Assembly (NCBI GenBank): GCA_945952105.1
Contig: CAMFGZ010000015.1
Coordinates: forward strand, 1-64,000
Direction: 5' to 3'
DNA from: an uncultured Rhodospirillaceae bacterium
GTDB lineage: Bacteria; Pseudomonadota; Alphaproteobacteria; Reyranellales; Reyranellaceae
DNA: 64,000 nucleotides
A program made the position numbers and the translations under genes. Below, piece by piece: positions 1 to 64,000 of the stretch. The notes under the pieces are model-generated. The model saw nothing but the letters and a program-made list of their open reading frames with translations, searched no databases and was not told where the DNA came from. Numbering within the stretch: position 1 is the stretch's first letter; the number at the start of each line of letters is the position of its first letter.

Positions 1-69
1 CCAACCTCTAACGATCTCCGACCCATAAACTCACAAGCTCTCAGGATGACAAGAGTGGGATAGCTCCCT

Positions 70-495
70 CTACGACTTTTTCTCAACAGTCGCGCGGATC
101 TCTTCATAGGACTCCTTCATGCGGTCCTGCACGATCTTGAAGGCTTCCGTGCTCGACTTCTGGACCAGTTCGGCGATGTCCCTGGTGTTGGAGATCGCGG
201 CCTCCATCGCCTTCTTGGCAAACTCGGTCTGCTTCTCGATCACTTCCTGCGGGCTGCCGCCCGGCTTGTAGGACTTTGCCATCTCGGTGACGTCCTTCAC
301 CGCGGCCTCAAAGATCTCGCGCTGCTTGGTGGCAATCTCGCTCGCACCGCCGGCCATCGCCTGCCAGGAGCGCGTCATCGCATCGAGATTCTTCTGATGA
401 TGTTCCATGATCTTCGACACGTCGAAGGCTGGCACCTTCAGCTGCTCGCCAAGCTTCTTGAACATGTCGGTGAAGGGCTGCGTCGCATCGGCCAT
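70..495 (-). CDS. Phasin family protein
   Basis: The 141-residue product is an all-helical, charged protein without signal peptide or membrane segment. It shows the usual phasin pattern: an N-terminal stretch naming a target helix (DMFKKLGEQLKVPAFDV), then long amphipathic helices rich in Ala, Glu and Lys (about residues 25-140). Phasins coat polyhydroxyalkanoate granules and control their size and number. The ATG is preceded by a clear AGGAGG ribosome binding site. It lies 16 bases after the DUF445 gene and probably ends the operon begun by the P450 fusion. No PHA synthase is visible in this window, so the granule role comes from family membership only. Confidence 0.85.
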   Translation of the reverse strand: MADATQPFTDMFKKLGEQLKVPAFDVSKIMEHHQKNLDAMTRSWQAMAGGASEIATKQREIFEAAVKDVTEMAKSYKPGGSPQEVIEKQTEFAKKAMEAAISNTRDIAELVQKSSTEAFKIVQDRMKESYEEIRATVEKKS

Positions 496-511
496 CTGAA
501 CCTCCTGTGCG

Positions 512-1783
512 TTACAGGTGCAGCTTCAACCCCTGCTCCAGCGCGTGCAAGACCAAACCGGCAAGGCCGCCGATCATTGCACCGTTGAAACGGATATATT
601 GCAGGTCCCGTCCGACCGTGAGCTCGATGCGGCCGATCAGCACGTCGATGTCCCAAGACTTCACCTGATCCGCGATGAAGCGTCCGACGCCGCTCTTCTG
701 GCTCTGCACGAAATCTGCGAGGACCCTCACCATGCCGCGATTGATCTCGGCGCGGATCGCCGGATCGCGCGCCAGCTGGCTACCAACATCGACCAGCATG
801 GCCTCGAGTTGTTGCCGCACCTGGCTGCTTTCGGCGCGAGCATCCTGTTCCAGGAAGGAACGCACGCTGTCCCACGCGCCCTCGGCCATCGTCGCGATCT
901 CCGGTCGCGCCAGCAGGTCTCGCTTCAGACTTTCGGCGCGCCGCGCGAAGGACTTCGAAGTGCGCAAGTTGGCGATGAAGCCTGCAACAAAAGTGTCGAA
1001 CTCCTGTCGCAAAGGATGGCTCTTGTCGGCTCGCGCGTCCTTGATGAAGGCTGTCGTCGACGCCACGATCTTGCGCAGCAGGTAGGCATCGGCGCGATAG
1101 AGATTGAACAGCGCCGGCAGTTCCTGCCGGATCTTCTCGCGCATCGCCGCCAGCGTCTCCTCGTTGGCCAGCACCTTCTCCAGCGCCACCAGCAACTCGT
1201 CGAGCAGGCGCTGATGCCGCCCCTTCTCGGTGACGGCGCTCAACAGACCGGCCGCCAGCGGCGCCAGCTCGATCCGCTGCAGCTCGGCCATAGCGCGCCG
1301 GCCGAGGAATCCCTTCAGGCCGGACTGGTCGACGGCGGACAATGCCTGCGGCACGAGGCGCAGGATGAAGCCGGCCAGCGCCGCGCTGCGCTCGCGATCG
1401 TTCAGCCAGTCGGCCACAAGGGCGGCGAAGTCGACCTCGCGCAGGCGCGCCTCGACCGGCTCCGGTGCCAGGAAGTTGGTCTCGATGAATTCGCCGAGGT
1501 TCTCTGCGATGCGGTGATGGTTGCGCGGCACGATCGCCGTGTGCGGGATCGGCAGGCCGAGCGGCCGCCGGAACAGCGCCACGATGGCGTACCAGTCCGC
1601 CAGCCCGCCGACCGTCGCGGCTGCCGCGAAGGCCGCGACATAGCCCCAGACCCAGTGGACGGGCTCGAAGTGCCGCGCGACCACGAACAGGACCGCCGTC
1701 GCCACCAGCAGCAAGGTCGCGGCGAACTTGACCCGCCGCAGCGAGCGGGCGCGTTCGGCGTCGCGGGTCAGCTGCTCGCCCAC
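512..1783 (-). CDS. DUF445 family membrane protein
   Basis: This 423-residue protein has two hydrophobic segments near the N terminus (about residues 18-36 and 45-65, with the family-like stretch GGLADWYAIVALFRRPLGLP just after) and one at the extreme C terminus (about 398-418). Between them lies a long helical region. That is the architecture of the DUF445/YjiN family, whose function is not established. Its start overlaps the end of the P450 fusion gene by 16 bases, so the two are probably translated together, and the phasin gene follows 16 bases later. The family call is firm; no function is claimed. Confidence 0.85.
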   Translation of the reverse strand: MGEQLTRDAERARSLRRVKFAATLLLVATAVLFVVARHFEPVHWVWGYVAAFAAAATVGGLADWYAIVALFRRPLGLPIPHTAIVPRNHHRIAENLGEFIETNFLAPEPVEARLREVDFAALVADWLNDRERSAALAGFILRLVPQALSAVDQSGLKGFLGRRAMAELQRIELAPLAAGLLSAVTEKGRHQRLLDELLVALEKVLANEETLAAMREKIRQELPALFNLYRADAYLLRKIVASTTAFIKDARADKSHPLRQEFDTFVAGFIANLRTSKSFARRAESLKRDLLARPEIATMAEGAWDSVRSFLEQDARAESSQVRQQLEAMLVDVGSQLARDPAIRAEINRGMVRVLADFVQSQKSGVGRFIADQVKSWDIDVLIGRIELTVGRDLQYIRFNGAMIGGLAGLVLHALEQGLKLHL

Positions 1784-4700
1784 ACGTCCAACACATAGCG
1801 ATTGTCGGCCGCGAGCTTCGCCATCCAGGCCTCACCCGCTGCCTCGTCGGCGCCCGTCTTCGCTCGATGCACCTCGATCAGCGTCCGCTTGACATCCGGC
1901 TCCATCCGCCCGCCATCGCCACAGATGTAAACGATTGCGCCTTGTTCGATGAGGGCGGACACCTTGTCGGCCTGGGCTTTGAGAAGATCCTGCACGTAGG
2001 CTTTTTTTCCATCGTGACGCGAGAAGGCGACCTGCAGGTCAACGAGGCCCGCTTCGGCCTGTTCCTTGAGCTCATCTGAGTAGATGAAGTCCCGCTCGGG
2101 ATGCCGGCAACCGAAGAACAGCAGGGCCGGCCCCAGCGTCCGGCTCTGCGCCTTGAGTGCCGCCCGCTCGCGCAGGAAGCCACGGAATGGCGCGAGGCCC
2201 GTGCCCGGTCCGATCATGACGATCGGCGCGGCCGGATCGACCGGCAATCGAAAGCCAACCTTGGTTTCCTTCACGAAGGCCTGCACCGTCGATCCGGCCG
2301 ACTGGCGCGCCAGGTGGTTCGAGCAGATACCATGATAGACGCCCGAGCCCGACCGGGCCGGTCCCTCGACCACCGCGACCGTCACCGAGCAGCGTGCGCC
2401 GTCGGCCACGGGCGAGGACGAGATCGAGTAGTAGCGCGGTACCATCAGCGGCATCATTTCGAGGAAGGCCGCAAACGGCAACTCGCAGGCCGGGAATTCT
2501 TCCAGCAGGTCGAGCACCGACTTGCGCTTGGCCAGGATCTCGGCCCGGAAGTTCTCTTCCTCCATCAGCGCCTCGAGCTTGGGACGCGTGAACGGGCAGC
2601 GCGTATGCAGCGCCATGATCTGGATCTGCTTGCGCGTCGCCGGCAGTTGCAGCTCCAGAAAGTCGGACAGGAGGCGATGGACCGAGATCGCCTCGCCGAT
2701 CGGCAGCGAGGCGCGGCGGCCCTCGGCAGCCGCCAGCTCGACATGGGCGCCCGGCGCGAAGCCGAAGCGGCGGATCGCCCGTTCGACCAGCGCCGCACCG
2801 TTCTGGGGCACGATGCTGAGATGATCGCCGGCGCGGTAGCTCACGCCGTCCGGAAGCAGGACCTCGATGTGCCGCGTGCTGCGGCCGGACGTCTCCGGGT
2901 TCTGCAATTCGCGGTTGGTCAGAACCTGCATAGGCAAGGCGCCGCTGCCGCCGATGATCGGATTGACCGGCGGCTTGTCGACAGGTTGGACCTGATAGAG
3001 CGGCTCGTGTGCCGCACCGCTGTCGGCCTCGAGCTCGACGCCGAGTCTGGCGGCAACGGCCGGCAGCATCGGCTCGTACCAGGACTGGAAGTTGCCATCG
3101 AGGTCTTCCTTCGCATCGCCCTCGCCGCGCGCATGCAGGCGCTCGGCGCCCCTGGCCGCCATCAGCTCGTCGATCTGGCGCGGGATCGACTGGTAGGTCG
3201 AGGCCCAGTCGCGGTTGCCGCAACCGAACACGGTGTAGCGCACGCCCTCCAGCGCTCTCGGCGCGGCATCCTTCAAGCTGGCGAGAAATTGCACGGCATT
3301 GTCCGGCGGGCCGCCATTGTAGGACGCGCAGACGATCGCCACCGCGCCCTCGGTGGGCAGCTTTCCTGTCATGTCGTCCAGGCCCGCCAGTGTCGTGGCG
3401 AAACCCGCCGCTTCGGCATCTTCGGCAATGGTTCGTGCGAGTTCCTCGGCCGTGCCCATGTTGGAGCCGAAGAGCACGGCGAGTTTGGTGCCATGGCTTG
3501 CAGCCGCCTTGCGCGCCGCCTTCTTGGGCGCAGGCTTGGCGGCGGCAACCGTCCGGCCGCTGCCGCGCACGATGTCGGGACGCAGCCGCACCCGCATCAC
3601 CAGCCCCTCGGGCTTGATGGTGAGCGATTCCTTGATCTTCAGCTGGTAGCGCGTGTGATCGACCAGGCGGAAGCGCTGCAGGATCATGCCGAGGACGAGC
3701 GTCGCCTCGGTCATGGCGAACTGCCGGCCGATGCAGGCGCGCTGACCATTGCCGAACGGCTTGAAGGCATGGCTCGGCATCCTGGCTTCGCGCTCGGGTG
3801 CGAAATTGTCGGGGTTGAAGACTTCCGCCTGCGGTCCCCAGATCGACTTGTCGCGATGGAGCATCGCGGTCAGCACGGTCACGAAGGTGCGCTTGCGCAG
3901 CTTGTATTTCCCGCCGATCGTCTCGTTCTGATACGGGTAGAGGCCGAACGCTGGCGCGGTCGGCCAGAGCCGCAGCGATTCCTTCAGGATCTGGCCGATA
4001 TAGACGAGCTGGTTGACCTGCTGCGCGGTCGGCTTGGCGTTCACGTCGCGGCCCAGCACGCGATCGACCTCCTCGTAGGCCTTCTGCAGCACATGCGGAT
4101 TGTTCAGCAGGAAGTAGACGGCGAAGGACAGCATCCCGCTCGTGGTCTCGTGACCGGCGATCAGGAAGGTGTTCATCTGGTAGCGGATGTTGACGTCGTC
4201 GAGCCGCTCACCGGTCTGCTTGTCGAGCCCGCTCAGCATGAAGCCCAGCAGGTCGGGCTTGGCATCGTCGTCGGCCGGGACCTCGCGGCGCTCCTTGATG
4301 ATGCGGTCGGCGATGCCATTCATGAAGCCGACATCTTCCTCGAGCTTCTTGCGGGTCTTGCGCTGGGTGATGTCCTCCAGCGGCAGGCCACGCATCTTCA
4401 TCACCGCTTCAAGCGCACGCACCAGCGACTCCACATAGGGATGGTTGTCGCTGCGGTAGAACGAGTTGAAGCGGTAGTTGAAGCCGCACAGGCCGATCGT
4501 GTCGAGCGTGAGCGCGGTCATGTCCCGCACCACGTCGATCTCCTCGTCGGCGTTCAGCCGCTCCCACTTGGTCACGAGCTGATCGGCGATATCGAGCATA
4601 CCCTCGTGATAGGTCTGCATCATGCGGTGCGCGAAAGTCGGCAGCAGGATGTTGTGCGCCTTCTGCCAGTTCGGCTCCTGCGTCTCGGCAGTGAACAGCG

Positions 4701-4965
4701 CGTCGCCGCCCAGCATGCGCACCCGACGCAGCGAGCCGCGGACCGCCTTGTCGAACCGCTTCTCGTCGCACAGCTCGGCCACCAGGTCCGCGCCCGACAC
4801 GACGACCAGCGGCGTGCCCATCATGTCCAGCCAGAAGATCGGCCCCTGCTCGCGGGCGATCCGCATGAGGTCCTGGACGGGCGCGCCACCATCCACGGTC
4901 AGCATGTTGCCCAGCAGCGGCGTGCGCGGCGGATGGGGAATCGGGTGCAGCTTGTTTCGCGCCAT
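1768..4965 (-). CDS. Self-sufficient cytochrome P450/NADPH-P450 reductase fusion (CYP102 type)
   Basis: A 1065-residue fusion with the domain order of P450 BM3, which hydroxylates fatty acids using NADPH with its own reductase. The heme domain (about 1-465) has the I-helix motif AGHETT (270-275), ExxR (E329-R332) and the heme-binding FGNGQRACIG with Cys411. Phe91 aligns with the substrate-gating Phe87 of BM3. An Ala/Lys-rich linker (about 468-491) leads to a flavodoxin-like FMN domain with GSNMGTAE (500-507), then FAD (RYYSISSS) and NADPH (GPGTGLAPFRGF) motifs and a C-terminal aromatic Trp near the end. No membrane anchor is present, so it should be cytosolic. The ATG has GGAGGA about 10 bases upstream. 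It heads an operon with DUF445 and phasin genes. CYP102 identity is secure; the natural substrate is not known. Confidence 0.95.
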   Translation of the reverse strand: MARNKLHPIPHPPRTPLLGNMLTVDGGAPVQDLMRIAREQGPIFWLDMMGTPLVVVSGADLVAELCDEKRFDKAVRGSLRRVRMLGGDALFTAETQEPNWQKAHNILLPTFAHRMMQTYHEGMLDIADQLVTKWERLNADEEIDVVRDMTALTLDTIGLCGFNYRFNSFYRSDNHPYVESLVRALEAVMKMRGLPLEDITQRKTRKKLEEDVGFMNGIADRIIKERREVPADDDAKPDLLGFMLSGLDKQTGERLDDVNIRYQMNTFLIAGHETTSGMLSFAVYFLLNNPHVLQKAYEEVDRVLGRDVNAKPTAQQVNQLVYIGQILKESLRLWPTAPAFGLYPYQNETIGGKYKLRKRTFVTVLTAMLHRDKSIWGPQAEVFNPDNFAPEREARMPSHAFKPFGNGQRACIGRQFAMTEATLVLGMILQRFRLVDHTRYQLKIKESLTIKPEGLVMRVRLRPDIVRGSGRTVAAAKPAPKKAARKAAASHGTKLAVLFGSNMGTAEELARTIAEDAEAAGFATTLAGLDDMTGKLPTEGAVAIVCASYNGGPPDNAVQFLASLKDAAPRALEGVRYTVFGCGNRDWASTYQSIPRQIDELMAARGAERLHARGEGDAKEDLDGNFQSWYEPMLPAVAARLGVELEADSGAAHEPLYQVQPVDKPPVNPIIGGSGALPMQVLTNRELQNPETSGRSTRHIEVLLPDGVSYRAGDHLSIVPQNGAALVERAIRRFGFAPGAHVELAAAEGRRASLPIGEAISVHRLLSDFLELQLPATRKQIQIMALHTRCPFTRPKLEALMEEENFRAEILAKRKSVLDLLEEFPACELPFAAFLEMMPLMVPRYYSISSSPVADGARCSVTVAVVEGPARSGSGVYHGICSNHLARQSAGSTVQAFVKETKVGFRLPVDPAAPIVMIGPGTGLAPFRGFLRERAALKAQSRTLGPALLFFGCRHPERDFIYSDELKEQAEAGLVDLQVAFSRHDGKKAYVQDLLKAQADKVSALIEQGAIVYICGDGGRMEPDVKRTLIEVHRAKTGADEAAGEAWMAKLAADNRYVLDVWASS

Positions 4966-4994
4966 GAGGCGTCGTTCCTCCCTGTCTTGAGGTC

Positions 4995-5024
4995 GTTATA
5001 GCAAGAGACCGGGGTTTCTGTCGT
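4995..5024 (-). promoter_or_regulatory. Candidate promoter of the P450 operon
   Basis: Reading the minus strand, ACGACA (5024-5019) and TATAAC (5000-4995) are separated by 18 bases, and lie 30 to 60 bases upstream of the P450 ATG in the 94-base gap to the divergent gene. The -10 matches five of six consensus positions and the -35 four of six. This is a pattern match only. Confidence 0.35.
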
Positions 5025-5059
5025 ATAGTCCCGCAACCGCAGATTCCCGGGAGGAAGCC

Positions 5060-5950
5060 TTGAAAGTTGGATATATCGGCGTCGGCAACATGGGCGGCCC
5101 CATGTGCCGCAACCTCATCAAGCGCAGCAATCACTCGGTCACGGTATTCGACCTGAACCCCGAGGCCGTGAAGACCTGCACCGACCTCGGCGCGACGGCC
5201 GGCAGGTCCATCGCCGACGTGACCAAGGGCGCAGACATCGTCATGACATCGCTTCCCATGCCCCGGGACGTCGAGGCGGTGACCTTGGGCGACAACGGCA
5301 TCCTGGCGAATGCCGCCAAGGGCCAGACCTACATCGACCTCAGTACCAACGCGCCCTCGATGGTGAAGAAGATCGGCGCCGCCATGGCCGCCAAGGGCAT
5401 TGCCATGCTCGACGCGCCGGTCAGCGGTGGCACGGTCGGCGCCGAGGCCGCGACCATCGCCATCATGGTCGGCGGCGACAAGAAGGTGTTCGACGACGCG
5501 CTGCCGGTGCTGCAGTCGTTCAGTGCAAACGTGATCCACATGGGCGAGTTGGGCACCGGCACGGTGGCCAAGCTGGTCAACAACATGATGGCCTTCTGCA
5601 ATGCCGCGGCGGCCGCCGAAGGGCTGATGCTGGGCGTCACGGCCGGCCTCGATCCGCAGAAGCTCGTGCAGGTGATCGCCAGCTCCAGCGGCAACTCCTC
5701 AGTCTTCAAGGCCTTCTCGGAGCGCGCTTTGTCGGGCAAGTTCTCGCCGCCCTCCTTCGCGCTCAACCTCGCGCACAAGGACCTGCACCTCGCGATGGAG
5801 CTGGCCGACGAACTGGACGTGCCGCTGCCACAGGGCTCAGCCACGCACAACCTGCAACGCATGGCCCGCCGCATGGGCCTCGGCAACAACGACAGCTCGG
5901 CGATCCTGCAGGTCTACGAGTCGGTGCTGAAGAAGACGGTCAAGCCGTAG
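5060..5950 (+). CDS. NAD(P)-dependent 3-hydroxyisobutyrate-dehydrogenase-family oxidoreductase
   Basis: The 296-residue protein belongs to the beta-hydroxyacid dehydrogenase family, which oxidises 3-hydroxyacids such as 3-hydroxyisobutyrate, tartronate semialdehyde or succinic semialdehyde relatives. It begins with a Rossmann GxGxxG (residues 7-12), has the substrate-binding DAPVSGG (118-124) and the catalytic Lys171 in the KLVNN motif. Translation starts at TTG, chosen because GGAGGAAG lies just upstream and the Rossmann fold begins immediately. It is divergent from the P450 operon and has no partner gene. The exact substrate cannot be read from sequence. Confidence 0.9.
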   Translation: MKVGYIGVGNMGGPMCRNLIKRSNHSVTVFDLNPEAVKTCTDLGATAGRSIADVTKGADIVMTSLPMPRDVEAVTLGDNGILANAAKGQTYIDLSTNAPSMVKKIGAAMAAKGIAMLDAPVSGGTVGAEAATIAIMVGGDKKVFDDALPVLQSFSANVIHMGELGTGTVAKLVNNMMAFCNAAAAAEGLMLGVTAGLDPQKLVQVIASSSGNSSVFKAFSERALSGKFSPPSFALNLAHKDLHLAMELADELDVPLPQGSATHNLQRMARRMGLGNNDSSAILQVYESVLKKTVKP

Positions 5951-5960
5951 CGCCATCCTC

Positions 5961-6063
5961 CCCATTCAAATGGGAGGTGCCCTGAAGGGCGGAGGGGTCA
6001 TGCCCCCATCGCCCTCGTAAGACGAGGGCACTTCCCCTTTGCGGAGTCCGCAAAGGGGAAGTG
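5961..6063. repeat. Cluster of four hairpins between convergent genes
   Basis: Four palindromes lie in tandem: CCCATT/AATGGG (5961-5974), GCCCT/AGGGC (5979-5990), GCCCTCGT/ACGAGGGC (6011-6029) and a long one with perfect 17-base arms around a single base (6029-6063, centre at 6046). They fill the 121-base space between two genes that end towards each other. The likely role is a bidirectional transcription end or a dispersed palindromic repeat of the REP kind; there is no T-run after the largest stem. Confidence 0.6.
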
Positions 6064-6071
6064 GTTGACTA

Positions 6072-6671
6072 TCAAAGATGCCTCACGATCAGGCGCGCGA
6101 CGAGGTCGGCATGGGTGCTGGCCACGTCGTGATCGCCGCCCTTCACGATCTCGAGACGGGCATTGGGCAGGCGCGCCACGAGATGTTCACCGACGGCCAC
6201 TGGGCTCACCGGGTCGCTGTCGCCCCAGATCAGCAGGGTCGGCACCGCGATCTTCTCCACCGGTATTGGCGCCGCCGCGACGCCGTCGGTGATCCACGCC
6301 GCTGCCTTCGGGAACGACCGGCGATAGTCGGCGCGCCAGTCCGAAGCGCCCAAGCCTTTCATGTCGACGCCGCCCGACGTCACGCACAGGACCAGCCGAT
6401 GCACCAACTCGGGACGCTCCAGCGCGATCTGCGCCGCCAGCACGCCGCCCATCGACTGGGCCACGAGGTCGACCGGGCCGTCCATCCGGTCCGTGACCAT
6501 CTTCTTCAGGTCGGCGAGGCCCCGCACCGCCGGATCGTGCGGCTGGGCGCCGAGGCCCGGCCAGCCGAAATGCTCCTTTGGCCAGTCCGAAGGCAGGGCC
6601 GTGGCGACCGGCTTCCAGAAGTGCGGCGAGCCGCCGGCACCCGGCAGGAACAGGATCTTGTTTCTGGACAT
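6072..6671 (-). CDS. Small alpha/beta-hydrolase
   Basis: The 199-residue protein has the compact alpha/beta-hydrolase plan: an N-terminal LFLPGAGGSP strand-turn, a nucleophile elbow AQSMGG with Ser73, an acid in WGDSDPVSP and a His in GGDHDVAST near the end. The cap domain is short. The chosen ATG is three bases past the stop of the GST gene, so the two are probably cotranscribed; a longer reading upstream would run through that gene. The substrate is unknown; members of this size include esterases and RBBP9-like serine hydrolases. Confidence 0.8.
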   Translation of the reverse strand: MSRNKILFLPGAGGSPHFWKPVATALPSDWPKEHFGWPGLGAQPHDPAVRGLADLKKMVTDRMDGPVDLVAQSMGGVLAAQIALERPELVHRLVLCVTSGGVDMKGLGASDWRADYRRSFPKAAAWITDGVAAAPIPVEKIAVPTLLIWGDSDPVSPVAVGEHLVARLPNARLEIVKGGDHDVASTHADLVARLIVRHL

Positions 6672-6673
6672 GG

Positions 6674-7321
6674 TCAAAGCCCCAGCTTGCTCATGAAGGG
6701 CGGAAGGGTTCGTCCGATCGAGAGAAGATACCGGCCCATGGCGCCCGCCACCTGCTTCACAGCCGGCCGCGCGCTCATGCGGTCGCGCCAGTGGTGGAGG
6801 CGCGTCAGGTCGGTCGCGATCGGCGCGCCCATCCGTTCGCCGAAGAGCTGCGCCATGTAGAAAGCGATGTCGGCATAGCTGTAGGCACCGGCCAGCCACT
6901 CCTGTTCGCCGAGCGCGCGCTCCATCTCAGCATAGAAGCGCGCAGCGGCATCATGCGCTCCGGGCGCCTTTGGATCGCTCATCAGCCGAATGATTTGCGG
7001 AAAGTAGACTTCGTCGGATTTGTGCTCCAGCAGCCGCGCCCGGGCACGTGCGCGCGGTTCGGACGACCACAGCGCGGGGTTCCGCTTCAGCGATTCCAGA
7101 TACTCGAAGATCTGTGTCGAATCGAAGAGTTCGAGGTCGCCATCGATCAGCACGGGCACCTGGCGCTTGGGATTGATGCGCGCGACCTCCGGATGCTTCG
7201 GTTCGTAGAGCGTCTTCATCCCGAAAGGCACCATCTCGAGCTCGAAGGCGAATCCCTTCTCGCGGAGGGCGATCTCGGCCTTGGCGCCAAACATGCTGAG
7301 AGGACCGGAATAGAGCTTCAT
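6674..7321 (-). CDS. Glutathione S-transferase family protein
   Basis: The 215-residue product starts with a thioredoxin-like GST N-domain (MKLYSGPLSMFGAKAEIALREKG) and contains the cis-Pro motif RQVPVLIDGD followed by the glutathione-contact DSTQIFEYLE. The C-terminal helical domain occupies about residues 85-210. The role would be conjugation or reduction with glutathione in the cytosol. I chose the internal ATG because it begins the fold exactly; the open frame extends 28 codons further without any domain. It is upstream of, and nearly abuts, the small hydrolase gene, which may act on the same compound. Confidence 0.87.
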   Translation of the reverse strand: MKLYSGPLSMFGAKAEIALREKGFAFELEMVPFGMKTLYEPKHPEVARINPKRQVPVLIDGDLELFDSTQIFEYLESLKRNPALWSSEPRARARARLLEHKSDEVYFPQIIRLMSDPKAPGAHDAAARFYAEMERALGEQEWLAGAYSYADIAFYMAQLFGERMGAPIATDLTRLHHWRDRMSARPAVKQVAGAMGRYLLSIGRTLPPFMSKLGL

Positions 7322-7347
7322 GCCGGCCACCTTACGGGGTCGCCGTT

Positions 7348-8607
7348 CTACATCAACACGAACATGCCGACGGCAGCGGCTGCCATCACTGCAAGCGTCA
7401 ACCAACCCAGCACACGCTGCCAGGGAGCCGCCGTGAAGTCGCCCATGATCTCGCGGCGCGACGCGACGATCATCATCGCACCGATGATCGGCACCACGAT
7501 CACGCCGTTCAACACCGCACTCCAGATGAGGGCCTTGATCGGATCGATGGGCAGAAAGACGACGCCGAGGCCGGCGAGAATCGCCGCGGCAAGCGTGAGA
7601 TAGAAGGGCTTCGCTTCGCCGAATTCGTGCTCCAGGCCGACGTTCCAGCGCTGCACCTCGCCCAGCGCATAGGCGGCCGATCCGGCCAGCACCGGCACGG
7701 CGAGCAGGCCCGTGCCGATGATTCCCAGGCTGAACAGCAGGAAGGCCGCCTCCCCGGCGATCGGCTTAAGCGCCTCGGCGGCCTGCTGCGTGCTCTCGAT
7801 GTCGGTCTTGCCGTTGGCGTTGAGCGTCGCCGCGGTGGTCAGGATGATGAAGAACGCCACCAGGTTCGACATCGCCATGCCAATGCCGGTTTCCCAGCCG
7901 ATGCGCGTCAACTCGCCCGGCGCCTGAGCGGGATTTTCCTTGAGCGGTCCGGCTTCGTCGTCGCCCTCTTCCTCCTCGACTTCTTGCGAGCTCTGCCAGA
8001 AGAAGAGATACGGGCTGATCGTGGTGCCGAGCACAGCGACGACCAGCGTCAACGTCTCCTTATCGAAGGCGAACTTCGGCACCAGGGCACCAAGTCCGAC
8101 CGCCCGCCAATCGAGATGCGCGGTGAAGACCACGCCGACATAGGCGAAAAGGGAGAAGGTCAGGTATTTCAGGAAGCCGACATAGCGGCTGTAGGGGATG
8201 AACACGATCGCCAGGACGGAAGCGAGGGCGAACAGGAAGGTGAAGACCACCTGCCCCCAACCGACCAGCATGGCCAACGCCGCGCCCATCGCCGCAAGGT
8301 CGGCACCGATATTGATCGTGTTCGCGATGAACAGCAGCAGCACGGCACCCAAAACGACCGGACGCGGAAAACTCCGGCACATGTTGGCAGCCAGTCCCCT
8401 GCCCGTAACGCGGCCGATGCGGGCGCTGACCGACTGTACCGCCACCATCAACGGCCAGGTGAGGACCACTGTCCACAGAAGCCCGAAGCCAGCGTGGGCG
8501 CCCGCCTGGGAATAGGTCGCAATGCCGCTTGGATCGTCATCGGCCGCGCCGGTGATCACACCGGGACCGAGCCTCTTGATCAATCCTTGTGTATTGGTCG
8601 CCACCAT
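7348..8607 (-). CDS. Nramp-family divalent metal transporter with altered metal site
   Basis: A 419-residue membrane protein with about eleven hydrophobic segments and the Nramp fold signature near the N terminus (GPGVITGAADDDPSGIATYSQ is the family-like region). Classical Nramps bind Mn or Fe with DPGN in helix 1 and a Met-Pro-His in helix 6. Here helix 1 reads DPSG (25-28) and helix 6 reads GTTISPY (194-200), so both the Asn and the Met ligand are missing. An acidic loop (EVEEEEGDDE, 209-218) follows helix 6. The protein may carry another ion, for example Mg, as some Nramp-related proteins do. The ATG is supported by a GAGG site; it appears to be a single-gene unit. Confidence 0.85.
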   Translation of the reverse strand: MVATNTQGLIKRLGPGVITGAADDDPSGIATYSQAGAHAGFGLLWTVVLTWPLMVAVQSVSARIGRVTGRGLAANMCRSFPRPVVLGAVLLLFIANTINIGADLAAMGAALAMLVGWGQVVFTFLFALASVLAIVFIPYSRYVGFLKYLTFSLFAYVGVVFTAHLDWRAVGLGALVPKFAFDKETLTLVVAVLGTTISPYLFFWQSSQEVEEEEGDDEAGPLKENPAQAPGELTRIGWETGIGMAMSNLVAFFIILTTAATLNANGKTDIESTQQAAEALKPIAGEAAFLLFSLGIIGTGLLAVPVLAGSAAYALGEVQRWNVGLEHEFGEAKPFYLTLAAAILAGLGVVFLPIDPIKALIWSAVLNGVIVVPIIGAMMIVASRREIMGDFTAAPWQRVLGWLTLAVMAAAAVGMFVLM

Positions 8608-8724
8608 GGACCTCGCAAACGCCGGGTCTGCCCCGCAAGTTCCTGTCCCCTGCCGCAATGTTTGCGAAGGGACAAGAGGACCAAGTCGCTCTCAGTCGTA
8701 GTGAATTGGAGCAGCCGCCAAAGT

Positions 8725-8742
8725 CAGGTCGACTCGAACCTG
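8725..8742. repeat. Short inverted repeat upstream of the Nramp-type gene
   Basis: CAGGT (8725-8729) and ACCTG (8738-8742) form perfect 5-base arms around 8 bases, about 120 bases upstream of the transporter ATG within the 195-base gap 8608-8802. It could be a regulator site. I see no clear -35/-10 pair beside it and nothing else in the gap. Confidence 0.2.
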
Positions 8743-8802
8743 CGCCAACACCTGCAACTCGAGCCGCCTTTCTTCGAGGTCTCTGGCGAAACGAGCCGGG
8801 CC

Positions 8803-9597
8803 TCACGCGAACGGGCGAGGCCCCTCGTAATTGCCGACATAGCTCACATGGGTGATGAGGCCCGTGGGCGGCCGCCACAGGTGCAGCGCCACGCCGGGCG
8901 GATCCATGGTCATCGAGAGCTTGGCACCTTCGCGAAGGTCGAGGGACGCCTGATGGGCCGTGCTGGGCGCGATCGAGGCAAGCGTCCCCGCCCAGCGCAC
9001 CTGGATCGGGCGATGGACGTGCCCGCACAGCACGCGCTCGACATTGCCATGGCGCCGCACGATTTCAGCCAGGCGCTCGGCCCCCTCGTGGAGCCGGGCC
9101 GCGTCGAGCGGCGCGATGCCGACGTCGAACGGCGGATGATGCATGAAGAGAAGCGTCGGCCGCTCGCTTTCGGCCAGCCGCGCCTCCAGCCAATCGAGCT
9201 GGCCGGCGGAAAGCGCGCCATGCCCCTTGCCTTCGACCAGCGTGTCGAGCGCGATCAACCGCAGCGGCAAGTCCTCGATGACATAGTGCAGGAAGCCATC
9301 GCCGGGCAGATAGTCATGCTCGGGAAAAGCCTGGCGCAGCGCATCACGCGCATCGTGATTGCCGGGGATCAGATGGAACGGAATCGACAGCGCCGACAGC
9401 ACCCGTTTCAGGTTCGCATATTCCTCGGGCTTGCCCTTGTCGACGAGATCTCCCGTCACGAGAGCGACATCGGGCCTCGGATCAAGCGCATTCACATGCG
9501 CGACGGCGCGCTCGAGAAAGCCCTGCGTGTCGAGACGACCGTAAAGCAGCTCGCCCTCGCTCTTCAGGTGCATGTCCGAGATTTGTACGATCAGCAT
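8803..9597 (-). CDS. Metallophosphoesterase, CpdA-like
   Basis: The 264-residue protein carries all five calcineurin-type metal motifs in order: DMH (D8, H10), GD in VTGDLVD, GNHD in IPGNHDARD, HH in MHHPPFD and GHVH. This set and length match class III cyclic nucleotide phosphodiesterases such as CpdA, which hydrolyse cAMP. The gene starts one base after the stop of the preceding hypothetical gene and is the last gene of the nadE operon. The natural substrate could instead be another phosphodiester; the metal-site assignment is secure. Confidence 0.87.
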   Translation of the reverse strand: MLIVQISDMHLKSEGELLYGRLDTQGFLERAVAHVNALDPRPDVALVTGDLVDKGKPEEYANLKRVLSALSIPFHLIPGNHDARDALRQAFPEHDYLPGDGFLHYVIEDLPLRLIALDTLVEGKGHGALSAGQLDWLEARLAESERPTLLFMHHPPFDVGIAPLDAARLHEGAERLAEIVRRHGNVERVLCGHVHRPIQVRWAGTLASIAPSTAHQASLDLREGAKLSMTMDPPGVALHLWRPPTGLITHVSYVGNYEGPRPFA

Positions 9598-9598
9598 G

Positions 9599-9994
9599 TC
9601 AATCCTCGATCCGTCTCGATCCCCAGGCGCCGTCCTTGAGATGAAAGGGCAGCACTGCCAGTTCGGGCGCCAGGTCCTTGATCTCGTCGAAGAACACGAT
9701 GAAGTGACGCGCTACCACGCGCTGGAGTTCGCCGCCGGGTTGGTCGTCGCCGTCGGCGGTCGTCATCTCCATGCCGTCCTTCGTCCGCACCCAGAGCAGC
9801 GTGTTCCGGGGCGCGTCGGGCAGTCCCTCGAAGCTCAACAATCCGAAGGCGACCGCCTTCCGCCGCTTCGCATGCTGGGCGAGCGCATTGTCCCGGGCGA
9901 TATCGCACAGGGCGAAGGCCAGCCTTCCCTGTGTGCCGTCCGGCAGGGTCACGTCATATTCGCGGGTGGCCAGCCGTCCGAGCTCGTCCTTCAC
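9599..9994 (-). CDS. Conserved hypothetical protein of the nadE operon
   Basis: I do not recognise this 131-residue protein. It has no signal peptide, membrane segment or Cys-rich motif, and looks like a small mixed alpha/beta soluble protein with the stretches LFALCDIARDN and ARHFIVFFDEIKD standing out. It starts at GTG, supported by AGGAG 9 bases upstream. It sits between nadE (16 bases upstream) and the metallophosphoesterase (1 base downstream), which makes it almost certainly a real cotranscribed gene. Confidence 0.7.
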   Translation of the reverse strand: MKDELGRLATREYDVTLPDGTQGRLAFALCDIARDNALAQHAKRRKAVAFGLLSFEGLPDAPRNTLLWVRTKDGMEMTTADGDDQPGGELQRVVARHFIVFFDEIKDLAPELAVLPFHLKDGAWGSRRIED

Positions 9995-10010
9995 GTCGAA
10001 ACTCCTGCCT

Positions 10011-11666
10011 CTATCCTCTGAATCCGTTCACGATGGGATATCGGCGTTCGCGGCTGATATTGCGAGAAGTGATTTTCACGCCGGGCGGCGCCTGCCGACG
10101 CTTGTATTCGGCGCCTTCGAGCAGGCGCCACACGCGGTCGACGATCGCAGGATCGTGGCCTTCCTTTGCCAGCGCCGCGGTGTCGAGATCCCGTTCGATG
10201 AGCCCCTTCAGGATGGCATCGAGCGTCGGATAGGGCGGAAGCGAATCCGAATCCTGCTGGTCGGGCCGCAACTCGGCCGAGGGCGGCTTGTCGATGATCC
10301 GCGCGGGGATCACGGCGCCCGGCCGGCCGAGTGCGCCGACCGGCAGGTGTTCGTTGCGCCAGCGGCAAAGCTCGAACACCGTCGTCTTGTAGACGTCCTT
10401 CAGCACGTTGAAGCCGCCGCACATGTCGCCGTAGAGAGTGGCGTACCCCACCGCCATCTCCGACTTGTTGCCTGTCGTGACGACCATGCCGCCCAGCTTG
10501 TTCGAAACCGCCATAAGGGTGACGCCGCGAGCGCGGCTCTGGATGTTCTCCTCGGTGACATCCTCAGCACGGTTTCCAAACAGCGGCGTCAGCATGCCGC
10601 GAAACGCGTCCATCGCCGGGCCGATATCGACCACATCGTAGCGGATGCCGATCGCTTTCGCGCAGGCGGCGGCATCCTCGAGCGACTCCCTGCTGGTGTA
10701 AGGCGACGGCATCATGATCGCATGCACGCGCTCGGGGCCCAGCGCATCGGCCGCGACGGCCGCCGTGATCGCCGAATCGACGCCGCCCGACAGGCCGATC
10801 ACCACCGAAGGGAAGCCGGTCTTGTTCACGTAGTCACGCAGGCCCAGCACCATCGCCTGGTAGATCGATTCGAGCCGGTCCATCTCGCGTGCGACCGGCC
10901 CGGGCTGGCACTCCCAGCCACTCCCGGTACGACGGAACTCGATGGTGGCGACCTCTTCGGCGAAGGAGGCGAGCTTGGCCTTGAGCGAGCGGTCGGCCCC
11001 CAGGACGAACGACGCGCCGTCGTAGACAACCTCATCCTGTCCGCCCACCTGGTTGAGGTAGACGAAGGGAAGCCCGCTTTCGACCACGCGCTTGACGCCG
11101 AGTTGCACGCGGATGTCGGTCTTGCCGGCCTCGTAGGGCGAGCCGTTGGGCACCAGCAGGATTTCTCCGCCTGTCTCGGCGATGCACTCGACGACGTCGG
11201 GCGTCCATACGTCCTCGCAGATCGGCACGCCGATACGCACGCCCCGGAAGACGAGCGGCCCCGGCATCGGTCCGGGTGAGAAGACGCGCTTGTCGTCGAA
11301 GACGCCGTAGTTCGGCAGGTCGACTTTGTAGCGTTTGCCCACGATCTCGCCTTTGTCGAGAGCGACGACGGCGTTGTAGAGCCTGCCCTCCTCGCGCCAC
11401 GGCGTGGTGACGAACAGCGCGGGTCCGCCATCGCGCGTATCGGCGCGCAGCGCCTCTACGGCATCGTGACAGGCCTGCTGGAAGGCGGGTTTGAGGACGA
11501 GATCCTCCGGGAAATAGCCGGCCAGCACCATTTCGGAGAACAGCACAAGGTCGGCGCCTTGCTTTGCCGCCTGGGCCCGTGCGGCGCGCACTTTCGCAAG
11601 ATTGCCCGCAACGTCGCCGACCTTTGGATTGAGCTGCGCCAACCCGACTTTGAGTGTGTCCGTCAT
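10011..11666 (-). CDS. nadE: Glutamine-dependent NAD+ synthetase
   Basis: This two-domain enzyme of 551 residues makes NAD+ from nicotinate adenine dinucleotide, ATP and glutamine, the last step of NAD biosynthesis. The N-terminal nitrilase-like glutaminase domain shows the Glu45-Lys114-Cys150 triad ([23 protein letters not shown]). The C-terminal synthetase domain has the ATP P-loop SGGVDS (293-298) and the [12 protein letters not shown] motif. Length and order match the bacterial glutamine-dependent form, which takes nitrogen from glutamine rather than free ammonia. It is the first gene of a tight minus-strand operon with a hypothetical gene and the metallophosphoesterase. Confidence 0.97.
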
Positions 11667-11798
11667 ATCGCGGCGAGTGTGCCGGGATTCAACCCGACGT
11701 TCATCCTCATTTCCCTAACGCTGGCATATACGGAGAATATGCCACGGCGATTTGCTGCGTATTTGACGAAGCCGCGTCCCGGCGGTCAGCATCGCGAC

Positions 11799-12782
11799 AT
11801 GAAGATCACGATCCTGGACGACTATTTCGACACGCTGCGAACCCTTCCCTGTTTCGCGAAGCTCGCGGGCCACGAGGTCAGGATCTGGAACGACCACGAG
11901 CAGGACGTGGATCGCCTGGCCGACCGGCTTGCCGATACGGAGGTGCTGGTCCTGTTCCGCGAACGCACCCAGATCCGTGCTCCTCTGCTGGAGCGGCTGC
12001 CCAAATTGAAACTGATAAGCCAGCGCAGCGTCTATCCCCATATCGACATCGATGCCTGCACGCGGCTCGGCATCGTCGTGTCTTCCAGCCAGCACGCCGG
12101 CACGCCCTCTTACGCGGCGGCGGAGCTTACCTGGGCTTTGGCGCTCGCCGCCTCGCGACTGCTGCCACAGCAGATCGACGCGCTGAAGGCCGGCCGGTGG
12201 CAGATGGGCGTCGGCTCGACGCTGCGCGGCAAGACGCTGGGAATCTACGGCTATGGCCGCATCGGCGCGACGGTCGCGGGCTACGGCCGCGCCTTCGGCA
12301 TGCGAGTCCTCGTCTGGGCGCGCGAAAAGACGCGGGAGGACGCAAAGCGCGACGGCTACGACGTCGCGCCGGACAAGCTGACCTTCTTCCGCGAATGCGA
12401 CGTGCTCTCTCTCCACATGCGGCTGGTCGATGCGACCCGCGGCATCGTCACCCGCGCCGACCTGGCGGAGATGAAGCCGACCTCGATCCTGGTGAACACC
12501 AGCCGCGCGCCGCTGATCGAGCCGGGGGCACTGGTCGCCGCCCTTCAGGCCGGACGGCCGGGGATGGCCGCGGTCGACGTGTTCGAAAAAGAGCCCGTAC
12601 TCGAGACCGACCATCCGCTGCTCAACATGCCCAATGTCATCGCCACGCCGCACATCGGCTACGTGTCGCGCGACGAATACGAGGTGCAGTTCAGCGACAT
12701 ATTCGACCAGATCGTCGACTACGTCGCCGGCACACCGAGCCATGTCGTCAATCCGGCCGTCCTGGCCTCGGCGCGGCGTTGA
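11799..12782 (+). CDS. D-2-hydroxyacid dehydrogenase family protein
   Basis: The 327-residue protein has the phosphoglycerate/formate-dehydrogenase fold. A substrate lobe is split by the NAD-binding domain with [20 protein letters not shown], followed by the catalytic Arg (VNTSRAPLI), Glu (DVFEKEPV) and His (PHIGY). It should reduce a 2-ketoacid or oxidise a D-2-hydroxyacid with NAD(H). I start at the ATG where the fold begins (MKITILDDY); an upstream in-frame ATG at 11739 has a better GGAG site but would add 20 residues without domain sense. The gene is divergent from nadE. Substrate unknown. Confidence 0.88.
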
Positions 12783-12788
12783 CTCGGC

Positions 12789-13259
12789 CTATCCCATCGA
12801 CGGCATGGTTTCGGGATCTGCCGTCCGGACGCCGATAATCGTCGCGAAAAGCCGCTCGGCCGCCTTCAAGGCCTCGTCGACGTTCAGGGAGCCGTCCGCC
12901 CAGGTGAAGATGCGGCCATCCCAGGCGTCGGCCTCCGGCACGGGATGGGCCTCGAAATGCTCCTCGACGCTGCGCATGCGCCAGAGATCGGGTAAGGGAC
13001 CGTCGAACTCGGCCAGCGCCCGGACCAGACCATCCTGGAGCGGCGGAGAGAGCGCCGCCAGTTCGACGCTGCGCCGCAACTGCCGCAGCGCGACCATCAG
13101 CATCCGGATGTCGGCCCATACGCGAATGGCCAACTGGGGCTCTTCCGGTTCAGCACGCTTGAGGCGCCGGCACTGCAAGGCGACGAGTAGACAGGCTTCC
13201 TGTGCGCGGCGCAGCGCGTGCTCGACAACGCTGTTCCACGACGGGTAGACCCCGCTCAC
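12789..13259 (-). CDS. Hypothetical helical protein
   Basis: The 156-residue product is not recognised. It reads as mainly helical (Arg/Ala/Leu-rich, with RRAQEACLLVALQCRRLKRAE and similar amphipathic stretches), has no signal peptide or membrane span, and no metal motif. Its GTG start overlaps the stop of a 33-codon ORF by a GTGA junction, which suggests coupled translation. It ends only 7 bases from the end of the convergent hydroxyacid dehydrogenase gene. Real gene likely; function unknown. Confidence 0.6.
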   Translation of the reverse strand: MSGVYPSWNSVVEHALRRAQEACLLVALQCRRLKRAEPEEPQLAIRVWADIRMLMVALRQLRRSVELAALSPPLQDGLVRALAEFDGPLPDLWRMRSVEEHFEAHPVPEADAWDGRIFTWADGSLNVDEALKAAERLFATIIGVRTADPETMPSMG

Positions 13260-13357
13260 CTGCGCCGTGCCTCGCCTTGCCGCAACGCAGATTGACGCGA
13301 CTTCAAGAAACGTGACGAGACAGACCGGATGGTTCGCCGCAGTTCGAGTTCGCTCAT
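13256..13357 (-). CDS. 33-residue small ORF coupled to the hypothetical gene
   Basis: A minus-strand ATG at 13357 is preceded by GGGAGAC at good spacing and opens 33 codons (MSELELRRTIRSV then a basic tail rich in Arg, Ser and Gln). Its TGA stop overlaps the GTG start of the 156-residue gene. This could be a genuine small basic protein or a leader that delivers ribosomes to the downstream gene. No similar protein is known to me. The arrangement of ribosome site, length and overlap is what supports it. Confidence 0.4.
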   Translation of the reverse strand: MSELELRRTIRSVSSRFLKSRQSALRQGEARRR

Positions 13358-13426
13358 CGTCGTCTCCCAGTCACCAGCGACAACTCCCCTCCCCACAGGG
13401 TCTGACGGAATTTTGCATTCCATTCT

Positions 13427-13442
13427 TGTAGTGAACGCTACA
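13427..13442. promoter_or_regulatory. Possible operator upstream of the small ORF
   Basis: TGTAG and CTACA form inverted 5-base arms around TGAACG, 70 bases upstream of the small ORF start, inside a locally AT-richer stretch (13405-13450). The layout resembles operators of TetR-type repressors, but the partner regulator is unknown and no sure -10 box is visible. Confidence 0.25.
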
Positions 13443-13484
13443 CAAATTCACGCGCTCTGCAAATCAGAACGTCGACCTGGATCG

Positions 13485-14264
13485 TCAAATCTGCGCGCGC
13501 TCGCGGAGGGCGGCACCGAATGCCTGAAACAGCTTGCGGTTGATCGGGTTGCTCTGCGGATCGTACTCGGCGTGCCACTGGACGCCGACCGCGAATGCCG
13601 GCGCCTCGGCGATGCAGATCGCCTCGATCGTGCCGTCCTCCGCCACACCCTCGATCGCGATCCGTTTGCCGGGATCGAGAATCCCCTGGCCGTGAAGCGA
13701 GTTCACGCGAATCGATTCGCAGCCCAGCAGCTTTGCGAAGTAGCCTTGCGGCGCGAGCCTGACCTCGTGACGGTCCGCGAACACCACCGTCGGATCGGGA
13801 TGGACTTCGCCGTTTTCCAGGCGAGGCATGCGATGGTTCATGCGGCCAGGAATGTCGCGGATCTCGGGATGTAGCGAGCCGCCGAACGCCACGTTCATTT
13901 CCTGGAAGCCGCGGCAGATGCCGAAGATCGGCACGCCGCGCTCGACGCAGGCGTCGATCAACGAAAGCGCCATCGCATCCCGATCCTGATCATAGGGCTC
14001 GTGGCTGGGATGCGGCTCGGTGTTGAAGCGTGTCGGATGGACGTTGGCACGCGCACCGGTGAGCAGAATGCCGTCGACGGCGCCCAGCAGGGCCTCGATA
14101 TCGGTGATGTCGGGCGTACCCGCGAACATCAGCGGCAGGGCACCGGCGACTTCGGCAACCGCCCTCAGGTTGCGCTGCCCCACGAGCTGGACGTTATGCC
14201 GGTCGTTCACGACGCCTGAATTGCCGATGACCCCGACCACGGGCTTCCTGGTGCTTGAAATCAA
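13485..14264 (-). CDS. Class I glutamine amidotransferase, gamma-glutamyl-GABA hydrolase type
   Basis: The 259-residue protein has the full amidotransferase triad: Cys117 in FGICRGFQEMN, and His231 and Glu233 in VQWHAEYD. The family includes PuuD, which releases GABA from gamma-glutamyl-GABA in putrescine breakdown, and related gamma-glutamyl hydrolases. The start codon is TTG with AGGTAAG upstream; no in-frame ATG gives the complete fold. No other putrescine genes lie nearby, so the substrate is inferred from the family. It should be cytosolic. Confidence 0.88.
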   Translation of the reverse strand: MISSTRKPVVGVIGNSGVVNDRHNVQLVGQRNLRAVAEVAGALPLMFAGTPDITDIEALLGAVDGILLTGARANVHPTRFNTEPHPSHEPYDQDRDAMALSLIDACVERGVPIFGICRGFQEMNVAFGGSLHPEIRDIPGRMNHRMPRLENGEVHPDPTVVFADRHEVRLAPQGYFAKLLGCESIRVNSLHGQGILDPGKRIAIEGVAEDGTIEAICIAEAPAFAVGVQWHAEYDPQSNPINRKLFQAFGAALRERAQI

Positions 14265-14344
14265 CGCTTACCTGCCTGAGCCATGAGATCGTCGATAATG
14301 GCACCAGCCCCGGCGAGGGGCGAGTCTGCCTTCACCGGTTTGCA

Positions 14345-14373
14345 TTGACAGAGGCACTCACGGGTGCGTGAAT
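14345..14373 (+). promoter_or_regulatory. Candidate sigma-70 promoter
   Basis: A perfect TTGACA (14345-14350) is followed after 17 bases by GTGAAT (14368-14373), a poor -10 with three matches. It lies about 30 bases upstream of the tiny ORF. The strong -35 makes it worth noting; the weak -10 keeps confidence low. Confidence 0.3.
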
Positions 14374-14402
14374 CTGGCATCGCGTGCAGCAGGGAGGTTT
14401 AG

Positions 14403-14465
14403 ATGCTTCCACCCAAGCAACGTGCCGCAAGGATTGCCGAGGCAATCGTTCGGGCAACGGCATAG
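14403..14465 (+). CDS. 20-residue ORF with strong ribosome binding site
   Basis: An ATG preceded by GGGAGG at five-base spacing opens 20 codons (MLPPKQRAARIAEAIVRATA) before TAG. The peptide is basic and could form one amphipathic helix. No function is known. It may be a leader peptide, a true small protein or chance; the ribosome site and the promoter-like box upstream are the only support. Confidence 0.25.
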   Translation: MLPPKQRAARIAEAIVRATA

Positions 14466-14487
14466 CGGCAGACACGAACGGCACGGC

Positions 14488-14543
14488 GGGAGCGGCCCCA
14501 GCGGGTCGCATCAGTAGGGCATGACCCCGACCAGGCCGCTCCC
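14488..14543. repeat. Nested inverted repeat
   Basis: GGGAGCGGCC (14488-14497) and GGCCGCTCCC (14534-14543) are perfect 10-base arms, and within the 36-base loop GGGTC pairs with GACCC. The result is a long two-part stem just after the tiny ORF. There is no T-run, so it is not a standard intrinsic terminator. It could fold the 3' part of a small RNA. Confidence 0.5.
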
Positions 14544-14571
14544 GGCGTTCGCTTCCGCTTCTCAATCCGCT

Positions 14572-14880
14572 TCATTGCAACGGCGGCACGTCGCGCCTCA
14601 GGTCTCCGCTGGCCCGGCTGAAATGGAGCGTCAGCCGCCCCACCATATCCTTCCCGTGGGCCGGGACCTCACCGGCAAGCTCCGCTTTCAAACCGCGCGC
14701 GGCTAGTTCGTCCAACAGCGCGTGGACGCGATCGGCAGGAACCTCGAACCGGAGGACGGCCATCGCGTCCGACAGAAGCGAATGATCGGAGACCCAGCCG
14801 CCCACGCATGTGATCGCCTCCGACGCCGCATTCACGCTTGTATGAAAGCCGTCTCGCGCGACGGCTTCGAGGCGAAGCAC
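14572..14880 (-). CDS. Hypothetical protein downstream of RidA gene
   Basis: The 102-residue product is not recognised. It has no signal or membrane segment; residues 36-100 look like a small alpha/beta domain ([29 protein letters not shown] outline). It starts at GTG with GAGG upstream, 12 bases after the RidA-family gene, so the two probably form an operon. The compact spacing makes it a likely real gene; its function is open. Confidence 0.6.
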
Positions 14881-14892
14881 GACGCCTCGTCG

Positions 14893-15282
14893 CTAGGATT
14901 TCGCCGCTACCACTTCGACCTCGACCAGCATCGAGGGATCGGCAAGCCCTGCCACCACGAGCAGAGTCGACGCCGGATAGGGCTCCTGCCCGACATATTT
15001 GCCGCGGACCTCGCGGAAGGCCGGGATGAAGCGGCTGTCGGTCAGAAAGACGGTGAGCTTCACGATATCGCGGAAATCCATGCCGGCGGCCTTCAGGACC
15101 TCGCCGATATTCTTCCAGGTCTGCTCGCTCTGCGCCTCGATCCCCTCCTGCAGCTTGCCTGCCGAATCGACTCCAACCTGGCCCGAAACGTAGAGCACGC
15201 GCGCTTCCGGCGGGACTTCGACGCCGAGACTGTATTTGCCCGCGACGGAGACGGTCTTGGGATTATGAAACTTGATGGTCAT
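14893..15282 (-). CDS. RidA family protein
   Basis: The 129-residue protein matches the RidA/YjgF family of small trimeric proteins, many of which hydrolyse reactive enamine or imine intermediates to ketoacids and ammonia. Family-typical stretches are [40 protein letters not shown] and [24 protein letters not shown]. The usual substrate-binding Arg near residue 105 appears not to be conserved (the region reads YPASTLL), so deaminase activity is not certain. The internal ATG was chosen because GGAGAG precedes it and homologues start there. It is divergent from trmFO with 48 bases between. Confidence 0.88.
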
Positions 15283-15330
15283 GCCGGGCTCTCCATTGTA
15301 AGGGAGGCGCACGGTTTCAGGTCGGAGAGC

Positions 15331-16701
15331 ATGGCGTCAAGCATCAAGCCCGTACATGTCATCGGCGGCGGTCTCGCAGGCAGCGAGGCGGCATGGCAGC
15401 TCGCGCAGGCGGGCGTGCCGGTGGTGCTGCACGAGATGCGACCGGTGCGCGGGACCGAGGCCCATCTCACCGACAACCTCGCTGAACTGGTCTGCTCCAA
15501 CTCCTTCCGCTCGGACGATGCCGCCAACAATGCCGTCGGCGTGATCCATGAGGAAATGCGCCGCGCGGGCTCGCTGATCATGCGCTCGGCCGACGCGCAC
15601 AAGCTCCCGGCCGGCGGCGCGCTCGCGGTCGACCGCCACGGTTTCTCGGCCGCGGTGCAGGAAACGTTGCTTGCGCATCCATTGGTGACGCTCGAGCGCG
15701 AAGAAGTGGCCGGCCTGCCGCCCGAGGCGTGGGACAGCGTCATCGTGGCGACCGGTCCCCTCACCTCACCCGCCCTCGCCGAGGCGATCGCCAGGCTGAC
15801 CGGCGAGGACTCGCTTGCCTTCTTCGACGCCATCGCGCCGATCGTCCATCACGAGAGCATCGACCAATCGATCGCCTGGAAGCAGTCGCGCTACGACAAG
15901 GTCGGCCCTGGCAATGTCGAGGGCAGCGACGGCGCGGATTATTTCAACTGCCCGATGGACAAGCCGCAATACGAGGCCTTCGTCGCCGCGCTGCTTGCCG
16001 GCGAGAAGACCGAGTTCAAGCAGTGGGAGCACAACACGCCCTACTTCCAGGGCTGCCAGCCGATCGAGGTCATCGCGTCGACCGGGCCGCAGAGCCTGCG
16101 CTTCGGGCCGATGAAGCCGGTCGGCCTGCGCGACCCGCGAACCGGCCATCGCCCCTGGGCAGTGGTGCAGCTTCGCCAGGACAATGCGCTCGGCACGCTA
16201 TGGAACATCGTCGGCTTCCAGACCAAGCTGAAACACGGTGAGCAGACGCGCATCTTCCGCACCATCCCCGGCCTGCAGAACGCCGAATTCGCGCGGCTGG
16301 GCGGTCTGCATCGCAACACCTTCCTCAACAGTCCGCTCCTGCTCGACGGAACCTTGCGCCTGAAGGCGATGCCACGGCTGCGCTTCGCCGGCCAGATCAC
16401 CGGCTGCGAGGGCTATGTCGAAAGCGCCGCGGTCGGGCTGATGACCGGGAGATTCGCGGCAGCCGAGAGGCTCGGCCGCGCGCAGGCCGCTCCTCCGCCC
16501 ACCACCGCGATGGGCGCACTGCTGGGCCACATCACCGGCGGCGCCGACGCCACGACCTTCCAGCCGATGAACATCAATTTCGGCCTGTTCCCGCCCATCG
16601 CCGGCAGCTTCAAGGGCAAGGAGCGCAAGCAGGCGATGGCGGTGCGGGCGCTGCGCGACTTCGACGAGTGGCTGAAGCCCACTCCCCTCGCGGCGGAATG
16701 A
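15331..16701 (+). CDS. trmFO: Methylenetetrahydrofolate--tRNA-(uracil-5-)-methyltransferase
   Basis: The 456-residue FAD protein has the TrmFO signatures: the N-terminal dinucleotide motif [17 protein letters not shown], the CSNSFRSDD loop, and the C-terminal GHITGGAD and [13 protein letters not shown] stretches. It methylates U54 in the T-loop of tRNA using methylenetetrahydrofolate and NAD(P)H in place of SAM. Length is typical. ATG is preceded by GGAG. The next gene follows after 13 bases and may be cotranscribed. Confidence 0.97.
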
Positions 16702-16714
16702 GACGGGGACGATC

Positions 16715-17680
16715 ATGCGCCTGATGCAACCCGACCCTGCCGCAGCCCTCCTCGGGCTGCGCGCCATGAAGACGGTGGCATCGGCGTCGGGCGCACCCGG
16801 AAAGGCGCAACTCGCCCTGATGGAGGCAGCGCGGCGCGTGATCCTCCATATCGACGCCGACATCGCCACGCTGCTCCCTGTCACGCCTGCGGAACTGGCC
16901 GCGGGTTTTCCATCGGTGGACCTTCGCCACCAGTTCGTCCACGGGCTGATGGTCCTTGCCCTCGCCGACGGCGTGCCCTCGCGCGAGACGGTCGGCAGGG
17001 TCAAGGCCTTTGCCGAAGCACTGGGCATCGCCACACCGGAACTCACGAACCTGCGGCGGCTGGCCGAACAGCACATGACATTGTTCAAGCTCGACCTGCT
17101 GCGGCGCAGCCAGGTCGGCGACATCATGAGGAACCAGCTCGACCAGCACGGTGTCATGGCGCTGGCGAAGAGCATCCTGGGCATGCGCGGGCTGATCGAG
17201 GACGCCGGACTCGCCAGCCGCTACCGTGCCTGGGAGAAGCTGCCGGACGGCACGGTCGGCCGGTCGATGTGGGAGTATTTCCAGCGCAACGGGTTCGGCA
17301 TGCCGGGCGAGCGGTTCGGCTTTCCCGAGGCCGGCCTCTATCACGACTTCTGTCACGTGCTGGGCGGCTACGATACCGATCCGCAGGGCGAACTCCAGGT
17401 CGCCTCGTTCACCGCCGGCTTCAAGCAGAACCGGCCCTACTACCTGATCCTGTTCGCCGTTCTGATTTTCAGCGCCGGGGTCAACGCCCGACCCACCTCC
17501 GGGGGCTTCACGACCGTGGGCGTACTGGGCGAGGCGGGAGCCGCCGAGCGAATGTTCGCAGCAATCGAACGCGGCGCCCTGGTGAGTACCGATCTTTCGG
17601 ACAAATGGGACTACTGGCCCTACGTCGATATGCCGATCGAAGAAGCCCGGCGCCGGCTCAATATCGTTCACGCAGCCTGA
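16715..17680 (+). CDS. COQ4-like metal-site protein with TerB-like N-terminal region
   Basis: The 321-residue protein has the COQ4 metal motif HDxxH-x11-E exactly (H210, D211, H214, E226), set in the usual C-terminal helical domain (about 160-320). COQ4 acts in coenzyme Q synthesis and has been linked to removal or oxidation at ring carbon 1. The first half (about 35-125) reads like a TerB-type helical bundle (LVLALADGVPSRETVGRVKAFAEALGI outline), an addition not present in mitochondrial COQ4. There is no signal peptide. It starts 13 bases after trmFO and is followed, after 112 bases, by an acyl carrier protein gene. Ubiquinone function is an inference; a different lipid or polyketide substrate is possible. 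Confidence 0.75.
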   Translation: MRLMQPDPAAALLGLRAMKTVASASGAPGKAQLALMEAARRVILHIDADIATLLPVTPAELAAGFPSVDLRHQFVHGLMVLALADGVPSRETVGRVKAFAEALGIATPELTNLRRLAEQHMTLFKLDLLRRSQVGDIMRNQLDQHGVMALAKSILGMRGLIEDAGLASRYRAWEKLPDGTVGRSMWEYFQRNGFGMPGERFGFPEAGLYHDFCHVLGGYDTDPQGELQVASFTAGFKQNRPYYLILFAVLIFSAGVNARPTSGGFTTVGVLGEAGAAERMFAAIERGALVSTDLSDKWDYWPYVDMPIEEARRRLNIVHAA

Positions 17681-17749
17681 ACGACGGAAACATTCCGTAA
17701 CGTCCCGCAACAGTGGGTAATCAAACGTTATTTCACATACGGGCGTCAG

Positions 17750-17791
17750 CGGAGTGAAATGGCCTCATCCCCTACCCTCGACGGAGTGAAA
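17750..17791 (+). repeat. Duplicated ribosome-binding sequence before the ACP gene
   Basis: The ten bases CGGAGTGAAA occur at 17750-17759 and again at 17782-17791, each directly followed by an ATG (17759 and 17793). The second starts the ACP gene; the first would start an out-of-frame reading. A short local duplication or a translational decoy could explain it. Confidence 0.6.
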
Positions 17792-17792
17792 C

Positions 17793-18092
17793 ATGCAGGC
17801 CGTTCAGGAACTGGTCGCCCCCGCTACCATCGCCCCCGCCGCCCCCTCGCTGCAGTACGACGTGATGCGCGAGATCTTCGAATTGCTGGCGCCCTACAAT
17901 CTCGGCGGAAAGCCGATCACGCCGCAGACGGTGATCTCCAAGGGCCTGACCGTCGATTCGCTCACGATCATGGACGTGATCATGGAGCTGGAAGACCGGT
18001 TCGACGTCACCATCCCGATGAACGTCGCGGCCGATATCGTCACCATCGACCAGCTCGCCGAAGCCGTCGTCTCGCAGCGCGGCCGGCGCTAA
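17793..18092 (+). CDS. Stand-alone acyl carrier protein
   Basis: This 99-residue protein has a low-complexity Ala/Pro/Val tail at the N terminus (1-20) and then a carrier domain. The phosphopantetheine attachment site is Ser56 in TVDSLTIMDVIMELEDRF, which has the usual DSL motif. It is acidic through the helices, as expected for an ACP. It is not the housekeeping AcpP, since no fab genes are near and the N-terminal extension is unusual. Neighbours are the COQ4-like gene and a MATE exporter, so it may carry an acyl chain for a specialised lipid. Confidence 0.82.
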   Translation: MQAVQELVAPATIAPAAPSLQYDVMREIFELLAPYNLGGKPITPQTVISKGLTVDSLTIMDVIMELEDRFDVTIPMNVAADIVTIDQLAEAVVSQRGRR

Positions 18093-18155
18093 AACTCCCG
18101 ACCTCATGAGATAAGTTCGCGAGCACGCGGTGTGGCGCGTGCTACATCGCCTGCA

Positions 18156-19517
18156 ATGACACCCGCAGAACGCCGGCAGATGATGCTGGCCGGGCCGATC
18201 GTGCCCACCATCCTCACACTTGCAACGCCGAACGTCCTGAACGTGGCCATGCAGAGCCTCGTCAGCATCACTGACGGCTATTTCATCGGGCAGCTGGGTG
18301 TAATCGACCTCGCCGCCCTTGCGCTGGTGTTTCCGACCCAGATGACACTCGGCATGATGTCGGCCGGTGCCATGGGCGGCGGCATCTCCTCGTCGGTGGC
18401 GCGCGCGCTGGGCTCGGGCAACCGGGCAGGCGCTGAAGCTGCCGCAGCTCACGCGCTGGCCATCGCGATCGGCATGGCGATGCTGTTCGGCATCCTGTTC
18501 GTGGGATTCGGCCGCCAGATTTATGGCGCGCTGGGCGGCAGCGGCGCGGCGCTCGACCGCGCCGAAGCCTTCGCCACCATTCTCTTCTCCGGCTGCGTCG
18601 CGCATTGGGTCGCCAATTCCATGGCCTCCGTCCTGCGCGGTACCGGCGACATGAAGACCCCCGGCCTCGCACTGGTCGTGACGGCGGCCATCCAGATTCC
18701 GCTCACCGGCGCGCTGACCCTGGGCTGGTTCGGGTTGCCGGCTTTCGGCATCCGCGGTCCCGCCATCGCCGCGGTGATCGCCTTTGCCCTCGCCGCGGTC
18801 TGGATGCTGTCGAAGCTCACCGGCGAGAAGGCGGCGCTCAGGCTGCGCTGGCCGGTCGACGGCTTCCGCTGGCGCGCCTTCCGCGACATCCTGAAGGTCG
18901 GGCTGATCGCCTGCCTCGTGGTCATCCTGACCAACGGCACCGTGCTGGTCGTCACCGGCCTGATCGGCCGTGAGGGTGACGCCGCCATCGCGGGCTACGG
19001 CATCGGCTCGCGCCTCGAATACATGCTGATCCCGATCAGCTTCGGCATCGGCGCGACGCTGACGGCTCTGGTCGGCACCAACATCGGCGCCAAGCAGTAT
19101 GCCCGCGCCCAGCGCATGGCCTGGACGGGCGCCTTTATGGCCGGCGCCGTCGCCGCCACGATCGGCATCATCGTCGCGATCTGGCCCGACCTGTGGCTCG
19201 GCCTGTTCACGTCCAATCCCGCCGCGCTCGCCTCGGGACGCCACTATCTCAGCATCGTCGGCCCGGCCTACGGCTTCTTCGGCCTAGCCATGGCGCTCTA
19301 CTTCGCCTCGCAGGGAACCGGCGAGATGATCTGGCCGGTCGCCGCCAACCTCACCCGGATCACGATTGCAGGCGGCGGCAGCCTGCTCGCCCTCGACCAT
19401 TTCGGCTGGGGCGTCTCAGGCCTCTATACCTGTGTGGCGATGGGCATCGTGGCTTTCTCGGCAGTGCTCGCCTTCTCGACCACGCGCCGCGCCTGGACGG
19501 GCCGAAGCTCAGCCTAG
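18156..19517 (+). CDS. MATE family efflux transporter
   Basis: About 453 residues with twelve hydrophobic segments in two similar halves, as in the MATE exporters that expel drugs or metabolites in exchange for Na+ or H+. Family-like stretches include SITDGYFIGQLG in the first helix region, SVLRGTGDMKTPGLA before mid-protein, and IGATLTALVGTNIGAKQYARA in the second half. I chose ATG at 18156; a GTG at 18132 gives eight more residues, and neither has a convincing ribosome site. The end overlaps the convergent methyltransferase gene by 9 bases. Confidence 0.9.
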   Translation: MTPAERRQMMLAGPIVPTILTLATPNVLNVAMQSLVSITDGYFIGQLGVIDLAALALVFPTQMTLGMMSAGAMGGGISSSVARALGSGNRAGAEAAAAHALAIAIGMAMLFGILFVGFGRQIYGALGGSGAALDRAEAFATILFSGCVAHWVANSMASVLRGTGDMKTPGLALVVTAAIQIPLTGALTLGWFGLPAFGIRGPAIAAVIAFALAAVWMLSKLTGEKAALRLRWPVDGFRWRAFRDILKVGLIACLVVILTNGTVLVVTGLIGREGDAAIAGYGIGSRLEYMLIPISFGIGATLTALVGTNIGAKQYARAQRMAWTGAFMAGAVAATIGIIVAIWPDLWLGLFTSNPAALASGRHYLSIVGPAYGFFGLAMALYFASQGTGEMIWPVAANLTRITIAGGGSLLALDHFGWGVSGLYTCVAMGIVAFSAVLAFSTTRRAWTGRSSA

Positions 19518-20174
19518 CCGGATCGACAGTTCGACATCGTCGGCGAAGGGCACCGACAGATAGCCCTGCGCCGGGGAGCGCACGCGCTCCAGGTACTCCG
19601 GGCTCCAGTCGGCATTGTCCGCGAGGACGAGCGCGCCCGGCTTCAGGTTTGGCTCCAGGAGGGCGAGGACCGCCGGATAGAGCCCCTTCGCACCGTCCAG
19701 CAGGACGAGGTCGATGACCGGCAGCAGGTTCTTTGCCAGCGTCTCCAGCGCATCGCCTTCGCGGATTTCGACCAGATCGGCGAGGCCGCCGGCTTCGACG
19801 TTGGCACGAGCGCGCGCGACCTTCGACGGCTCGAACTCGCAGGTGATGAGGCGGCCGCCGCCATTGTCCCGCAGCGCTGCGGCAAGGTGCAGGGTCGACA
19901 CACCGAACGACGTTCCGAACTCGACGATCGTTCGGGCACCTGACGAGCGTGCCAGCATATAGAGCAACGTGCCGGTCTCGCGTGAGACGGCCAGCGGAAA
20001 TTCCTTCGCCCGCTCGTAGAAGGCGCGGTAGTCCGTCTTGCTGGCCATCATCGCCGCGCGCTCTTCCGGCGACAGCGTCGCCATCTCCTGCCGCACGGCG
20101 CCGGTCGAAGCAGACGCTTCGGCAAACAGGCGTTCGAGGACCGGCGCAACTCGTGAATCATGAAGCGTGTTCAT
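19509..20174 (-). CDS. Class I SAM-dependent O-methyltransferase
   Basis: The 221-residue protein has the catechol/caffeoyl-CoA O-methyltransferase type Rossmann fold: motif I VEFGTSFGVSTLHLAAAL, motif II ITCEFEPSKVARARANVE and the acid-rich VIDLVLLDGAKGLYPAVL. It would methylate a hydroxyl of a small aromatic or other acceptor. The ATG at 20174 is supported by AAGGAAAG; an in-frame ATG at 20198 lacks one. It is divergent from the TetR gene, across a palindrome that could control both. Confidence 0.85.
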   Translation of the reverse strand: MNTLHDSRVAPVLERLFAEASASTGAVRQEMATLSPEERAAMMASKTDYRAFYERAKEFPLAVSRETGTLLYMLARSSGARTIVEFGTSFGVSTLHLAAALRDNGGGRLITCEFEPSKVARARANVEAGGLADLVEIREGDALETLAKNLLPVIDLVLLDGAKGLYPAVLALLEPNLKPGALVLADNADWSPEYLERVRSPAQGYLSVPFADDVELSIRLG

Positions 20175-20209
20175 CGGTCTTTCCTTGTCGGTGTCCATGC
20201 GGCTAAAAT

Positions 20210-20222
20210 ACGAATGATTCGT
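20210..20222. promoter_or_regulatory. Palindromic candidate operator between methyltransferase and TetR genes
   Basis: ACGAA-TGA-TTCGT is a perfect 13-base palindrome in the 80-base divergent gap. A TAAAAT box overlaps its left side. Position and symmetry fit a site for the adjacent TetR-type regulator acting on itself and on the methyltransferase. Confidence 0.5.
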
Positions 20223-20254
20223 CGCATTTTCGATTCGCGTTCCCCGAGCTCGCC

Positions 20255-20923
20255 ATGGCTACTCGAAAAACAGCCCGTATTTCCTCGCGAAAAGAGCCCC
20301 GGCAGGCGCGCTCCACGCAGCTCGTGTCGGACATCCTCGAGGCGGCCATTCGCGTTTTGACGCGGGAGGGCGCGCGCCGTTTCACGACCGCGCGCGTCGC
20401 CGCGACGGCCGGCGTCAGCGTCGGCTCGCTCTACCAATATTTTCCCAACAAGGAAGCGATCCTCTTCCGTCTGCAGACCGACGAGTGGCGGCAGACCAGC
20501 GGCCTGATGCAGGACATGCTGGCCGATCCGACGTTGCCGCCTCCCGAGCGTTTGCGCGCGGTCGTAAAGGCTTTCTTCCGGTCGGAGGTCGAGGAGGCGG
20601 CGCTGCGCGTCGCACTCGACGACGCCGCACCGCTCTATCGCGATGCACCGGAGACCCGGGAGCATCGCCGCCAAGGCCGCCGCCGGGTCGCCCTGTTCAT
20701 GCGCGAAGCGCTGCCTGACTTGCCGCCACGGGAACGCAGCGCCGCCGCCGACATCATGATCATGTCGATGGGCGCCGTCGGTGCTCAAATCTCGGAGGAG
20801 GGCCGTCCGACCGCCGAGGTCGACCGGCTCGCCTCGGCGATGGGCGATATGTTCACAGCCTATCTCGACCGGCTAAACTTCAGCACATCGGCCGCGGGCC
20901 GCGCAAAACGGGGCGGAGCGTGA
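20255..20923 (+). CDS. TetR/AcrR family transcriptional regulator
   Basis: The 222-residue protein has an N-terminal helix-turn-helix domain (about 22-70) with the typical RFTTARVAATAGVSVGSLYQYFPNKEAIL sequence region, followed by a helical ligand-binding domain. Such proteins repress genes until a small molecule binds. Its own gap to the divergent methyltransferase holds a perfect palindrome. The stop TGA overlaps the GTG start of cobF, so regulator and enzyme are translationally coupled. Confidence 0.92.
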   Translation: MATRKTARISSRKEPRQARSTQLVSDILEAAIRVLTREGARRFTTARVAATAGVSVGSLYQYFPNKEAILFRLQTDEWRQTSGLMQDMLADPTLPPPERLRAVVKAFFRSEVEEAALRVALDDAAPLYRDAPETREHRRQGRRRVALFMREALPDLPPRERSAAADIMIMSMGAVGAQISEEGRPTAEVDRLASAMGDMFTAYLDRLNFSTSAAGRAKRGGA

Positions 20924-21681
20924 AGACGATCCTCATCATCGGTATCGGCGCCGGCGACCCGGACTATCTGACGGTCCAGGCCGTCAAGGCGCTCAACCGC
21001 GTCGACGTGTTCTTCCTGATGGACAAGGGTCCGGCCAAGACCAAGCTGCGCGCCTTGCGGGACGAAATCTGCCGCCGCCACATCGCGCCGGGCCACCCTC
21101 ACCGCTTCGTCGAAGCCCCGAGCCCGCCGCGCGACACTCGGCCGGCCGACTACCGCGCCAGCGTGGATGAGCTGAATGCCGCCAAGCAGATGGTCTTCGA
21201 GCAGATGATCGCGGCGATGGAGGATGGCGAAACGGCCGGCATCCTCGTCTGGGGCGACCCCATGCTCTACGACAGCACGATCCGCAACATCGAGGCGATT
21301 GAGGCGCGCGGCACGCATGCCATCCAGTTCGAGGTCATCCCCGGCGTCACCGCCGTCCAGGCCCTTGCAGCGCGGCACAGGATCCCCCTCAACCGGATCG
21401 CCGAGCCGGTCCTGCTCACCACGGGGCGCAAGCTCGCGGAAGGCTTTCCCGACGGCGTCGATAGCGCCGCCGTCCTCCTCGACGGCGAGGACACTTACAG
21501 GCACTTTGCCGAAGAGGAGATGGAGATTTACTGGGGTGCCTATCTGGGTACGCCGGACGAGATCCTGATCGCGGGCCGGCTGGCCGACGTCGCCGGAGAA
21601 ATCCATCGTCGGCGGCATGCCGCACGCGAGAAGAACGGCTGGATCATGGATACATATTTGCTGCGAAAGACCGGTGTTTGA
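20920..21681 (+). CDS. cobF: Precorrin-6A synthase (deacetylating)
   Basis: The 253-residue product has the precorrin methyltransferase fold with the N-terminal IIGIGAGDPDYLTVQAV and the later VIPGVTAVQALAARHRIPLNRI that mark CobF. In the aerobic cobalamin route CobF methylates precorrin-5 at C1 and removes the acetyl group. Translation begins at GTG, overlapping the TetR stop. It is unusual that no other cob gene lies in this window, since CobF normally sits in a cob cluster. The fold is clear; a shift of substrate is possible. Confidence 0.88.
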   Translation: MKTILIIGIGAGDPDYLTVQAVKALNRVDVFFLMDKGPAKTKLRALRDEICRRHIAPGHPHRFVEAPSPPRDTRPADYRASVDELNAAKQMVFEQMIAAMEDGETAGILVWGDPMLYDSTIRNIEAIEARGTHAIQFEVIPGVTAVQALAARHRIPLNRIAEPVLLTTGRKLAEGFPDGVDSAAVLLDGEDTYRHFAEEEMEIYWGAYLGTPDEILIAGRLADVAGEIHRRRHAAREKNGWIMDTYLLRKTGV

Positions 21682-21741
21682 CGCTTGTTCGGCCGGTGAT
21701 CGCTTGGCATCGTGCGCGCCTTCAAACATCGGAGATCGGAT

Positions 21742-22884
21742 ATGAGCGACACCAACAAGATTTCGGGCCTGCAGCTTCGCTCCCTGATCTCCAAGGAAGG
21801 CCAGCTCGAACTCTCGCTCGCCAGGGTCGAGGTGCCCGAACCCGGCCCCGACCAGGTCGTGGTCAAGGTCGAGGCGACGCCGATCAACCCGTCGGATCTC
21901 GGTCTGCTGACCGGTCCCGCGGACCTGTCGAAGGCCACGTCCAGCGGAAGCGGTGATGACGTGAAAGTCACGGCTCCGGTTTCCGCCGCGGCGCTACCAT
22001 TCCTCGCGACCCGGCTGGGCGAATCGATGCCCGTCGGCAACGAAGGCGCCGGCACCGTTGTGAAGGCGGGCTCATCGGAGGCCGCGCAGGCGCTCAAGGG
22101 CAAGCTGGTGTCGATGGTCGGCGGCTCGATGTACGCCCAGTACCGGGTGCTGAACGCGCGCGACTGCCAGCCACTGCCCGCCGGTACGACGGCCGCCGAA
22201 GGCGCCTCGTGGTTCGTCAATCCGCTGACCGCACTCGGCATGACCGAGACGATGAAGCGCGAGGGCCACAAGGCGCTGGTCCACACCGCCGCAGCCTCCA
22301 ACCTCGGCCAGATGCTGAACAAGATCTGCAACGAGGACGGTATCGGCCTCGTGAACATCGTTCGCAGCCCCGAGCAGGCCAAGTTGCTGAAGGGCATCGG
22401 CGCCAGGCATGTCGTCGATTCGAGCGCCGCAACGTTCCAGGACGATCTCGTGCAGGCGCTGGTCGAGACCGGCGCCACCATCGCTTTCGACGCGATCGGC
22501 GGCGGCAAGCTCGCCAGCCAGATCCTCACCGCCATGGAAATCGCCATCAACAAGACCGCCACGACCTATAACCGCTACGGCTCGTCCGTGCACAAGCAGG
22601 TCTATGTCTATGGCAGCCTCAACACCGGCCCGGTCGAGCTGACGCGCAACTACGGCATGGCCTGGGGCGTGGGCGGCTGGCTGCTGACGCCGTTCCTTCA
22701 GAAGATCGGCCGCCCCGATCAGACGCGCCTGCGCGAGCGGGTGGTGAACTCGCTCAAGACGACCTTCGCCAGCCACTACACCCGGACCATTTCGCTGCAG
22801 GAAGCGCTCGACCTCCAGAACCTCGCCGCCTACTCCAAGCGCGCGACGGGCGAGAAGTTCCTGATCAATCCGAACAAGGCGTAA
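21742..22884 (+). CDS. MDR-family (zinc-free type) dehydrogenase
   Basis: The 380-residue protein belongs to the medium-chain dehydrogenase/reductase superfamily. The catalytic N-domain has the family-like PEPGPDQVVVKVEATPINPSD and GNEGAGTVVKAG, and the cofactor domain has ALVHTAAASNLGQMLNKIC. It lacks the GHE and four-cysteine zinc motifs, so it is more like quinone oxidoreductases or enoyl reductases. The ATG follows GGAG at good spacing. A deacetylase gene starts 7 bases after it and is probably cotranscribed. Confidence 0.87.
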   Translation: MSDTNKISGLQLRSLISKEGQLELSLARVEVPEPGPDQVVVKVEATPINPSDLGLLTGPADLSKATSSGSGDDVKVTAPVSAAALPFLATRLGESMPVGNEGAGTVVKAGSSEAAQALKGKLVSMVGGSMYAQYRVLNARDCQPLPAGTTAAEGASWFVNPLTALGMTETMKREGHKALVHTAAASNLGQMLNKICNEDGIGLVNIVRSPEQAKLLKGIGARHVVDSSAATFQDDLVQALVETGATIAFDAIGGGKLASQILTAMEIAINKTATTYNRYGSSVHKQVYVYGSLNTGPVELTRNYGMAWGVGGWLLTPFLQKIGRPDQTRLRERVVNSLKTTFASHYTRTISLQEALDLQNLAAYSKRATGEKFLINPNKA

Positions 22885-22891
22885 CCGCGAC

Positions 22892-23788
22892 ATGGCGCGC
22901 GAAACCGGAGACAGTGTCCGCGGCCGCGCGCCGTACCTGCCGATCCACAAGCGGCCGAGGCTCGTCCTGCCGGGCAATGCTCGCGTCGCCGTATGGACGA
23001 TCGTGAACGTCGAGAACTGGAGTCCGGCCGGTGCGATGCCGCGCACCGTCCTGCCGCCGCCGATGGGGCAACCGCTTCTGCCCGACGTGCCCAACTGGGC
23101 CTGGCACGAATACGGGATGCGTGTCGGCTTCTGGCGCTTCCTGGAAACGCTGAGCGCGCGCAAGCTCAAGGCGACGTTCGCCGTGAACGGCACGGCCTGT
23201 GAACTCTATCGCGAGGCCTGCCAGGCGGCGCACGAGGCCGGCTGGGACTTCATGGGCCATGGCTGGGTGCAGAAGCCGATGCACCGGGTCGAGGACCAAA
23301 AGGCCGCCATCGCCGACACGATCCGCGCCATCAAGGATTTTACCGGAAAGCCGCCGCGCGGCTGGGAGAGCCCCGGCCTCACCGAGACCGATGAGACGCT
23401 CGACCTGCTGGCCGAAGCCGGCATCGAATATGTCGCCGACTGGGTGATGGACGAGCAGCCGCTGCCGCTCAGGACGCGCGCCGGCGAGATCGTGTCCGTT
23501 CCCTACACTGTCGAGATCAACGACGTCGTCATCAGTGCCGTGCAGCAGCAGCCCTCGGACGAGATCTACCGGCGCGGCCGCGACCAGTTCGACCGGCTCT
23601 ATCTCGACGGGCTGAAAGCGCCGCGCGTCATGGCGATCTCGATCCACCCGTATCTCACGGGCGTGCCGCACCGGATCAAGTATCTCGAAATGCTTTACGA
23701 CTACATCCTCGGCCACCAGGGCGTCGTGATGTGGACCGGTGCCGAGATCCTCGACTGGTACCGCACGCAGGTGCCGGCGACGCGGTAG
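22892..23788 (+). CDS. Polysaccharide-deacetylase-family hydrolase (PuuE-like)
   Basis: The 298-residue protein has the NodB-type deacetylase fold seen in metal-independent allantoinase-like enzymes. The first acidic motif reads VNVENW in place of the metal-binding DD, and the expected His motif is FMGHGWVQ. A second family member in this window (37309-38208) has the corresponding FEEG and CHGWRWE. The role is probably C-N bond hydrolysis rather than sugar deacetylation. No signal peptide is present. Confidence 0.82.
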   Translation: MARETGDSVRGRAPYLPIHKRPRLVLPGNARVAVWTIVNVENWSPAGAMPRTVLPPPMGQPLLPDVPNWAWHEYGMRVGFWRFLETLSARKLKATFAVNGTACELYREACQAAHEAGWDFMGHGWVQKPMHRVEDQKAAIADTIRAIKDFTGKPPRGWESPGLTETDETLDLLAEAGIEYVADWVMDEQPLPLRTRAGEIVSVPYTVEINDVVISAVQQQPSDEIYRRGRDQFDRLYLDGLKAPRVMAISIHPYLTGVPHRIKYLEMLYDYILGHQGVVMWTGAEILDWYRTQVPATR

Positions 23789-23803
23789 CCGGCCGAAGCG
23801 CGT

Positions 23804-25036
23804 TCACGCGCGCTTCGCCGCCGCTTCCTTCTCCGCCATCTTCTGCTTCAACTGCTCGGGCGTGAGACGGACGATGTGTTCGTTCTGATGGCTGAAGATG
23901 TCGTACTTGGCGACGTCGAGGTCCTCGAGCACGATCTCGCGGTCGAGCACCTTCTGCTTCCAGATGGCATGCTCGGCCTCGGCGGCATGGAACTCCGGCA
24001 TCACCTCGCGGGCGAAGAGATCGAGCGAGTCGCAGATATCCTGGTGGCTCGTCTTGCCGGCCTGGTTCAGCAGGATCACCTGGTCGACCCTGCTGGCCTG
24101 GAACTGGCGCAGTTTGCGGCGGATAGTTTCGGGCGAGCCGATGAGCCCCGAGTCGAGCGCCTTCTTTTCCTCCGGCCCGCCGCGCCACGCCTGGTACTCG
24201 TCCCACAGGTTCGAGGTGCCCGGCGCATCGACGCCTTTGCGGCCGTAATAGGAGAGCGCGAAGATGAAGAAGGTCCAGCCGGCGGCCTTGGCCTCGGCCT
24301 CCTCGTCGGTGGGCGCGCACATGAAGCCCGACACCATCGCGACGTTCGGATTGCTCTGATAGTCGGCGAGCTTGTTCGAGTTGTTCAGCAGGTTGTTGTA
24401 GTACTTGTGCACCCAGGCACGCGCTGCTTCCGGCGTGACGAAGGTAAAGCCGAGCGCCCCCATGCCCCATTCGCCCGCCTTCCCGATCGTGGCGATGTTC
24501 GAGCAGGCGACCCACAGCGGCGGATGCGGCTTCTGGAACGGCTTGGGGATCACGTTGCGCGCCGGGAAGTCGTAATACTGGCCGTGGAACTCCCAGCTCT
24601 CCTTCGAGAACATCGGGACGATGGCCTTCACGGCCTCCTCCCAGCGCTCGCGCTTGTCGCGCACCCGGATATTGAAGGGATGCAGCTCGGCCGGCCCGGC
24701 CGCCTCGCCCATGCCAAGCTCGACCCGGCCGCCTGAAAGGAGATCGAGCGTGGAAACCTTTTCGGCAACGCGGTGCGGGTTGTTGGTGGTGAGCTGGATC
24801 ACGCCGTGTCCCAGCCGGATGCGTTTGGTGCGCTGGCTGGCGGCACCGAGAAACACTTCCGGCGCGGAGGAGTGGGAATACTCCTCGAGGAAGTGATGCT
24901 CGACCTCCCAGGCGTAGTCGTAGCCGAGCCTGTCGGCGAGCTCGATCTGGGTGAGCGAGTCCTGCAGCAGCCGATACTCGCTCTTTTCCCCCCACGGCCG
25001 CGGCAGCTGATGCTCGTAGAAGATGCCGAACTTCAT
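23804..25036 (-). CDS. LLM-class flavin-dependent oxidoreductase
   Basis: The 410-residue protein is a bacterial luciferase-like monooxygenase. Family stretches include YDYAWEVEHHFLEEYSHSSAPEVFLGAASQRT, LLSGGRVELGMGEA and PKPFQKPHPPLWVA. These enzymes use reduced FMN or F420 to oxygenate small substrates. The C-terminal 30 residues are Lys/Ala/Glu-rich. The gene starts 12 bases after the hydrolase gene, which it probably follows in an operon with the NDUFAF6-like gene. Confidence 0.9.
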   Translation of the reverse strand: MKFGIFYEHQLPRPWGEKSEYRLLQDSLTQIELADRLGYDYAWEVEHHFLEEYSHSSAPEVFLGAASQRTKRIRLGHGVIQLTTNNPHRVAEKVSTLDLLSGGRVELGMGEAAGPAELHPFNIRVRDKRERWEEAVKAIVPMFSKESWEFHGQYYDFPARNVIPKPFQKPHPPLWVACSNIATIGKAGEWGMGALGFTFVTPEAARAWVHKYYNNLLNNSNKLADYQSNPNVAMVSGFMCAPTDEEAEAKAAGWTFFIFALSYYGRKGVDAPGTSNLWDEYQAWRGGPEEKKALDSGLIGSPETIRRKLRQFQASRVDQVILLNQAGKTSHQDICDSLDLFAREVMPEFHAAEAEHAIWKQKVLDREIVLEDLDVAKYDIFSHQNEHIVRLTPEQLKQKMAEKEAAAKRA

Positions 25037-25048
25037 TGGGCGCTTCCT

Positions 25049-25933
25049 TCAGGCGGCTTTGCAGAAACCGGAGATACTCGAAACCAGCTTCGGCACCATC
25101 TGTTCGGGCACGTCATGGCCCCAGCCGGGAAAGGTCTCGATCTTCGCGCCGGGCACGAGGCTCGCCACGTCGCGACCGCACTCGACCGGCAGAAGCGGGT
25201 CGTCGTCGCCATGCAGCACCAGGGTGGGCACCTTCACGGTCTTCAGGAGATCCACGCGCGGGCCGGAGACCATGATCGCGAGATACTGCCGCGCGGCGCC
25301 CGGCGGGTAATAGCGGCGATCGATGTTGCGCTCGACCAGTTCACGCATCTTCGTCGGGTCGGTCGGATAGCCCGGGCTGCCAATCACCGTCCGCAGCTTG
25401 ATGCCGTGCGCGACCAGCTGCTCGCGGGCCGGCCCCTCGGGCAGCGCCGACAGCATCGCCACAGCCTCGGGCTTGCCCATCGGCAGACCCAGGCGGCCGC
25501 TGGTCGACATGATGGAGACGAGCGACCGCGTGCGCTGCGGATAGGTCGCGGCAACCACCTGGGCGATCATGCCACCCATGGAGGCGCCGACCATGTGCGC
25601 CCGATCGATGCCGAGCGCATCGAGCAAGCCGATCGCATCGGCGGCCATGTCGCTCAGCAGGTAGGGTGCCTCGACCTTCTGGCCCTTCATCAGCTTGGCG
25701 AAGGCCCCCATCAAGTCGGGCACGCCCCACTTGTCGAAGTCCGTCGACAGGCCGACATCGCGGTTGTCGTAGCGCACGACGAAGAAGCCTTGCCGGGCCA
25801 ACCCTTCGCACAGCGATTCCGGCCAGAGCGTCAATTGCGCCCCCAGGCCCATGATCAGCAACAGGGCCGGGTCGCCCTTCTCGCCGAATGTCTCGTATTC
25901 GATCTCGATGCCGTTGGCCTTCGTCTTCGCCAC
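25049..25933 (-). CDS. Alpha/beta-hydrolase (esterase/haloperoxidase type)
   Basis: The 294-residue protein has an oxyanion strand LLLIMGLGAQLTLWPE, nucleophile elbow VGASMGGMIAQ (Ser118), acid in HGDDDPLLPVECG and His in GWGHDVPEQM. This matches many small-molecule esterases. Translation starts at GTG with a strong GGAGGAA, and the frame further upstream belongs to another gene's shadow. It sits 20 bases after the NDUFAF6-like gene and 12 before the LLM oxidoreductase gene. Confidence 0.88.
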   Translation of the reverse strand: MAKTKANGIEIEYETFGEKGDPALLLIMGLGAQLTLWPESLCEGLARQGFFVVRYDNRDVGLSTDFDKWGVPDLMGAFAKLMKGQKVEAPYLLSDMAADAIGLLDALGIDRAHMVGASMGGMIAQVVAATYPQRTRSLVSIMSTSGRLGLPMGKPEAVAMLSALPEGPAREQLVAHGIKLRTVIGSPGYPTDPTKMRELVERNIDRRYYPPGAARQYLAIMVSGPRVDLLKTVKVPTLVLHGDDDPLLPVECGRDVASLVPGAKIETFPGWGHDVPEQMVPKLVSSISGFCKAA

Positions 25934-25953
25934 GCTTCCTCCGGGGTTGTCCG

Positions 25954-26613
25954 TCAGTATCGCCCGCGCTTGGCCGCCCACCAATAGGCCAGCGGCCGCC
26001 GCAGCGGCCCCATCGGCCGGTCGAGAGACAATGCCGGCAGGAGGATCGGGAGCGTCCGGGAATCGACTTTGCGGCGAAGCGCCCGCGCATCGCCCACGAG
26101 CTGGTCGCGCTCGGCCCCCTCGCCCATCAGCCAGGCCGCGCCGACCGCGTGCGCCGCCTGCCGCGAAACGGCATCCTCGACACCCAGCACCGCCAGTTCG
26201 AGATCGGCCAGCGCGTGCCCGGCGACCATCACGTCGAGCGGACCCTCGATCTCCTCCTCCCGGGCGTCGATCAGCCTGACCAGGCTTTCGAGCGCGAGTC
26301 CGTGCCGCCGCACGGTTTCGCCGAGCACATCGACGATGGGCTGCGCCCTCGGCTTTCCGATGCCGACGGCCTCGGCCATCGCCTCGCGCCACCATTCCAG
26401 GCGAATACGCGCCAGCATCGGCTCCTTCGTCACGCTCCGTGTGCGCGCCAGTTCATGATCGAAGGCCAGCAACGCCAGCAGCCCGCCGCGCTGCGGTTCC
26501 GGGGCAAAAAGGGCCGCCAGGAAGCGCTCGCGGTCCGCGCCGCGCACCAGGTCGAGCACGTAGCGATGCGAGGCCTCGGAGGCGCGGTAGCTGTTCGGTT
26601 GGGTTTCGGGCAT
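25954..26613 (-). CDS. Squalene/phytoene synthase-like protein (NDUFAF6 type)
   Basis: The 219-residue protein matches the NDUFAF6-like branch of the squalene/phytoene synthase fold, with YVLDLVRGADRERFLAALFAPE and LARIRLEWWREAM near the start. The paired aspartate-rich motifs that bind diphosphate in true synthases are absent, so a prenyl synthase activity is unlikely. In mitochondria NDUFAF6 helps assemble complex I. It is followed by the hydrolase and LLM genes. An NDUFAF3-like gene lies about 0.8 kb away, beside secF. Confidence 0.78.
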   Translation of the reverse strand: MPETQPNSYRASEASHRYVLDLVRGADRERFLAALFAPEPQRGGLLALLAFDHELARTRSVTKEPMLARIRLEWWREAMAEAVGIGKPRAQPIVDVLGETVRRHGLALESLVRLIDAREEEIEGPLDVMVAGHALADLELAVLGVEDAVSRQAAHAVGAAWLMGEGAERDQLVGDARALRRKVDSRTLPILLPALSLDRPMGPLRRPLAYWWAAKRGRY

Positions 26614-26638
26614 GGCGACTGGGCTGGGGGTGCGACCG

Positions 26639-26667
26639 TTGAACGCAGGCGAGGTTCAGCTTACAAT
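26639..26667 (+). promoter_or_regulatory. Candidate sigma-70 promoter of the urate-hydroxylase-like gene
   Basis: TTGAAC (26639-26644), a 17-base spacer and TACAAT (26662-26667) form a good consensus-like pair 46 bases before the downstream ATG at 26713. It is the best plus-strand promoter match in the window. The mRNA start would be near 26674. Confidence 0.6.
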
Positions 26668-26721
26668 ATGACCATCGGGGATTCTTCAATCCTCTCAATA
26701 AGATAAAAGGGGATGTTCAAC

Positions 26722-27318
26722 ATGGGTGCCTTGTTTACCTCTCTGGGGCGCACCGTTTCCGCAGGCATCGTGCTTCTGATTTTGATCGTCGTCGGTGCCG
26801 GTGCCATGACCGGAACGGCGATCAAGATCGATCATTCCTATGCGACGGTGATCATGCGATGGCTGCACGTTGTTTGCGGCATCATGTGGATCGGCCTGCT
26901 CTGGTACCTCAACTTCGTGCAGGTGCCCACCATGCCGAAGATCCAGCCGGCCGAAAGCCGGACCGCGATCACCAGGTTCATCGCCCCGACCGTGCTCTGG
27001 TGGTTCCGCTACGCCGCCCTCGCCACCGTCATCACCGGCCTGCTGCTGGCCACGATGAACAAGTACATCGTCGACGCGCTCACCCTGCGTCCGGGCTTCG
27101 TGATGATCGGCATCGGCATGTGGATGGCCATGGTCATGGCCTTCAACGTCTGGTTCATCATCTGGCCCAACCAGCAGAAGATCCTGGGCCTCGTCGAGGC
27201 GACTGCCGAGGAAAAGGCCGCGGCCGCGCCGCGCGCGCTCTATGCCAGCCGCTTCAACACCATGTTCTCGATCGGCATGCTCTACTGCATGGTGGCGCAG
27301 CAGAACGCGCCGATCTGA
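26722..27318 (+). CDS. Short urate-hydroxylase (PuuD)-like integral membrane protein
   Basis: The 198-residue product has five hydrophobic segments and the family stretch MRWLHVVCGIMWIGLLWYLN, with His and Trp residues suited to heme contacts. Full PuuD-type urate hydroxylases carry a further cytochrome c domain; here it is absent, so only the membrane half remains. The start at 26722 has AGGGG at nine bases; an ATG at 26713 touches the ribosome site and is less likely. A strong terminator follows. Function as urate oxidase is not assured. Confidence 0.7.
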   Translation: MGALFTSLGRTVSAGIVLLILIVVGAGAMTGTAIKIDHSYATVIMRWLHVVCGIMWIGLLWYLNFVQVPTMPKIQPAESRTAITRFIAPTVLWWFRYAALATVITGLLLATMNKYIVDALTLRPGFVMIGIGMWMAMVMAFNVWFIIWPNQQKILGLVEATAEEKAAAAPRALYASRFNTMFSIGMLYCMVAQQNAPI

Positions 27319-27340
27319 CCGGCGGCGACACGAACAATAA

Positions 27341-27365
27341 ACGGGGCCTGGGGAGGCCCCGTTTT
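27341..27365 (+). terminator. Intrinsic terminator
   Basis: ACGGGGCCT (27341-27349), loop GGGG, and AGGCCCCGT (27354-27362) form a 9-base stem closed by TTTT (27362-27365). It lies 22 bases after the urate-hydroxylase-like gene and before the end of the convergent Mth938 gene. Confidence 0.85.
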
Positions 27366-27391
27366 CATGTCACGGCGCCTCCAGCCACGCC

Positions 27392-27796
27392 CTACAGCGG
27401 GATGAGTGCTGCCGCCACCCGACGGCCCTCGGCCAGCAGCACGTTGTAGATGCGGCAGGCCGATCCCGTGTCGACGATTTCGATCCCCATGCCGGCCGCC
27501 TTCAGCTCAGCCCGCAGATCGGGCGGCACGAAGACCGCACGCGCGCCGCAGCCGAGCACCAGGATCTCCGTCGGGGTCGCCGCTTCCCGCAGCGGCGCGA
27601 GGCTCTCGAGCGAAAGGCCCTCGGCGCGCGTCACACTCCAGGGATAGGTCGCCGACGGCGTCACGAGCACCGGCGACTGCCATTCCCGCTCGCTGATCAG
27701 GAAGCGACCGGGACCGTAGCTGCGAATGTACTGGACCTGCTTCGGGTCCGGTGTCGGCAGGCTCTTGTCGGCGGGTCCCGGGAGCGGCGGCTTCAC
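27392..27796 (-). CDS. Mth938/NDUFAF3-like protein
   Basis: The 134-residue protein belongs to the Mth938 (DUF498/NDUFAF3) family: VQYIRSYGPGRFLISEREWQSPVLV early, then LVLGCGARAVFVPPDLRAELKAAG and DTGSACRIYNVLLAEGRRVAAALIP. The mitochondrial member helps assemble complex I. The start is GTG, overlapping the secF stop (GTGA), which shows it is the fourth gene of the yajC-secD-secF operon. The context supports a membrane-protein assembly role. Confidence 0.82.
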   Translation of the reverse strand: MKPPLPGPADKSLPTPDPKQVQYIRSYGPGRFLISEREWQSPVLVTPSATYPWSVTRAEGLSLESLAPLREAATPTEILVLGCGARAVFVPPDLRAELKAAGMGIEIVDTGSACRIYNVLLAEGRRVAAALIPL

Positions 27797-28986
27797 GCCC
27801 CGGCCTGCTCCGTCTTGTCGGCCTTGTCCGCCTTGTCGTCGGCGGGGCGAAGCTGGTCGGCGCGCAGGCCGAGATAGACGAGGCCCGCACAGGCGACCCA
27901 GACCGAAGAATAGGTGCCGACGATGACGCCCCACAGCATCGCGACCGAGAAGCTGTGCAGCACCGGCCCGCCGAACAGAACCAGCGCTCCCACGGCGACG
28001 AAGACGGTTGCCGAGGTCATCATCGTGCGCGACAGCGTCTCGTTGATGCTCTGGTTGAGGAGATCGAGCAGCGGCATCTTCTTGTACCGGCGCATGTTCT
28101 CGCGCACGCGGTCGAAGATCACCACGGTGTCGTTGATCGAGTAGCCGGCGATGGTCAGCACCGCGGCCAGAGCAGTCAGGCTGAAATCGAGCTGGAACAG
28201 CACGAAGATGCCGACGGTCGAGATGACGTCGTGCAGCATGGCGATCAGCGCGCCGATCGCGAACTGCCACTCGAACCGCACCCACACGTAGATGGCGATC
28301 GCGACCATCGTGGCGATCACGGCCCAGATGCCGCTCCGCATCAGCTCGTCGCCGATCTTCGGGCCGACCGACTCGGTGCCGCGCAGCTCGTAATTGGCGC
28401 CGATCGCATCCTCGACAAGCTTGATCGCGACCTGCTGGCACCATTCTGCGCGCTGCTCGACCGACATGTCGATCTTGGCGGTGTTGGTCGTCCCGCGGGG
28501 AAGCTGGCGCTCCTGGAGGGTCAGCCCCGCACGGCTCACCGCATCGCGCCAGTTGGCGGCGTCGAGCGCGGTCGGCGAGGTGAACTCGACGTCGCCGGTG
28601 CCGGCGGCCCCCGGCTTGACCTGCCAGCCCTGGCCGGCACGCTTCTGCATGACGCGCTGGGCGCCCGCGACGCACTGGTTGTCGCCCTCCTGGCGCTGGA
28701 CGCGGATCAGCACGGTGCTGGGATCGCCGAATTCCTGCAGCGAGACCTCGCCGACACCGAGGGCGCCGACCGTGTTGCGCAGCTGGTCGAGCTCGGCCTT
28801 GCCGTCCCTGGCCTTGGCCTGGATGGCGATGCCGCCCTTGAAGTCGATGCCGAAGTTCAGGCCGATCGTCAGCACGCCGACGATCGAGACGATGTTGATC
28901 AGGGTCGAAATGACCAGCGCGGCGCGGCGCTGGCCGAGGAAATCGAACTTCCTCTTGAAGGCGAATAGGCGGACGGGCTTCCACAT
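27793..28986 (-). CDS. secF: Protein translocase subunit SecF
   Basis: The 397-residue protein has the SecF plan: helix 1 at about 25-43 with LNFGIDFKGG, a periplasmic part, and helices 2-6 with the conserved VVIFDRVREN after LTIAGYSINDT. SecDF uses the proton gradient to help pull proteins through SecYEG. At 397 residues it is longer than the usual 300-330; the extra length seems to be a periplasmic insertion around residues 95-170 that includes two cysteines (in NQCVAG and EWCQQV). It starts 9 bases after secD. Confidence 0.96.
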   Translation of the reverse strand: MWKPVRLFAFKRKFDFLGQRRAALVISTLINIVSIVGVLTIGLNFGIDFKGGIAIQAKARDGKAELDQLRNTVGALGVGEVSLQEFGDPSTVLIRVQRQEGDNQCVAGAQRVMQKRAGQGWQVKPGAAGTGDVEFTSPTALDAANWRDAVSRAGLTLQERQLPRGTTNTAKIDMSVEQRAEWCQQVAIKLVEDAIGANYELRGTESVGPKIGDELMRSGIWAVIATMVAIAIYVWVRFEWQFAIGALIAMLHDVISTVGIFVLFQLDFSLTALAAVLTIAGYSINDTVVIFDRVRENMRRYKKMPLLDLLNQSINETLSRTMMTSATVFVAVGALVLFGGPVLHSFSVAMLWGVIVGTYSSVWVACAGLVYLGLRADQLRPADDKADKADKTEQAGA

Positions 28987-28995
28987 GGCTGCGCC

Positions 28996-30666
28996 TCAGA
29001 TCACGAGTTCTGTCGGACGGCGCCAGCGCACCCAGACCGCGAGCAGCATGCGGGTGAAGATCGTCGAGCTGAACATCGAGGTGATGATGCCGAGCGTCAG
29101 CGTCGTCGCGAAGCCGCGGATCGGACCGGAGCCGAAGCCGAACAGCAGGACACCGGCAATGAGGGTCGTCAGGTTGGCGTCGACGATCGCCGACATGGCT
29201 TTTTCATAGCCCGTGGCCAGCGAGCTGAACGGGGAGCGGCCCAGGGCCTTCTCCTCGCGCACGCGCTCGTAGATCAGCACGTTGGCATCGACCGCAAGTC
29301 CGGCCGTCAGCACGAGGCCCGCGATGCCCGGCAGGGTGAGCGACGCGCCAAGGATGGACATGCCGGCAAACACCATCAGGAGGTTCACGAGCATCGCCAG
29401 GTTGGCGAAGCCGCCGAACACCGGGCCGTAGGCCACGAACATGAAGATCGCCACCAAGAGGGTGCCGGCGAGCGCCGCGACCGTGCCGGCCTGGATGGCA
29501 TCGGCGCCGAGGTCGGCGCCGACGGTGCTTTCCTGGATGATCGTCAGCGTCGCGGGCAGCGCGCCGGAGCGCAGCAGGAGCGACTGTTCCTGCGTCTGCT
29601 GGGTCGTGAAGCTGCCGGTGATGATGCCGCTGCCGCCGCAGATCGCGCTCTGCACGACCGGTGCGCTGATGATCTCGCCATCGAGCTGGATGGCAAGGCG
29701 CTTTCCGATGTTGGCGCGCGTGGCGGCGCAGAAGGCCCGGCCGCCGGCCGAATTGAAGGTGAAGCTGATGATCGGGCGGCCGCCCTGCTGCTGCTCGAAG
29801 GTGGCCTTGGAATCGTCGAGGTCCTCGCCGCCCACGACCACGCGCTTCAGCACGGGAAGGCACTGCGGCTGGTAGCGACGGCAGATCTGTTCCGGCGACA
29901 GGCGCGGGTTGGCGGCCTGGATGTCCTCCCACGCCTTCGGATTGGTACGGCGCAGTTCCTGCATGCCCTCGCGCGTCGGCACCAGGAAGGTGGTGGGCGG
30001 CACGGTCTGCGGGATGTTCTGGCCGGTCGCGGCGACATCCTCGTTGACCAGATGGAAGGTGAGCTTGGCGGTCTGGTTGATCTTGCGCTTGAGGTCGGTC
30101 GTGTCCTTGATGCCCGGCACCTGCAGCAGGATGCGCTCGTCGCCCTGGCGCGTGATGGTGGGCTCGAGCGTGCCGGTCTCGTCGACGCGGCGGCGAAGGA
30201 TTTCGATCGACTGGTCGATCACTTCCTTCTTCTTCTTCGCCATCTCCTGATCGGAATAGGCAACCCGGATCGTGTCGCCCGCGCCGGAAATCGCGAGCGA
30301 GGGATCGACGGCGCGGATCGCCTCGATCGCCTTGCTGCGATTGGACTCGTCACGCAGGTTGATGACGAGGGCCCGGCCCGGCTCGACCGTCACGTCCTTG
30401 AACGGGACCTGCTGCTTGCGCAGCTCGGCGCGCATCGAATCGGACAAATTGGTCAGGCGCTCGTTCATCACCGAGCGCAGATCGGCTTCCAGAAGGAAGT
30501 GCGCACCGCCGCGCAGGTCGAGGCCGAGGTTGATGCGGCTGTTCGCATACCAGTGCGGCATGTGGTCGAGCACGCTGGACGGCAGCAGGTTGGGCAGCGC
30601 GAACAGCGCCGACAACAGCGTGATGCCGGCTATGACGATCGTCTGCCAGCGCGGAAGATTGAGCAT
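28996..30666 (-). CDS. secD: Protein translocase subunit SecD
   Basis: The 556-residue protein has an N-terminal membrane helix, the large P1 domain with NLGLDLRGGAHFLLEAD, and a C-terminal membrane block with GLAVDANVLIYERVREE, the paired proton-relay motif. It works with SecF and YajC at SecYEG. Length is normal for alphaproteobacteria. A short KKKK stretch occurs near residue 146. The gene is second in its operon, 25 bases after yajC and 9 before secF. Confidence 0.97.
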   Translation of the reverse strand: MLNLPRWQTIVIAGITLLSALFALPNLLPSSVLDHMPHWYANSRINLGLDLRGGAHFLLEADLRSVMNERLTNLSDSMRAELRKQQVPFKDVTVEPGRALVINLRDESNRSKAIEAIRAVDPSLAISGAGDTIRVAYSDQEMAKKKKEVIDQSIEILRRRVDETGTLEPTITRQGDERILLQVPGIKDTTDLKRKINQTAKLTFHLVNEDVAATGQNIPQTVPPTTFLVPTREGMQELRRTNPKAWEDIQAANPRLSPEQICRRYQPQCLPVLKRVVVGGEDLDDSKATFEQQQGGRPIISFTFNSAGGRAFCAATRANIGKRLAIQLDGEIISAPVVQSAICGGSGIITGSFTTQQTQEQSLLLRSGALPATLTIIQESTVGADLGADAIQAGTVAALAGTLLVAIFMFVAYGPVFGGFANLAMLVNLLMVFAGMSILGASLTLPGIAGLVLTAGLAVDANVLIYERVREEKALGRSPFSSLATGYEKAMSAIVDANLTTLIAGVLLFGFGSGPIRGFATTLTLGIITSMFSSTIFTRMLLAVWVRWRRPTELVI

Positions 30667-30691
30667 GCCGACCTAAGCCCTTCTGCGGCCG

Positions 30692-31123
30692 TTACTTCTT
30701 GCCGCCGCCGAACAGGCTGCCCAGCAGGCTCTTGCGCTCCGGCGCGGGGGCCGGCGGCGGCAGCATGGGCTTCTCGTCCTCTTCGCTGCTGTCCTTCGGA
30801 CCGCGCACCGATTCACCGCGCGTCAGGATGTCCGTGATGGTCTGCTTGATGATGCGAACCCGCACGCCCTCGGCAAGTTCGACCTGGACCTCGTTGTCGG
30901 AGATCACCTTGGTGACGAGGCCGATGATGCCGCCGCCGGTGACGACGCGGTCGCCGCGCTTCACGCCGGCCAGCATCTCGCGCTGGGCACGAACCTTGGC
31001 CTGCTGCGGACGGATGAGCAGGAAGTAGAAGACGACGAAGATGAGGACCAGCGGGAAGAGCTGGACGAGGAAATCCCCGCCACCGCCGCCTGCACCCTGC
31101 GCCCACGCCTGCGAAATGAACAT
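30692..31123 (-). CDS. yajC: Preprotein translocase accessory subunit YajC
   Basis: The 143-residue protein has one membrane helix (about residues 20-38) followed by IRPQQAKVRAQREMLAGVKRGDRVVTGGGIIG, the YajC signature, and a charged tail with a Pro-rich end. YajC binds SecDF in the inner membrane. It is longer than the E. coli protein by about 30 residues at the C terminus. It is the first gene of the yajC-secD-secF-Mth938 operon, with a good promoter just upstream. Confidence 0.95.
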   Translation of the reverse strand: MFISQAWAQGAGGGGGDFLVQLFPLVLIFVVFYFLLIRPQQAKVRAQREMLAGVKRGDRVVTGGGIIGLVTKVISDNEVQVELAEGVRVRIIKQTITDILTRGESVRGPKDSSEEDEKPMLPPPAPAPERKSLLGSLFGGGKK

Positions 31124-31164
31124 CTTCTGCTCCCGAATCTTCCGGCCGTCGAAAAAGCGCGCGG

Positions 31165-31192
31165 ACTATAGCGGTCTTGCCCCGCTTTGCAA
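31165..31192 (-). promoter_or_regulatory. Candidate promoter of yajC-secDF operon
   Basis: On the minus strand TTGCAA (31192-31187), a 16-base spacer and TATAGT (31170-31165) lie about 42 bases upstream of the yajC ATG. The -10 matches five of six consensus bases. The -35 lies inside the hairpin region that precedes the divergent DUF815 gene. Confidence 0.5.
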
Positions 31193-31226
31193 CGCAAGCG
31201 GGGGGCGATATGGTCGCCCCCCTTTT
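31180..31226 (+). terminator. Overlapping stems with terminator, upstream of DUF815 gene
   Basis: A first stem pairs CCCCGCTT (31180-31187) with AAGCGGGG (31196-31203) and extends through GC/GC with one bulged base. A second stem pairs GGGGGGCGA (31200-31208) with TCGCCCCCC (31214-31222) and ends in TTTT (31223-31226). The two share 31200-31203, so they cannot both form. This is the layout of a transcription attenuator, 16 bases before the DUF815 ATG. It could instead end a short antisense transcript. Confidence 0.6.
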
Positions 31227-31241
31227 CTGCGGCCGGCGACG

Positions 31242-32105
31242 ATGGATCAAGACCTTAAAGCCACTATTTCACGCATTGCGGCAGCCCTCGACCGACTGGC
31301 GCCCCCGACTCCTCCCGGCGCGGACATCAACGCCGCCGAAGCCTATGTCTGGCACGCGGCCGGCCATCGCCTCGAGGCGGTGCCGAAGGTCAACCGCGTG
31401 AACCTCGACCTCCTGGTCGGCATCGACCGCCAGAAGGAGACGCTGGTCGAGAACACCCGGCGCTTCGCCAAGGGCCTCCCGGCCAACAATGCCCTGCTCT
31501 GGGGCTCGCGCGGCGCGGGCAAGAGCTCGATCGTGAAGGCGGTGCACGCCCACGTGAACCGCGAGATGGGCGGACCACCGGGCCCGCTGGCGCTGGTCGA
31601 GATCCATCGCGAGGACATCCCGTCCCTGCCCGCCCTGCTGACCATGATCCGCGACTCGAACCGTCGCTTCATCGTGTTCTGCGACGATCTCTCGTTCGAC
31701 GGCCAGGATGCCGCCTACAAGTCGCTGAAGGCCGTGCTCGATGGCGGCATCGAGGGAAGGCCGGATAATGTCGTCTTCTATGCGACCTCGAACCGGCGCC
31801 ACCTGATGCCCCGCGACATGATCGAGAACGAGCGCTCGACGGCGATCAATCCGTCGGAGGCCGTCGAGGAGAAGGTCTCGCTGTCGGACCGCTTCGGCCT
31901 GTGGCTCGGCTTCCACAATGCCGACCAGGACACGTTCTTCTCGATGATCGAGGGCTATTGCGAGTTCTACGGGCTCGACGTGCCGAAGGACGAGTTGCGC
32001 AAGCAGGCGGTCGAATGGTCGATCACCCGCGGCTCGCGTTCGGGTCGCGTCGCCTGGCAGTTCATCCAGGAAACCGCCGGCCGGCTCGGCAAGAAGCTGG
32101 GGTAA
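31242..32105 (+). CDS. DUF815 family AAA-type ATPase
   Basis: The 287-residue protein has Walker A GSRGAGKSS (88-96) and Walker B VFCDDLSF (145-152, with Asp148 and Asp149), then the family sensor stretch ATSNRRHLMPRDM. DUF815 ATPases are widespread in Proteobacteria but their job is unknown. The N-terminal 60 residues are helical. There is no obvious ribosome site at the ATG; a terminator-like stem stands just before it. It is followed by the PNPOx-like gene after 16 bases. Confidence 0.9.
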   Translation: MDQDLKATISRIAAALDRLAPPTPPGADINAAEAYVWHAAGHRLEAVPKVNRVNLDLLVGIDRQKETLVENTRRFAKGLPANNALLWGSRGAGKSSIVKAVHAHVNREMGGPPGPLALVEIHREDIPSLPALLTMIRDSNRRFIVFCDDLSFDGQDAAYKSLKAVLDGGIEGRPDNVVFYATSNRRHLMPRDMIENERSTAINPSEAVEEKVSLSDRFGLWLGFHNADQDTFFSMIEGYCEFYGLDVPKDELRKQAVEWSITRGSRSGRVAWQFIQETAGRLGKKLG

Positions 32106-32121
32106 CGAGGGAGCAACCGGG

Positions 32122-32712
32122 ATGAGCGATCCCGAAGACGTGATGTTCTCGCCCGCGGTGAAGGCGGAGCAGACGCGTCTCGGGTCGCGCGCCCAGTTCG
32201 AGGGCCGGACCTGGAACACGGAGATCACCGACGATCTCCGCCAGTTCCTCGGCGTCATCGACACGTTCTTCTTCTCAACGGCCAGCGCCGACGGCCGACC
32301 TTATGTACAGCATCGCGGCGGGCCTCCCGGCCTCCTGAAGCCGATCGGCACCCGCACGCTGGCCTTCGCCGACTTCGCGGGCAACCGTCAGTACATTTCG
32401 CTCGGTCATCTGCGCGAAAACGACCGCGCCCACATTTTCATCCTGCATTTCGCCACGCAGCAGCGGCTGAAGCTCTGGGGCCGAGCCCGCATCGTCGAGG
32501 GCGACCTCGAACTGATGGAGCGGCTGGTCGACCCGCGCTACCGCGCGCGGCCGCAGCGGGCGATCGCCTTCACCATCGAGGCCTGGGATATCAATTGCCG
32601 GCAGCATATCCTGCCCCGCTACAGCGAGCCTGAAATCGCGCCGGCCATCGACCAGCTCGCGAAGCGGATCAAGGAGCTGGAAGAAGAAGTGGCTCGGCTG
32701 AAAGGCCAATAA
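32122..32712 (+). CDS. Pyridoxamine 5'-phosphate oxidase-family flavin protein
   Basis: The 196-residue protein has the PNPOx-like split barrel: FLGVIDTFFFSTASADGRPYVQHRGG, then FADFAGNRQYISLGHLREN and an internal LWGRARIVEG. These proteins bind FMN or F420 and are oxidoreductases of various kinds. The C terminus ends in a coiled coil (about 168-194). It follows the DUF815 gene by 16 bases. Substrate not known. Confidence 0.85.
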   Translation: MSDPEDVMFSPAVKAEQTRLGSRAQFEGRTWNTEITDDLRQFLGVIDTFFFSTASADGRPYVQHRGGPPGLLKPIGTRTLAFADFAGNRQYISLGHLRENDRAHIFILHFATQQRLKLWGRARIVEGDLELMERLVDPRYRARPQRAIAFTIEAWDINCRQHILPRYSEPEIAPAIDQLAKRIKELEEEVARLKGQ

Positions 32713-32759
32713 TTAGGCACAGTCCTTGCTTCCCTCGATTTCGACCCAGGGGAGCCCTC

Positions 32760-33827
32760 ATGAACAAATCGCCCACGACCAGGTCCCGGACCGCCGTCCT
32801 CAACCGCCGCACCATCCTCGCTGCCGCGGGCGCCGCCACGGCCGCCCTCGCCGCGCCGCGCATCCTGCACGCGCAGGGGAAGGAACTCGTGGTCGGCGGC
32901 GCCGCCAGCCACAAGGGCTTCGTCGAAACCATCATTGCCCCGGTCGTCGAGAAGAAGTTCTCCTGCAAGGTCGTGTTCGAGGGCTCCCGCTCGCTGGTCA
33001 ACCTCGAGAAGATGCAGAAGAACAAGGACAAGCAGTACCTGTCGGTCGTCATGATGGACGATCCGGTCATGATCCCGGCCGTCGCCGAGGGCCTGCTCGC
33101 CCCGCTGACCGCCGCCAAGGTACCGAACCTTGCTGCCCTGAAGCCGGGCACGATCCACATGGACGGCATGTGGTGCAACTACCTCCAGCCCTGGCTGGGT
33201 ATCGCCTACAATCCAAAGGCCATGAAGACGGCGCCGACCTCATGGGCCGATGTCTACGATCCCAAGTACAAGGGCCGGGTCATCCTGCCGTCGCTGCAGA
33301 ACACGGAAGGCCTCGCCAACCTGTTCATGGCGGCCTTCCTCGCCACCGGGAAGCCGATGGCCGAGGCGCAGAAGGACATCGACGCCGGCTTCAAGAAGCT
33401 GGTGACCATCAAGCCCAACCTGCTGACCGCCTACACGCAGATGCCGCAGGCCTACAACCTGCTGGAACAGGGCGAGGGATTCATGATCTCGAGCGCGATC
33501 TCGCAGGTCGCGCTCGAGCGCAAGGCCGCCGGCGCGCCGGTCGAGATCGCCGTCCCGAAGGAAGGTATCTTCGCCATGCCGTCGGGCGTCGCGCTGGTGA
33601 AGGGCGGACCGCAGCCCGAATTGGCCGCCGGCTACATCAACGAGATGATCGGGCCGGAGATCCAGGCCAAGCTCTCGGCGGCCACCTACTCGCTGCCGAC
33701 CAACAAGGACACACCCGTGCCGGCCGGCGCGCCGACCAACGCCACCATCTTCGGCATCGACTGGAAATTCGTCGCCGACAATCGCGCCGACTGGGTCAAG
33801 CGCTGGGACCGTGACATGGCGATGTAG
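32760..33827 (+). CDS. ABC transporter substrate-binding protein, PotD type, Tat-exported
   Basis: The 355-residue protein has a twin-arginine signal (NRRTIL, Arg16-Arg17) with a hydrophobic Ala-rich core and a cleavage site near ILHAQG. The mature part matches the iron/polyamine-type periplasmic binding proteins (group of PotD), with DVYDPKYKGRVILPSLQ and GIDWKFVADNRADWVKRWDR. It delivers ligand to the PotABC-like importer encoded directly after it. The racemase- and allantoinase-like genes at the end of the operon suggest a ureide or hydantoin ligand, though polyamines remain possible. Confidence 0.88.
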   Translation: MNKSPTTRSRTAVLNRRTILAAAGAATAALAAPRILHAQGKELVVGGAASHKGFVETIIAPVVEKKFSCKVVFEGSRSLVNLEKMQKNKDKQYLSVVMMDDPVMIPAVAEGLLAPLTAAKVPNLAALKPGTIHMDGMWCNYLQPWLGIAYNPKAMKTAPTSWADVYDPKYKGRVILPSLQNTEGLANLFMAAFLATGKPMAEAQKDIDAGFKKLVTIKPNLLTAYTQMPQAYNLLEQGEGFMISSAISQVALERKAAGAPVEIAVPKEGIFAMPSGVALVKGGPQPELAAGYINEMIGPEIQAKLSAATYSLPTNKDTPVPAGAPTNATIFGIDWKFVADNRADWVKRWDRDMAM

Positions 33828-33842
33828 TCGAGAGGCCGCGTC

Positions 33843-34907
33843 GTGACTTCCGACTCCTTTCTCGATGTCGCCGGGGCCGAAAAGTCCTTCGGCGGCGTGA
33901 CCGTGCTGGGCGGCGTCGACCTCGAGGTCGCCGCCGGCGAGTTCATCTCGCTGCTCGGCCCCTCGGGATGCGGCAAGACCACCTTGCTGCGCATCGTCGC
34001 CGGCCTTCTCGCAGCCGACCGCGGCACCATCCGGCTCGACGGCGAAGAGATCGGCGCCCGGCCGCCGCACCGGCGCGACGTGGGCGTCGTGTTCCAGAAC
34101 TATGCGCTCTTCCCGCACCTGACGGTCGCCGAGAACATCGCCTTCGGCCTCAAGGCGCGAAAGCACCCGGCTGGCGAGATCGGCCCGACGGTGCGTCGCT
34201 TCCTGTCACTGGTCCGTCTCACGGACTTCGCCGACCGCTCCGTGCGCGCTTTGTCGGGAGGCCAGCAGCAGCGCGTCGCGGTCGCGCGGGCGCTGGCGGT
34301 GAAGCCCAAGCTGCTGCTGCTCGACGAGCCCTTCTCCGCACTGGACCGCAAGCTGCGCGAGAACATGCAGATCGAGTTGCGCCGCCTGCTGCGCGAGCTC
34401 GGCATCACCGCCGTCTTCGTCACGCACGACCAGGACGAGGCGCTCACCATGTCGGACCGGATCGCGGTGATGAACAGGGGGGCGATCGAGCAGCTGGCGG
34501 AGCCGGCCACGATCTACCGCTCGCCCGCGACCGCCTTCGTGCTGGAATTCGTCGGCCTCTCCTCGCGCCTCAACGGCACGGTGGTGGGTCAGGACCATGA
34601 CCATGTGATCGTCGATACCGCCTTCGGACCCCTGCGCGCGGCAGGCAGCTTCGTGACCGGAGCGCCGGTCGTGCTGGCGGTGCGGCCCGAGCGCATCAAG
34701 GTGAACACCGGCGGCGACTACGCGCTGGTCGCCCGCCTGCGCGACGCCGTCTTCCAGGGATCCAAGGTCCAGCTTCATTTCGAGGCGAAGGACGGCGACC
34801 ACCTCATGGTCGAGACCGCCGATCTTTCCGACGGACTACCCCCGCCCGGCACGGAGATGCGTCTGAGTTGGGCCGTCGCCGACACGCTGATCTATCCGGC
34901 GTCATGA
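33843..34907 (+). CDS. ABC transporter ATP-binding protein, PotA type
   Basis: The 354-residue ATPase has Walker A GPSGCGKTT, the signature [15 protein letters not shown], Walker B LLLLDEPFSALD and the H-loop VTHDQDEA. A C-terminal TOBE-type regulatory domain (about 240-350) is present. Translation starts at GTG 15 bases after the binding-protein gene. The stop overlaps the next permease start by ATGA. It powers the importer encoded around it. Confidence 0.93.
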   Translation: MTSDSFLDVAGAEKSFGGVTVLGGVDLEVAAGEFISLLGPSGCGKTTLLRIVAGLLAADRGTIRLDGEEIGARPPHRRDVGVVFQNYALFPHLTVAENIAFGLKARKHPAGEIGPTVRRFLSLVRLTDFADRSVRALSGGQQQRVAVARALAVKPKLLLLDEPFSALDRKLRENMQIELRRLLRELGITAVFVTHDQDEALTMSDRIAVMNRGAIEQLAEPATIYRSPATAFVLEFVGLSSRLNGTVVGQDHDHVIVDTAFGPLRAAGSFVTGAPVVLAVRPERIKVNTGGDYALVARLRDAVFQGSKVQLHFEAKDGDHLMVETADLSDGLPPPGTEMRLSWAVADTLIYPAS

Positions 34908-35755
34908 CGACGAAAGGCGCTGCCTCGCCCTGGCGGGATCCCGTGGCACTCCTCGCCGTGCCCGCCGTCCTCTATCTGTTGGTCGTCTACGCTTTCCCGC
35001 TGCTCTGGCTCTTCATGAAGAGCCTGACCGGCCCCACCGGGCTCACGGTCCAGCCCTACGTTTCCTTCCTGAGCGACCCCTTCAACTGGCGCATCGTCGG
35101 CAACACGCTGCGCGTCGCTGGCTGGGTCACTCTCGTCTGCTTCCTGATCGGCTATCCCGCCGCGTTCGCGCTCGCGCGTGCCGGTGCCTTACTCCAGATC
35201 GTGATGCTGGTGTCGATCATCCTGCCGCTCTCGATCGGCGCGGTGGTCAAGGCCTTCGCCTGGCAGATCGTCCTGCGTCGCGATGGTGTCGTCGCGCAGC
35301 TGCTCGTTGGCGTCGGCATCTGGGACGAGCCGCAGCGGCTCTTGTTCACCGAGACCGGGCTAGTGCTGGGCGCGGCCAACATCTTCCTGCCCTTCATGAT
35401 CCTGCCGATCTATTCCGTGGTGAAGCTGATCAATCCGCGCCTCAGCGAGGCCGGCGCGACCCTGGGCGCCACGCCTCTCTATCGCTTCACCCACGTCACC
35501 CTGCCCCTCACCCTGCCGGGCGTCGTGTCAGGCGTCGCTTTCGTCTTCTCGATGAGCGTCTCGATGTTCGTCATTCCCTCGCTGCTGATCGGCGACCGGT
35601 TCCAGACTCTCTCGACCCTGATGGGCCGCTCCTTCCTGCTGATGCGCAACGAGCAGCTCGGCTCGACCACGGCGGTCATCCTGCTGGTGCTGGCCGTCTC
35701 AATCGTCGTCGGATCGACGTGGCTCGCCCGTCGACTCGGAGGCAGCGCCACATGA
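34904..35755 (+). CDS. ABC transporter permease, PotB type
   Basis: The 283-residue protein has six hydrophobic segments and the permease EAA loop EAGATLGATPLYRFTHVTLP that docks on the ATPase. ATG overlaps the ATPase stop (ATGA). It forms the channel with the second permease. Its N terminus is a short cytoplasmic tail before the first helix (about 20-42). Confidence 0.92.
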   Translation: MTTKGAASPWRDPVALLAVPAVLYLLVVYAFPLLWLFMKSLTGPTGLTVQPYVSFLSDPFNWRIVGNTLRVAGWVTLVCFLIGYPAAFALARAGALLQIVMLVSIILPLSIGAVVKAFAWQIVLRRDGVVAQLLVGVGIWDEPQRLLFTETGLVLGAANIFLPFMILPIYSVVKLINPRLSEAGATLGATPLYRFTHVTLPLTLPGVVSGVAFVFSMSVSMFVIPSLLIGDRFQTLSTLMGRSFLLMRNEQLGSTTAVILLVLAVSIVVGSTWLARRLGGSAT

Positions 35756-36552
35756 CCGTCCTCGAACGCCTCTCGCAGTATGTCGTCTGGGCAATCGCGG
35801 GTTTCACCGTCGTCTTCCTGATGACGCCGCTGATTGTCACCGTGGCGGTGTCGTTCGGCTCCTCGACCGTCTTCACCCTGCCGCCGCCGGACTGGTCACT
35901 GCGCTGGTATGAGCGCCTGGCCAACATGCGCGGCCTGTTGCCCGCGCTCGTCGTCTCGCTGCAGATCGCCGCCGTCTCGACGGCCATCGCCATGGTGCTC
36001 GGCACCCTGTGCGCCATCGCCCTCGTGCGCGGCCGCTTCCCGGGGCGCGAGACGATCTCGACCTTCCTCGTCTCGCCGCTGATGCTGCCGGGCCTGGTCA
36101 TTGGCATCGCGATGCTGCAGGGCTTCAAGGCGATGGGCCTGCGCGACGTCTATGGCAGCCTGCTGGTCGCACACGTCGTCATCACCCTGCCCTATGTCGT
36201 GCGCACCGTCGTCGGCGCGCTGTCGCTGTTCGACTTCTCGCTGATCGATGCCGCACGGACCCTGGGCTGCTCCTATCCGGCGGCGCTGACGCGCGTGCTG
36301 GTGCCGGCGCTGGCGCCGGCGTTCCTCACCTCGGGCATGTTCGCGTTCCTCGCCTCGATGGACAATTACCCGATCTCGATCTTCTTCACCGACGCCTGGA
36401 CCAAGACTCTGCCGATCCAGATGCTGCAATATGTCGAGGAGCGGCCCGATCCGACCATCGCCGCCATCTCGGCTTGCCTCGTCCTCCTGGCGATCGTGGC
36501 CCTGGTGATCGGCGACCGACTCGTGGGCTTGCGCAAGCTCGCCGACTTCTAA
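35752..36552 (+). CDS. ABC transporter permease, PotC type
   Basis: The 266-residue protein has six membrane segments and the EAA loop DAARTLGCSYPAALTRVLVP. It overlaps the previous permease by ATGA, so the pair is translated in step. The racemase-like gene follows after 10 bases. With the binding protein and ATPase it makes a complete importer. Confidence 0.92.
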   Translation: MTVLERLSQYVVWAIAGFTVVFLMTPLIVTVAVSFGSSTVFTLPPPDWSLRWYERLANMRGLLPALVVSLQIAAVSTAIAMVLGTLCAIALVRGRFPGRETISTFLVSPLMLPGLVIGIAMLQGFKAMGLRDVYGSLLVAHVVITLPYVVRTVVGALSLFDFSLIDAARTLGCSYPAALTRVLVPALAPAFLTSGMFAFLASMDNYPISIFFTDAWTKTLPIQMLQYVEERPDPTIAAISACLVLLAIVALVIGDRLVGLRKLADF

Positions 36553-36562
36553 GAATGGCCTC

Positions 36563-37312
36563 ATGAAAATTCTCGTCGCGAATCCCAACACGTCCACGGG
36601 CGTGACCGACCGCCTGGTCGCGGCCGGCAAGCTGGTCGCCAGCGCCGGCACCGAACTTCAGCCGATGACCGCGCCGCGCGGCGTGCCCTATATCGCCACG
36701 CGCGCCGAAGCCGCGATCGGCAGCGCCATGATGCTGGAGATGCTGGCCGAGCGGCGCGGCACCTTCGATGCCGCCATCGTCGCGGCCTTCGGCGATCCCG
36801 GCCTCGGCGGTGCGCGCGAGCTTTTCGACTTCCCTGTCGTCGGCATGGCCGAGGCGGCGATGCTGGTGGCCTGCACGCTCGGGCGGAAGTTCGCGATCGT
36901 GAGCTTCGCCAAGGCACTCGAACCGTGGTTCGCGGAAATCGTCGACTGGCACGGAATGTCCGGCCGCTGCGCCTCCATCCGCACGCCCGACGAGGGCTTC
37001 CGCTCGATTGACGACGTTCAGCACGAGAAGGAACAGGTGCTGATCGATCTCGCGCTGGGCACGGTGAAGAACGACGGCGCCGACGTCGTCATCCTCGCCG
37101 GCGCCCCGCTCGCGGGTCTCGCCAACACCATCCGCGATCGCGTGCCGGTGCCGCTGGTCGACGGCATCCAGGCCGCGGTGACGATGGCCGAGGGGTTGGT
37201 GCGCCTCAATCCGCGCAAGGCGACCTTGGGAACATACCGCCGTCCCGCCGCCAAGGACTCCAAGGGCCTCGCCGGTCCGCTGGCCGATGTGATCGGCCAC
37301 AAGGAGTCGTGA
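36563..37312 (+). CDS. Asp/Glu/hydantoin racemase-family protein lacking the catalytic cysteines
   Basis: The 249-residue protein has the racemase fold: VANPNTSTGVTDRL, AAFGDPGLGGARELFDFPVVG and later DVVILAGAPLAGLA. Hydantoin and allantoin racemases use two cysteines, in ACFxDPG and LGCAGM. Here these places are Ala and Gly/Ala, and the only two cysteines of the protein lie elsewhere (in LVACTLG and SGRCASI). It sits between the importer and an allantoinase-like gene, whose GTG start overlaps its stop. It may use another mechanism or have lost racemisation. Confidence 0.82.
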   Translation: MKILVANPNTSTGVTDRLVAAGKLVASAGTELQPMTAPRGVPYIATRAEAAIGSAMMLEMLAERRGTFDAAIVAAFGDPGLGGARELFDFPVVGMAEAAMLVACTLGRKFAIVSFAKALEPWFAEIVDWHGMSGRCASIRTPDEGFRSIDDVQHEKEQVLIDLALGTVKNDGADVVILAGAPLAGLANTIRDRVPVPLVDGIQAAVTMAEGLVRLNPRKATLGTYRRPAAKDSKGLAGPLADVIGHKES

Positions 37313-38208
37313 GCACGATGCGCGACCTCAAGGGCTACGGCCGCACGCCGCCCGACCCGAAGTGGCCGACCAACGCGCGCGTGGCCGTCTCCTTCGTGAT
37401 CAACTTCGAGGAAGGCGCGGAGATGTCGTTGTCGGCGGGCGACGCCCACAACGAGAAGGTCTACGAAGTCACCGACGAGGTCGTGGGCGTGCCCGACCGA
37501 TGCATGGAATCGCATTTCGAGTACGGCACCAAGGCCGCTTGGTGGCGGATTGCCGATTCGCTTGAGCGACTCGGTGTGCCGGCGACCGTCAGCACCTGCG
37601 GCCTCGCCGCCGAACTCTCGCCCTGGCTGATCCAGGATGCCGTGGCACGCGGTCACGAGATCTCCTGCCATGGCTGGCGCTGGGAAAAGCATGCCCATAT
37701 GGAAGAGGCGCAGGAACGCGAGATCATTGCCCGCACCGTCAAGGCGCTGACCGAGATCGCCGGCACACGCCCGGTCGGCTGGCACACGCGGTCCACGCCC
37801 TCGCCCAACACGCGCCGCCTGCTCGTCGAGGAAGGCGGCTTCCTCTACGACAGCGACGATTACTCGGACGACCTGCCTTTCCACGTCGAGGTCGAGGGAA
37901 AGCGGCACCTGGTGCTGCCCTACAGTTTCGACACCAACGACATGCACTATCACCAGGGCTTTCACCGCTTCGTGTCAGCGCGCGATTTCGCCGACTACAC
38001 GAACGACGCCTTCGACACGCTGTGGACCGAGGGCGAGCGGTCTCCGAAGATGATGTCGATCGGCCTCCACCTGCGCATGATCGGCCGCCCCGGCCGCATC
38101 GCTGCCCTCGACCGCATCGTGTCGCACATGAAGCAGAAGGGCGGCGCCTGGTTCGCGACGCGCCGGCAGATCGCCGAGCACTGGATCGCGCGTTTCAAGG
38201 ACTCATAG
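37309..38208 (+). CDS. Allantoinase-like polysaccharide-deacetylase-family protein (PuuE type)
   Basis: The 299-residue protein is close to metal-independent allantoinase (PuuE): KGYGRTPPDPKWPTNARVAVSFVINFEEG, then STCGLAAELSPWLIQDAVARGHEISCHGWRWEKH and WHTRSTPSPNTRRLLVEEGGFLYDSDDYSDDLP. PuuE opens the ring of allantoin to allantoate. GTG overlaps the racemase stop; an ATG at 37318 is a possible alternative. It is last in the six-gene importer operon, which fits uptake and ring opening of a ureide. Confidence 0.88.
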   Translation: MSTMRDLKGYGRTPPDPKWPTNARVAVSFVINFEEGAEMSLSAGDAHNEKVYEVTDEVVGVPDRCMESHFEYGTKAAWWRIADSLERLGVPATVSTCGLAAELSPWLIQDAVARGHEISCHGWRWEKHAHMEEAQEREIIARTVKALTEIAGTRPVGWHTRSTPSPNTRRLLVEEGGFLYDSDDYSDDLPFHVEVEGKRHLVLPYSFDTNDMHYHQGFHRFVSARDFADYTNDAFDTLWTEGERSPKMMSIGLHLRMIGRPGRIAALDRIVSHMKQKGGAWFATRRQIAEHWIARFKDS

Positions 38209-38288
38209 CTGGGAGCGCGCCACTCCAGTGGCGCTCTTCCTCGGTACTCGCAAAGATCATGAGCCCCACTGGAGTGGCGCGCTCCCAG
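38209..38288. repeat. Perfect 23-base inverted repeat between convergent genes
   Basis: The arm at 38209-38231 (starting CTGGGAGCGC) is the exact reverse complement of the arm at 38266-38288 (ending GCGCTCCCAG), with 34 bases between. Each arm also holds a small palindrome, GCCACT/AGTGGC, so each could fold alone. The structure lies directly after the deacetylase stop and before the convergent thioesterase end. It may be a pair of REP-like elements or a bidirectional terminator. Confidence 0.85.
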
Positions 38289-38309
38289 CGCATGATCTTT
38301 CGTGAGACT

Positions 38310-38783
38310 CTAACCCTTCACCTTCGGCCGAACGATCTTGATCGTGGAGGTCGAGTGGACGATCAGGCGGCCCTTCTCGTCCTTGAGGTCGCCGTCGAGG
38401 AATCCGACTGTCCCGCCCCAGCGCATCACGCGGCCCTCGGCGTAGACGATCCCCGGTCCCATCGCCTCGAAGAAGCTGATCTTGAGTTCGAGAGTCGGCA
38501 CGGCGACGCCGAGCTTGCCCTTGACGATGGCGGCGTTGGCCATGGCCGTGTCGACCATGCCTGTGAGGAAGCCCCCCTGGCAGATGCGACCCTGCGAGTG
38601 GCAGAAGGCCGGCACGACCTCGAAGCGGAAACGTGCGTAGCCGCGCGTCGAGTCGATATCGAGCAACTCGCCGTTCAGCGTCTTCAACGCCTCCGGCGGA
38701 TTGGCACGCAGGATTTCCAGGATTTCCGAATCGTGGACGAAATCCTTGGGAACATGATGGAAGTCGGGATGGGCTGAACTCAT
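38310..38783 (-). CDS. PaaI-family hotdog thioesterase
   Basis: The 157-residue protein has the hotdog fold with the PaaI-like pattern HSQGRICQGGFLTGMVDTAMANAA and a C-terminal beta strand set. Such enzymes cleave acyl-CoA thioesters, often phenylacetyl-CoA derivatives. No metal motif is needed. It stands alone on the minus strand, divergent from the reductase cluster. Confidence 0.85.
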   Translation of the reverse strand: MSSAHPDFHHVPKDFVHDSEILEILRANPPEALKTLNGELLDIDSTRGYARFRFEVVPAFCHSQGRICQGGFLTGMVDTAMANAAIVKGKLGVAVPTLELKISFFEAMGPGIVYAEGRVMRWGGTVGFLDGDLKDEKGRLIVHSTSTIKIVRPKVKG

Positions 38784-38960
38784 TGCGGCCGGACTATACC
38801 GGAGGGGCAGCCGGCTGCACCCTCCGCAGCGGGTCGACGAGGTTCACGTTTCGGCGGTCGAAAGGTCGGCATAGACCGCACCGCCGGGAAACCGGCGACG
38901 ACCGCGGCGCGCATGCGCTACAACACCTGCCCCGGGGATCATACGATTTCACCGCAAGAG

Positions 38961-39998
38961 ATGAGCTTCAAGGTCCACATCGCCTCCGCCGGCCGCACGA
39001 TCGACGTGCCACCCGGCGCCACCATCCTGGAGGCCGCGCTCGATGCCGGCATCTCCTTTCCGTTCGGCTGCCAGTCCGGCAACTGCGGCGCCTGCAAGTC
39101 GCGCCTCGTGAAGGGCGAGGTGACGATGGGCGGCTATTCCGAGTTCGCGCTTTCCGACGACGAAAAGGCGCAAGGCCTGATCCTTGCTTGCCGTGCCGTC
39201 CCGGCCGGTGAGAGCGAAGTCGCCTGGATGGAGGAAGACGACCTGATCGTCCATCCGCGCCGCCTCCTCGCCTGCAAGGTCGTCTCCCTCGACGATGCCA
39301 CGCACGACGTCAAGCGTATCCGGCTCGAGATCGTCTCGGGCGGTCCGTTCGATTTCTCGGCCGGACAGTTCGCGTCCGTCACCTTCGAGGGCTGCCCGCC
39401 GCGCGACTATTCGATGGCGAACGTCCCGGGCGATCCGATCCTCGAATTCCATGTCCGCCGCACCGCGGGCGGCGCCACCAGCGCGCATGTCTCGGAAAGG
39501 CTGAAGGTCGGCGATGCCGTTCATGTCGAAGGACCGTTCGGCGCTTCCTATCTGCGCGAGGCCCATCGCGGCCCGATCATCGCCGTCGCGGGAGGGTCTG
39601 GCATGGCGCCGATCAAATCGGTGGTCGAGCGCGCGCTGCAGAAGGCGCTGCCGCAGCACATCTATTTCTATTTCGGCGTCCGCGGCGAACGCGATCTCTA
39701 CTTGCACGACCACTTCGCGACCCTCGCCGGGAAGCACAGGAACCTGCATTTCGTACCCGTGCTGAGCGAAGGCGGCGCTTCCAGCCTGCGGCAAGGCCTG
39801 GTCCACGAAGCCGTCGCTCAGGACTTCGATGAGGTCGATGGCTGCAAGGCCTACATCGCCGGTCCGCCGGTCATGGTCGAGGCCGCGACCCGGTTGCTGG
39901 AACAGCGGGGCATGCGGCGTCTCGATATCCACGCCGACGCCTTCTACACGGCGGCGGAGATGGCGAACGCGGGCAAGAAGACAGGCGCGGACCAATGA
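38961..39998 (+). CDS. 2Fe-2S ferredoxin/FAD/NAD oxygenase reductase component
   Basis: The 345-residue protein has an N-terminal plant-type ferredoxin domain with Cys37, Cys42, Cys45 and Cys77 (CX4CX2C plus distal Cys), then an FAD domain with RDYSMAN and an NAD domain with AVAGGSGMAPIKS. It matches reductases of ring-hydroxylating or methane-type oxygenases and CDP-glucoseen reductase. No oxygenase component lies in this window, so its electron acceptor is unknown. Start was placed where the ferredoxin fold begins; it overlaps the next gene by ATGA. Confidence 0.92.
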   Translation: MSFKVHIASAGRTIDVPPGATILEAALDAGISFPFGCQSGNCGACKSRLVKGEVTMGGYSEFALSDDEKAQGLILACRAVPAGESEVAWMEEDDLIVHPRRLLACKVVSLDDATHDVKRIRLEIVSGGPFDFSAGQFASVTFEGCPPRDYSMANVPGDPILEFHVRRTAGGATSAHVSERLKVGDAVHVEGPFGASYLREAHRGPIIAVAGGSGMAPIKSVVERALQKALPQHIYFYFGVRGERDLYLHDHFATLAGKHRNLHFVPVLSEGGASSLRQGLVHEAVAQDFDEVDGCKAYIAGPPVMVEAATRLLEQRGMRRLDIHADAFYTAAEMANAGKKTGADQ

Positions 39999-40813
39999 GC
40001 GGCCTTCTTCAAGGCCAGGTCGCCATCGTCACCGGTGCCGGCCGCGGCATCGGCCGCGCCATCGCAGACCAGCTGGCGGCCGCAGGGGCTCAGATCATCG
40101 TGGCCGACAACGGCACCTCGAGCGCGGGCGACGGCAGCGATCCGGAAGTGGCCCGCGCGACGGCCCGGGAGCTGAACGACAAGGCGGGCCGCCAGTGCGC
40201 CCTCGCCTTCACCGAGAGCGTCGCATCGCCCGGCGTGGCAAGGCAACTCGTCGACCTCGCGTTGAAGGCGTTCGGTGGCGTCGACATCGTCGTGAACAAC
40301 GCCGCGATCCAGCGCAACGCGCCTGTCTTCAGTGCCGACGCCGCCGACTGGGATGCGGTGATCCGCACCAATCTTTCCGCCGCCTTCTACCTGACGAGCG
40401 CGGCCTCCCGGATCCTGCGTTACCGGGGCAAGCCGGGCCGCATCGTCAACATCGTCTCGTCGGCCGGCCTCTCCGGCGCCCTCGGCCAGGCCGCCTATGC
40501 CAGCGCCAAGGCCGGCCTGCTCGGCCTGACGCGCGTCGCGGCGATGGACCTCGCCGACGCGCAGATCACGGCCAACGCCGTGTTGCCGTTCGCAGGCATC
40601 GAGCCCGCCGACGTCGCGCGGCTGGTGACGGCGCTCTGCTCACCGGCCGGCAGTCCGATCACCGGCCAATTGCTGGGCGTGCGCGATCGGGAGGTCTTCC
40701 TGTTCGGCCAGCCGCGGCCGGTCGCCCGCCTCGAAGCAGGCGCACCGGATGCGCTCGCGGGCGACATCGCCAGCAAGCTCGGCAGCCAGCTTGCAGATCC
40801 CTTCGTCCTGTGA
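39995..40813 (+). CDS. Short-chain dehydrogenase/reductase
   Basis: The 272-residue protein has TGAGRGIGRAIADQLAAAG, NNAAIQ and the catalytic Ser...YASAK set. It is a classical SDR of the type called 3-oxoacyl-ACP reductase. It has a C-terminal extension beyond about 240. The start overlaps the ferredoxin reductase stop by ATGA. It may oxidise or reduce an intermediate of the same cluster. Confidence 0.9.
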   Translation: MSGLLQGQVAIVTGAGRGIGRAIADQLAAAGAQIIVADNGTSSAGDGSDPEVARATARELNDKAGRQCALAFTESVASPGVARQLVDLALKAFGGVDIVVNNAAIQRNAPVFSADAADWDAVIRTNLSAAFYLTSAASRILRYRGKPGRIVNIVSSAGLSGALGQAAYASAKAGLLGLTRVAAMDLADAQITANAVLPFAGIEPADVARLVTALCSPAGSPITGQLLGVRDREVFLFGQPRPVARLEAGAPDALAGDIASKLGSQLADPFVL

Positions 40814-40826
40814 AGGAGAGGCACCC

Positions 40827-41663
40827 ATGAACTCCTACACGGCCCCGCGCCGCACCGTCGGGCGGCTGAAGCGCCCGTTCGGCGATCTCTACTACGAGGT
40901 CTCAGGCAGCGGGCCGGCAATGCTCTTCGCCCACGGGCTGGGCGGCAATCACCTGAGCTGGTGGCAGCAAGTGGCGCATTTCGCGCCCCGATACACTTGC
41001 GTCACCTTTGCCCATCGTGGCTTCGCGCCGTCCGATCCGGTGCCGTCGGGTGTCGATCCCGCCGACTATGCCGGCGACATCGCCGCCCTGATCGAGCATC
41101 TCGGGTTTTCCGATGTCTGCCTCGTCGCGCAGTCGATGGGCGGTTGGACGATGCTGGAACACGCGCTCGCGCATCAGGATCGCGTGAAGGCGCTGGTGTT
41201 GAGCTCGACGTCGGGCACGATCGACCGGCGAGGCGCCGATCCGACGGAGGGCAGCGCCTACGACGCCTGGCTCGCGAAGGCCGAAGCCGCGATCGCCGAC
41301 GGCATGACCCGCGGCATCCATCCCGCGATGGGCGAGCGCGCGGCGGAGCGCTTTCCAGCGCTGCATCTCCTCTATCGCAGCATCGACGAGATGGCCGGCA
41401 CGCTCGACAAGGAGAAACTGCGCGCCGGCCTTCGCCGCACCGCGACACGCACGCTGGCCGAGTTCAAGACGTTTCGCGTGCCGACCCTGCTGGTCGCGGG
41501 CGGCGAGGACGTCGTCTTCCCGCCCTTTCTGGCAAGCGCCATCGCGACAAGCCTGCCCTGCGGCGAAGCCGAGATTATTTCGGACGCCGGACACTCGCCC
41601 TATTTCGAGCAGGCCGCTAGATTCAACGCGCTGGTCGACGCGTTCCTCGCGCGCCAGCGCTAG
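40827..41663 (+). CDS. Alpha/beta-hydrolase
   Basis: The 278-residue protein has the HG motif LLFAHGLGGNHLSWW (read AMLFAHGLGG), elbow VAQSMGG, the acid in GGEDVVFPP and His in DAGHSPYFEQ. Ribosome site AAGGAGAG precedes the ATG at 40827. It resembles C-C-bond or lactone hydrolases and esterases. It lies between the SDR and the MlrC gene in the same operon, with 8 and 13 base gaps. Confidence 0.88.
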   Translation: MNSYTAPRRTVGRLKRPFGDLYYEVSGSGPAMLFAHGLGGNHLSWWQQVAHFAPRYTCVTFAHRGFAPSDPVPSGVDPADYAGDIAALIEHLGFSDVCLVAQSMGGWTMLEHALAHQDRVKALVLSSTSGTIDRRGADPTEGSAYDAWLAKAEAAIADGMTRGIHPAMGERAAERFPALHLLYRSIDEMAGTLDKEKLRAGLRRTATRTLAEFKTFRVPTLLVAGGEDVVFPPFLASAIATSLPCGEAEIISDAGHSPYFEQAARFNALVDAFLARQR

Positions 41664-41671
41664 GAGGTTTC

Positions 41672-43207
41672 GTGTCCCAGGACAATCCGCGCATCGCCGT
41701 TCTCGGCTTCGCCATCGAGTGCAACCGGTTCTCGCCGGTGACGACGGCGGAGGATTTCGAACACGACGTCGACATCCGCGGCAACCGGATCGTGAGCGAG
41801 GCGCGCTCGGGCAAGTCGATCACCATGCCCGACCTGCCAGGTTTCTTCGACGAAATGGATCGCACCGGCGCCTGGACACCCGTGCCGCTGCGCGTGTCGC
41901 TGGCACAGCCCGGAGGCCCCGTCGAGGAGCAGTTCTTCAAGGCCTATCTGGCCGAGATCGAGGCCGGCCTGAAGTCGGTCCTGCCGGTCGACGCGATCTT
42001 CGTCTCTTGCCATGGCGCGGCACTGGCCGAGGGAACCGACGATCCCGACGGCGACCTGTTCGAGATCCTGCGCCGCGTTGCGGGACCCGACGTGCCCATC
42101 GTCTCGGTATTCGACCTGCACGCCAATGTCTCGCGCCGGATGACCGACAATCTCAGCGTCTTCGTCGGCTATCTCGAGAACCCGCACGTCGACATCTACG
42201 AGCGCGGCGTCGAGGCGGCGAAGCACATGCGCGAGTTGCTGGCCGGCACGCGCACGGCCATCGAGATGGTGAAGATCCCGCTGGTGCCCCCGCAGATCGC
42301 GCTGCTGACCGCGAAGGGCCCCTATGCCGACCTGATCAAGTACGGTCAGACGAAGGTCGGCGGCGACATCCTGAACGTCTCCGTCATGGCAGGGTTCGCC
42401 TACAGCGACAGTCCCAAGAACGGCCTCACCGCGGTCGTTACCGCGCGCAACGGCAACCGCAGGGCGGCGGCCGACCTGGCGCTCGACATCGCCCAGCGCG
42501 CCTGGGGCATGAGGGAACGCTTCAAGCGCGAGGCAACGACCCTGGCCGACGCGGTCCAGCTCGCCGTCTCGGTCGGGCGCGACCGTCGCCGCAAGCCGAT
42601 CATCCTGGCCGACGTCGCCGACAATCCCGGTGGCGGCGGGCGCGGCAACACCACCTATCTTCTGCGCGCGCTGAAGGGCGCGCGGGCGCAGGGCGTGTAT
42701 TTCGGCGTTTTCAACGATGCGGCGCTCGCCGCCAGGGCGCACGAACTGGGCGAAGGCGCGATCTTCAACGCCTCGTTCAACACGCAGGAGCACCAGGAAT
42801 TCTCCCTGCCCTTCGACTGCGAGGCCAAGGTCGTGAAGCTGTCCGACGGCCAGTATGTCGGGCGGCGCGGCGTGCTCAGGAACGTCTCGGCCGACATGGG
42901 CCCGTCGGCGCTTCTCGATCTCGGCGGCATTCTCATCGTGGTCATCAGCATTCGCTGCCAGTGCATGGATCCGCGCCAGTTCGAGATGTTTGGTCTGGAC
43001 ATTGCTCAGGCCCGAACGGTCGTCGTGAAGAGCCGCGGCCACTTCCGCGGCGGCTTCGACGAGTTCTTCAAGCCGGAACAGATCTACGAAGTCGATTGCC
43101 CGGGCCTGACTTCGCCGGTGCTGGCGAATTTCACCTGGACCAAGCTGCCGAGGCCCGTCTACCCGCTCGACGAAGAGACGAGCTGGACTCCTCCGGCATC
43201 CACTTGA
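41672..43207 (+). CDS. M81-family metallopeptidase (MlrC type)
   Basis: The 511-residue protein matches the MlrC family, whose founding member cleaves linear microcystin peptides. Metal residues lie in the stretches SCHGAALAEGTDDPDGDL and FDLHANVSRRM, with a C-terminal domain marked by DVADNPGGGGRGNTTYLLRAL. It starts at GTG with AGGAGG. Many bacteria carry this family without microcystin; the substrate may be another amide or hydantoin-related compound. The next gene, an oligopeptide-type binding protein, fits that idea. Confidence 0.88.
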   Translation: MSQDNPRIAVLGFAIECNRFSPVTTAEDFEHDVDIRGNRIVSEARSGKSITMPDLPGFFDEMDRTGAWTPVPLRVSLAQPGGPVEEQFFKAYLAEIEAGLKSVLPVDAIFVSCHGAALAEGTDDPDGDLFEILRRVAGPDVPIVSVFDLHANVSRRMTDNLSVFVGYLENPHVDIYERGVEAAKHMRELLAGTRTAIEMVKIPLVPPQIALLTAKGPYADLIKYGQTKVGGDILNVSVMAGFAYSDSPKNGLTAVVTARNGNRRAAADLALDIAQRAWGMRERFKREATTLADAVQLAVSVGRDRRRKPIILADVADNPGGGGRGNTTYLLRALKGARAQGVYFGVFNDAALAARAHELGEGAIFNASFNTQEHQEFSLPFDCEAKVVKLSDGQYVGRRGVLRNVSADMGPSALLDLGGILIVVISIRCQCMDPRQFEMFGLDIAQARTVVVKSRGHFRGGFDEFFKPEQIYEVDCPGLTSPVLANFTWTKLPRPVYPLDEETSWTPPAST

Positions 43208-43218
43208 GGGAGCCCTTC

Positions 43219-44784
43219 ATGCTGCGTCGCGCCCTTATTGCTGCTGCCGCGCTTCTAGCTGCGGCGCCCGTCCAAGCCCAGCCGAGCAAGACGCTGAAGG
43301 TCGTCATGCAGTCGGACCTCAAGATCATCGATCCGGTCTGGACGACGGCCTATATCGTCCGCAATCACGGATATCTCATCTACGACACGCTGTTCGCCCT
43401 CGACGCCAGGCTCGAGGCACAGCCGCAGATGGTCGAGAGCTGGAACGTGAGCGACGACCAGCTCACCTGGACTTTCAAGCTCCGGGAAGGGCTGAAATGG
43501 CATGATGGCCAACCGGTGACGACGGCGGACGTCCTGCCGTCGATCAAGCGCTTCACCAGCAAGGATACGCTGGGCGGCCTGCTGGGAAAGCAGACCCAGG
43601 AGATGAAGGCCCTCGACGACCGCAGCTTCCAGATCGTGCTGAACAAGCCCTATGGCATGATGTTGAAGACGCTGGCCAAGCCGTCCTCGGTGCCGCCTTT
43701 CATCATGCCCAAGCGGGTCGCCGAGACGCCTGTCACGCAGCAGATTTCGGATACGACGGGGTCGGGGCCGTTCATCTTCAAGAAGGACGAATGGAAACCC
43801 GGCGAGAAGGTCGTCTATCTGCGCAATCCTGACTACAAGCCGCGCACCGAGCCGCCCTCAGGGCTGGCCGGCGGCAAGGTCGCCAAGGTCGACCGCGTGG
43901 AATGGGTCTCGATCCCCGATACGCAAACCGCGATCAACGCCCTGCAGCAGGGCGAGATCGACATGATCGAGCAGCCCTCGCACGACCTGCTCCCGGTCAT
44001 CGAGAAGGACAAGAACGTCGAGATCGTCATTCCCGACCAGCTCGGCTCGACCTACATCCTGCGCTTCAACTGGAAGCAGCCGCCGTTCAACGACGTCCGC
44101 TACCGCCGTGCCGCAATGATGGCATTCAACCAGAAGGACTTCCTGCAGGCCGTCATCGGTGATCCGCGCTACTACAAGGTCTGCAAGGCCATGTTCGGCT
44201 GCGGCACTCCGCTCGAAAACGCGGCCGGCACCGACGGAATCCTGGAATCGCGTTTCGAGGAATCGAAGAGGATCCTGCAGGAGGCCGGCTATGACGGCAC
44301 GCCGATCGTGCTGCTCCAGTCGACCGACCTCGCGGTCCTGACCAACCTCGCGCCTGTCGCCAAGACGCTGCTGGAGCGCGGCGGCTTCAAGGTCGACATG
44401 CAGTCGATGGACTGGCAGACGCTGGTCGCCCGTCGGGCCAAGAAGGATCCGGTCGCCCAGGGCGGCTGGAACATCGCCATGACGGCCGCCGCCGCGGTGC
44501 TGCTGATCGACCCGGTCAACAACCACTATGCCGAAGCGAGCGGCGATCGCGCGCAGTTCGGCTGGCCGCTCGACGAGGAGATCGAGAAGCTGCGCCTGGC
44601 GTTCGTGGGCGAAGGCGATCCGAAGAAGCAGCTGCAGATCGCCGAGCAGGTCCAGAAGCGGATTCTCGAGGAAGGCGTCACCGTCCCGCTCGGGCAGTTC
44701 CTCCAGCCGATGGCGCGGCGCAAGGGCGTGACAGGCAATATCGAGTCGCCCATCACCGTCTTCTGGAACGTCGAGAAGAGGTAA
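43219..44784 (+). CDS. ABC transporter substrate-binding protein, peptide/nickel family
   Basis: The 521-residue protein has a Sec signal peptide (MLRRALIAAAALLAAAPVQAQ) and the DppA/SBP_bac_5 fold: LTWTFKLREGLKWHDGQPVT, later GSGPFIFKKDEWKPGEKV. It would bind a peptide or similar ligand in the periplasm. No permease or ATPase gene follows, so it must use another transporter or have partners elsewhere. It ends the reductase-SDR-hydrolase-MlrC operon. Confidence 0.92.
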   Translation: MLRRALIAAAALLAAAPVQAQPSKTLKVVMQSDLKIIDPVWTTAYIVRNHGYLIYDTLFALDARLEAQPQMVESWNVSDDQLTWTFKLREGLKWHDGQPVTTADVLPSIKRFTSKDTLGGLLGKQTQEMKALDDRSFQIVLNKPYGMMLKTLAKPSSVPPFIMPKRVAETPVTQQISDTTGSGPFIFKKDEWKPGEKVVYLRNPDYKPRTEPPSGLAGGKVAKVDRVEWVSIPDTQTAINALQQGEIDMIEQPSHDLLPVIEKDKNVEIVIPDQLGSTYILRFNWKQPPFNDVRYRRAAMMAFNQKDFLQAVIGDPRYYKVCKAMFGCGTPLENAAGTDGILESRFEESKRILQEAGYDGTPIVLLQSTDLAVLTNLAPVAKTLLERGGFKVDMQSMDWQTLVARRAKKDPVAQGGWNIAMTAAAAVLLIDPVNNHYAEASGDRAQFGWPLDEEIEKLRLAFVGEGDPKKQLQIAEQVQKRILEEGVTVPLGQFLQPMARRKGVTGNIESPITVFWNVEKR

Positions 44785-44938
44785 CTCCCCTCGTCTCGAG
44801 CGAAGCCTCCCCGGCGAGGCGTAATGGAGAGCCCCTCGCTCGCCGAAAAGCCGCGGATCGCGGAGAGAAAATTTCTCCACTCGGGCGGGGCCTGACCTGG
44901 GTATTCGAGGGGCGCTCCGGTCGAGAGGACGGAACGCT

Positions 44939-45817
44939 TTACCGATCCGGCAGCGGAATGAATTCGGGGTCTCCAGCCACCATGGCGAAGCGCTTCTCGC
45001 GCCAGTCTTCCTTGGCCTTCTCGATGCGCTCCTTGCTCGAGGAGACGAAGTTCCACCAGATGTGACGCGGACCGTCGATCGTGGCTCCGCCCAGCAGCAT
45101 GGCCTTGGCGCCGTCCGGACCGGCCAGCGCCTCCACCGTCTGGCCGGGCGCCAGCACCGCGAGATCCCCCACGCCGAGTTGGCTCTCGCCCACGACGATC
45201 ATTCCGTCCGCGACGTAAATCGCCCGCTCCTCGTGTTCCGGCGTCACGGCGAGTGCGGCACCGGCCGCCATCTCCACCCCGACGTAGAAGATCGGCGAGA
45301 AGTGGCTGGTGGGCGCGGTGCGACCGGCATAGGTGCCGACGATCAGCCGCAGGTCCGCGCCGCCTTCCGTCCACGCCGGCAGCCGCGCCTTCTCGACATG
45401 CTCGAAGGAAGGGGCGGTTTCCTCGTGCGTCTTCGGCAGCGCCACCCAGGTCTGCACGCCGTGCATCCGGAAGCCGGTGGCCCGCATCTCCGGCTCGGTC
45501 CGCTCGCTGTGCACGATGCCGCTGCCGGCGGTCATCCAGTTGACGTCACCCGGCCGGATCGCCTGCGAGTATCCCAGGCTGTCTCGGTGATAGATGCCGC
45601 CGTCGAAGAGATAGGTCACCGTCGCCAGGCCGATGTGCGGGTGCGGCCGGACCTCCATGCCCCCACCCGGCGGCACGTCCATCGGGCCAAAATGGTCGAG
45701 GAAAATGAACGGCCCGACCGTGCGGCGCTTGACGCTGGGCAACACGCGTCGGACGGCGAAGCCGCCTCCCAGATCGTGGGCCCGTCCCTGGACCAGAAGC
45801 TCGATCGGATCGGCCAT
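44939..45817 (-). CDS. Pirin family protein
   Basis: The 292-residue protein is a two-cupin pirin. The N-terminal cupin holds the metal-binding group in VRPHPHIGLATVTYLFDGG and GSGIVHSERTE. Pirins bind iron and some have quercetinase activity. The gene is separate from its neighbours: 154 bases of hairpin-poor spacer lie between it and the binding-protein gene ending at 44784. Function not certain. Confidence 0.9.
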   Translation of the reverse strand: MADPIELLVQGRAHDLGGGFAVRRVLPSVKRRTVGPFIFLDHFGPMDVPPGGGMEVRPHPHIGLATVTYLFDGGIYHRDSLGYSQAIRPGDVNWMTAGSGIVHSERTEPEMRATGFRMHGVQTWVALPKTHEETAPSFEHVEKARLPAWTEGGADLRLIVGTYAGRTAPTSHFSPIFYVGVEMAAGAALAVTPEHEERAIYVADGMIVVGESQLGVGDLAVLAPGQTVEALAGPDGAKAMLLGGATIDGPRHIWWNFVSSSKERIEKAKEDWREKRFAMVAGDPEFIPLPDR

Positions 45818-46179
45818 GCTGTTCTCCCTCTACGCCACGCGCATCGGTTAATTCGGAAGGGTCGCGACGGTCAATCCCGTAGCGATGATCGTCCTGAGTG
45901 GGAATGCGCTCTTCGCGAATGCAGCAAAACCGAAAGGTTGCCCACTGTGACCTTTCACGGCAAAAAATCCCTCTCCCGTGGAAATGTTAGCATTTTCAAC
46001 ATGTTACGGGGTTTTCACGGGTGTTGCATTTTTGCAACTTTTTGTTGGACTTGTGGATACTCCGTGGCCAGTATCCGGCCAAGCGGGGCACGCGGGGGGC
46101 ATCGACCGGGGGAGGTCGATGGATCGCTAGTCGCCTCAACTGTCAATTAGTAGCGTTCAATGAACGGAGAGGCCGACTG
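45818..46179. other. AT-rich upstream region of the M23 peptidase gene
   Basis: This 362-base gap contains the most AT-rich stretch of the window (45920-46070). It holds imperfect CCCGTGGAAA/TTTTCACGGG arms (45975-46020), a hairpin with a T-run at 46023-46043, and a 48-codon hydrophobic reading frame from 45984 with no ribosome site. Likely a promoter and leader for the peptidase gene. Confidence 0.4.
46023..46043 (+). terminator. Terminator-like hairpin in the M23 gene leader
   Basis: GTTGCA (46023-46028), loop TTTT and TGCAAC (46033-46038) are followed by TTTTT (46039-46043). The 6-base stem is AT-rich for an intrinsic terminator. It is about 137 bases before the peptidase ATG, so it could attenuate that transcript. 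Confidence 0.35.
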
Positions 46180-47598
46180 ATGACGTCCAACATGACGCGT
46201 CCCAAACGCGCCTATTGCTGGCGACCCGTCCGCACCCTCGTGGCAGCGACCTTTGCAGTTTCGTCGATCTTCAGCGCCGCGGGCGCGATGGCGCAGGTGA
46301 AGGCACCGTCCAAGAACCAGCTCAAGAAGCCGGCGCCCCGGGCCGCCGCCCCCTCCTCCTCCGCGCCCAGCGAAGACGTCCAGGCTTTTTCGATCGCGGC
46401 TGACAGCACGGTGGTCCAGCAGCTCATCCTCCTGCGCGTCGATCCCGTCGATGCCCAGTCTGCCGGGGATGCCGTCAGCAAGGCGCTCAGCCAGCCCGAG
46501 GTGAAGGCCGCCAGTTCCGGCCGTGCCGTGCTCGCCCCGCAGGGCGCCGGCCAGCCCAAGCGCCTCGTTTCCCTCCAGCTCTATTCCAACAAGTCTCTCG
46601 CGGTCGATCTTGCGCGCGGCGCCGACGGTTCGTTCGGCTTCAAGCTCGCCCCCGGTGCGACCGAGGACGATGACGAGCGTGTCTCCAGCCTGCCGGGCTC
46701 GGCCCCCACGGCGGGCGTCGGCGCCCGGTCCGTGGTCGCCGACTCGGTGAAGACCATGAAGACGAGCAGCGCCACCCTGGCGTCCAGCCTCGCCCCGACC
46801 GGGGCCAACCCGGCCGCCCTCAAGGAACTGACCCAGGCGCTCGCCGGCTTTTCGACTGCCGCCGCGAAGATCGACGTCGTCCAGGGACGCACTGTCGACG
46901 GGACGCCGCGCGTCCTCGTCGCCAGCCTGGGTGACGGCGCCGCCAAGCAGTCGTTCTGGTGGTTCGCCCCCTCCAACCAGCCCGAAGGCTGGTTCGACGA
47001 CCAGGGCCGTCGCCTCGGCGGCACGGCGCTGGCCAATCCGCGGCCGGAAGCCCGCATGTCGTCGCCCTTCGGCACGCGCCACTATTACGGCCGCAAGAGC
47101 AGCAACGCCTTCCACAACGGCATCGACTTCGAGGGCAAGACCGGCGAGCCGATCTATGCGGCGGCCGATGGCGTCATCAATCACCAGGGCTGGTACTTCA
47201 ACTACGGCCGCACGGTGAAGATCGGGCACGCCGAAAATTTCGAAACGCTCTACGCCCACATGTCACGCTTCGCCGACGGCGTCGGCCCGGGCTCGCGCAT
47301 CCGCAAGGGCGACCTGATCGGATATGTCGGATCGACCGGCCGTTCGACCGGCGCCCATCTGCACTTCTCCGTGATCGTGAACGGCCAGTTCGTCGATCCC
47401 GCGCCCTACATCTCGGAAAAGGGCGGCAACAATGCTCTGTCGGGCGAGCAGCTCGTCTCCTATCGCCAGTGGCAGCAGGAGATCAAGCGCGCGGCGGACC
47501 GCGGCCGGAGCAGCGGCGAGAGCCGTTATCCGGGCCTGCAGGGCGCCGAACCGTGGTCGTCCAACCCCTTCTCCTCGCGCTCCGCCGACCGCCTCTAA
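46180..47598 (+). CDS. M23-family peptidoglycan peptidase, exported
   Basis: The 472-residue protein has a long signal peptide (Arg-rich then TLVAATFAVSSIFSAAGAMAQ, ending near residue 38), a long linker of low complexity, and a C-terminal LytM domain with HNGIDFEG and AHLHFSV, the zinc ligands of lysostaphin-type endopeptidases. It should act on periplasmic peptidoglycan at cell growth or division. The N-terminal half (about 40-270) is of unknown fold. GGAGAGG precedes the ATG. Confidence 0.9.
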   Translation: MTSNMTRPKRAYCWRPVRTLVAATFAVSSIFSAAGAMAQVKAPSKNQLKKPAPRAAAPSSSAPSEDVQAFSIAADSTVVQQLILLRVDPVDAQSAGDAVSKALSQPEVKAASSGRAVLAPQGAGQPKRLVSLQLYSNKSLAVDLARGADGSFGFKLAPGATEDDDERVSSLPGSAPTAGVGARSVVADSVKTMKTSSATLASSLAPTGANPAALKELTQALAGFSTAAAKIDVVQGRTVDGTPRVLVASLGDGAAKQSFWWFAPSNQPEGWFDDQGRRLGGTALANPRPEARMSSPFGTRHYYGRKSSNAFHNGIDFEGKTGEPIYAAADGVINHQGWYFNYGRTVKIGHAENFETLYAHMSRFADGVGPGSRIRKGDLIGYVGSTGRSTGAHLHFSVIVNGQFVDPAPYISEKGGNNALSGEQLVSYRQWQQEIKRAADRGRSSGESRYPGLQGAEPWSSNPFSSRSADRL

Positions 47599-47726
47599 GG
47601 CGCCATAGTTGGGCGTGCGGCGCCGTTGCGCGCGTCCGGATGTTCGCCTAGGAATTGTGTCATCGATCCTGAACGGTTGCAGACAGCAGCCGACGGGACG
47701 GCAGAGGCAACCACGAGGGAAGTCAA

Positions 47727-48749
47727 ATGTTCAAGAAAGTCATGGCCGGCGTTCTTGCCGCCGGCCTGGTCGGCGCCGCCGGTACGGCGTACGCGGGCAA
47801 GGATCTCGATGCCATCAAGGCGCGCGGCCAGCTCCTTTGCGGCGTCAGCACCGGCGTCGCGGGCTTCGCGTCGGCCGACAGCCAGGGCAAGTGGACGGGC
47901 ATCGACGTCGATGTCTGCCGCGCCGTCGCCGCCGCCATCTTCGGCGATGCCGACAAGGTCAAGTTCATCCCGACCACCGCCCAGCAGCGCTTCACAGCGC
48001 TCCAGTCGGGCGAGGTCGATCTCCTGGTCCGCACCACGACCTACACGCTCACCCGCGACACCGCGCTCGGCTTCGATTTCACGGGCATCAACTACTACGA
48101 TGGCCAGGGCTTCATGGTGAACAAGAAGCTCGGCGTAAAGAGCGCCAAGGAGCTGAACGGCGCCACGGTCTGCGTGCAGCCGGGCACCACGACCGAGCTC
48201 AACCTCGCCGACTACTTCCGCACCAACAAGATGACCTTCAAGCCGGTCGTCATCGAGAAGATCGATGAAGTCCGCGCCGCCTTCTTCGCCGGCCGTTGCG
48301 ACGTGTTCACGACCGACGCCTCGGGCCTCTACGCCACGCGCGCCGCGAACGCCCCGACGCCGGACGACTACATCATCCTGCCGGAGATCATCTCCAAGGA
48401 GCCGCTGGGTCCGGTCGTGCGCCACGGCGACAACCAGTTCGCCGACATCGTGCGCTGGGCGTTCTACGCCATGCTCGAGGCCGAGGAGTACGGCATCACC
48501 TCGAAGAACGTCGACGAGATGCTGAAGAGCGACAATCCCGCCATCAAGCGCATCCTGGGCGTCACGCCGGGCATGGGCAAGGCGCTCGGGGTCGACGAGA
48601 AGTGGGTCTACAACATCATCAAGCAGGTCGGTAACTACGGCGAGGTCTTCGACCGCACCGTCGGCGCCGGCTCGCCGCTCAAGATCGCCCGCGGCCAGAA
48701 CGCGCTGTGGACCCAGGGTGGCCTGCAGTACGCCCCGCCGATCCGCTAG
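47727..48749 (+). CDS. aapJ: Amino acid ABC transporter substrate-binding protein (AapJ-like, copy 1)
   Basis: The 340-residue protein has a signal peptide ending near TAYAG and the AapJ fold: LCGVSTGVAGFASADSQGKW, TTTYTLTRDTALGFDFTG and ATVCVQPGTTTELNLADYF. AapJ delivers a broad range of L-amino acids. This is the first of three tandem copies before the permease genes. A strong intrinsic terminator lies just after it, so it can be made in excess as a separate transcript. Its C-terminal third is nearly identical in DNA to copy 3. Confidence 0.93.
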   Translation: MFKKVMAGVLAAGLVGAAGTAYAGKDLDAIKARGQLLCGVSTGVAGFASADSQGKWTGIDVDVCRAVAAAIFGDADKVKFIPTTAQQRFTALQSGEVDLLVRTTTYTLTRDTALGFDFTGINYYDGQGFMVNKKLGVKSAKELNGATVCVQPGTTTELNLADYFRTNKMTFKPVVIEKIDEVRAAFFAGRCDVFTTDASGLYATRAANAPTPDDYIILPEIISKEPLGPVVRHGDNQFADIVRWAFYAMLEAEEYGITSKNVDEMLKSDNPAIKRILGVTPGMGKALGVDEKWVYNIIKQVGNYGEVFDRTVGAGSPLKIARGQNALWTQGGLQYAPPIR

Positions 48750-48773
48750 GCATCCGGACAGGACGACGTTGCC

Positions 48774-48801
48774 AACCGCCGCCCGCGAGGGCGGCGGTTT
48801 T
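48774..48801 (+). terminator. Intrinsic terminator after binding-protein copy 1
   Basis: AACCGCCGCCC (48774-48784), loop GCGA and GGGCGGCGGTT (48789-48799) form an 11-base stem followed by a T-run to 48801. It separates copy 1 from copy 2. Confidence 0.9.
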
Positions 48802-48867
48802 CGTTTGGCCGTTGCCAACGCTCCGCCGATACGGAAATCTCCGGTTGGAGAAGTGTCGGGGGACACA

Positions 48868-49881
48868 ATGCTCAAAATCGCACTATCGATGATCGCCGGC
48901 GCCTCGGCCTTCGCGGCGACGGCGGCCATGGCTGGCCCGGTGCTCGACGCCGTCAAGGCACGGGGGCAACTACACTGCGGCGTAAACCCCGGAATCGTCG
49001 GTTTCATGCACGCGGACAGCCAGGGCGTCTGGCGCGGCCTTTCGATCGACATGTGCCGGGCGACGGCGGCCGCTCTGTTCGGCGACGCGAGCAAGGTTAA
49101 ATATATCCCCCTCGACCCCCAGATGCGTTTCCCCGCGCTCGAGGCCGGCGAGGTCGACCTCCTCGCGTCCAACTCCACCGTCACGCTGGGCCGGGATGCC
49201 GGCGTCGATTTTGCCGGCATCTACTACTATGACGGCCAGGGCTTCATGGTGCCGCGCAAACTGGGCAAGCGCGTCTTGAGCGACCTCAACGGAGCCACCA
49301 TCTGCGTCCAGCCCGGCACCACCACCGAGGCCAATATCGCCGACTACTTCCGGCTGAACAAAATGACCTACAAGCCGGTGGTGATCGACAAGATCGACGA
49401 GCTTCGCGCCGCCTTCTTTGCCGGCCGCTGCGATGTCCTCACGGCGGACCTGTCTAACCTCTACGCGACCCGGGCCGCCTACGCGCCCAATCCCAACGAC
49501 TATTCGATCCTGCCCCGCGCCATCACCAAGGAGCCGCTGGGCCTCGCGGTCCGCCACGGCGACCACCAGTTCGCCGACATCGTGCGCTGGTCCCTCTACG
49601 CGATGATCGAGGCCGAGGAATACGGTATCACGTCGCGCAATGTCGACGAGGCGCTGAAGAGCGAGAATCCCACTCTGAAACGCATCCTCGGTGTCACGCC
49701 GGGCATGGGCAAGGCGCTCGGGGTCGACGAGAAGTGGGCCTACAACATCGTCAAACAGGTCGGGAACTACGGCGAGAGCTTCGACCGCAACCTCGGTCCC
49801 AACACGGTGCTCAGGATTCCGCTAGGCCTCAACGGCCAATGGCGTGACGGCGGAATGCTGTACGCCCCGCCGATCCGCTGA
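48868..49881 (+). CDS. Amino acid ABC transporter substrate-binding protein (AapJ-like, copy 2, diverged)
   Basis: The 337-residue protein has a signal peptide (ending near AMAGP) and the same fold as copies 1 and 3 but is more diverged. Where they read TYTLTRDTALG, copy 2 reads TVTLGRDAGVD, a difference in the ligand-contact lobe. The C terminus shares RILGVTPGMGKALGVDEKW with the others. It probably binds a different ligand and uses the shared permease. ATG is preceded by GGGGGA. Confidence 0.9.
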   Translation: MLKIALSMIAGASAFAATAAMAGPVLDAVKARGQLHCGVNPGIVGFMHADSQGVWRGLSIDMCRATAAALFGDASKVKYIPLDPQMRFPALEAGEVDLLASNSTVTLGRDAGVDFAGIYYYDGQGFMVPRKLGKRVLSDLNGATICVQPGTTTEANIADYFRLNKMTYKPVVIDKIDELRAAFFAGRCDVLTADLSNLYATRAAYAPNPNDYSILPRAITKEPLGLAVRHGDHQFADIVRWSLYAMIEAEEYGITSRNVDEALKSENPTLKRILGVTPGMGKALGVDEKWAYNIVKQVGNYGESFDRNLGPNTVLRIPLGLNGQWRDGGMLYAPPIR

Positions 49882-49962
49882 ACATCCCCGGGTTTTGGCC
49901 TGCGGCTTGCAAGCCTCCTGAAGAAGACGGCATTCTGGGGGCCAAGAACAATGGGAGGTGAA

Positions 49963-51000
49963 ATGCGCAACAGGATCGTGGCGGCGGCAGCCGGTCTGGC
50001 TGTGGCCGTCCTTGGAGCCGCCGGAACGGCTCATGCGGGCAAGGATCTCGACGCCGTCAAATCGCGGGGCTCGGTGAATTGCGGGGTCGGCATCGGTACC
50101 GCGGGCTTCATGCTGGCCGACAGCCAGGGCAAGTGGAAAGGCCTGTCGGTGGATGTCTGCCGCGCCGTCGCCGCGGCAATCTTCGGCGATGCGGAGAAGG
50201 TCAGGTACGTCCCGCTCACCTCACAGCAGCGCTTCACGGCGGTCCAGTCGAGCGAAGTCGACATCGTGATGGGCAACGCGACCTACACGCTGACCCGCGA
50301 TACGGCGCTCGGTCTCGATTTCACCGGCGTCTACTACTATGACGGCCAGGGCTTCCTCGTGCCGAAGAAGCTCGGCGTGAAGAGTGCCAAGGAGCTGAAC
50401 GGCGCCACGGTCTGCGTCGCGCCCGGCACCACCACCGAGCTCAACCTCGCCGACTATTTCCGCGCCAACAAGATGACCTTCAAGCCCGTCGTCATCGAGA
50501 AGGTCGACGAAATCCGCTCGGCGTTCTTCTCCGGCCGTTGCGACGTCTACACGACCGATGCGTCGAGTCTGGCCGCGACGCGCGCCGCGAACGTGCCGCC
50601 ACCCCAGACCTTCGACGATTACGTGATCCTGCCGGAGATCATCTCCAAGGAGCCCCTGGGACCGGTCGTGCGCCATGGCGACAACCAATTTGCGGACATC
50701 GTGCGCTGGGCGCTCTACGCCATGCTAGAGGCCGAGGAATACAGCATCACCTCGAAGAACGTCGACGAGATGCTGAAGAGCGACAACCCCGCCATCAAGC
50801 GCATCCTGGGCGTCACGCCGGGCATGGGCAAGGCGCTCGGGGTCGACGAGAAGTGGGTCTACAACATCGTCAAGCAGGTCGGTAACTACGGCGAGAGCTT
50901 CGAGCGCAACGTCGGCATGGGCTCACCTCTCAAGATCGCCCGCGGCCAGAATGCGCTGTGGACCCAGGGTGGGCTTCAATACGCGCCGCCGATCCGCTGA
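49963..51000 (+). CDS. Amino acid ABC transporter substrate-binding protein (AapJ-like, copy 3)
   Basis: The 345-residue protein is the closest relative of copy 1, with a signal peptide ending near TAHAG, TATYTLTRDTALG (read NATYTLTRDTALG) and ATVCVAPGTTTELNLADYF. The start at 49963 is set by GGGAGGTG just before it; an earlier ATG at 49951 lies inside that site. It is the copy directly upstream of the permease genes, separated from them by a 129-base gap with a possible promoter. Confidence 0.92.
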   Translation: MRNRIVAAAAGLAVAVLGAAGTAHAGKDLDAVKSRGSVNCGVGIGTAGFMLADSQGKWKGLSVDVCRAVAAAIFGDAEKVRYVPLTSQQRFTAVQSSEVDIVMGNATYTLTRDTALGLDFTGVYYYDGQGFLVPKKLGVKSAKELNGATVCVAPGTTTELNLADYFRANKMTFKPVVIEKVDEIRSAFFSGRCDVYTTDASSLAATRAANVPPPQTFDDYVILPEIISKEPLGPVVRHGDNQFADIVRWALYAMLEAEEYSITSKNVDEMLKSDNPAIKRILGVTPGMGKALGVDEKWVYNIVKQVGNYGESFERNVGMGSPLKIARGQNALWTQGGLQYAPPIR

Positions 51001-51038
51001 GGCATGGAGTTGGGCACAGGCGGGTGGGATTTGTCCGG

Positions 51039-51066
51039 TTGCACAAGGGCAATTCCCACCTAGACT
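51039..51066 (+). promoter_or_regulatory. Candidate promoter of the permease genes
   Basis: TTGCAC (51039-51044), 16 bases and TAGACT (51061-51066) lie 64 bases before the permease start. A 12-base palindrome GCCCGCGCGGGC follows at 51090-51101. Moderate similarity only. Confidence 0.3.
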
Positions 51067-51129
51067 GAGGGCAATATCGGGCACTTAACGCCCGCGCGGG
51101 CAAACCGCATCGGGCAGGGGGAATAGCGT

Positions 51130-52320
51130 ATGGCAGTCGAGTCTCTCGGCTCTGCGCCACGGGTGAAGGTGGCTCCGTGGAACGATCCGGTCATTCGTGG
51201 CTGGGTGTTCCAGATCGTCGTGGTCGGTCTCGTCGGATTTCTCGCCTGGTATCTGGTCAGCAATACGATCGACAACCTGCAGCGCCAGAAGATCGCGAGC
51301 GGCTTCCACTATCTGGAGCGCGAAGCCGGCTTTGAGATCGGCGACACCATGATCGAGTATTCGCCGGCGAGCACCTACGCCCGCGCGATCTGGGTCGGCA
51401 TTCTCAACACGCTGCGCGTGGCCGTCCTCGGCATCCTCCTCAGCACACTCCTGGGCACGATCATCGGCGTCGGCCGGCTGTCGCCCAACTGGCTGCTCAG
51501 CCGGATCTGCAGCTGGTATGTCGAGGCCTTCCGGAACGTGCCGCTCCTGTTGTGGCTCTTCCTCTTCTACAAGCTGATCAGCGAGGCCTTTCCAGGCCCC
51601 CGCCAGGCGATATCCCTGCTGTGGAGCAGTGTCTTCCTCAGCAACCGCGGCGTCTATTTCCCGGTACCGATGGCCGACCCCATCCACAAGTGGATGGGCG
51701 TGGCGTTGCTGGTCGGCATCTTGGGGGCATGGATGCTCGCGCGCTGGGGGAAGAAGCGGCAGGAAGCCACCGGACAGCCGTTCCCGACCGTCTCCGCGAG
51801 CCTCGGCGTCATCATCGGCCTCCCCGCCATCGTCTGGCTGGCCGGCGGCGCGCCGCACCATATGAGCTGGCCGGAGCTGAAGGGCTTCAACTTCGCGGGC
51901 GGCACCGTCATCCAGCCCGAGTTCACGGCGCTGCTGGTCGGCCTCGTGCTCTACACGTCCGCGTTCGTGGCCGAGATCGTCCGCTCCGGCATCCTGGCCC
52001 TGCACAAGGGCCAGAGCGAGGCCGCGGCCGCGCTCGGCCTGTCGCGCAGCCAGGCGATGCGCCTGGTGCTGCTGCCGCAGGCGCTGCGCGTCATCGTTCC
52101 GCCGATGACCAGCCAGTATCTCAACATCACCAAGAACAGCTCGCTCGCCATCGCGATCGGCTATCCGGACCTTGTCGCCTCGGTCAACGTGACCATCAAC
52201 CAGACCGGCCAGGCGATCGAGAACATCCTGATCATCATGGCCGCCTATCTCTCGGTCAGCCTTTCGATCTCGGCGTTCATGAACTGGTACAACAAACGTA
52301 TCGCCTTGAGGGAGCGCTGA
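51130..52320 (+). CDS. aapQ: Amino acid ABC transporter permease, AapQ type
   Basis: The 396-residue membrane protein has the usual long alphaproteobacterial AapQ plan: an N-terminal helix, a periplasmic loop, and a permease core with the EAA loop EAAAALGLSRSQAMRLVLLPQALRV. Its extra length over short HisQ-type permeases is normal for this family. It ends 2 bases before the second permease gene. Confidence 0.92.
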   Translation: MAVESLGSAPRVKVAPWNDPVIRGWVFQIVVVGLVGFLAWYLVSNTIDNLQRQKIASGFHYLEREAGFEIGDTMIEYSPASTYARAIWVGILNTLRVAVLGILLSTLLGTIIGVGRLSPNWLLSRICSWYVEAFRNVPLLLWLFLFYKLISEAFPGPRQAISLLWSSVFLSNRGVYFPVPMADPIHKWMGVALLVGILGAWMLARWGKKRQEATGQPFPTVSASLGVIIGLPAIVWLAGGAPHHMSWPELKGFNFAGGTVIQPEFTALLVGLVLYTSAFVAEIVRSGILALHKGQSEAAAALGLSRSQAMRLVLLPQALRVIVPPMTSQYLNITKNSSLAIAIGYPDLVASVNVTINQTGQAIENILIIMAAYLSVSLSISAFMNWYNKRIALRER

Positions 52321-52322
52321 GC

Positions 52323-53603
52323 ATGACCGACGCCATGCCTGTCGGCGACCGCAAGCCGCTCCCCCCTCCCGTCGACGAGACCGGCGTCGTCGGCTGGGCC
52401 CGAAAGAACCTGTTCTCGAGTTGGGGCAACGGGATCACCACGATCGTGCTGATCGCAGCGGTCGTCTGGATCTTGAACTGGTTCCTCGAATGGGCGCTGT
52501 TCACCGCCAACTTCACGGCCACGACCGGCAGCGAATGTCGCGGCGGCGGTGCCTGCTGGGCCCTCATCCGCGAGAAGTTCCGCTATATTTTCTTCGGCTC
52601 CTTCCCTTATCAGCAGCACTGGCGACCGCTCTTCGCGGTCATCACCATGCTGGCCATGCTGGTGCTCAGCGCCGACCGCCGCATGTGGAACTGGCGCCTG
52701 CTCGTGATCTGGGGCGTCGGCTCGTTCATCACCTTCCTGCTGATGTTCGGACAGATCCACATTCCGCTCAGCCTCATCCTGTTCGTCGCCCTCGCCGGCG
52801 GCGTGATCGGCCTGACGCTGCGCAGCGCCCTGGCGCCCTCCTCGGAGCGGATGGCCTACTACGCGCTCATCGGCATCGGTGTCGTGGGCCTGGCCCTGCG
52901 CATCGCGGGCGTCCTGCCGAAGTGGAGCATCGCCATCGCCCCGCTCAGCTACGTCGAGACCAGCCTCTGGGGCGGCCTGCCGGTGACGCTGATCCTGGCC
53001 ACCTACGGCCTCGCCTTCGCGTTCCCCTACGGCATCCTGCTGGCGCTCGGCCGACGCTCCAACCTGCCGCTCATCAAGGGACTGTGCGTGGGTTTCATCG
53101 AGCTGATCCGCGGCGTGCCGCTGATCAGCCTGCTGATCATGGCGTCGGTCATGCTCCCGCTGTTCCTGCCCTCCGGCACGACCATCGACAAGTTCCTGCG
53201 CGCCCAGGTCGCCGTCATCCTGTTCGCCGGCGCCTACATCGCGGAGGTCATCCGCGGCGGCCTGCAGTCGCTGCCGAAGGGCCAATTCGAGGCCGCTGAC
53301 GCGATGGGCCTGAACTACCCGCAGAAGACGCTGCTGATCATCCTGCCGCAGGCGCTGCGGGTGGTGATCCCCCCGCTCATCAACACCTTCATCGGCTTCT
53401 TCAAGGACACGTCGCTCGTGCTGATCATCGGCATCTTCGACTTCCTGAACACCGCCAACCAGGCGCTGGTCGACCCCAACTGGGCGGGCTTCCCGGGCGA
53501 GGTCTACCTGTTCGCCGCCTTCGTCTACTTCATCTTCTGTTTCTCGATGTCGCGGTACAGCAAGTACCTCGAATTCGAGCTCAACAAGGGTACGCGCCGC
53601 TAG
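52323..53603 (+). CDS. aapM: Amino acid ABC transporter permease, AapM type
   Basis: The 426-residue protein has several N-terminal hydrophobic segments before the permease core, with EAA loop EAADAMGLNYPQKTLLIILPQ. It is the usual partner of AapQ. The start is directly after the aapQ stop. Its C terminus ends in charged KYLEFELNKGTRR. Confidence 0.92.
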   Translation: MTDAMPVGDRKPLPPPVDETGVVGWARKNLFSSWGNGITTIVLIAAVVWILNWFLEWALFTANFTATTGSECRGGGACWALIREKFRYIFFGSFPYQQHWRPLFAVITMLAMLVLSADRRMWNWRLLVIWGVGSFITFLLMFGQIHIPLSLILFVALAGGVIGLTLRSALAPSSERMAYYALIGIGVVGLALRIAGVLPKWSIAIAPLSYVETSLWGGLPVTLILATYGLAFAFPYGILLALGRRSNLPLIKGLCVGFIELIRGVPLISLLIMASVMLPLFLPSGTTIDKFLRAQVAVILFAGAYIAEVIRGGLQSLPKGQFEAADAMGLNYPQKTLLIILPQALRVVIPPLINTFIGFFKDTSLVLIIGIFDFLNTANQALVDPNWAGFPGEVYLFAAFVYFIFCFSMSRYSKYLEFELNKGTRR

Positions 53604-53623
53604 GCGCCGTCAGGGAGTAACTC

Positions 53624-54394
53624 ATGGCCGCAACCGCCCGCGATCTCTCGAAAGCCGAATCGGTGATCCAGCTGAAAGGCGTCAACAAGTGGTACGGACA
53701 GTTCCACGTGCTGACCGACATCAACCTCGACGTGAAGGAAGGCGAGAAGATCGTCATCTGCGGGCCGTCCGGGTCGGGCAAGTCGACGCTGATCCGCTGC
53801 ATCAACCGGCTAGAGGAACATCAGCGCGGCGACATCGTGGTGCATGGCGTCACCTTGTCCAACGACGTGAAGAACATCGAGGCGATCCGCCGAGAAGTCG
53901 GCATGGTGTTCCAGTCGTTCAACCTGTTCCCGCACCTCACCATCCTCGACAACCTCACCCTGGCGCCGATCTGGGTGAAGAAGATGCCGAAGAAGGAGGC
54001 CGAAGAAATCGCCATGAGCCTGCTGACCCGGGTGCGCATCCCGGAACAGGCGCTGAAGTATCCCGGCCAGCTCTCCGGCGGCCAGCAGCAACGCGTGGCG
54101 ATCGCCCGTGCGCTCTGCATGCGGCCCAAGATCATGCTGTTCGACGAGCCGACCTCCGCCCTCGATCCCGAGATGGTGAAGGAAGTTCTGGACGTCATGA
54201 TCGAACTGGCGCGCGAGGGCATGACCATGCTCTGCGTCACCCACGAGATGGGCTTTGCCCGCGCCGTGGCCGACCGCGTGATCTTCATGGACCGCGGCGA
54301 GATCGTGGAACAGAACGAGCCGGAAGAGTTCTTCGCCAATCCGAGGAACGACCGCACCAAGCTCTTCCTGGGCCAGATCCTCCACAACCACTGA
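53624..54394 (+). CDS. aapP: Amino acid ABC transporter ATP-binding protein, AapP type
   Basis: The 256-residue ATPase has Walker [13 protein letters not shown], signature [15 protein letters not shown], Walker [15 protein letters not shown] and H-loop VTHEMG. It powers the aap system and is the last gene of the run, 20 bases after aapM. A hairpin without a T-run follows at 54402. Confidence 0.95.
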
Positions 54395-54401
54395 AGACGC
54401 C

Positions 54402-54422
54402 GCGGAGCCGCCTTGGCTCCGC
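54402..54422 (+). terminator. Hairpin after aapP
   Basis: GCGGAGCC (54402-54409) and GGCTCCGC (54415-54422) pair over a five-base loop. It has no T-run, so termination is uncertain. Confidence 0.4.
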
Positions 54423-54448
54423 CCCGATCTCCGCCTAGAAAGCCGGCC

Positions 54449-55501
54449 ATGAGGATACTCGTCACCGGCGGCGCGGGCTTCATCGGCTCGGCGGTCGTGC
54501 GCCACATCATCCGCGACACCGACTGGAACGTCGCCAACGTCGACAAGCTCACCTATGCCGGCAATCTCGAATCGCTTGCCGAAGCGCGGACCAGCAATCG
54601 CCATCGCCACTACAAGGTGGACATCTGCGATCGCACGGCGCTCGACGCCGTCCTGGCCGAGGTCGAACCCGAGGCCGTCCTCCATCTGGCGGCCGAAAGC
54701 CATGTCGACCGGTCGATCGACGGCGCCGCCCCCTTCATCGAGACCAATGTCGGCGGCACCTACACGCTGCTGGAGGCCGTGCTGGCCTACTGGCGCAGGC
54801 TCGACGACGGGGCACGGGCCCGCTTCCGGTTCCAACACATCTCGACGGACGAAGTGTTCGGATCGCTGGGCCCGACCGGCCGCTTCACGGAGACGACGCC
54901 TTACGCGCCCAACTCGCCCTACTCGGCCAGCAAGGCGGCGTCGGACCATCTCGTCCGTGCCTGGCACCATACTTATGGGTTGCCGACCCTGGCCACGAAC
55001 TGTTCCAACAACTACGGCCCCTATCATTTTCCCGAGAAGCTGATCCCGCTCATCATCATCCGCGCCCTGCGCGGCGAGAGCCTGCCCGTTTACGGCAAGG
55101 GCGAGAACGTGCGGGACTGGCTGCATGTCGAGGATCATGCCGAGGCGCTGACCCTCGTCCTCCGGAAGGGACGGCCGGGCGAGACCTACAACGTCGGTGG
55201 CGACAGCGAGCGCCGGAACATCGACGTGGTGCGCGGCATCTGCCACCTCCTGGACGAGATGGTTCCAGACAGTCCGCACCGGCCGCACGAATCCCTTGTC
55301 AGGTTCGTGACCGACCGGCCCGGCCATGACGCCCGTTACGCCATCGATGCCGGCAAGATCTCGAACGAACTCGGCTGGCGACCGCGGCACGATTTCGAGA
55401 GCGGCCTGCGCAATACCGTCCGCTGGTTCCTCGACAATCGGGCCTGGTGGGAGCGCGTGATGAGTGGAGCCTACCGGGGAGAGCGGTTGGGGCTGGGCTG
55501 A
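54449..55501 (+). CDS. rfbB: dTDP-glucose 4,6-dehydratase
   Basis: The 350-residue extended SDR has [14 protein letters not shown] at the N terminus, the catalytic TDEVFG and YSASKAASD, and the dehydratase stretch [15 protein letters not shown]. It converts dTDP-glucose to dTDP-4-keto-6-deoxyglucose, the branch point to rhamnose and amino deoxy sugars. The other steps (ketoisomerase and aminotransferase) are encoded on the opposite strand nearby. No rmlA or rmlCD is seen. Confidence 0.95.
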
Positions 55502-55587
55502 GATAATTGTGGCTATTGGAGGACCTGACGAATCCGCTGCAACCCGGCGGCTGCCTCTTTGTTGAGGGGATAGCAGAGGAGGTCCCC

Positions 55588-55896
55588 ATGAGATCGATCA
55601 ATGGAATTTTTGCTGCGACCCTGATGGCCGCCACCGTCGCCGGATGTGCCTCGGAATCCTACTACGGCCCCAGCAGCAACTATGGTTACGGATACCAGCG
55701 CCCACAGGCCTATGCGCCGGCCTACACGACCTACTATTCGTCACCGGGCGCGTATTATGCGCCGAGCGCCTATCGGACGAGCACCTACAGCTACAGTTAC
55801 GCGCAGCCGCAGACCTATCCGCAACGTGGTGGGTACGACGGCTATTGGGACTACCAGCGCAACTACCGTGGCAGCCGTCCCGCACCGGAACTCTAA
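55588..55896 (+). CDS. Small tyrosine-rich lipoprotein
   Basis: The 102-residue product begins with a signal peptide and a lipobox around VAGC (lipidated Cys near residue 20). The mature part is Tyr/Pro/Ser-rich, with repeats of YxxxY type such as YYSSPGAYYAPSAY and little predicted fold. It lies after rfbB and shares 4 bases with the end of the convergent aminotransferase gene. ATG follows AGAGGAGG. Function unknown; a surface or envelope role is plausible. Confidence 0.78.
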   Translation: MRSINGIFAATLMAATVAGCASESYYGPSSNYGYGYQRPQAYAPAYTTYYSSPGAYYAPSAYRTSTYSYSYAQPQTYPQRGGYDGYWDYQRNYRGSRPAPEL

Positions 55897-57002
55897 GTCG
55901 CCGGGCTTAGCGCCTTTCTGATCGCGGCGCAGACCTCGTCCACTGCTTCAAGCGGCATGTGCGGCCCCATCGGGAGGCTGAGCACCGTGTCGGCCAGCTT
56001 TTCGGCGAGGGGATAGCTTCCCTTGCCCTGACCGAGATCGGCGTAGGCCTCCTGAAGATGCGGCGGAATCGGATAGTGGATCAGAGATCCGATCCCGGCA
56101 ACGTCAAGGGCCTTCACCAATTCTGCACGACGTGCGGTCCGGACGACGTAGAGATGCCAGACGGGTTCCGCCCATTGCGGAACATTGGGTAACGCGAGGC
56201 TTTGAATATCCGCCAGCCTGTCGTCGTACCGTGCCGCGACGATCCGGCGGCGATCGTTCCACTCGTCCAGCTTCGGCAATTTGGCCCTCAGGAACGCCGC
56301 CTGCAATTCATCGAGACGTGAATTGAAACCCCGCTCCAGGTTCACGTACTTCACGCGGCTGCCGTAGTTCCGCAGAACGCGCAGACGCTCGGCAAGCGCC
56401 CCATCGTCGGTCGTGACGGCGCCGCCGTCTCCGAAGGCGCCGATGTTCTTGCTGGGAAAGAAACTGTGCGCGCCGGCATCGCCGAGAGAGCCGGTGCGCC
56501 GCCCGCGGACCCGAGCGCCCTGGGACTGCGCCACGTCCTCGATGACCTTAAGGCCATGCTTGGCGGCCAGCGCCATGATCGCGTCCATGTCGGCGGGCTG
56601 GCCGTACAGGTGAACCGGCATGATCGCCCGCGTCCGGGGTGTCACCGCCGCGGCGATCCGGTCGGGGTCGATGTTCGGTCCGCCGGGCGTCGGTTCGACG
56701 GGCACCACCTTCGCTCCCACCGCCGTCACGGCGAGCCAGGTCGCTATATAGGTATTGGACGGGACGATGACTTCGTCGCCGGTCCCCAGGTTCCAGCCCC
56801 GCAATACGAGCTCGAGCGCTTCCAGGCCGTTGCCAAGTCCCACGCAATGCTTCGTGCCGCAGAACGCGGCATACTCCGCCTCGAAAGCCTCGACCTCCTT
56901 GCCCAGCACGAACCAGCCCGATTCCATCACCCGGGTGTAGGCGGCATCTAGTTCGGGCTTGAGTTCGGTGTAGACCGACTTCATGTCGAGGAAAGGGATC
57001 AT
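55893..57002 (-). CDS. DegT/DnrJ/EryC1/StrS-type sugar aminotransferase (FdtB/QdtB-like)
   Basis: The 369-residue PLP enzyme has the family stretches GNGLEALELVLRGWNLGTGDEVIVPSNTYIAT and the PLP-Lys in FFPSKNIGAFGDGGAV. It transfers an amino group to C3 of a dTDP-keto sugar, as in FdtB or QdtB. The start overlaps the ketoisomerase stop by ATGA, so the two form a pair. The product would be dTDP-3-amino-3,6-dideoxyhexose. Confidence 0.9.
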   Translation of the reverse strand: MIPFLDMKSVYTELKPELDAAYTRVMESGWFVLGKEVEAFEAEYAAFCGTKHCVGLGNGLEALELVLRGWNLGTGDEVIVPSNTYIATWLAVTAVGAKVVPVEPTPGGPNIDPDRIAAAVTPRTRAIMPVHLYGQPADMDAIMALAAKHGLKVIEDVAQSQGARVRGRRTGSLGDAGAHSFFPSKNIGAFGDGGAVTTDDGALAERLRVLRNYGSRVKYVNLERGFNSRLDELQAAFLRAKLPKLDEWNDRRRIVAARYDDRLADIQSLALPNVPQWAEPVWHLYVVRTARRAELVKALDVAGIGSLIHYPIPPHLQEAYADLGQGKGSYPLAEKLADTVLSLPMGPHMPLEAVDEVCAAIRKALSPAT

Positions 57003-57427
57003 GCAATCCTCGCAGCTTCGCGCCTGAAGGCTTCGTAATCGCGCAGATACTCGCCTTCGTCGTAGTGGGTCGAGGCAACCACCAGGATGGTGGTCTGCGG
57101 CGCGAAGTCGGTGAGTTCATGCCAGACCATGGGGGCTATGTGCAGCGCCCGCCCGGGATCGTCGAGCATCACCGTTTCCGTGACGGTGCCGTCGTCGAGG
57201 TGAACCTTGCAGGACCCGTTCATCACCAGCGTCACGAGATGTGACTCGCGATGACCGTGCCGCCCACGCCATTGGCCGGGTGCGATACCGTGCAGCCAGA
57301 ACAGGCGGCGTGGCACGAAGCCGACCTTCTGGTCGAATTCGAGGAAGTTGATGTTGCCGCGTTCGTCGCTCCTTCCCGGAACGGAAAGCCAGCGGCAGTG
57401 ACGGGTCTTGAGAGAAGGAAGTGTCAT
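56999..57427 (-). CDS. Sugar 3,4-ketoisomerase (FdtA/QdtA-like cupin)
   Basis: The 142-residue cupin has the active-site stretch RGRHGHRESHLVTLVMNGSCKVHLDDG and a C-terminal HELTDFAPQTTILVVAS. Such enzymes turn dTDP-4-keto-6-deoxyglucose into the 3-keto form. The choice between FdtA (galacto) and QdtA (gluco) cannot be read here. Start is the ATG at 57427, 19 bases after the DMT permease gene. Confidence 0.87.
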   Translation of the reverse strand: MTLPSLKTRHCRWLSVPGRSDERGNINFLEFDQKVGFVPRRLFWLHGIAPGQWRGRHGHRESHLVTLVMNGSCKVHLDDGTVTETVMLDDPGRALHIAPMVWHELTDFAPQTTILVVASTHYDEGEYLRDYEAFRREAARIA

Positions 57428-57446
57428 CGGAGGGCGGCAGCCTATC

Positions 57447-58376
57447 TCAGCGCTTCATCGTTTGCAGCTTGCGCCATTGCATGTAGACGACCCCGCTCAG
57501 CGCAACCAGCCCACCAACGATCTGGTAGACGTTGGGCATGAAGCCATACGCCATTGACCATAATACGGCGAAAAACGGCACCAGATTGACCCAGAGGGAC
57601 GCAATTGCGACACCGAGCCGGCTGGCGCCGATGTTCCAGAAATAGGCGCCCATGGCGCTGGCGAACACGGCGACCAGCAGAAGCTGCGTCCAGACCCAGA
57701 TATCTGTCACCGCAAACGGCGACCGCGCCCATCCGATTGCCACGAGAGCCAGGCTGAGGGGAACCATCCAGCCCAGAGCCGACAGCGACGCGACATAGGC
57801 GCGGTGGAGCTGGCTGGCGCGGTCGAACCAGGCCTGCGCTTTCAGGCTGTAGAGGGTCCACAAAGCATTGGAGAGCAGGACGATGATCTCGCCGCCACCC
57901 AGGGTGAGGGCACCCCGGCCGAACAGGCTGCCCGCCGCGAGAATGGCGCCGCCCGAGAGGGTGAGCGCCAGCGCCACGCCGAAGCCCGGATCGAAACGCA
58001 TCCCGGTGACGAGGCGCACCGTCACCGCCGCCACGAGCGGACCGGCCACCTGTACCGCGGCGGCCGAAATCGGATTGCTGAAGCGGATGCCGATCGTGAA
58101 GATCACGAAGAAGCCGCTCATCATCAGCCCGATCAGCAGGAACCGCTTCAGGCCGATTTCGATCTTCAGGCTGCCGGCGCCCTCGGCCAGGACGAGCACC
58201 ATCGCCAGCGTGGCCACGGCCATCAGCGTGCGGACGGCCAGCATCGGGACCACGTCGAAATGCTGGAGCATGACCTTGGAGACGGGCACGTTGGCGCCCC
58301 AGCTCAAGCCCACGAACACCATCGCGACGAAGGCGCCCAGAAGGTGGTTCCGGTCGCGGCCAGGAACCTGCATCAT
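57447..58376 (-). CDS. DMT-superfamily (EamA) transporter, copy 1
   Basis: The 309-residue protein has ten hydrophobic segments and two EamA halves, with the family-like PVSAAAVQVAGPLVAAVTVRL (ISAAAVQVAGPLV) in the first. The start overlaps the upstream EamA gene by ATGA. Such proteins export metabolites. The two EamA genes in tandem may form a pair. Confidence 0.86.
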   Translation of the reverse strand: MMQVPGRDRNHLLGAFVAMVFVGLSWGANVPVSKVMLQHFDVVPMLAVRTLMAVATLAMVLVLAEGAGSLKIEIGLKRFLLIGLMMSGFFVIFTIGIRFSNPISAAAVQVAGPLVAAVTVRLVTGMRFDPGFGVALALTLSGGAILAAGSLFGRGALTLGGGEIIVLLSNALWTLYSLKAQAWFDRASQLHRAYVASLSALGWMVPLSLALVAIGWARSPFAVTDIWVWTQLLLVAVFASAMGAYFWNIGASRLGVAIASLWVNLVPFFAVLWSMAYGFMPNVYQIVGGLVALSGVVYMQWRKLQTMKR

Positions 58377-59293
58377 CGCCGCGCCGCCCGCGTCTGGCGG
58401 ATCTGGAGCTGGGCGATGCCGCCCAGGACGACCAGGCCGCCAACGACCTGCAGCCAGCTCGGCTCGCGGCCCATCAGCGCGGCAAGGCCGATCGCGAAGA
58501 CCGGCGCGGAATTGGCGAACAGCGATGCGACAGGCACGCCAACCAGCGACACACCGGTGTTCCAGAGCAGGACAGCCGCGGCGACGCCCAGGACACCGAT
58601 CCACACGATCATGCCCCACTCGCCTGGTGTCGGCGGGCGAGTGGGCCAGACGAGTCCCCCCAATGCCCAGACGACGCCGCAGACCACGCCCAGCAACACG
58701 CTGGCCACGCTCGAGGTGAGTGCCGACAGCGCGATCTGGCCACGGTCCGAAAGCCATTGCTGGGCGCGTATCGAGTACCAGCTCCAGCAAAGCTGCGCGA
58801 GCACCAGCAGCCCCTCGCCCCCTTCGAGGCCGAAGGAGCCGGGCGCGCGCCCTGGCGTCCCAAGGACGACCACGATGCCGCCAAACACCACCAGGACCAG
58901 CGTGAAGAAAAAGCCGGGCGGTGTGGTCGAGCCCAGCATCACGCGCGACAGAAGCGTCGCCCAGATCGGCCCGCACATCAGGACGATCGCCGAGGTGGCA
59001 GGATGGGCGTGCGCCACGCCGAACGTGTAGAGCACCGAGAAGGCCGTCATCGCCGTACCGAGCTGCAGCAGCCGGCCCCATGGCAGCGGCCGCGGCGCCA
59101 CCGTCGGCGGATTGCTCAGCAGCACGGCCAGCCACAGCACCGGCATGCCGAGGATGTAGCGCGACCAGGACAGAAGCCAGTTGTCGTACTGCTCGGCCAG
59201 CGCCGCCAGCACGGGGATCATCGATCCCCAGATGAGGGCCGCCAGCAGCAGCACGAGGGAGGCACGCCGCAGCGCGCCGGCGGACGGAGACAC
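58373..59293 (-). CDS. DMT-superfamily (EamA) transporter, copy 2
   Basis: The 306-residue membrane protein also has ten segments and two EamA halves. I place the start at GTG 59293, 11 bases after folB; a longer frame from ATG 59350 would overlap folB by 46 bases. Function unknown. It may export a pteridine or unrelated metabolite. Confidence 0.82.
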   Translation of the reverse strand: MSPSAGALRRASLVLLLAALIWGSMIPVLAALAEQYDNWLLSWSRYILGMPVLWLAVLLSNPPTVAPRPLPWGRLLQLGTAMTAFSVLYTFGVAHAHPATSAIVLMCGPIWATLLSRVMLGSTTPPGFFFTLVLVVFGGIVVVLGTPGRAPGSFGLEGGEGLLVLAQLCWSWYSIRAQQWLSDRGQIALSALTSSVASVLLGVVCGVVWALGGLVWPTRPPTPGEWGMIVWIGVLGVAAAVLLWNTGVSLVGVPVASLFANSAPVFAIGLAALMGREPSWLQVVGGLVVLGGIAQLQIRQTRAARR

Positions 59294-59304
59294 CGGTGCG
59301 CCGC

Positions 59305-59676
59305 TCAGCCCGGCGAGCGACGGCGGACCGCCTCGTAGCCGACGCGGCAATCCTTGTAGACGTCGGGCTTCTCGGTCGAGACGCGGGCCTCGACCACCTG
59401 CGGCTGGGTGAGGCAGAGATCGAGGATCTCCTCGACCAGCGTCTCCTGGAGGTTGAAGTGCCGGCTGCCGGCGAGCGACACGATCCCGTCGTGCACGATG
59501 TCGTAGTTCAACACGTTGGCGATGCTGTCGTCGGCCGCCCGCTCGGGCTCACCCAGCAACAGGTCGACATTGATGACGACGGCCTGCGGCCTCGCGAGTT
59601 CGAAGTCGTAGATGCCGATCGAGACCTGCAGGCGCATATCGCGGATGAAGATGCGGCGCTGGGAAATGGCGGCCAT
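59305..59676 (-). CDS. folB: Dihydroneopterin aldolase
   Basis: The 123-residue protein has the FolB fold: RLQVSIGIYDFELARPQAVVINVDLLLGE and later NLQETLVEEILDLCLTQPQVVEARVSTEKPDVYKDCRVG. It cleaves dihydroneopterin to hydroxymethyldihydropterin and glycolaldehyde in folate synthesis. It starts two bases after the upstream SDR stop. The A8 run at the end of that SDR could allow an in-frame fusion. Confidence 0.92.
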   Translation of the reverse strand: MAAISQRRIFIRDMRLQVSIGIYDFELARPQAVVINVDLLLGEPERAADDSIANVLNYDIVHDGIVSLAGSRHFNLQETLVEEILDLCLTQPQVVEARVSTEKPDVYKDCRVGYEAVRRRSPG

Positions 59677-59678
59677 GG

Positions 59679-60440
59679 TCACTTCTTCTTTTTTTTGTCG
59701 AAGGCGATGTCGCGCGGACGGCCGGTCAGATGCTCGCCGCTGTCGACGACGATCGTGTCGCCCGTGTAGCTCGGCGTCGCCACGATGAAGCGGAGCGCGC
59801 GGACGAGATCGTCGGTCGTTACACCGACGCCCAGCGGGTTGGCGGCATGCTGCTCGGCAAAGCGCGCATCCGTCTGGCTGCCACTGCGCAAGGTCAGGCC
59901 CGGCGCGATCCCGGCCACCCGCAGGCGCGGCGCGAAGGACTGCGCCAGAAGGGTCGTCAGCCCCTGAAGTCCCACCTTCGAAAGCGTGTAGGTGAGGAAG
60001 TCGGGATTGAGGTTGAACAGCTTCTGGTCGAGCACGTTCACGACCAGCCCGGTCTCTCCCGCGGGAAGTTGCCGGGCCAGCGCCTGTGACAGGAGCAACG
60101 GCGCCCGCAGGTTGATCGCCATGTGCAAATCGAAATCGGCCGCGGTCGCCATCGGCGCCCGGTCGAGCTTGAAGAGCGAGGCGCTGTTCACCAGGCAGGT
60201 GAGCTTCACGCCGGGCGCCCGGCACTTGCCGATCAGCGCCTCCGTCTGTCGAGGCGAGGCGAGATCGGCCTTTACCGCCACCGCCTTCCCGCCGGCCGCC
60301 CGGATGTCAGCCACGGTCTCCTTCGCCCCGGCGGCGGAGGCCTTGTGATGCACGAAGACGAAGAAGCCGTCGGCCGCCAGCGCCATCGCGAGCGCACGGC
60401 CGATCCGTACTCCCGCCCCCGTGACCAATGCGCCTTTCAT
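59679..60440 (-). CDS. FolM/pteridine-reductase-like SDR
   Basis: The 253-residue SDR has the pteridine-reductase-like TGAGVRIGRALAMAL (TGxxxRIG) in place of the classic TGxxxGIG, and YTLSK as catalytic Tyr-Lys. FolM reduces dihydromonapterin in folate-type metabolism; the folB gene directly after it supports that. The C terminus ends in five lysines encoded by AAA AAA AAG AAG AAG before TGA. It heads a six-gene minus-strand run. Confidence 0.82.
   Translation of the reverse strand: MKGALVTGAGVRIGRALAMALAADGFFVFVHHKASAAGAKETVADIRAAGGKAVAVKADLASPRQTEALIGKCRAPGVKLTCLVNSASLFKLDRAPMATAADFDLHMAINLRAPLLLSQALARQLPAGETGLVVNVLDQKLFNLNPDFLTYTLSKVGLQGLTTLLAQSFAPRLRVAGIAPGLTLRSGSQTDARFAEQHAANPLGVGVTTDDLVRALRFIVATPSYTGDTIVVDSGEHLTGRPRDIAFDKKKKK
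59688..59694 (-). promoter_or_regulatory. A AAA AAG slippery heptamer at the SDR end
   Basis: On the minus strand, in the correct phase, A AAA AAG occurs within an eight-A run two codons before the stop region (stop TGA at 59681-59679). A -1 shift here would read on through GAA GAA GTG ACC into the folB ATG without a stop. This is the same heptamer used by dnaX in E. coli. No stem or stimulatory site was found. Confidence 0.45.
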
Positions 60441-60494
60441 TCTGCGACACCCGCCCTTGGTGACTGAAAGAGGCCGCGGTTCTAGCATGCGACC

Positions 60495-61616
60495 ATGAAT
60501 TCGTCCCCGTTCGAAACCGTCGACTGCGTTGTCATTGGCGCAGGTGTTGTAGGTCTTGCCGTCGCCCGCGCGCTTGCCCTTGCGGGCCGTGAGGTCATCA
60601 TCGTGGAGGCGGCCGAGGCCATCGGCACCGAAACGAGTTCGCGCAACTCCGAGGTCATCCACGCCGGCATCTACTACCCCAAGGGCAGCTTGATGGCCCG
60701 CTCCTGCGTCACCGGCCGGCGCATGCTCTATGCCTATTGCAAGGACCACGGCGTGCCGCATCTCAACTGCGGCAAGCTGATCGTGGCGACCAACCAGGCG
60801 GAGGCCGAGAAGCTCGCCGAGATCAAGGGCCGCGCCGAGGCCAACGGCGTCGAAGGCATGCGCTTCCTGAGCGCCGCCGAAGCGATCGCCATGGAACCGA
60901 ACCTGCAATGCACGGCCGCCCTCTTCTCGCCCAGCACGGGGATCGTCGACAGCCACTCCTACATGCTGGCGCTGCAGGGTGACGCCGAAAGCCACGGCGC
61001 GATGTTCGCCTTCAACAGTCCGGTGAAGAGCGGTCGTGTCGTCGACGGCGGCGTGGAGATCGAGGTCGGCGGAACCGAGCCGATGAACCTGCGTTGCCGC
61101 CTGCTGATCAACGCGGCGGGCCTGCACGCCCCGACCTTGGCAAAAAAGATCGTGGGCATGCCATCCGAGCACATCCCGACCGCGTACTACGCCAAAGGAA
61201 ACTACTTCACCTTGACCGGCCGTTCGCCCTTCTCCCGCCTCATCTACCCGGTGCCCGTTCCGGGCGGCCTGGGCGTACACATCACCGTCGACATGGGCGG
61301 CCAGGCGAAGTTCGGTCCCGACGTCGAGTGGATCGACGGCATCGAATACACGGTCGATCCACATCGCGCCGACAAGTTCTATGCCGCCGTCCGCAAATAC
61401 TGGCCCGGAATCAAGGACGGTTCGCTGCAGCCCGGTTACGCCGGCATCCGCCCCAAGATCGTGCCGCAGGGCGCACCGGCGCAGGACTTCACCATCACCG
61501 GCCCGGCAGATCACGGCGTCGCGGGTCTCATCCACCTGTTCGGCATCGAATCGCCCGGCCTCACGGCCTCTCTGGCGCTGGCCGAGCAGGTGCGCGACCT
61601 CGCGTCGGCTGCATGA
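60495..61616 (+). CDS. FAD-dependent oxidoreductase, L-2-hydroxyglutarate oxidase (LhgO)-like
   Basis: The 373-residue protein has the N-terminal dinucleotide motif [29 protein letters not shown] and the family stretch [17 protein letters not shown]. LhgO oxidises L-2-hydroxyglutarate to 2-oxoglutarate and passes electrons to quinone. The start is 54 bases from the divergent SDR. The next gene overlaps by ATGA. Substrate likely but not certain. Confidence 0.88.
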
Positions 61617-62443
61617 CGCTGGCACGCCGAGGCCTCATCGCCAGCGTCCTCGGCCTGCTGGGCGGCTGCTCTCCCGCAGCGCTGCTGAACACGACGGTCC
61701 CGCGCACCGGCTACAAGCTCGAGGCCGACATCCCTTACGGCAGCAACCCGCGCCAGAAGCTCGACGTCTACACGCCCGACCAGCCGCGCGCCGACGGCAA
61801 GTCGGTGATCTTCTTCTATGGTGGCTCCTGGGATTCCGGCGCCAAGGGTGACTATCTGTTCGTGGGCCAGGCCCTCGCGGCACGCGGCATCACCACCATC
61901 ATTCCCGATTATCGCGTCTATCCCGAGGTGCGCTATCCGACCTTCCTCGACGATGGGGCAGCGGCAACGGCGTGGGCCACGAAGAAGGCCGGCACGGAGA
62001 AGCTCTTCGTCGCCGGTCATTCGGCGGGGGCGTACATCGCGATCATGATGATCGCCAACACGCCCTATCTCGCAGCCGCCGGCGTCGACCGCATGAAGCT
62101 GCCGGGCGGCATCGGCATCGCAGGTCCTTACGATTTCCTGCCCCTCACTTCGCAGCGGCTGATCGAAATATTCGGAGGCCCCGACCGTCGCGAGACACAA
62201 CCCATTGCCTATGCGCGCGCACCGTTGCCCCCGGTTCTCCTGCTGCACGGCACGACGGATACGACGGTGAAGCCGTTCAACAGCGAACGGCTGGCTGAGG
62301 CCTGGCGCGGGGCCGGCGGCGAGGCCGAACTCAAGCTGTATCCCGACGTCGATCACATCGACATCGTCGGCGCCTTTTCGAGCCTCCTGCGAAAGCGCGC
62401 CCCCACGCTCGACGATACGATTTCCTTCATCGATCGTTCCTGA
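61613..62443 (+). CDS. Lipoprotein alpha/beta-hydrolase (BD-FAE-like esterase)
   Basis: The 276-residue protein has a lipobox LLGGC (Cys near residue 19) and an esterase fold: [10 protein letters not shown] oxyanion loop, [10 protein letters not shown] elbow and the HGTTDTTV acid with DVDHID. It is a membrane-attached esterase or carboxylesterase. ATG overlaps the upstream FAD enzyme stop. A small ATCCGCA/TGCGGAT palindrome (62443-62457) follows. Confidence 0.86.
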
Positions 62444-62520
62444 TCCGCACTGCGGATGGGTTATTCACCCTGCGATCCGTGCACTGGCCCCCGGCGGCCG
62501 GGTTCGCTAATGCTGGGTAA

Positions 62521-63908
<1,388 letters not shown>

Positions 63909-63941
63909 GCCTCTATTCCGGCCTCTGCCAGTCTCTCGTGT

Positions 63942-64000
63942 TCACACCAGGTTGATGCGGCAGCCGCAGACCTCGACCTGAGCCGGCCCCATCTTGCGAC
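63942..64000 (-). CDS. Possible 3' end of a gene continuing beyond the window
   Basis: On the minus strand the last 59 bases give an open frame ending RKMGPAQVEVCGCRINLV before TGA (63944-63942). It cannot be judged as a gene from 19 codons. The CxCxINL-like end is too short to assign a family. Confidence 0.3.
   Translation of the reverse strand, partial: RKMGPAQVEVCGCRINLV

Follow-up and report, generated by a model that had tools for sequence, protein, structure and literature searches.

The known chemistry of the allantoin/hydantoin racemase group centres on a pair of opposed thiols. The allantoin racemase of Pseudomonas is active with one of the two cysteines, and a glutamate of this enzyme, three residues after site 1, is reported by Cendron et al. 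(2016) to take over from the missing one. In the allantoin racemase of Klebsiella the substrate is contacted by Asn12, Thr118 and Thr119, and the two threonines hold the ureido tail of allantoin (PMC12661438). Removal of both cysteines has been reported for two further enzymes: isomerisation by NozR C75A/C179A was undetectable in cells (PMC10156859), and OpaE C90S/C199S retained at most 0.3% activity, compared with 4.8% for C90S alone (PMC12661438). The C75A/C179A mutant of NozR resembles the natural state of the protein described here, which has Ala and Gly at the two sites. We refer to this protein as RacA. It is encoded in a 64,000-nucleotide stretch of contig CAMFGZ010000015.1 (the window) from an uncultured Rhodospirillaceae bacterium, whose genome is a 5.46-Mb assembly. 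A search of the open-access literature returned no description of a cysteine-less group of this kind.

RacA lies between an importer and a PuuE-like gene

RacA matches PF01177 with 139.4 bits against a cut-off of 31 in a profile search. This is its sole Pfam family at 0.001, PF17645 not being matched, and no model matched in an NCBIfam search at E 0.001. A complete ABC importer of the polyamine/aminoethylphosphonate type is located upstream of RacA, and a PuuE-like gene follows it (Table 1). The earlier note on this DNA had described an intact operon with GTGA coupling to the downstream gene, and the arrangement is as it said: the stop of the last permease gene, at 36552, is 10 bases ahead of the RacA ATG, all components of the importer are present, and the GTGA is found at 37309-37312. 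The same note called the downstream gene allantoinase-like. The protein is PuuE-like, with 297.8 bits against the PuuE structure 3cl6, but its score of 330.8 bits against TIGR03212 (allantoinase PuuE) is under the NCBI cut-off of 424.6. Therefore, allantoin need not be the substrate of RacA. The solved relatives of the binding protein include polyamine, aminoethylphosphonate and iron types and indicate no single ligand.

Elsewhere in the window, positions 38913-39998 encode a benzoate-dioxygenase-reductase-like protein with ferredoxin, FAD and NAD domains according to profile matches, beside which are ORFs judged by eye to be short-chain dehydrogenase-like and alpha/beta hydrolase-like. Positions 41672-43207 encode a microcystinase-C-like (MlrC) protein that scores 157 bits against an NCBI exception-model cut-off of 999.

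Table 1. Positions in the window of RacA, its catalytic-site codons and the surrounding operon genes.
Feature	Positions	Strand	Remarks	Basis
RacA, Cys-less allantoin/hydantoin-racemase-fold protein	36563..37312	+	ATG start, 249 aa	ORF list, PF01177, alignment, structure model
Ala75 codon	36785..36787	+	First catalytic Cys site (AAFGDPG)	Sequence, alignment
Asp78 codon	36794..36796	+	Site 1 +3 residues; column of the Glu of P. fluorescens allantoin racemase	Sequence, alignment
Gly180 codon	37100..37102	+	Second catalytic Cys site (LAGAPLAG)	Sequence, alignment
ABC solute-binding protein	32760..33827	+	2-aminoethylphosphonate/spermidine type	ORF, profiles, solved relatives
ABC ATPase	33843..34907	+	PotA-like	ORF, profile matches
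ABC permease	34901..35755	+	PotB-like; start uncertain, longest ORF from 34868	ORF, profiles
ABC permease	35719..36552	+	PotC-like; alternative ATG at 35752 would give ATGA overlap with the preceding stop	
PuuE-like protein	37309..38208	+	Polysaccharide-deacetylase family, probable cyclic amide hydrolase	GTGA overlap with RacA

Both catalytic sites have lost their cysteine

The gene first drew attention because both expected catalytic cysteines seemed to be missing, with AAFGDPG and LAGAPLAG at the two motifs and no other cysteine well placed. Each of these readings is correct. Alignment to the solved allantoin racemases 3qvj and 5lfd places Ala75 at site 1, in the column of Cys79 of the Klebsiella enzyme, and Gly180 at site 2, in that of Cys184. 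The columns of both motifs align with the two-cysteine enzymes without gaps. RacA has two cysteines in all, Cys104 and Cys136, neither at a shifted position. Among the best 80 of at least 579 relatives, Cys104 is present in 72 and replaced by Ala, Leu or Ser in eight, and Cys136 is present in 60 and missing in 20, so neither is invariant. An extra cysteine at position 73, two residues before site 1, is seen in four of 29 same-genus orthologs (L036, L037, L038 and L040) and in one of those best 80 relatives. Misalignment or a shifted cysteine is ruled out by the motif alignments and by the sequences of the same-genus orthologs.

The fold is retained and the pocket is remodelled

The structure model of RacA, predicted from an alignment of which 61 of 81 rows were used, has a pLDDT of 94.9. 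It superposes on allantoin racemases with Z of 32.8-33.4 and rmsd of 1.7-1.9, and the two-domain pseudosymmetric fold is present. The P. fluorescens allantoin racemase (5lfd, 5lg5) is tied as the closest structure, with Z 33.4 and rmsd 1.7 over 234 residues for 5lg5_F. It is also the nearest precedent for RacA, which it resembles in having no cysteine at site 1, where it has Gly, and in carrying an acid three residues further on (Glu, compared with Asp in RacA); unlike RacA, it keeps the site-2 cysteine and a Ser-x-Glu motif, and it falls outside the group with Gly at site 2 described below. The Klebsiella pneumoniae enzyme HpxA/KpAllR (3qvj, 3qvk) superposes along almost its full length (Z 33.3-33.4, rmsd 1.9, 32% identity), and RacA retains its Asn12, its FGDPG loop and the AEA glutamate, but the Klebsiella enzyme differs at Cys79 (Ala in RacA), Cys184 (Gly), Thr119 (Phe) and Ser-Ile-Glu (Tyr-Ile-Ala). 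The branch of arylmalonate decarboxylase (AMDase), maleate isomerase and EutA also includes members with one cysteine missing. AMDase, however, uses the site-2 cysteine, where RacA has Gly180, and its structure 3dg9 is far more distant (Z 17.9, 14% identity). Together with the failure to match PF17645, this rules out placement of RacA in the AMDase branch.

Several pocket positions have changed along with the cysteines. Position 43 is Ser in 35 of 37 two-cysteine rows of the alignment, whereas it is Tyr in 51 of the 53 rows with the Ala/Gly pair. In the same 53 rows Glu45 is lost in 47, and Arg47 is found in 49, Phe115 (in place of Thr) in 45, Trp122 in 50 and Pro182 in 51. Asn7-Pro8-Asn9, Tyr43, Asp78 and Glu97 are each present in every one of the best 80 of at least 579 relatives. 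Asp78 is also present in 37 of 37 two-cysteine rows; its conservation is therefore not specific to the cysteine-less group, and it is a weak marker of membership. No acid or base stands in place of the site-2 cysteine in the alignment. As for the residues that contact allantoin in Klebsiella, in the best 80 of at least 579 relatives the Asn is retained throughout, the Thr118 column is Thr or Ser in 74, and the Thr119 column is Phe or Ile in all 80. Given that Thr119 corresponds to Phe115 in RacA, allantoin is an unlikely substrate. Taken at the level of sequence, the alignment shows a pocket that appears to have been rebuilt rather than abandoned.

A conserved cysteine-less subfamily under purifying selection

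Relatives of RacA were collected by scanning one genome per species across 84,980 species, which gave at least 593 stretches and at least 579 relatives; the 80 with the highest scores were retained. The scan pattern permitted A or C at site 1, and choosing the best 80 favours RacA's own group, so that the sample represents the core of that group by construction. Within it, at 44-97% identity to RacA, site 1 is Ala and site 2 is Gly in 80 of 80 (best 80 of at least 579). Ala181, Pro182, Leu183 and Gly185 are likewise present in all 80, making the GAPLxG loop invariant. According to the record titles, these best 80 of at least 579 belong to the Alpha-, Beta- and Gammaproteobacteria, with a few metagenome-assembled genomes (MAGs) labelled otherwise. 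Closer to the window, AAFGDPG and LAGAPLAG are kept in all 29 same-genus orthologs examined, and dN/dS of these orthologs against the window gene ranges from 0.04 to 0.30, with a median of 0.10. The Ala/Gly pair in all of the best 80 of at least 579 relatives and the dN/dS values rule out decay of a pseudogene. RacA is thus a member of a conserved cysteine-less subfamily of the racemase fold that is under strong selection. The wider group contains two further cysteine-less types, in which site 1 is occupied by Val or Met: L165 (GVSYDTG, SGAAMAG) and L158 (AMSMDSG, VGAVMAG).

Within the order, a copy of at least 60% identity is present in 50 of 76 genomes, 48 of which are among the 65 same-genus genomes. 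The same number of same-genus genomes (48 of 65, with one copy partial) have a copy of at least 80% identity, ruling out a trait of one genome; 17 of 65, including some incomplete assemblies, are without a copy at that identity. Across the class the distribution is patchy, with a match at 1e-50 in just 10 of 385 genomes. Plasmids also carry relatives: 22 records match at 1e-30, and of 11 examined, nine encode the Ala/Gly pair, including those of Klebsiella oxytoca (41%) and Arthrobacter (43%). In the two most distant of the 11, from Agrobacterium and the archaeon Halomarina (32-33%), both cysteines are present.

A quick tree was built from 87 of 109 rows with the motif columns removed and was rooted on two-cysteine rows; some of its forks are open. 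In this tree all rows whose site 2 is Gly, 62 in number, fall into a single group (SH-aLRT 99), outside of which are 24 two-cysteine rows and the Pseudomonas enzyme. The group comprises a main cysteine-less group of 43 rows (support 89), 15 one-cysteine rows that retain the first cysteine, including a paralog from the genome of the window, and two rows in which Val or Met replaces that cysteine; two long-branched Ala/Gly rows fall outside the main cysteine-less group. A single origin of the Ala/Gly state is not rejected (p-AU 0.764), and the tree constrained to it had the higher likelihood. The branching is consistent with an order in which the second cysteine would have been lost first and the first cysteine later. 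The one-cysteine sister group resembles RacA in Gly at site 2 (16 of 16 rows), Tyr43 (14) and Arg47 (16), but keeps the site-1 cysteine (ACFGDPG or close), has Gly or Ala rather than Pro at position 182, and has fewer ring-hydrolase neighbours, as judged from 10 loci. The paralog (G000:C27:34684-35427; L196:7685-8428) has ACFGDPG and GGAGLAG and is located beside genes judged by eye to be FAH-family-like and MFS-like.

Cyclic-amide hydrolases recur beside the relatives

Neighbouring genes were counted by tblastn at 1e-10 with at least half of the query matched, in flanks of up to 8 kb; for 16 of the 80 the locus spans less than 16 kb. Around the best 80 of at least 579 relatives, a dihydropyrimidinase is near 42 loci, while 20 loci have a PuuE-like gene and 18 a Trz/Atz-type amidohydrolase nearby. 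At least one of these cyclic-amide hydrolases is near 61, and no ring hydrolase was found within those flanks in the remaining 19. An AMDase/maleate-isomerase-like superfamily member is also near 42 of these 80 loci (best 80 of at least 579), and in 39 of them a hydrolase or AMDase-like gene lies no more than 200 bases away on the same strand. In 10 of the 80 (best 80 of at least 579) the flanks showed no partner of any of the four types, but at least one of these ten, L066, ends inside a PuuE-like gene. In the nine AMDase-like partners that were aligned, site 1 is Gly and site 2 is the Cys of CTN. Examples are L217:2665-3390, L218:10248-11006 and L219:11245-12003, which are candidates for decarboxylases or isomerases. 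The RacA gene of a Methylobacterium plasmid is directly overlapped by another gene of the racemase family.

An importer together with a PuuE-like gene stands beside RacA in other orders as well, in Roseomonas (L071), Pinisolibacter (L107) and Beijerinckiaceae (L109, L112). In Bosea (L103, L114) both the importer and the PuuE-like gene are on the opposite strand, as is the PuuE-like gene of a Hyphomicrobiales MAG (L081), where a binding protein was not found. A Salipiger plasmid carries importer, deacetylase-family gene, amidase and RacA consecutively. In three Reyranella-type loci (L058, L063 and L064) a Trz/Atz-type amidohydrolase gene lies between importer and RacA, and this gene is absent from the window. 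The 11 Reyranella-type loci (L056-L066) showed no AMDase-like partner near RacA, and a search of the window's genome with the Pfam family of the partner gave a single weak partial match of 35.7 bits, located on another contig, so RacA can probably do without the partner in this genome.

For comparison we used a small set of 20 loci, 10 with one cysteine, five with two and five divergent cysteine-less ones. Near the 15 cysteine-containing loci a dihydropyrimidinase was found once, an AMDase-like gene once, a PuuE-like gene three times and a Trz/Atz-type gene once; ring hydrolases are therefore not exclusive to cysteine-less members. Near the five divergent cysteine-less loci, dihydropyrimidinase was found once, PuuE-like genes twice and Trz/Atz once. 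At L210, a two-cysteine racemase gene (ACFDDTG, LGCAGM) overlaps a divergent cysteine-less gene (VAAFMDPG, FGGAVFAG) in tandem, which suggests that cysteine-less and two-cysteine members have different jobs. The two genes are at 7295-8023 and 7989-8762, with a PuuE-like gene about 5 kb upstream.

What RacA may do

The earlier note supposed that RacA is probably functional in another way than the two-cysteine racemases, and this is well supported by the strong purifying selection, by the same replacements at both sites in relatives from Alpha-, Beta- and Gammaproteobacteria and one Arthrobacter plasmid, and by the recurrent cyclic-amide hydrolase neighbours. That RacA should be an ordinary allantoin or hydantoin racemase, its cysteine misaligned or supplied from elsewhere in the chain, is extremely improbable: the PF01177 match, the PuuE-like neighbour and the retention of Cys104 in 72 of the best 80 of at least 579 relatives would fit, but the motif columns align to the two-cysteine enzymes without gaps, and among the same relatives Cys104 is missing in eight and Cys136 in 20. 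Since loss of both cysteines leaves NozR without detectable activity and OpaE with no more than 0.3%, two-thiol racemisation by RacA is very unlikely. The same mutants (PMC10156859, PMC12661438) weigh against the proposal that RacA racemises or epimerises a cyclic ureide by other means, with Asp78 as the base of one face and, opposite it, water or a Tyr, Arg or Glu of the 40-50 loop. Such an enzyme could exploit a hydantoin C5-H that is sufficiently acidic, its modelled fold is that of allantoin racemases, neighbours such as the dihydropyrimidinase near 42 loci (best 80 of at least 579) can need a stereoisomerase, and the Pseudomonas allantoin racemase, with Gly at site 1, works with one of the two cysteines. 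In RacA, however, both cysteine sites are empty and not one, the ureido-tail contact Thr119 has given way to Phe or Ile in every one of the best 80 of at least 579 relatives, and a divergent cysteine-less member stands in tandem with a two-cysteine racemase at L210. We regard racemisation of this kind as unlikely.

Alternatively, RacA could be a dead binding or regulatory pseudoenzyme that senses or delivers the ligand of the operon, or supports an AMDase-like partner. The absence of an acid-base side chain from both cysteine sites is what such a protein might show, and a superfamily partner, with the site-2 cysteine in the nine aligned, lies near 42 loci (best 80 of at least 579). Nevertheless, the active-site loop columns hold many residues invariant in 80 of 80 (best 80 of at least 579), and the partner is not obligatory, given that none was found near RacA in L056-L066 and that the match in the window's genome is weak; we consider this role unlikely as well. 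We lean towards RacA being an active thiol-free enzyme of cyclic ureide or imide catabolism, not a two-thiol racemase, with Asp78 as candidate base, and it probably performs a different chemical step from the racemases of its fold. In such an enzyme, Asp78 would work on one face only, taking or giving a proton adjacent to a carbonyl group, in a ring or in a ring-opened ureide, and the loop 180-185 and Arg47 would hold the negative charge. The outcome would be isomerisation, elimination or decarboxylation; racemisation of an acidic C-H by a single base would be slow at best. From the genes that surround RacA, we infer a pathway of import and hydrolysis for cyclic ureides or imides.

Implications for the racemase fold

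The absence of the cysteines is wider than first noted and extends to a whole subfamily. We put forward tentatively that this is a thiol-free family of the racemase fold, found in Proteobacteria and at least one Arthrobacter, on chromosomes and plasmids, which may catalyse a new one-face reaction (isomerisation, elimination or decarboxylation) in an undescribed ureide or imide pathway, often with a dihydropyrimidinase and a partner that has the site-2 cysteine only. The label "Asp/Glu/hydantoin racemase", carried by one such protein on an Arthrobacter plasmid, implies an activity which proteins of this subfamily probably lack. The recurrent neighbours of RacA name the partners needed to find its use. 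In a group whose known chemistry relies on paired thiols, a widespread and selected branch with none suggests that the fold has been reused.
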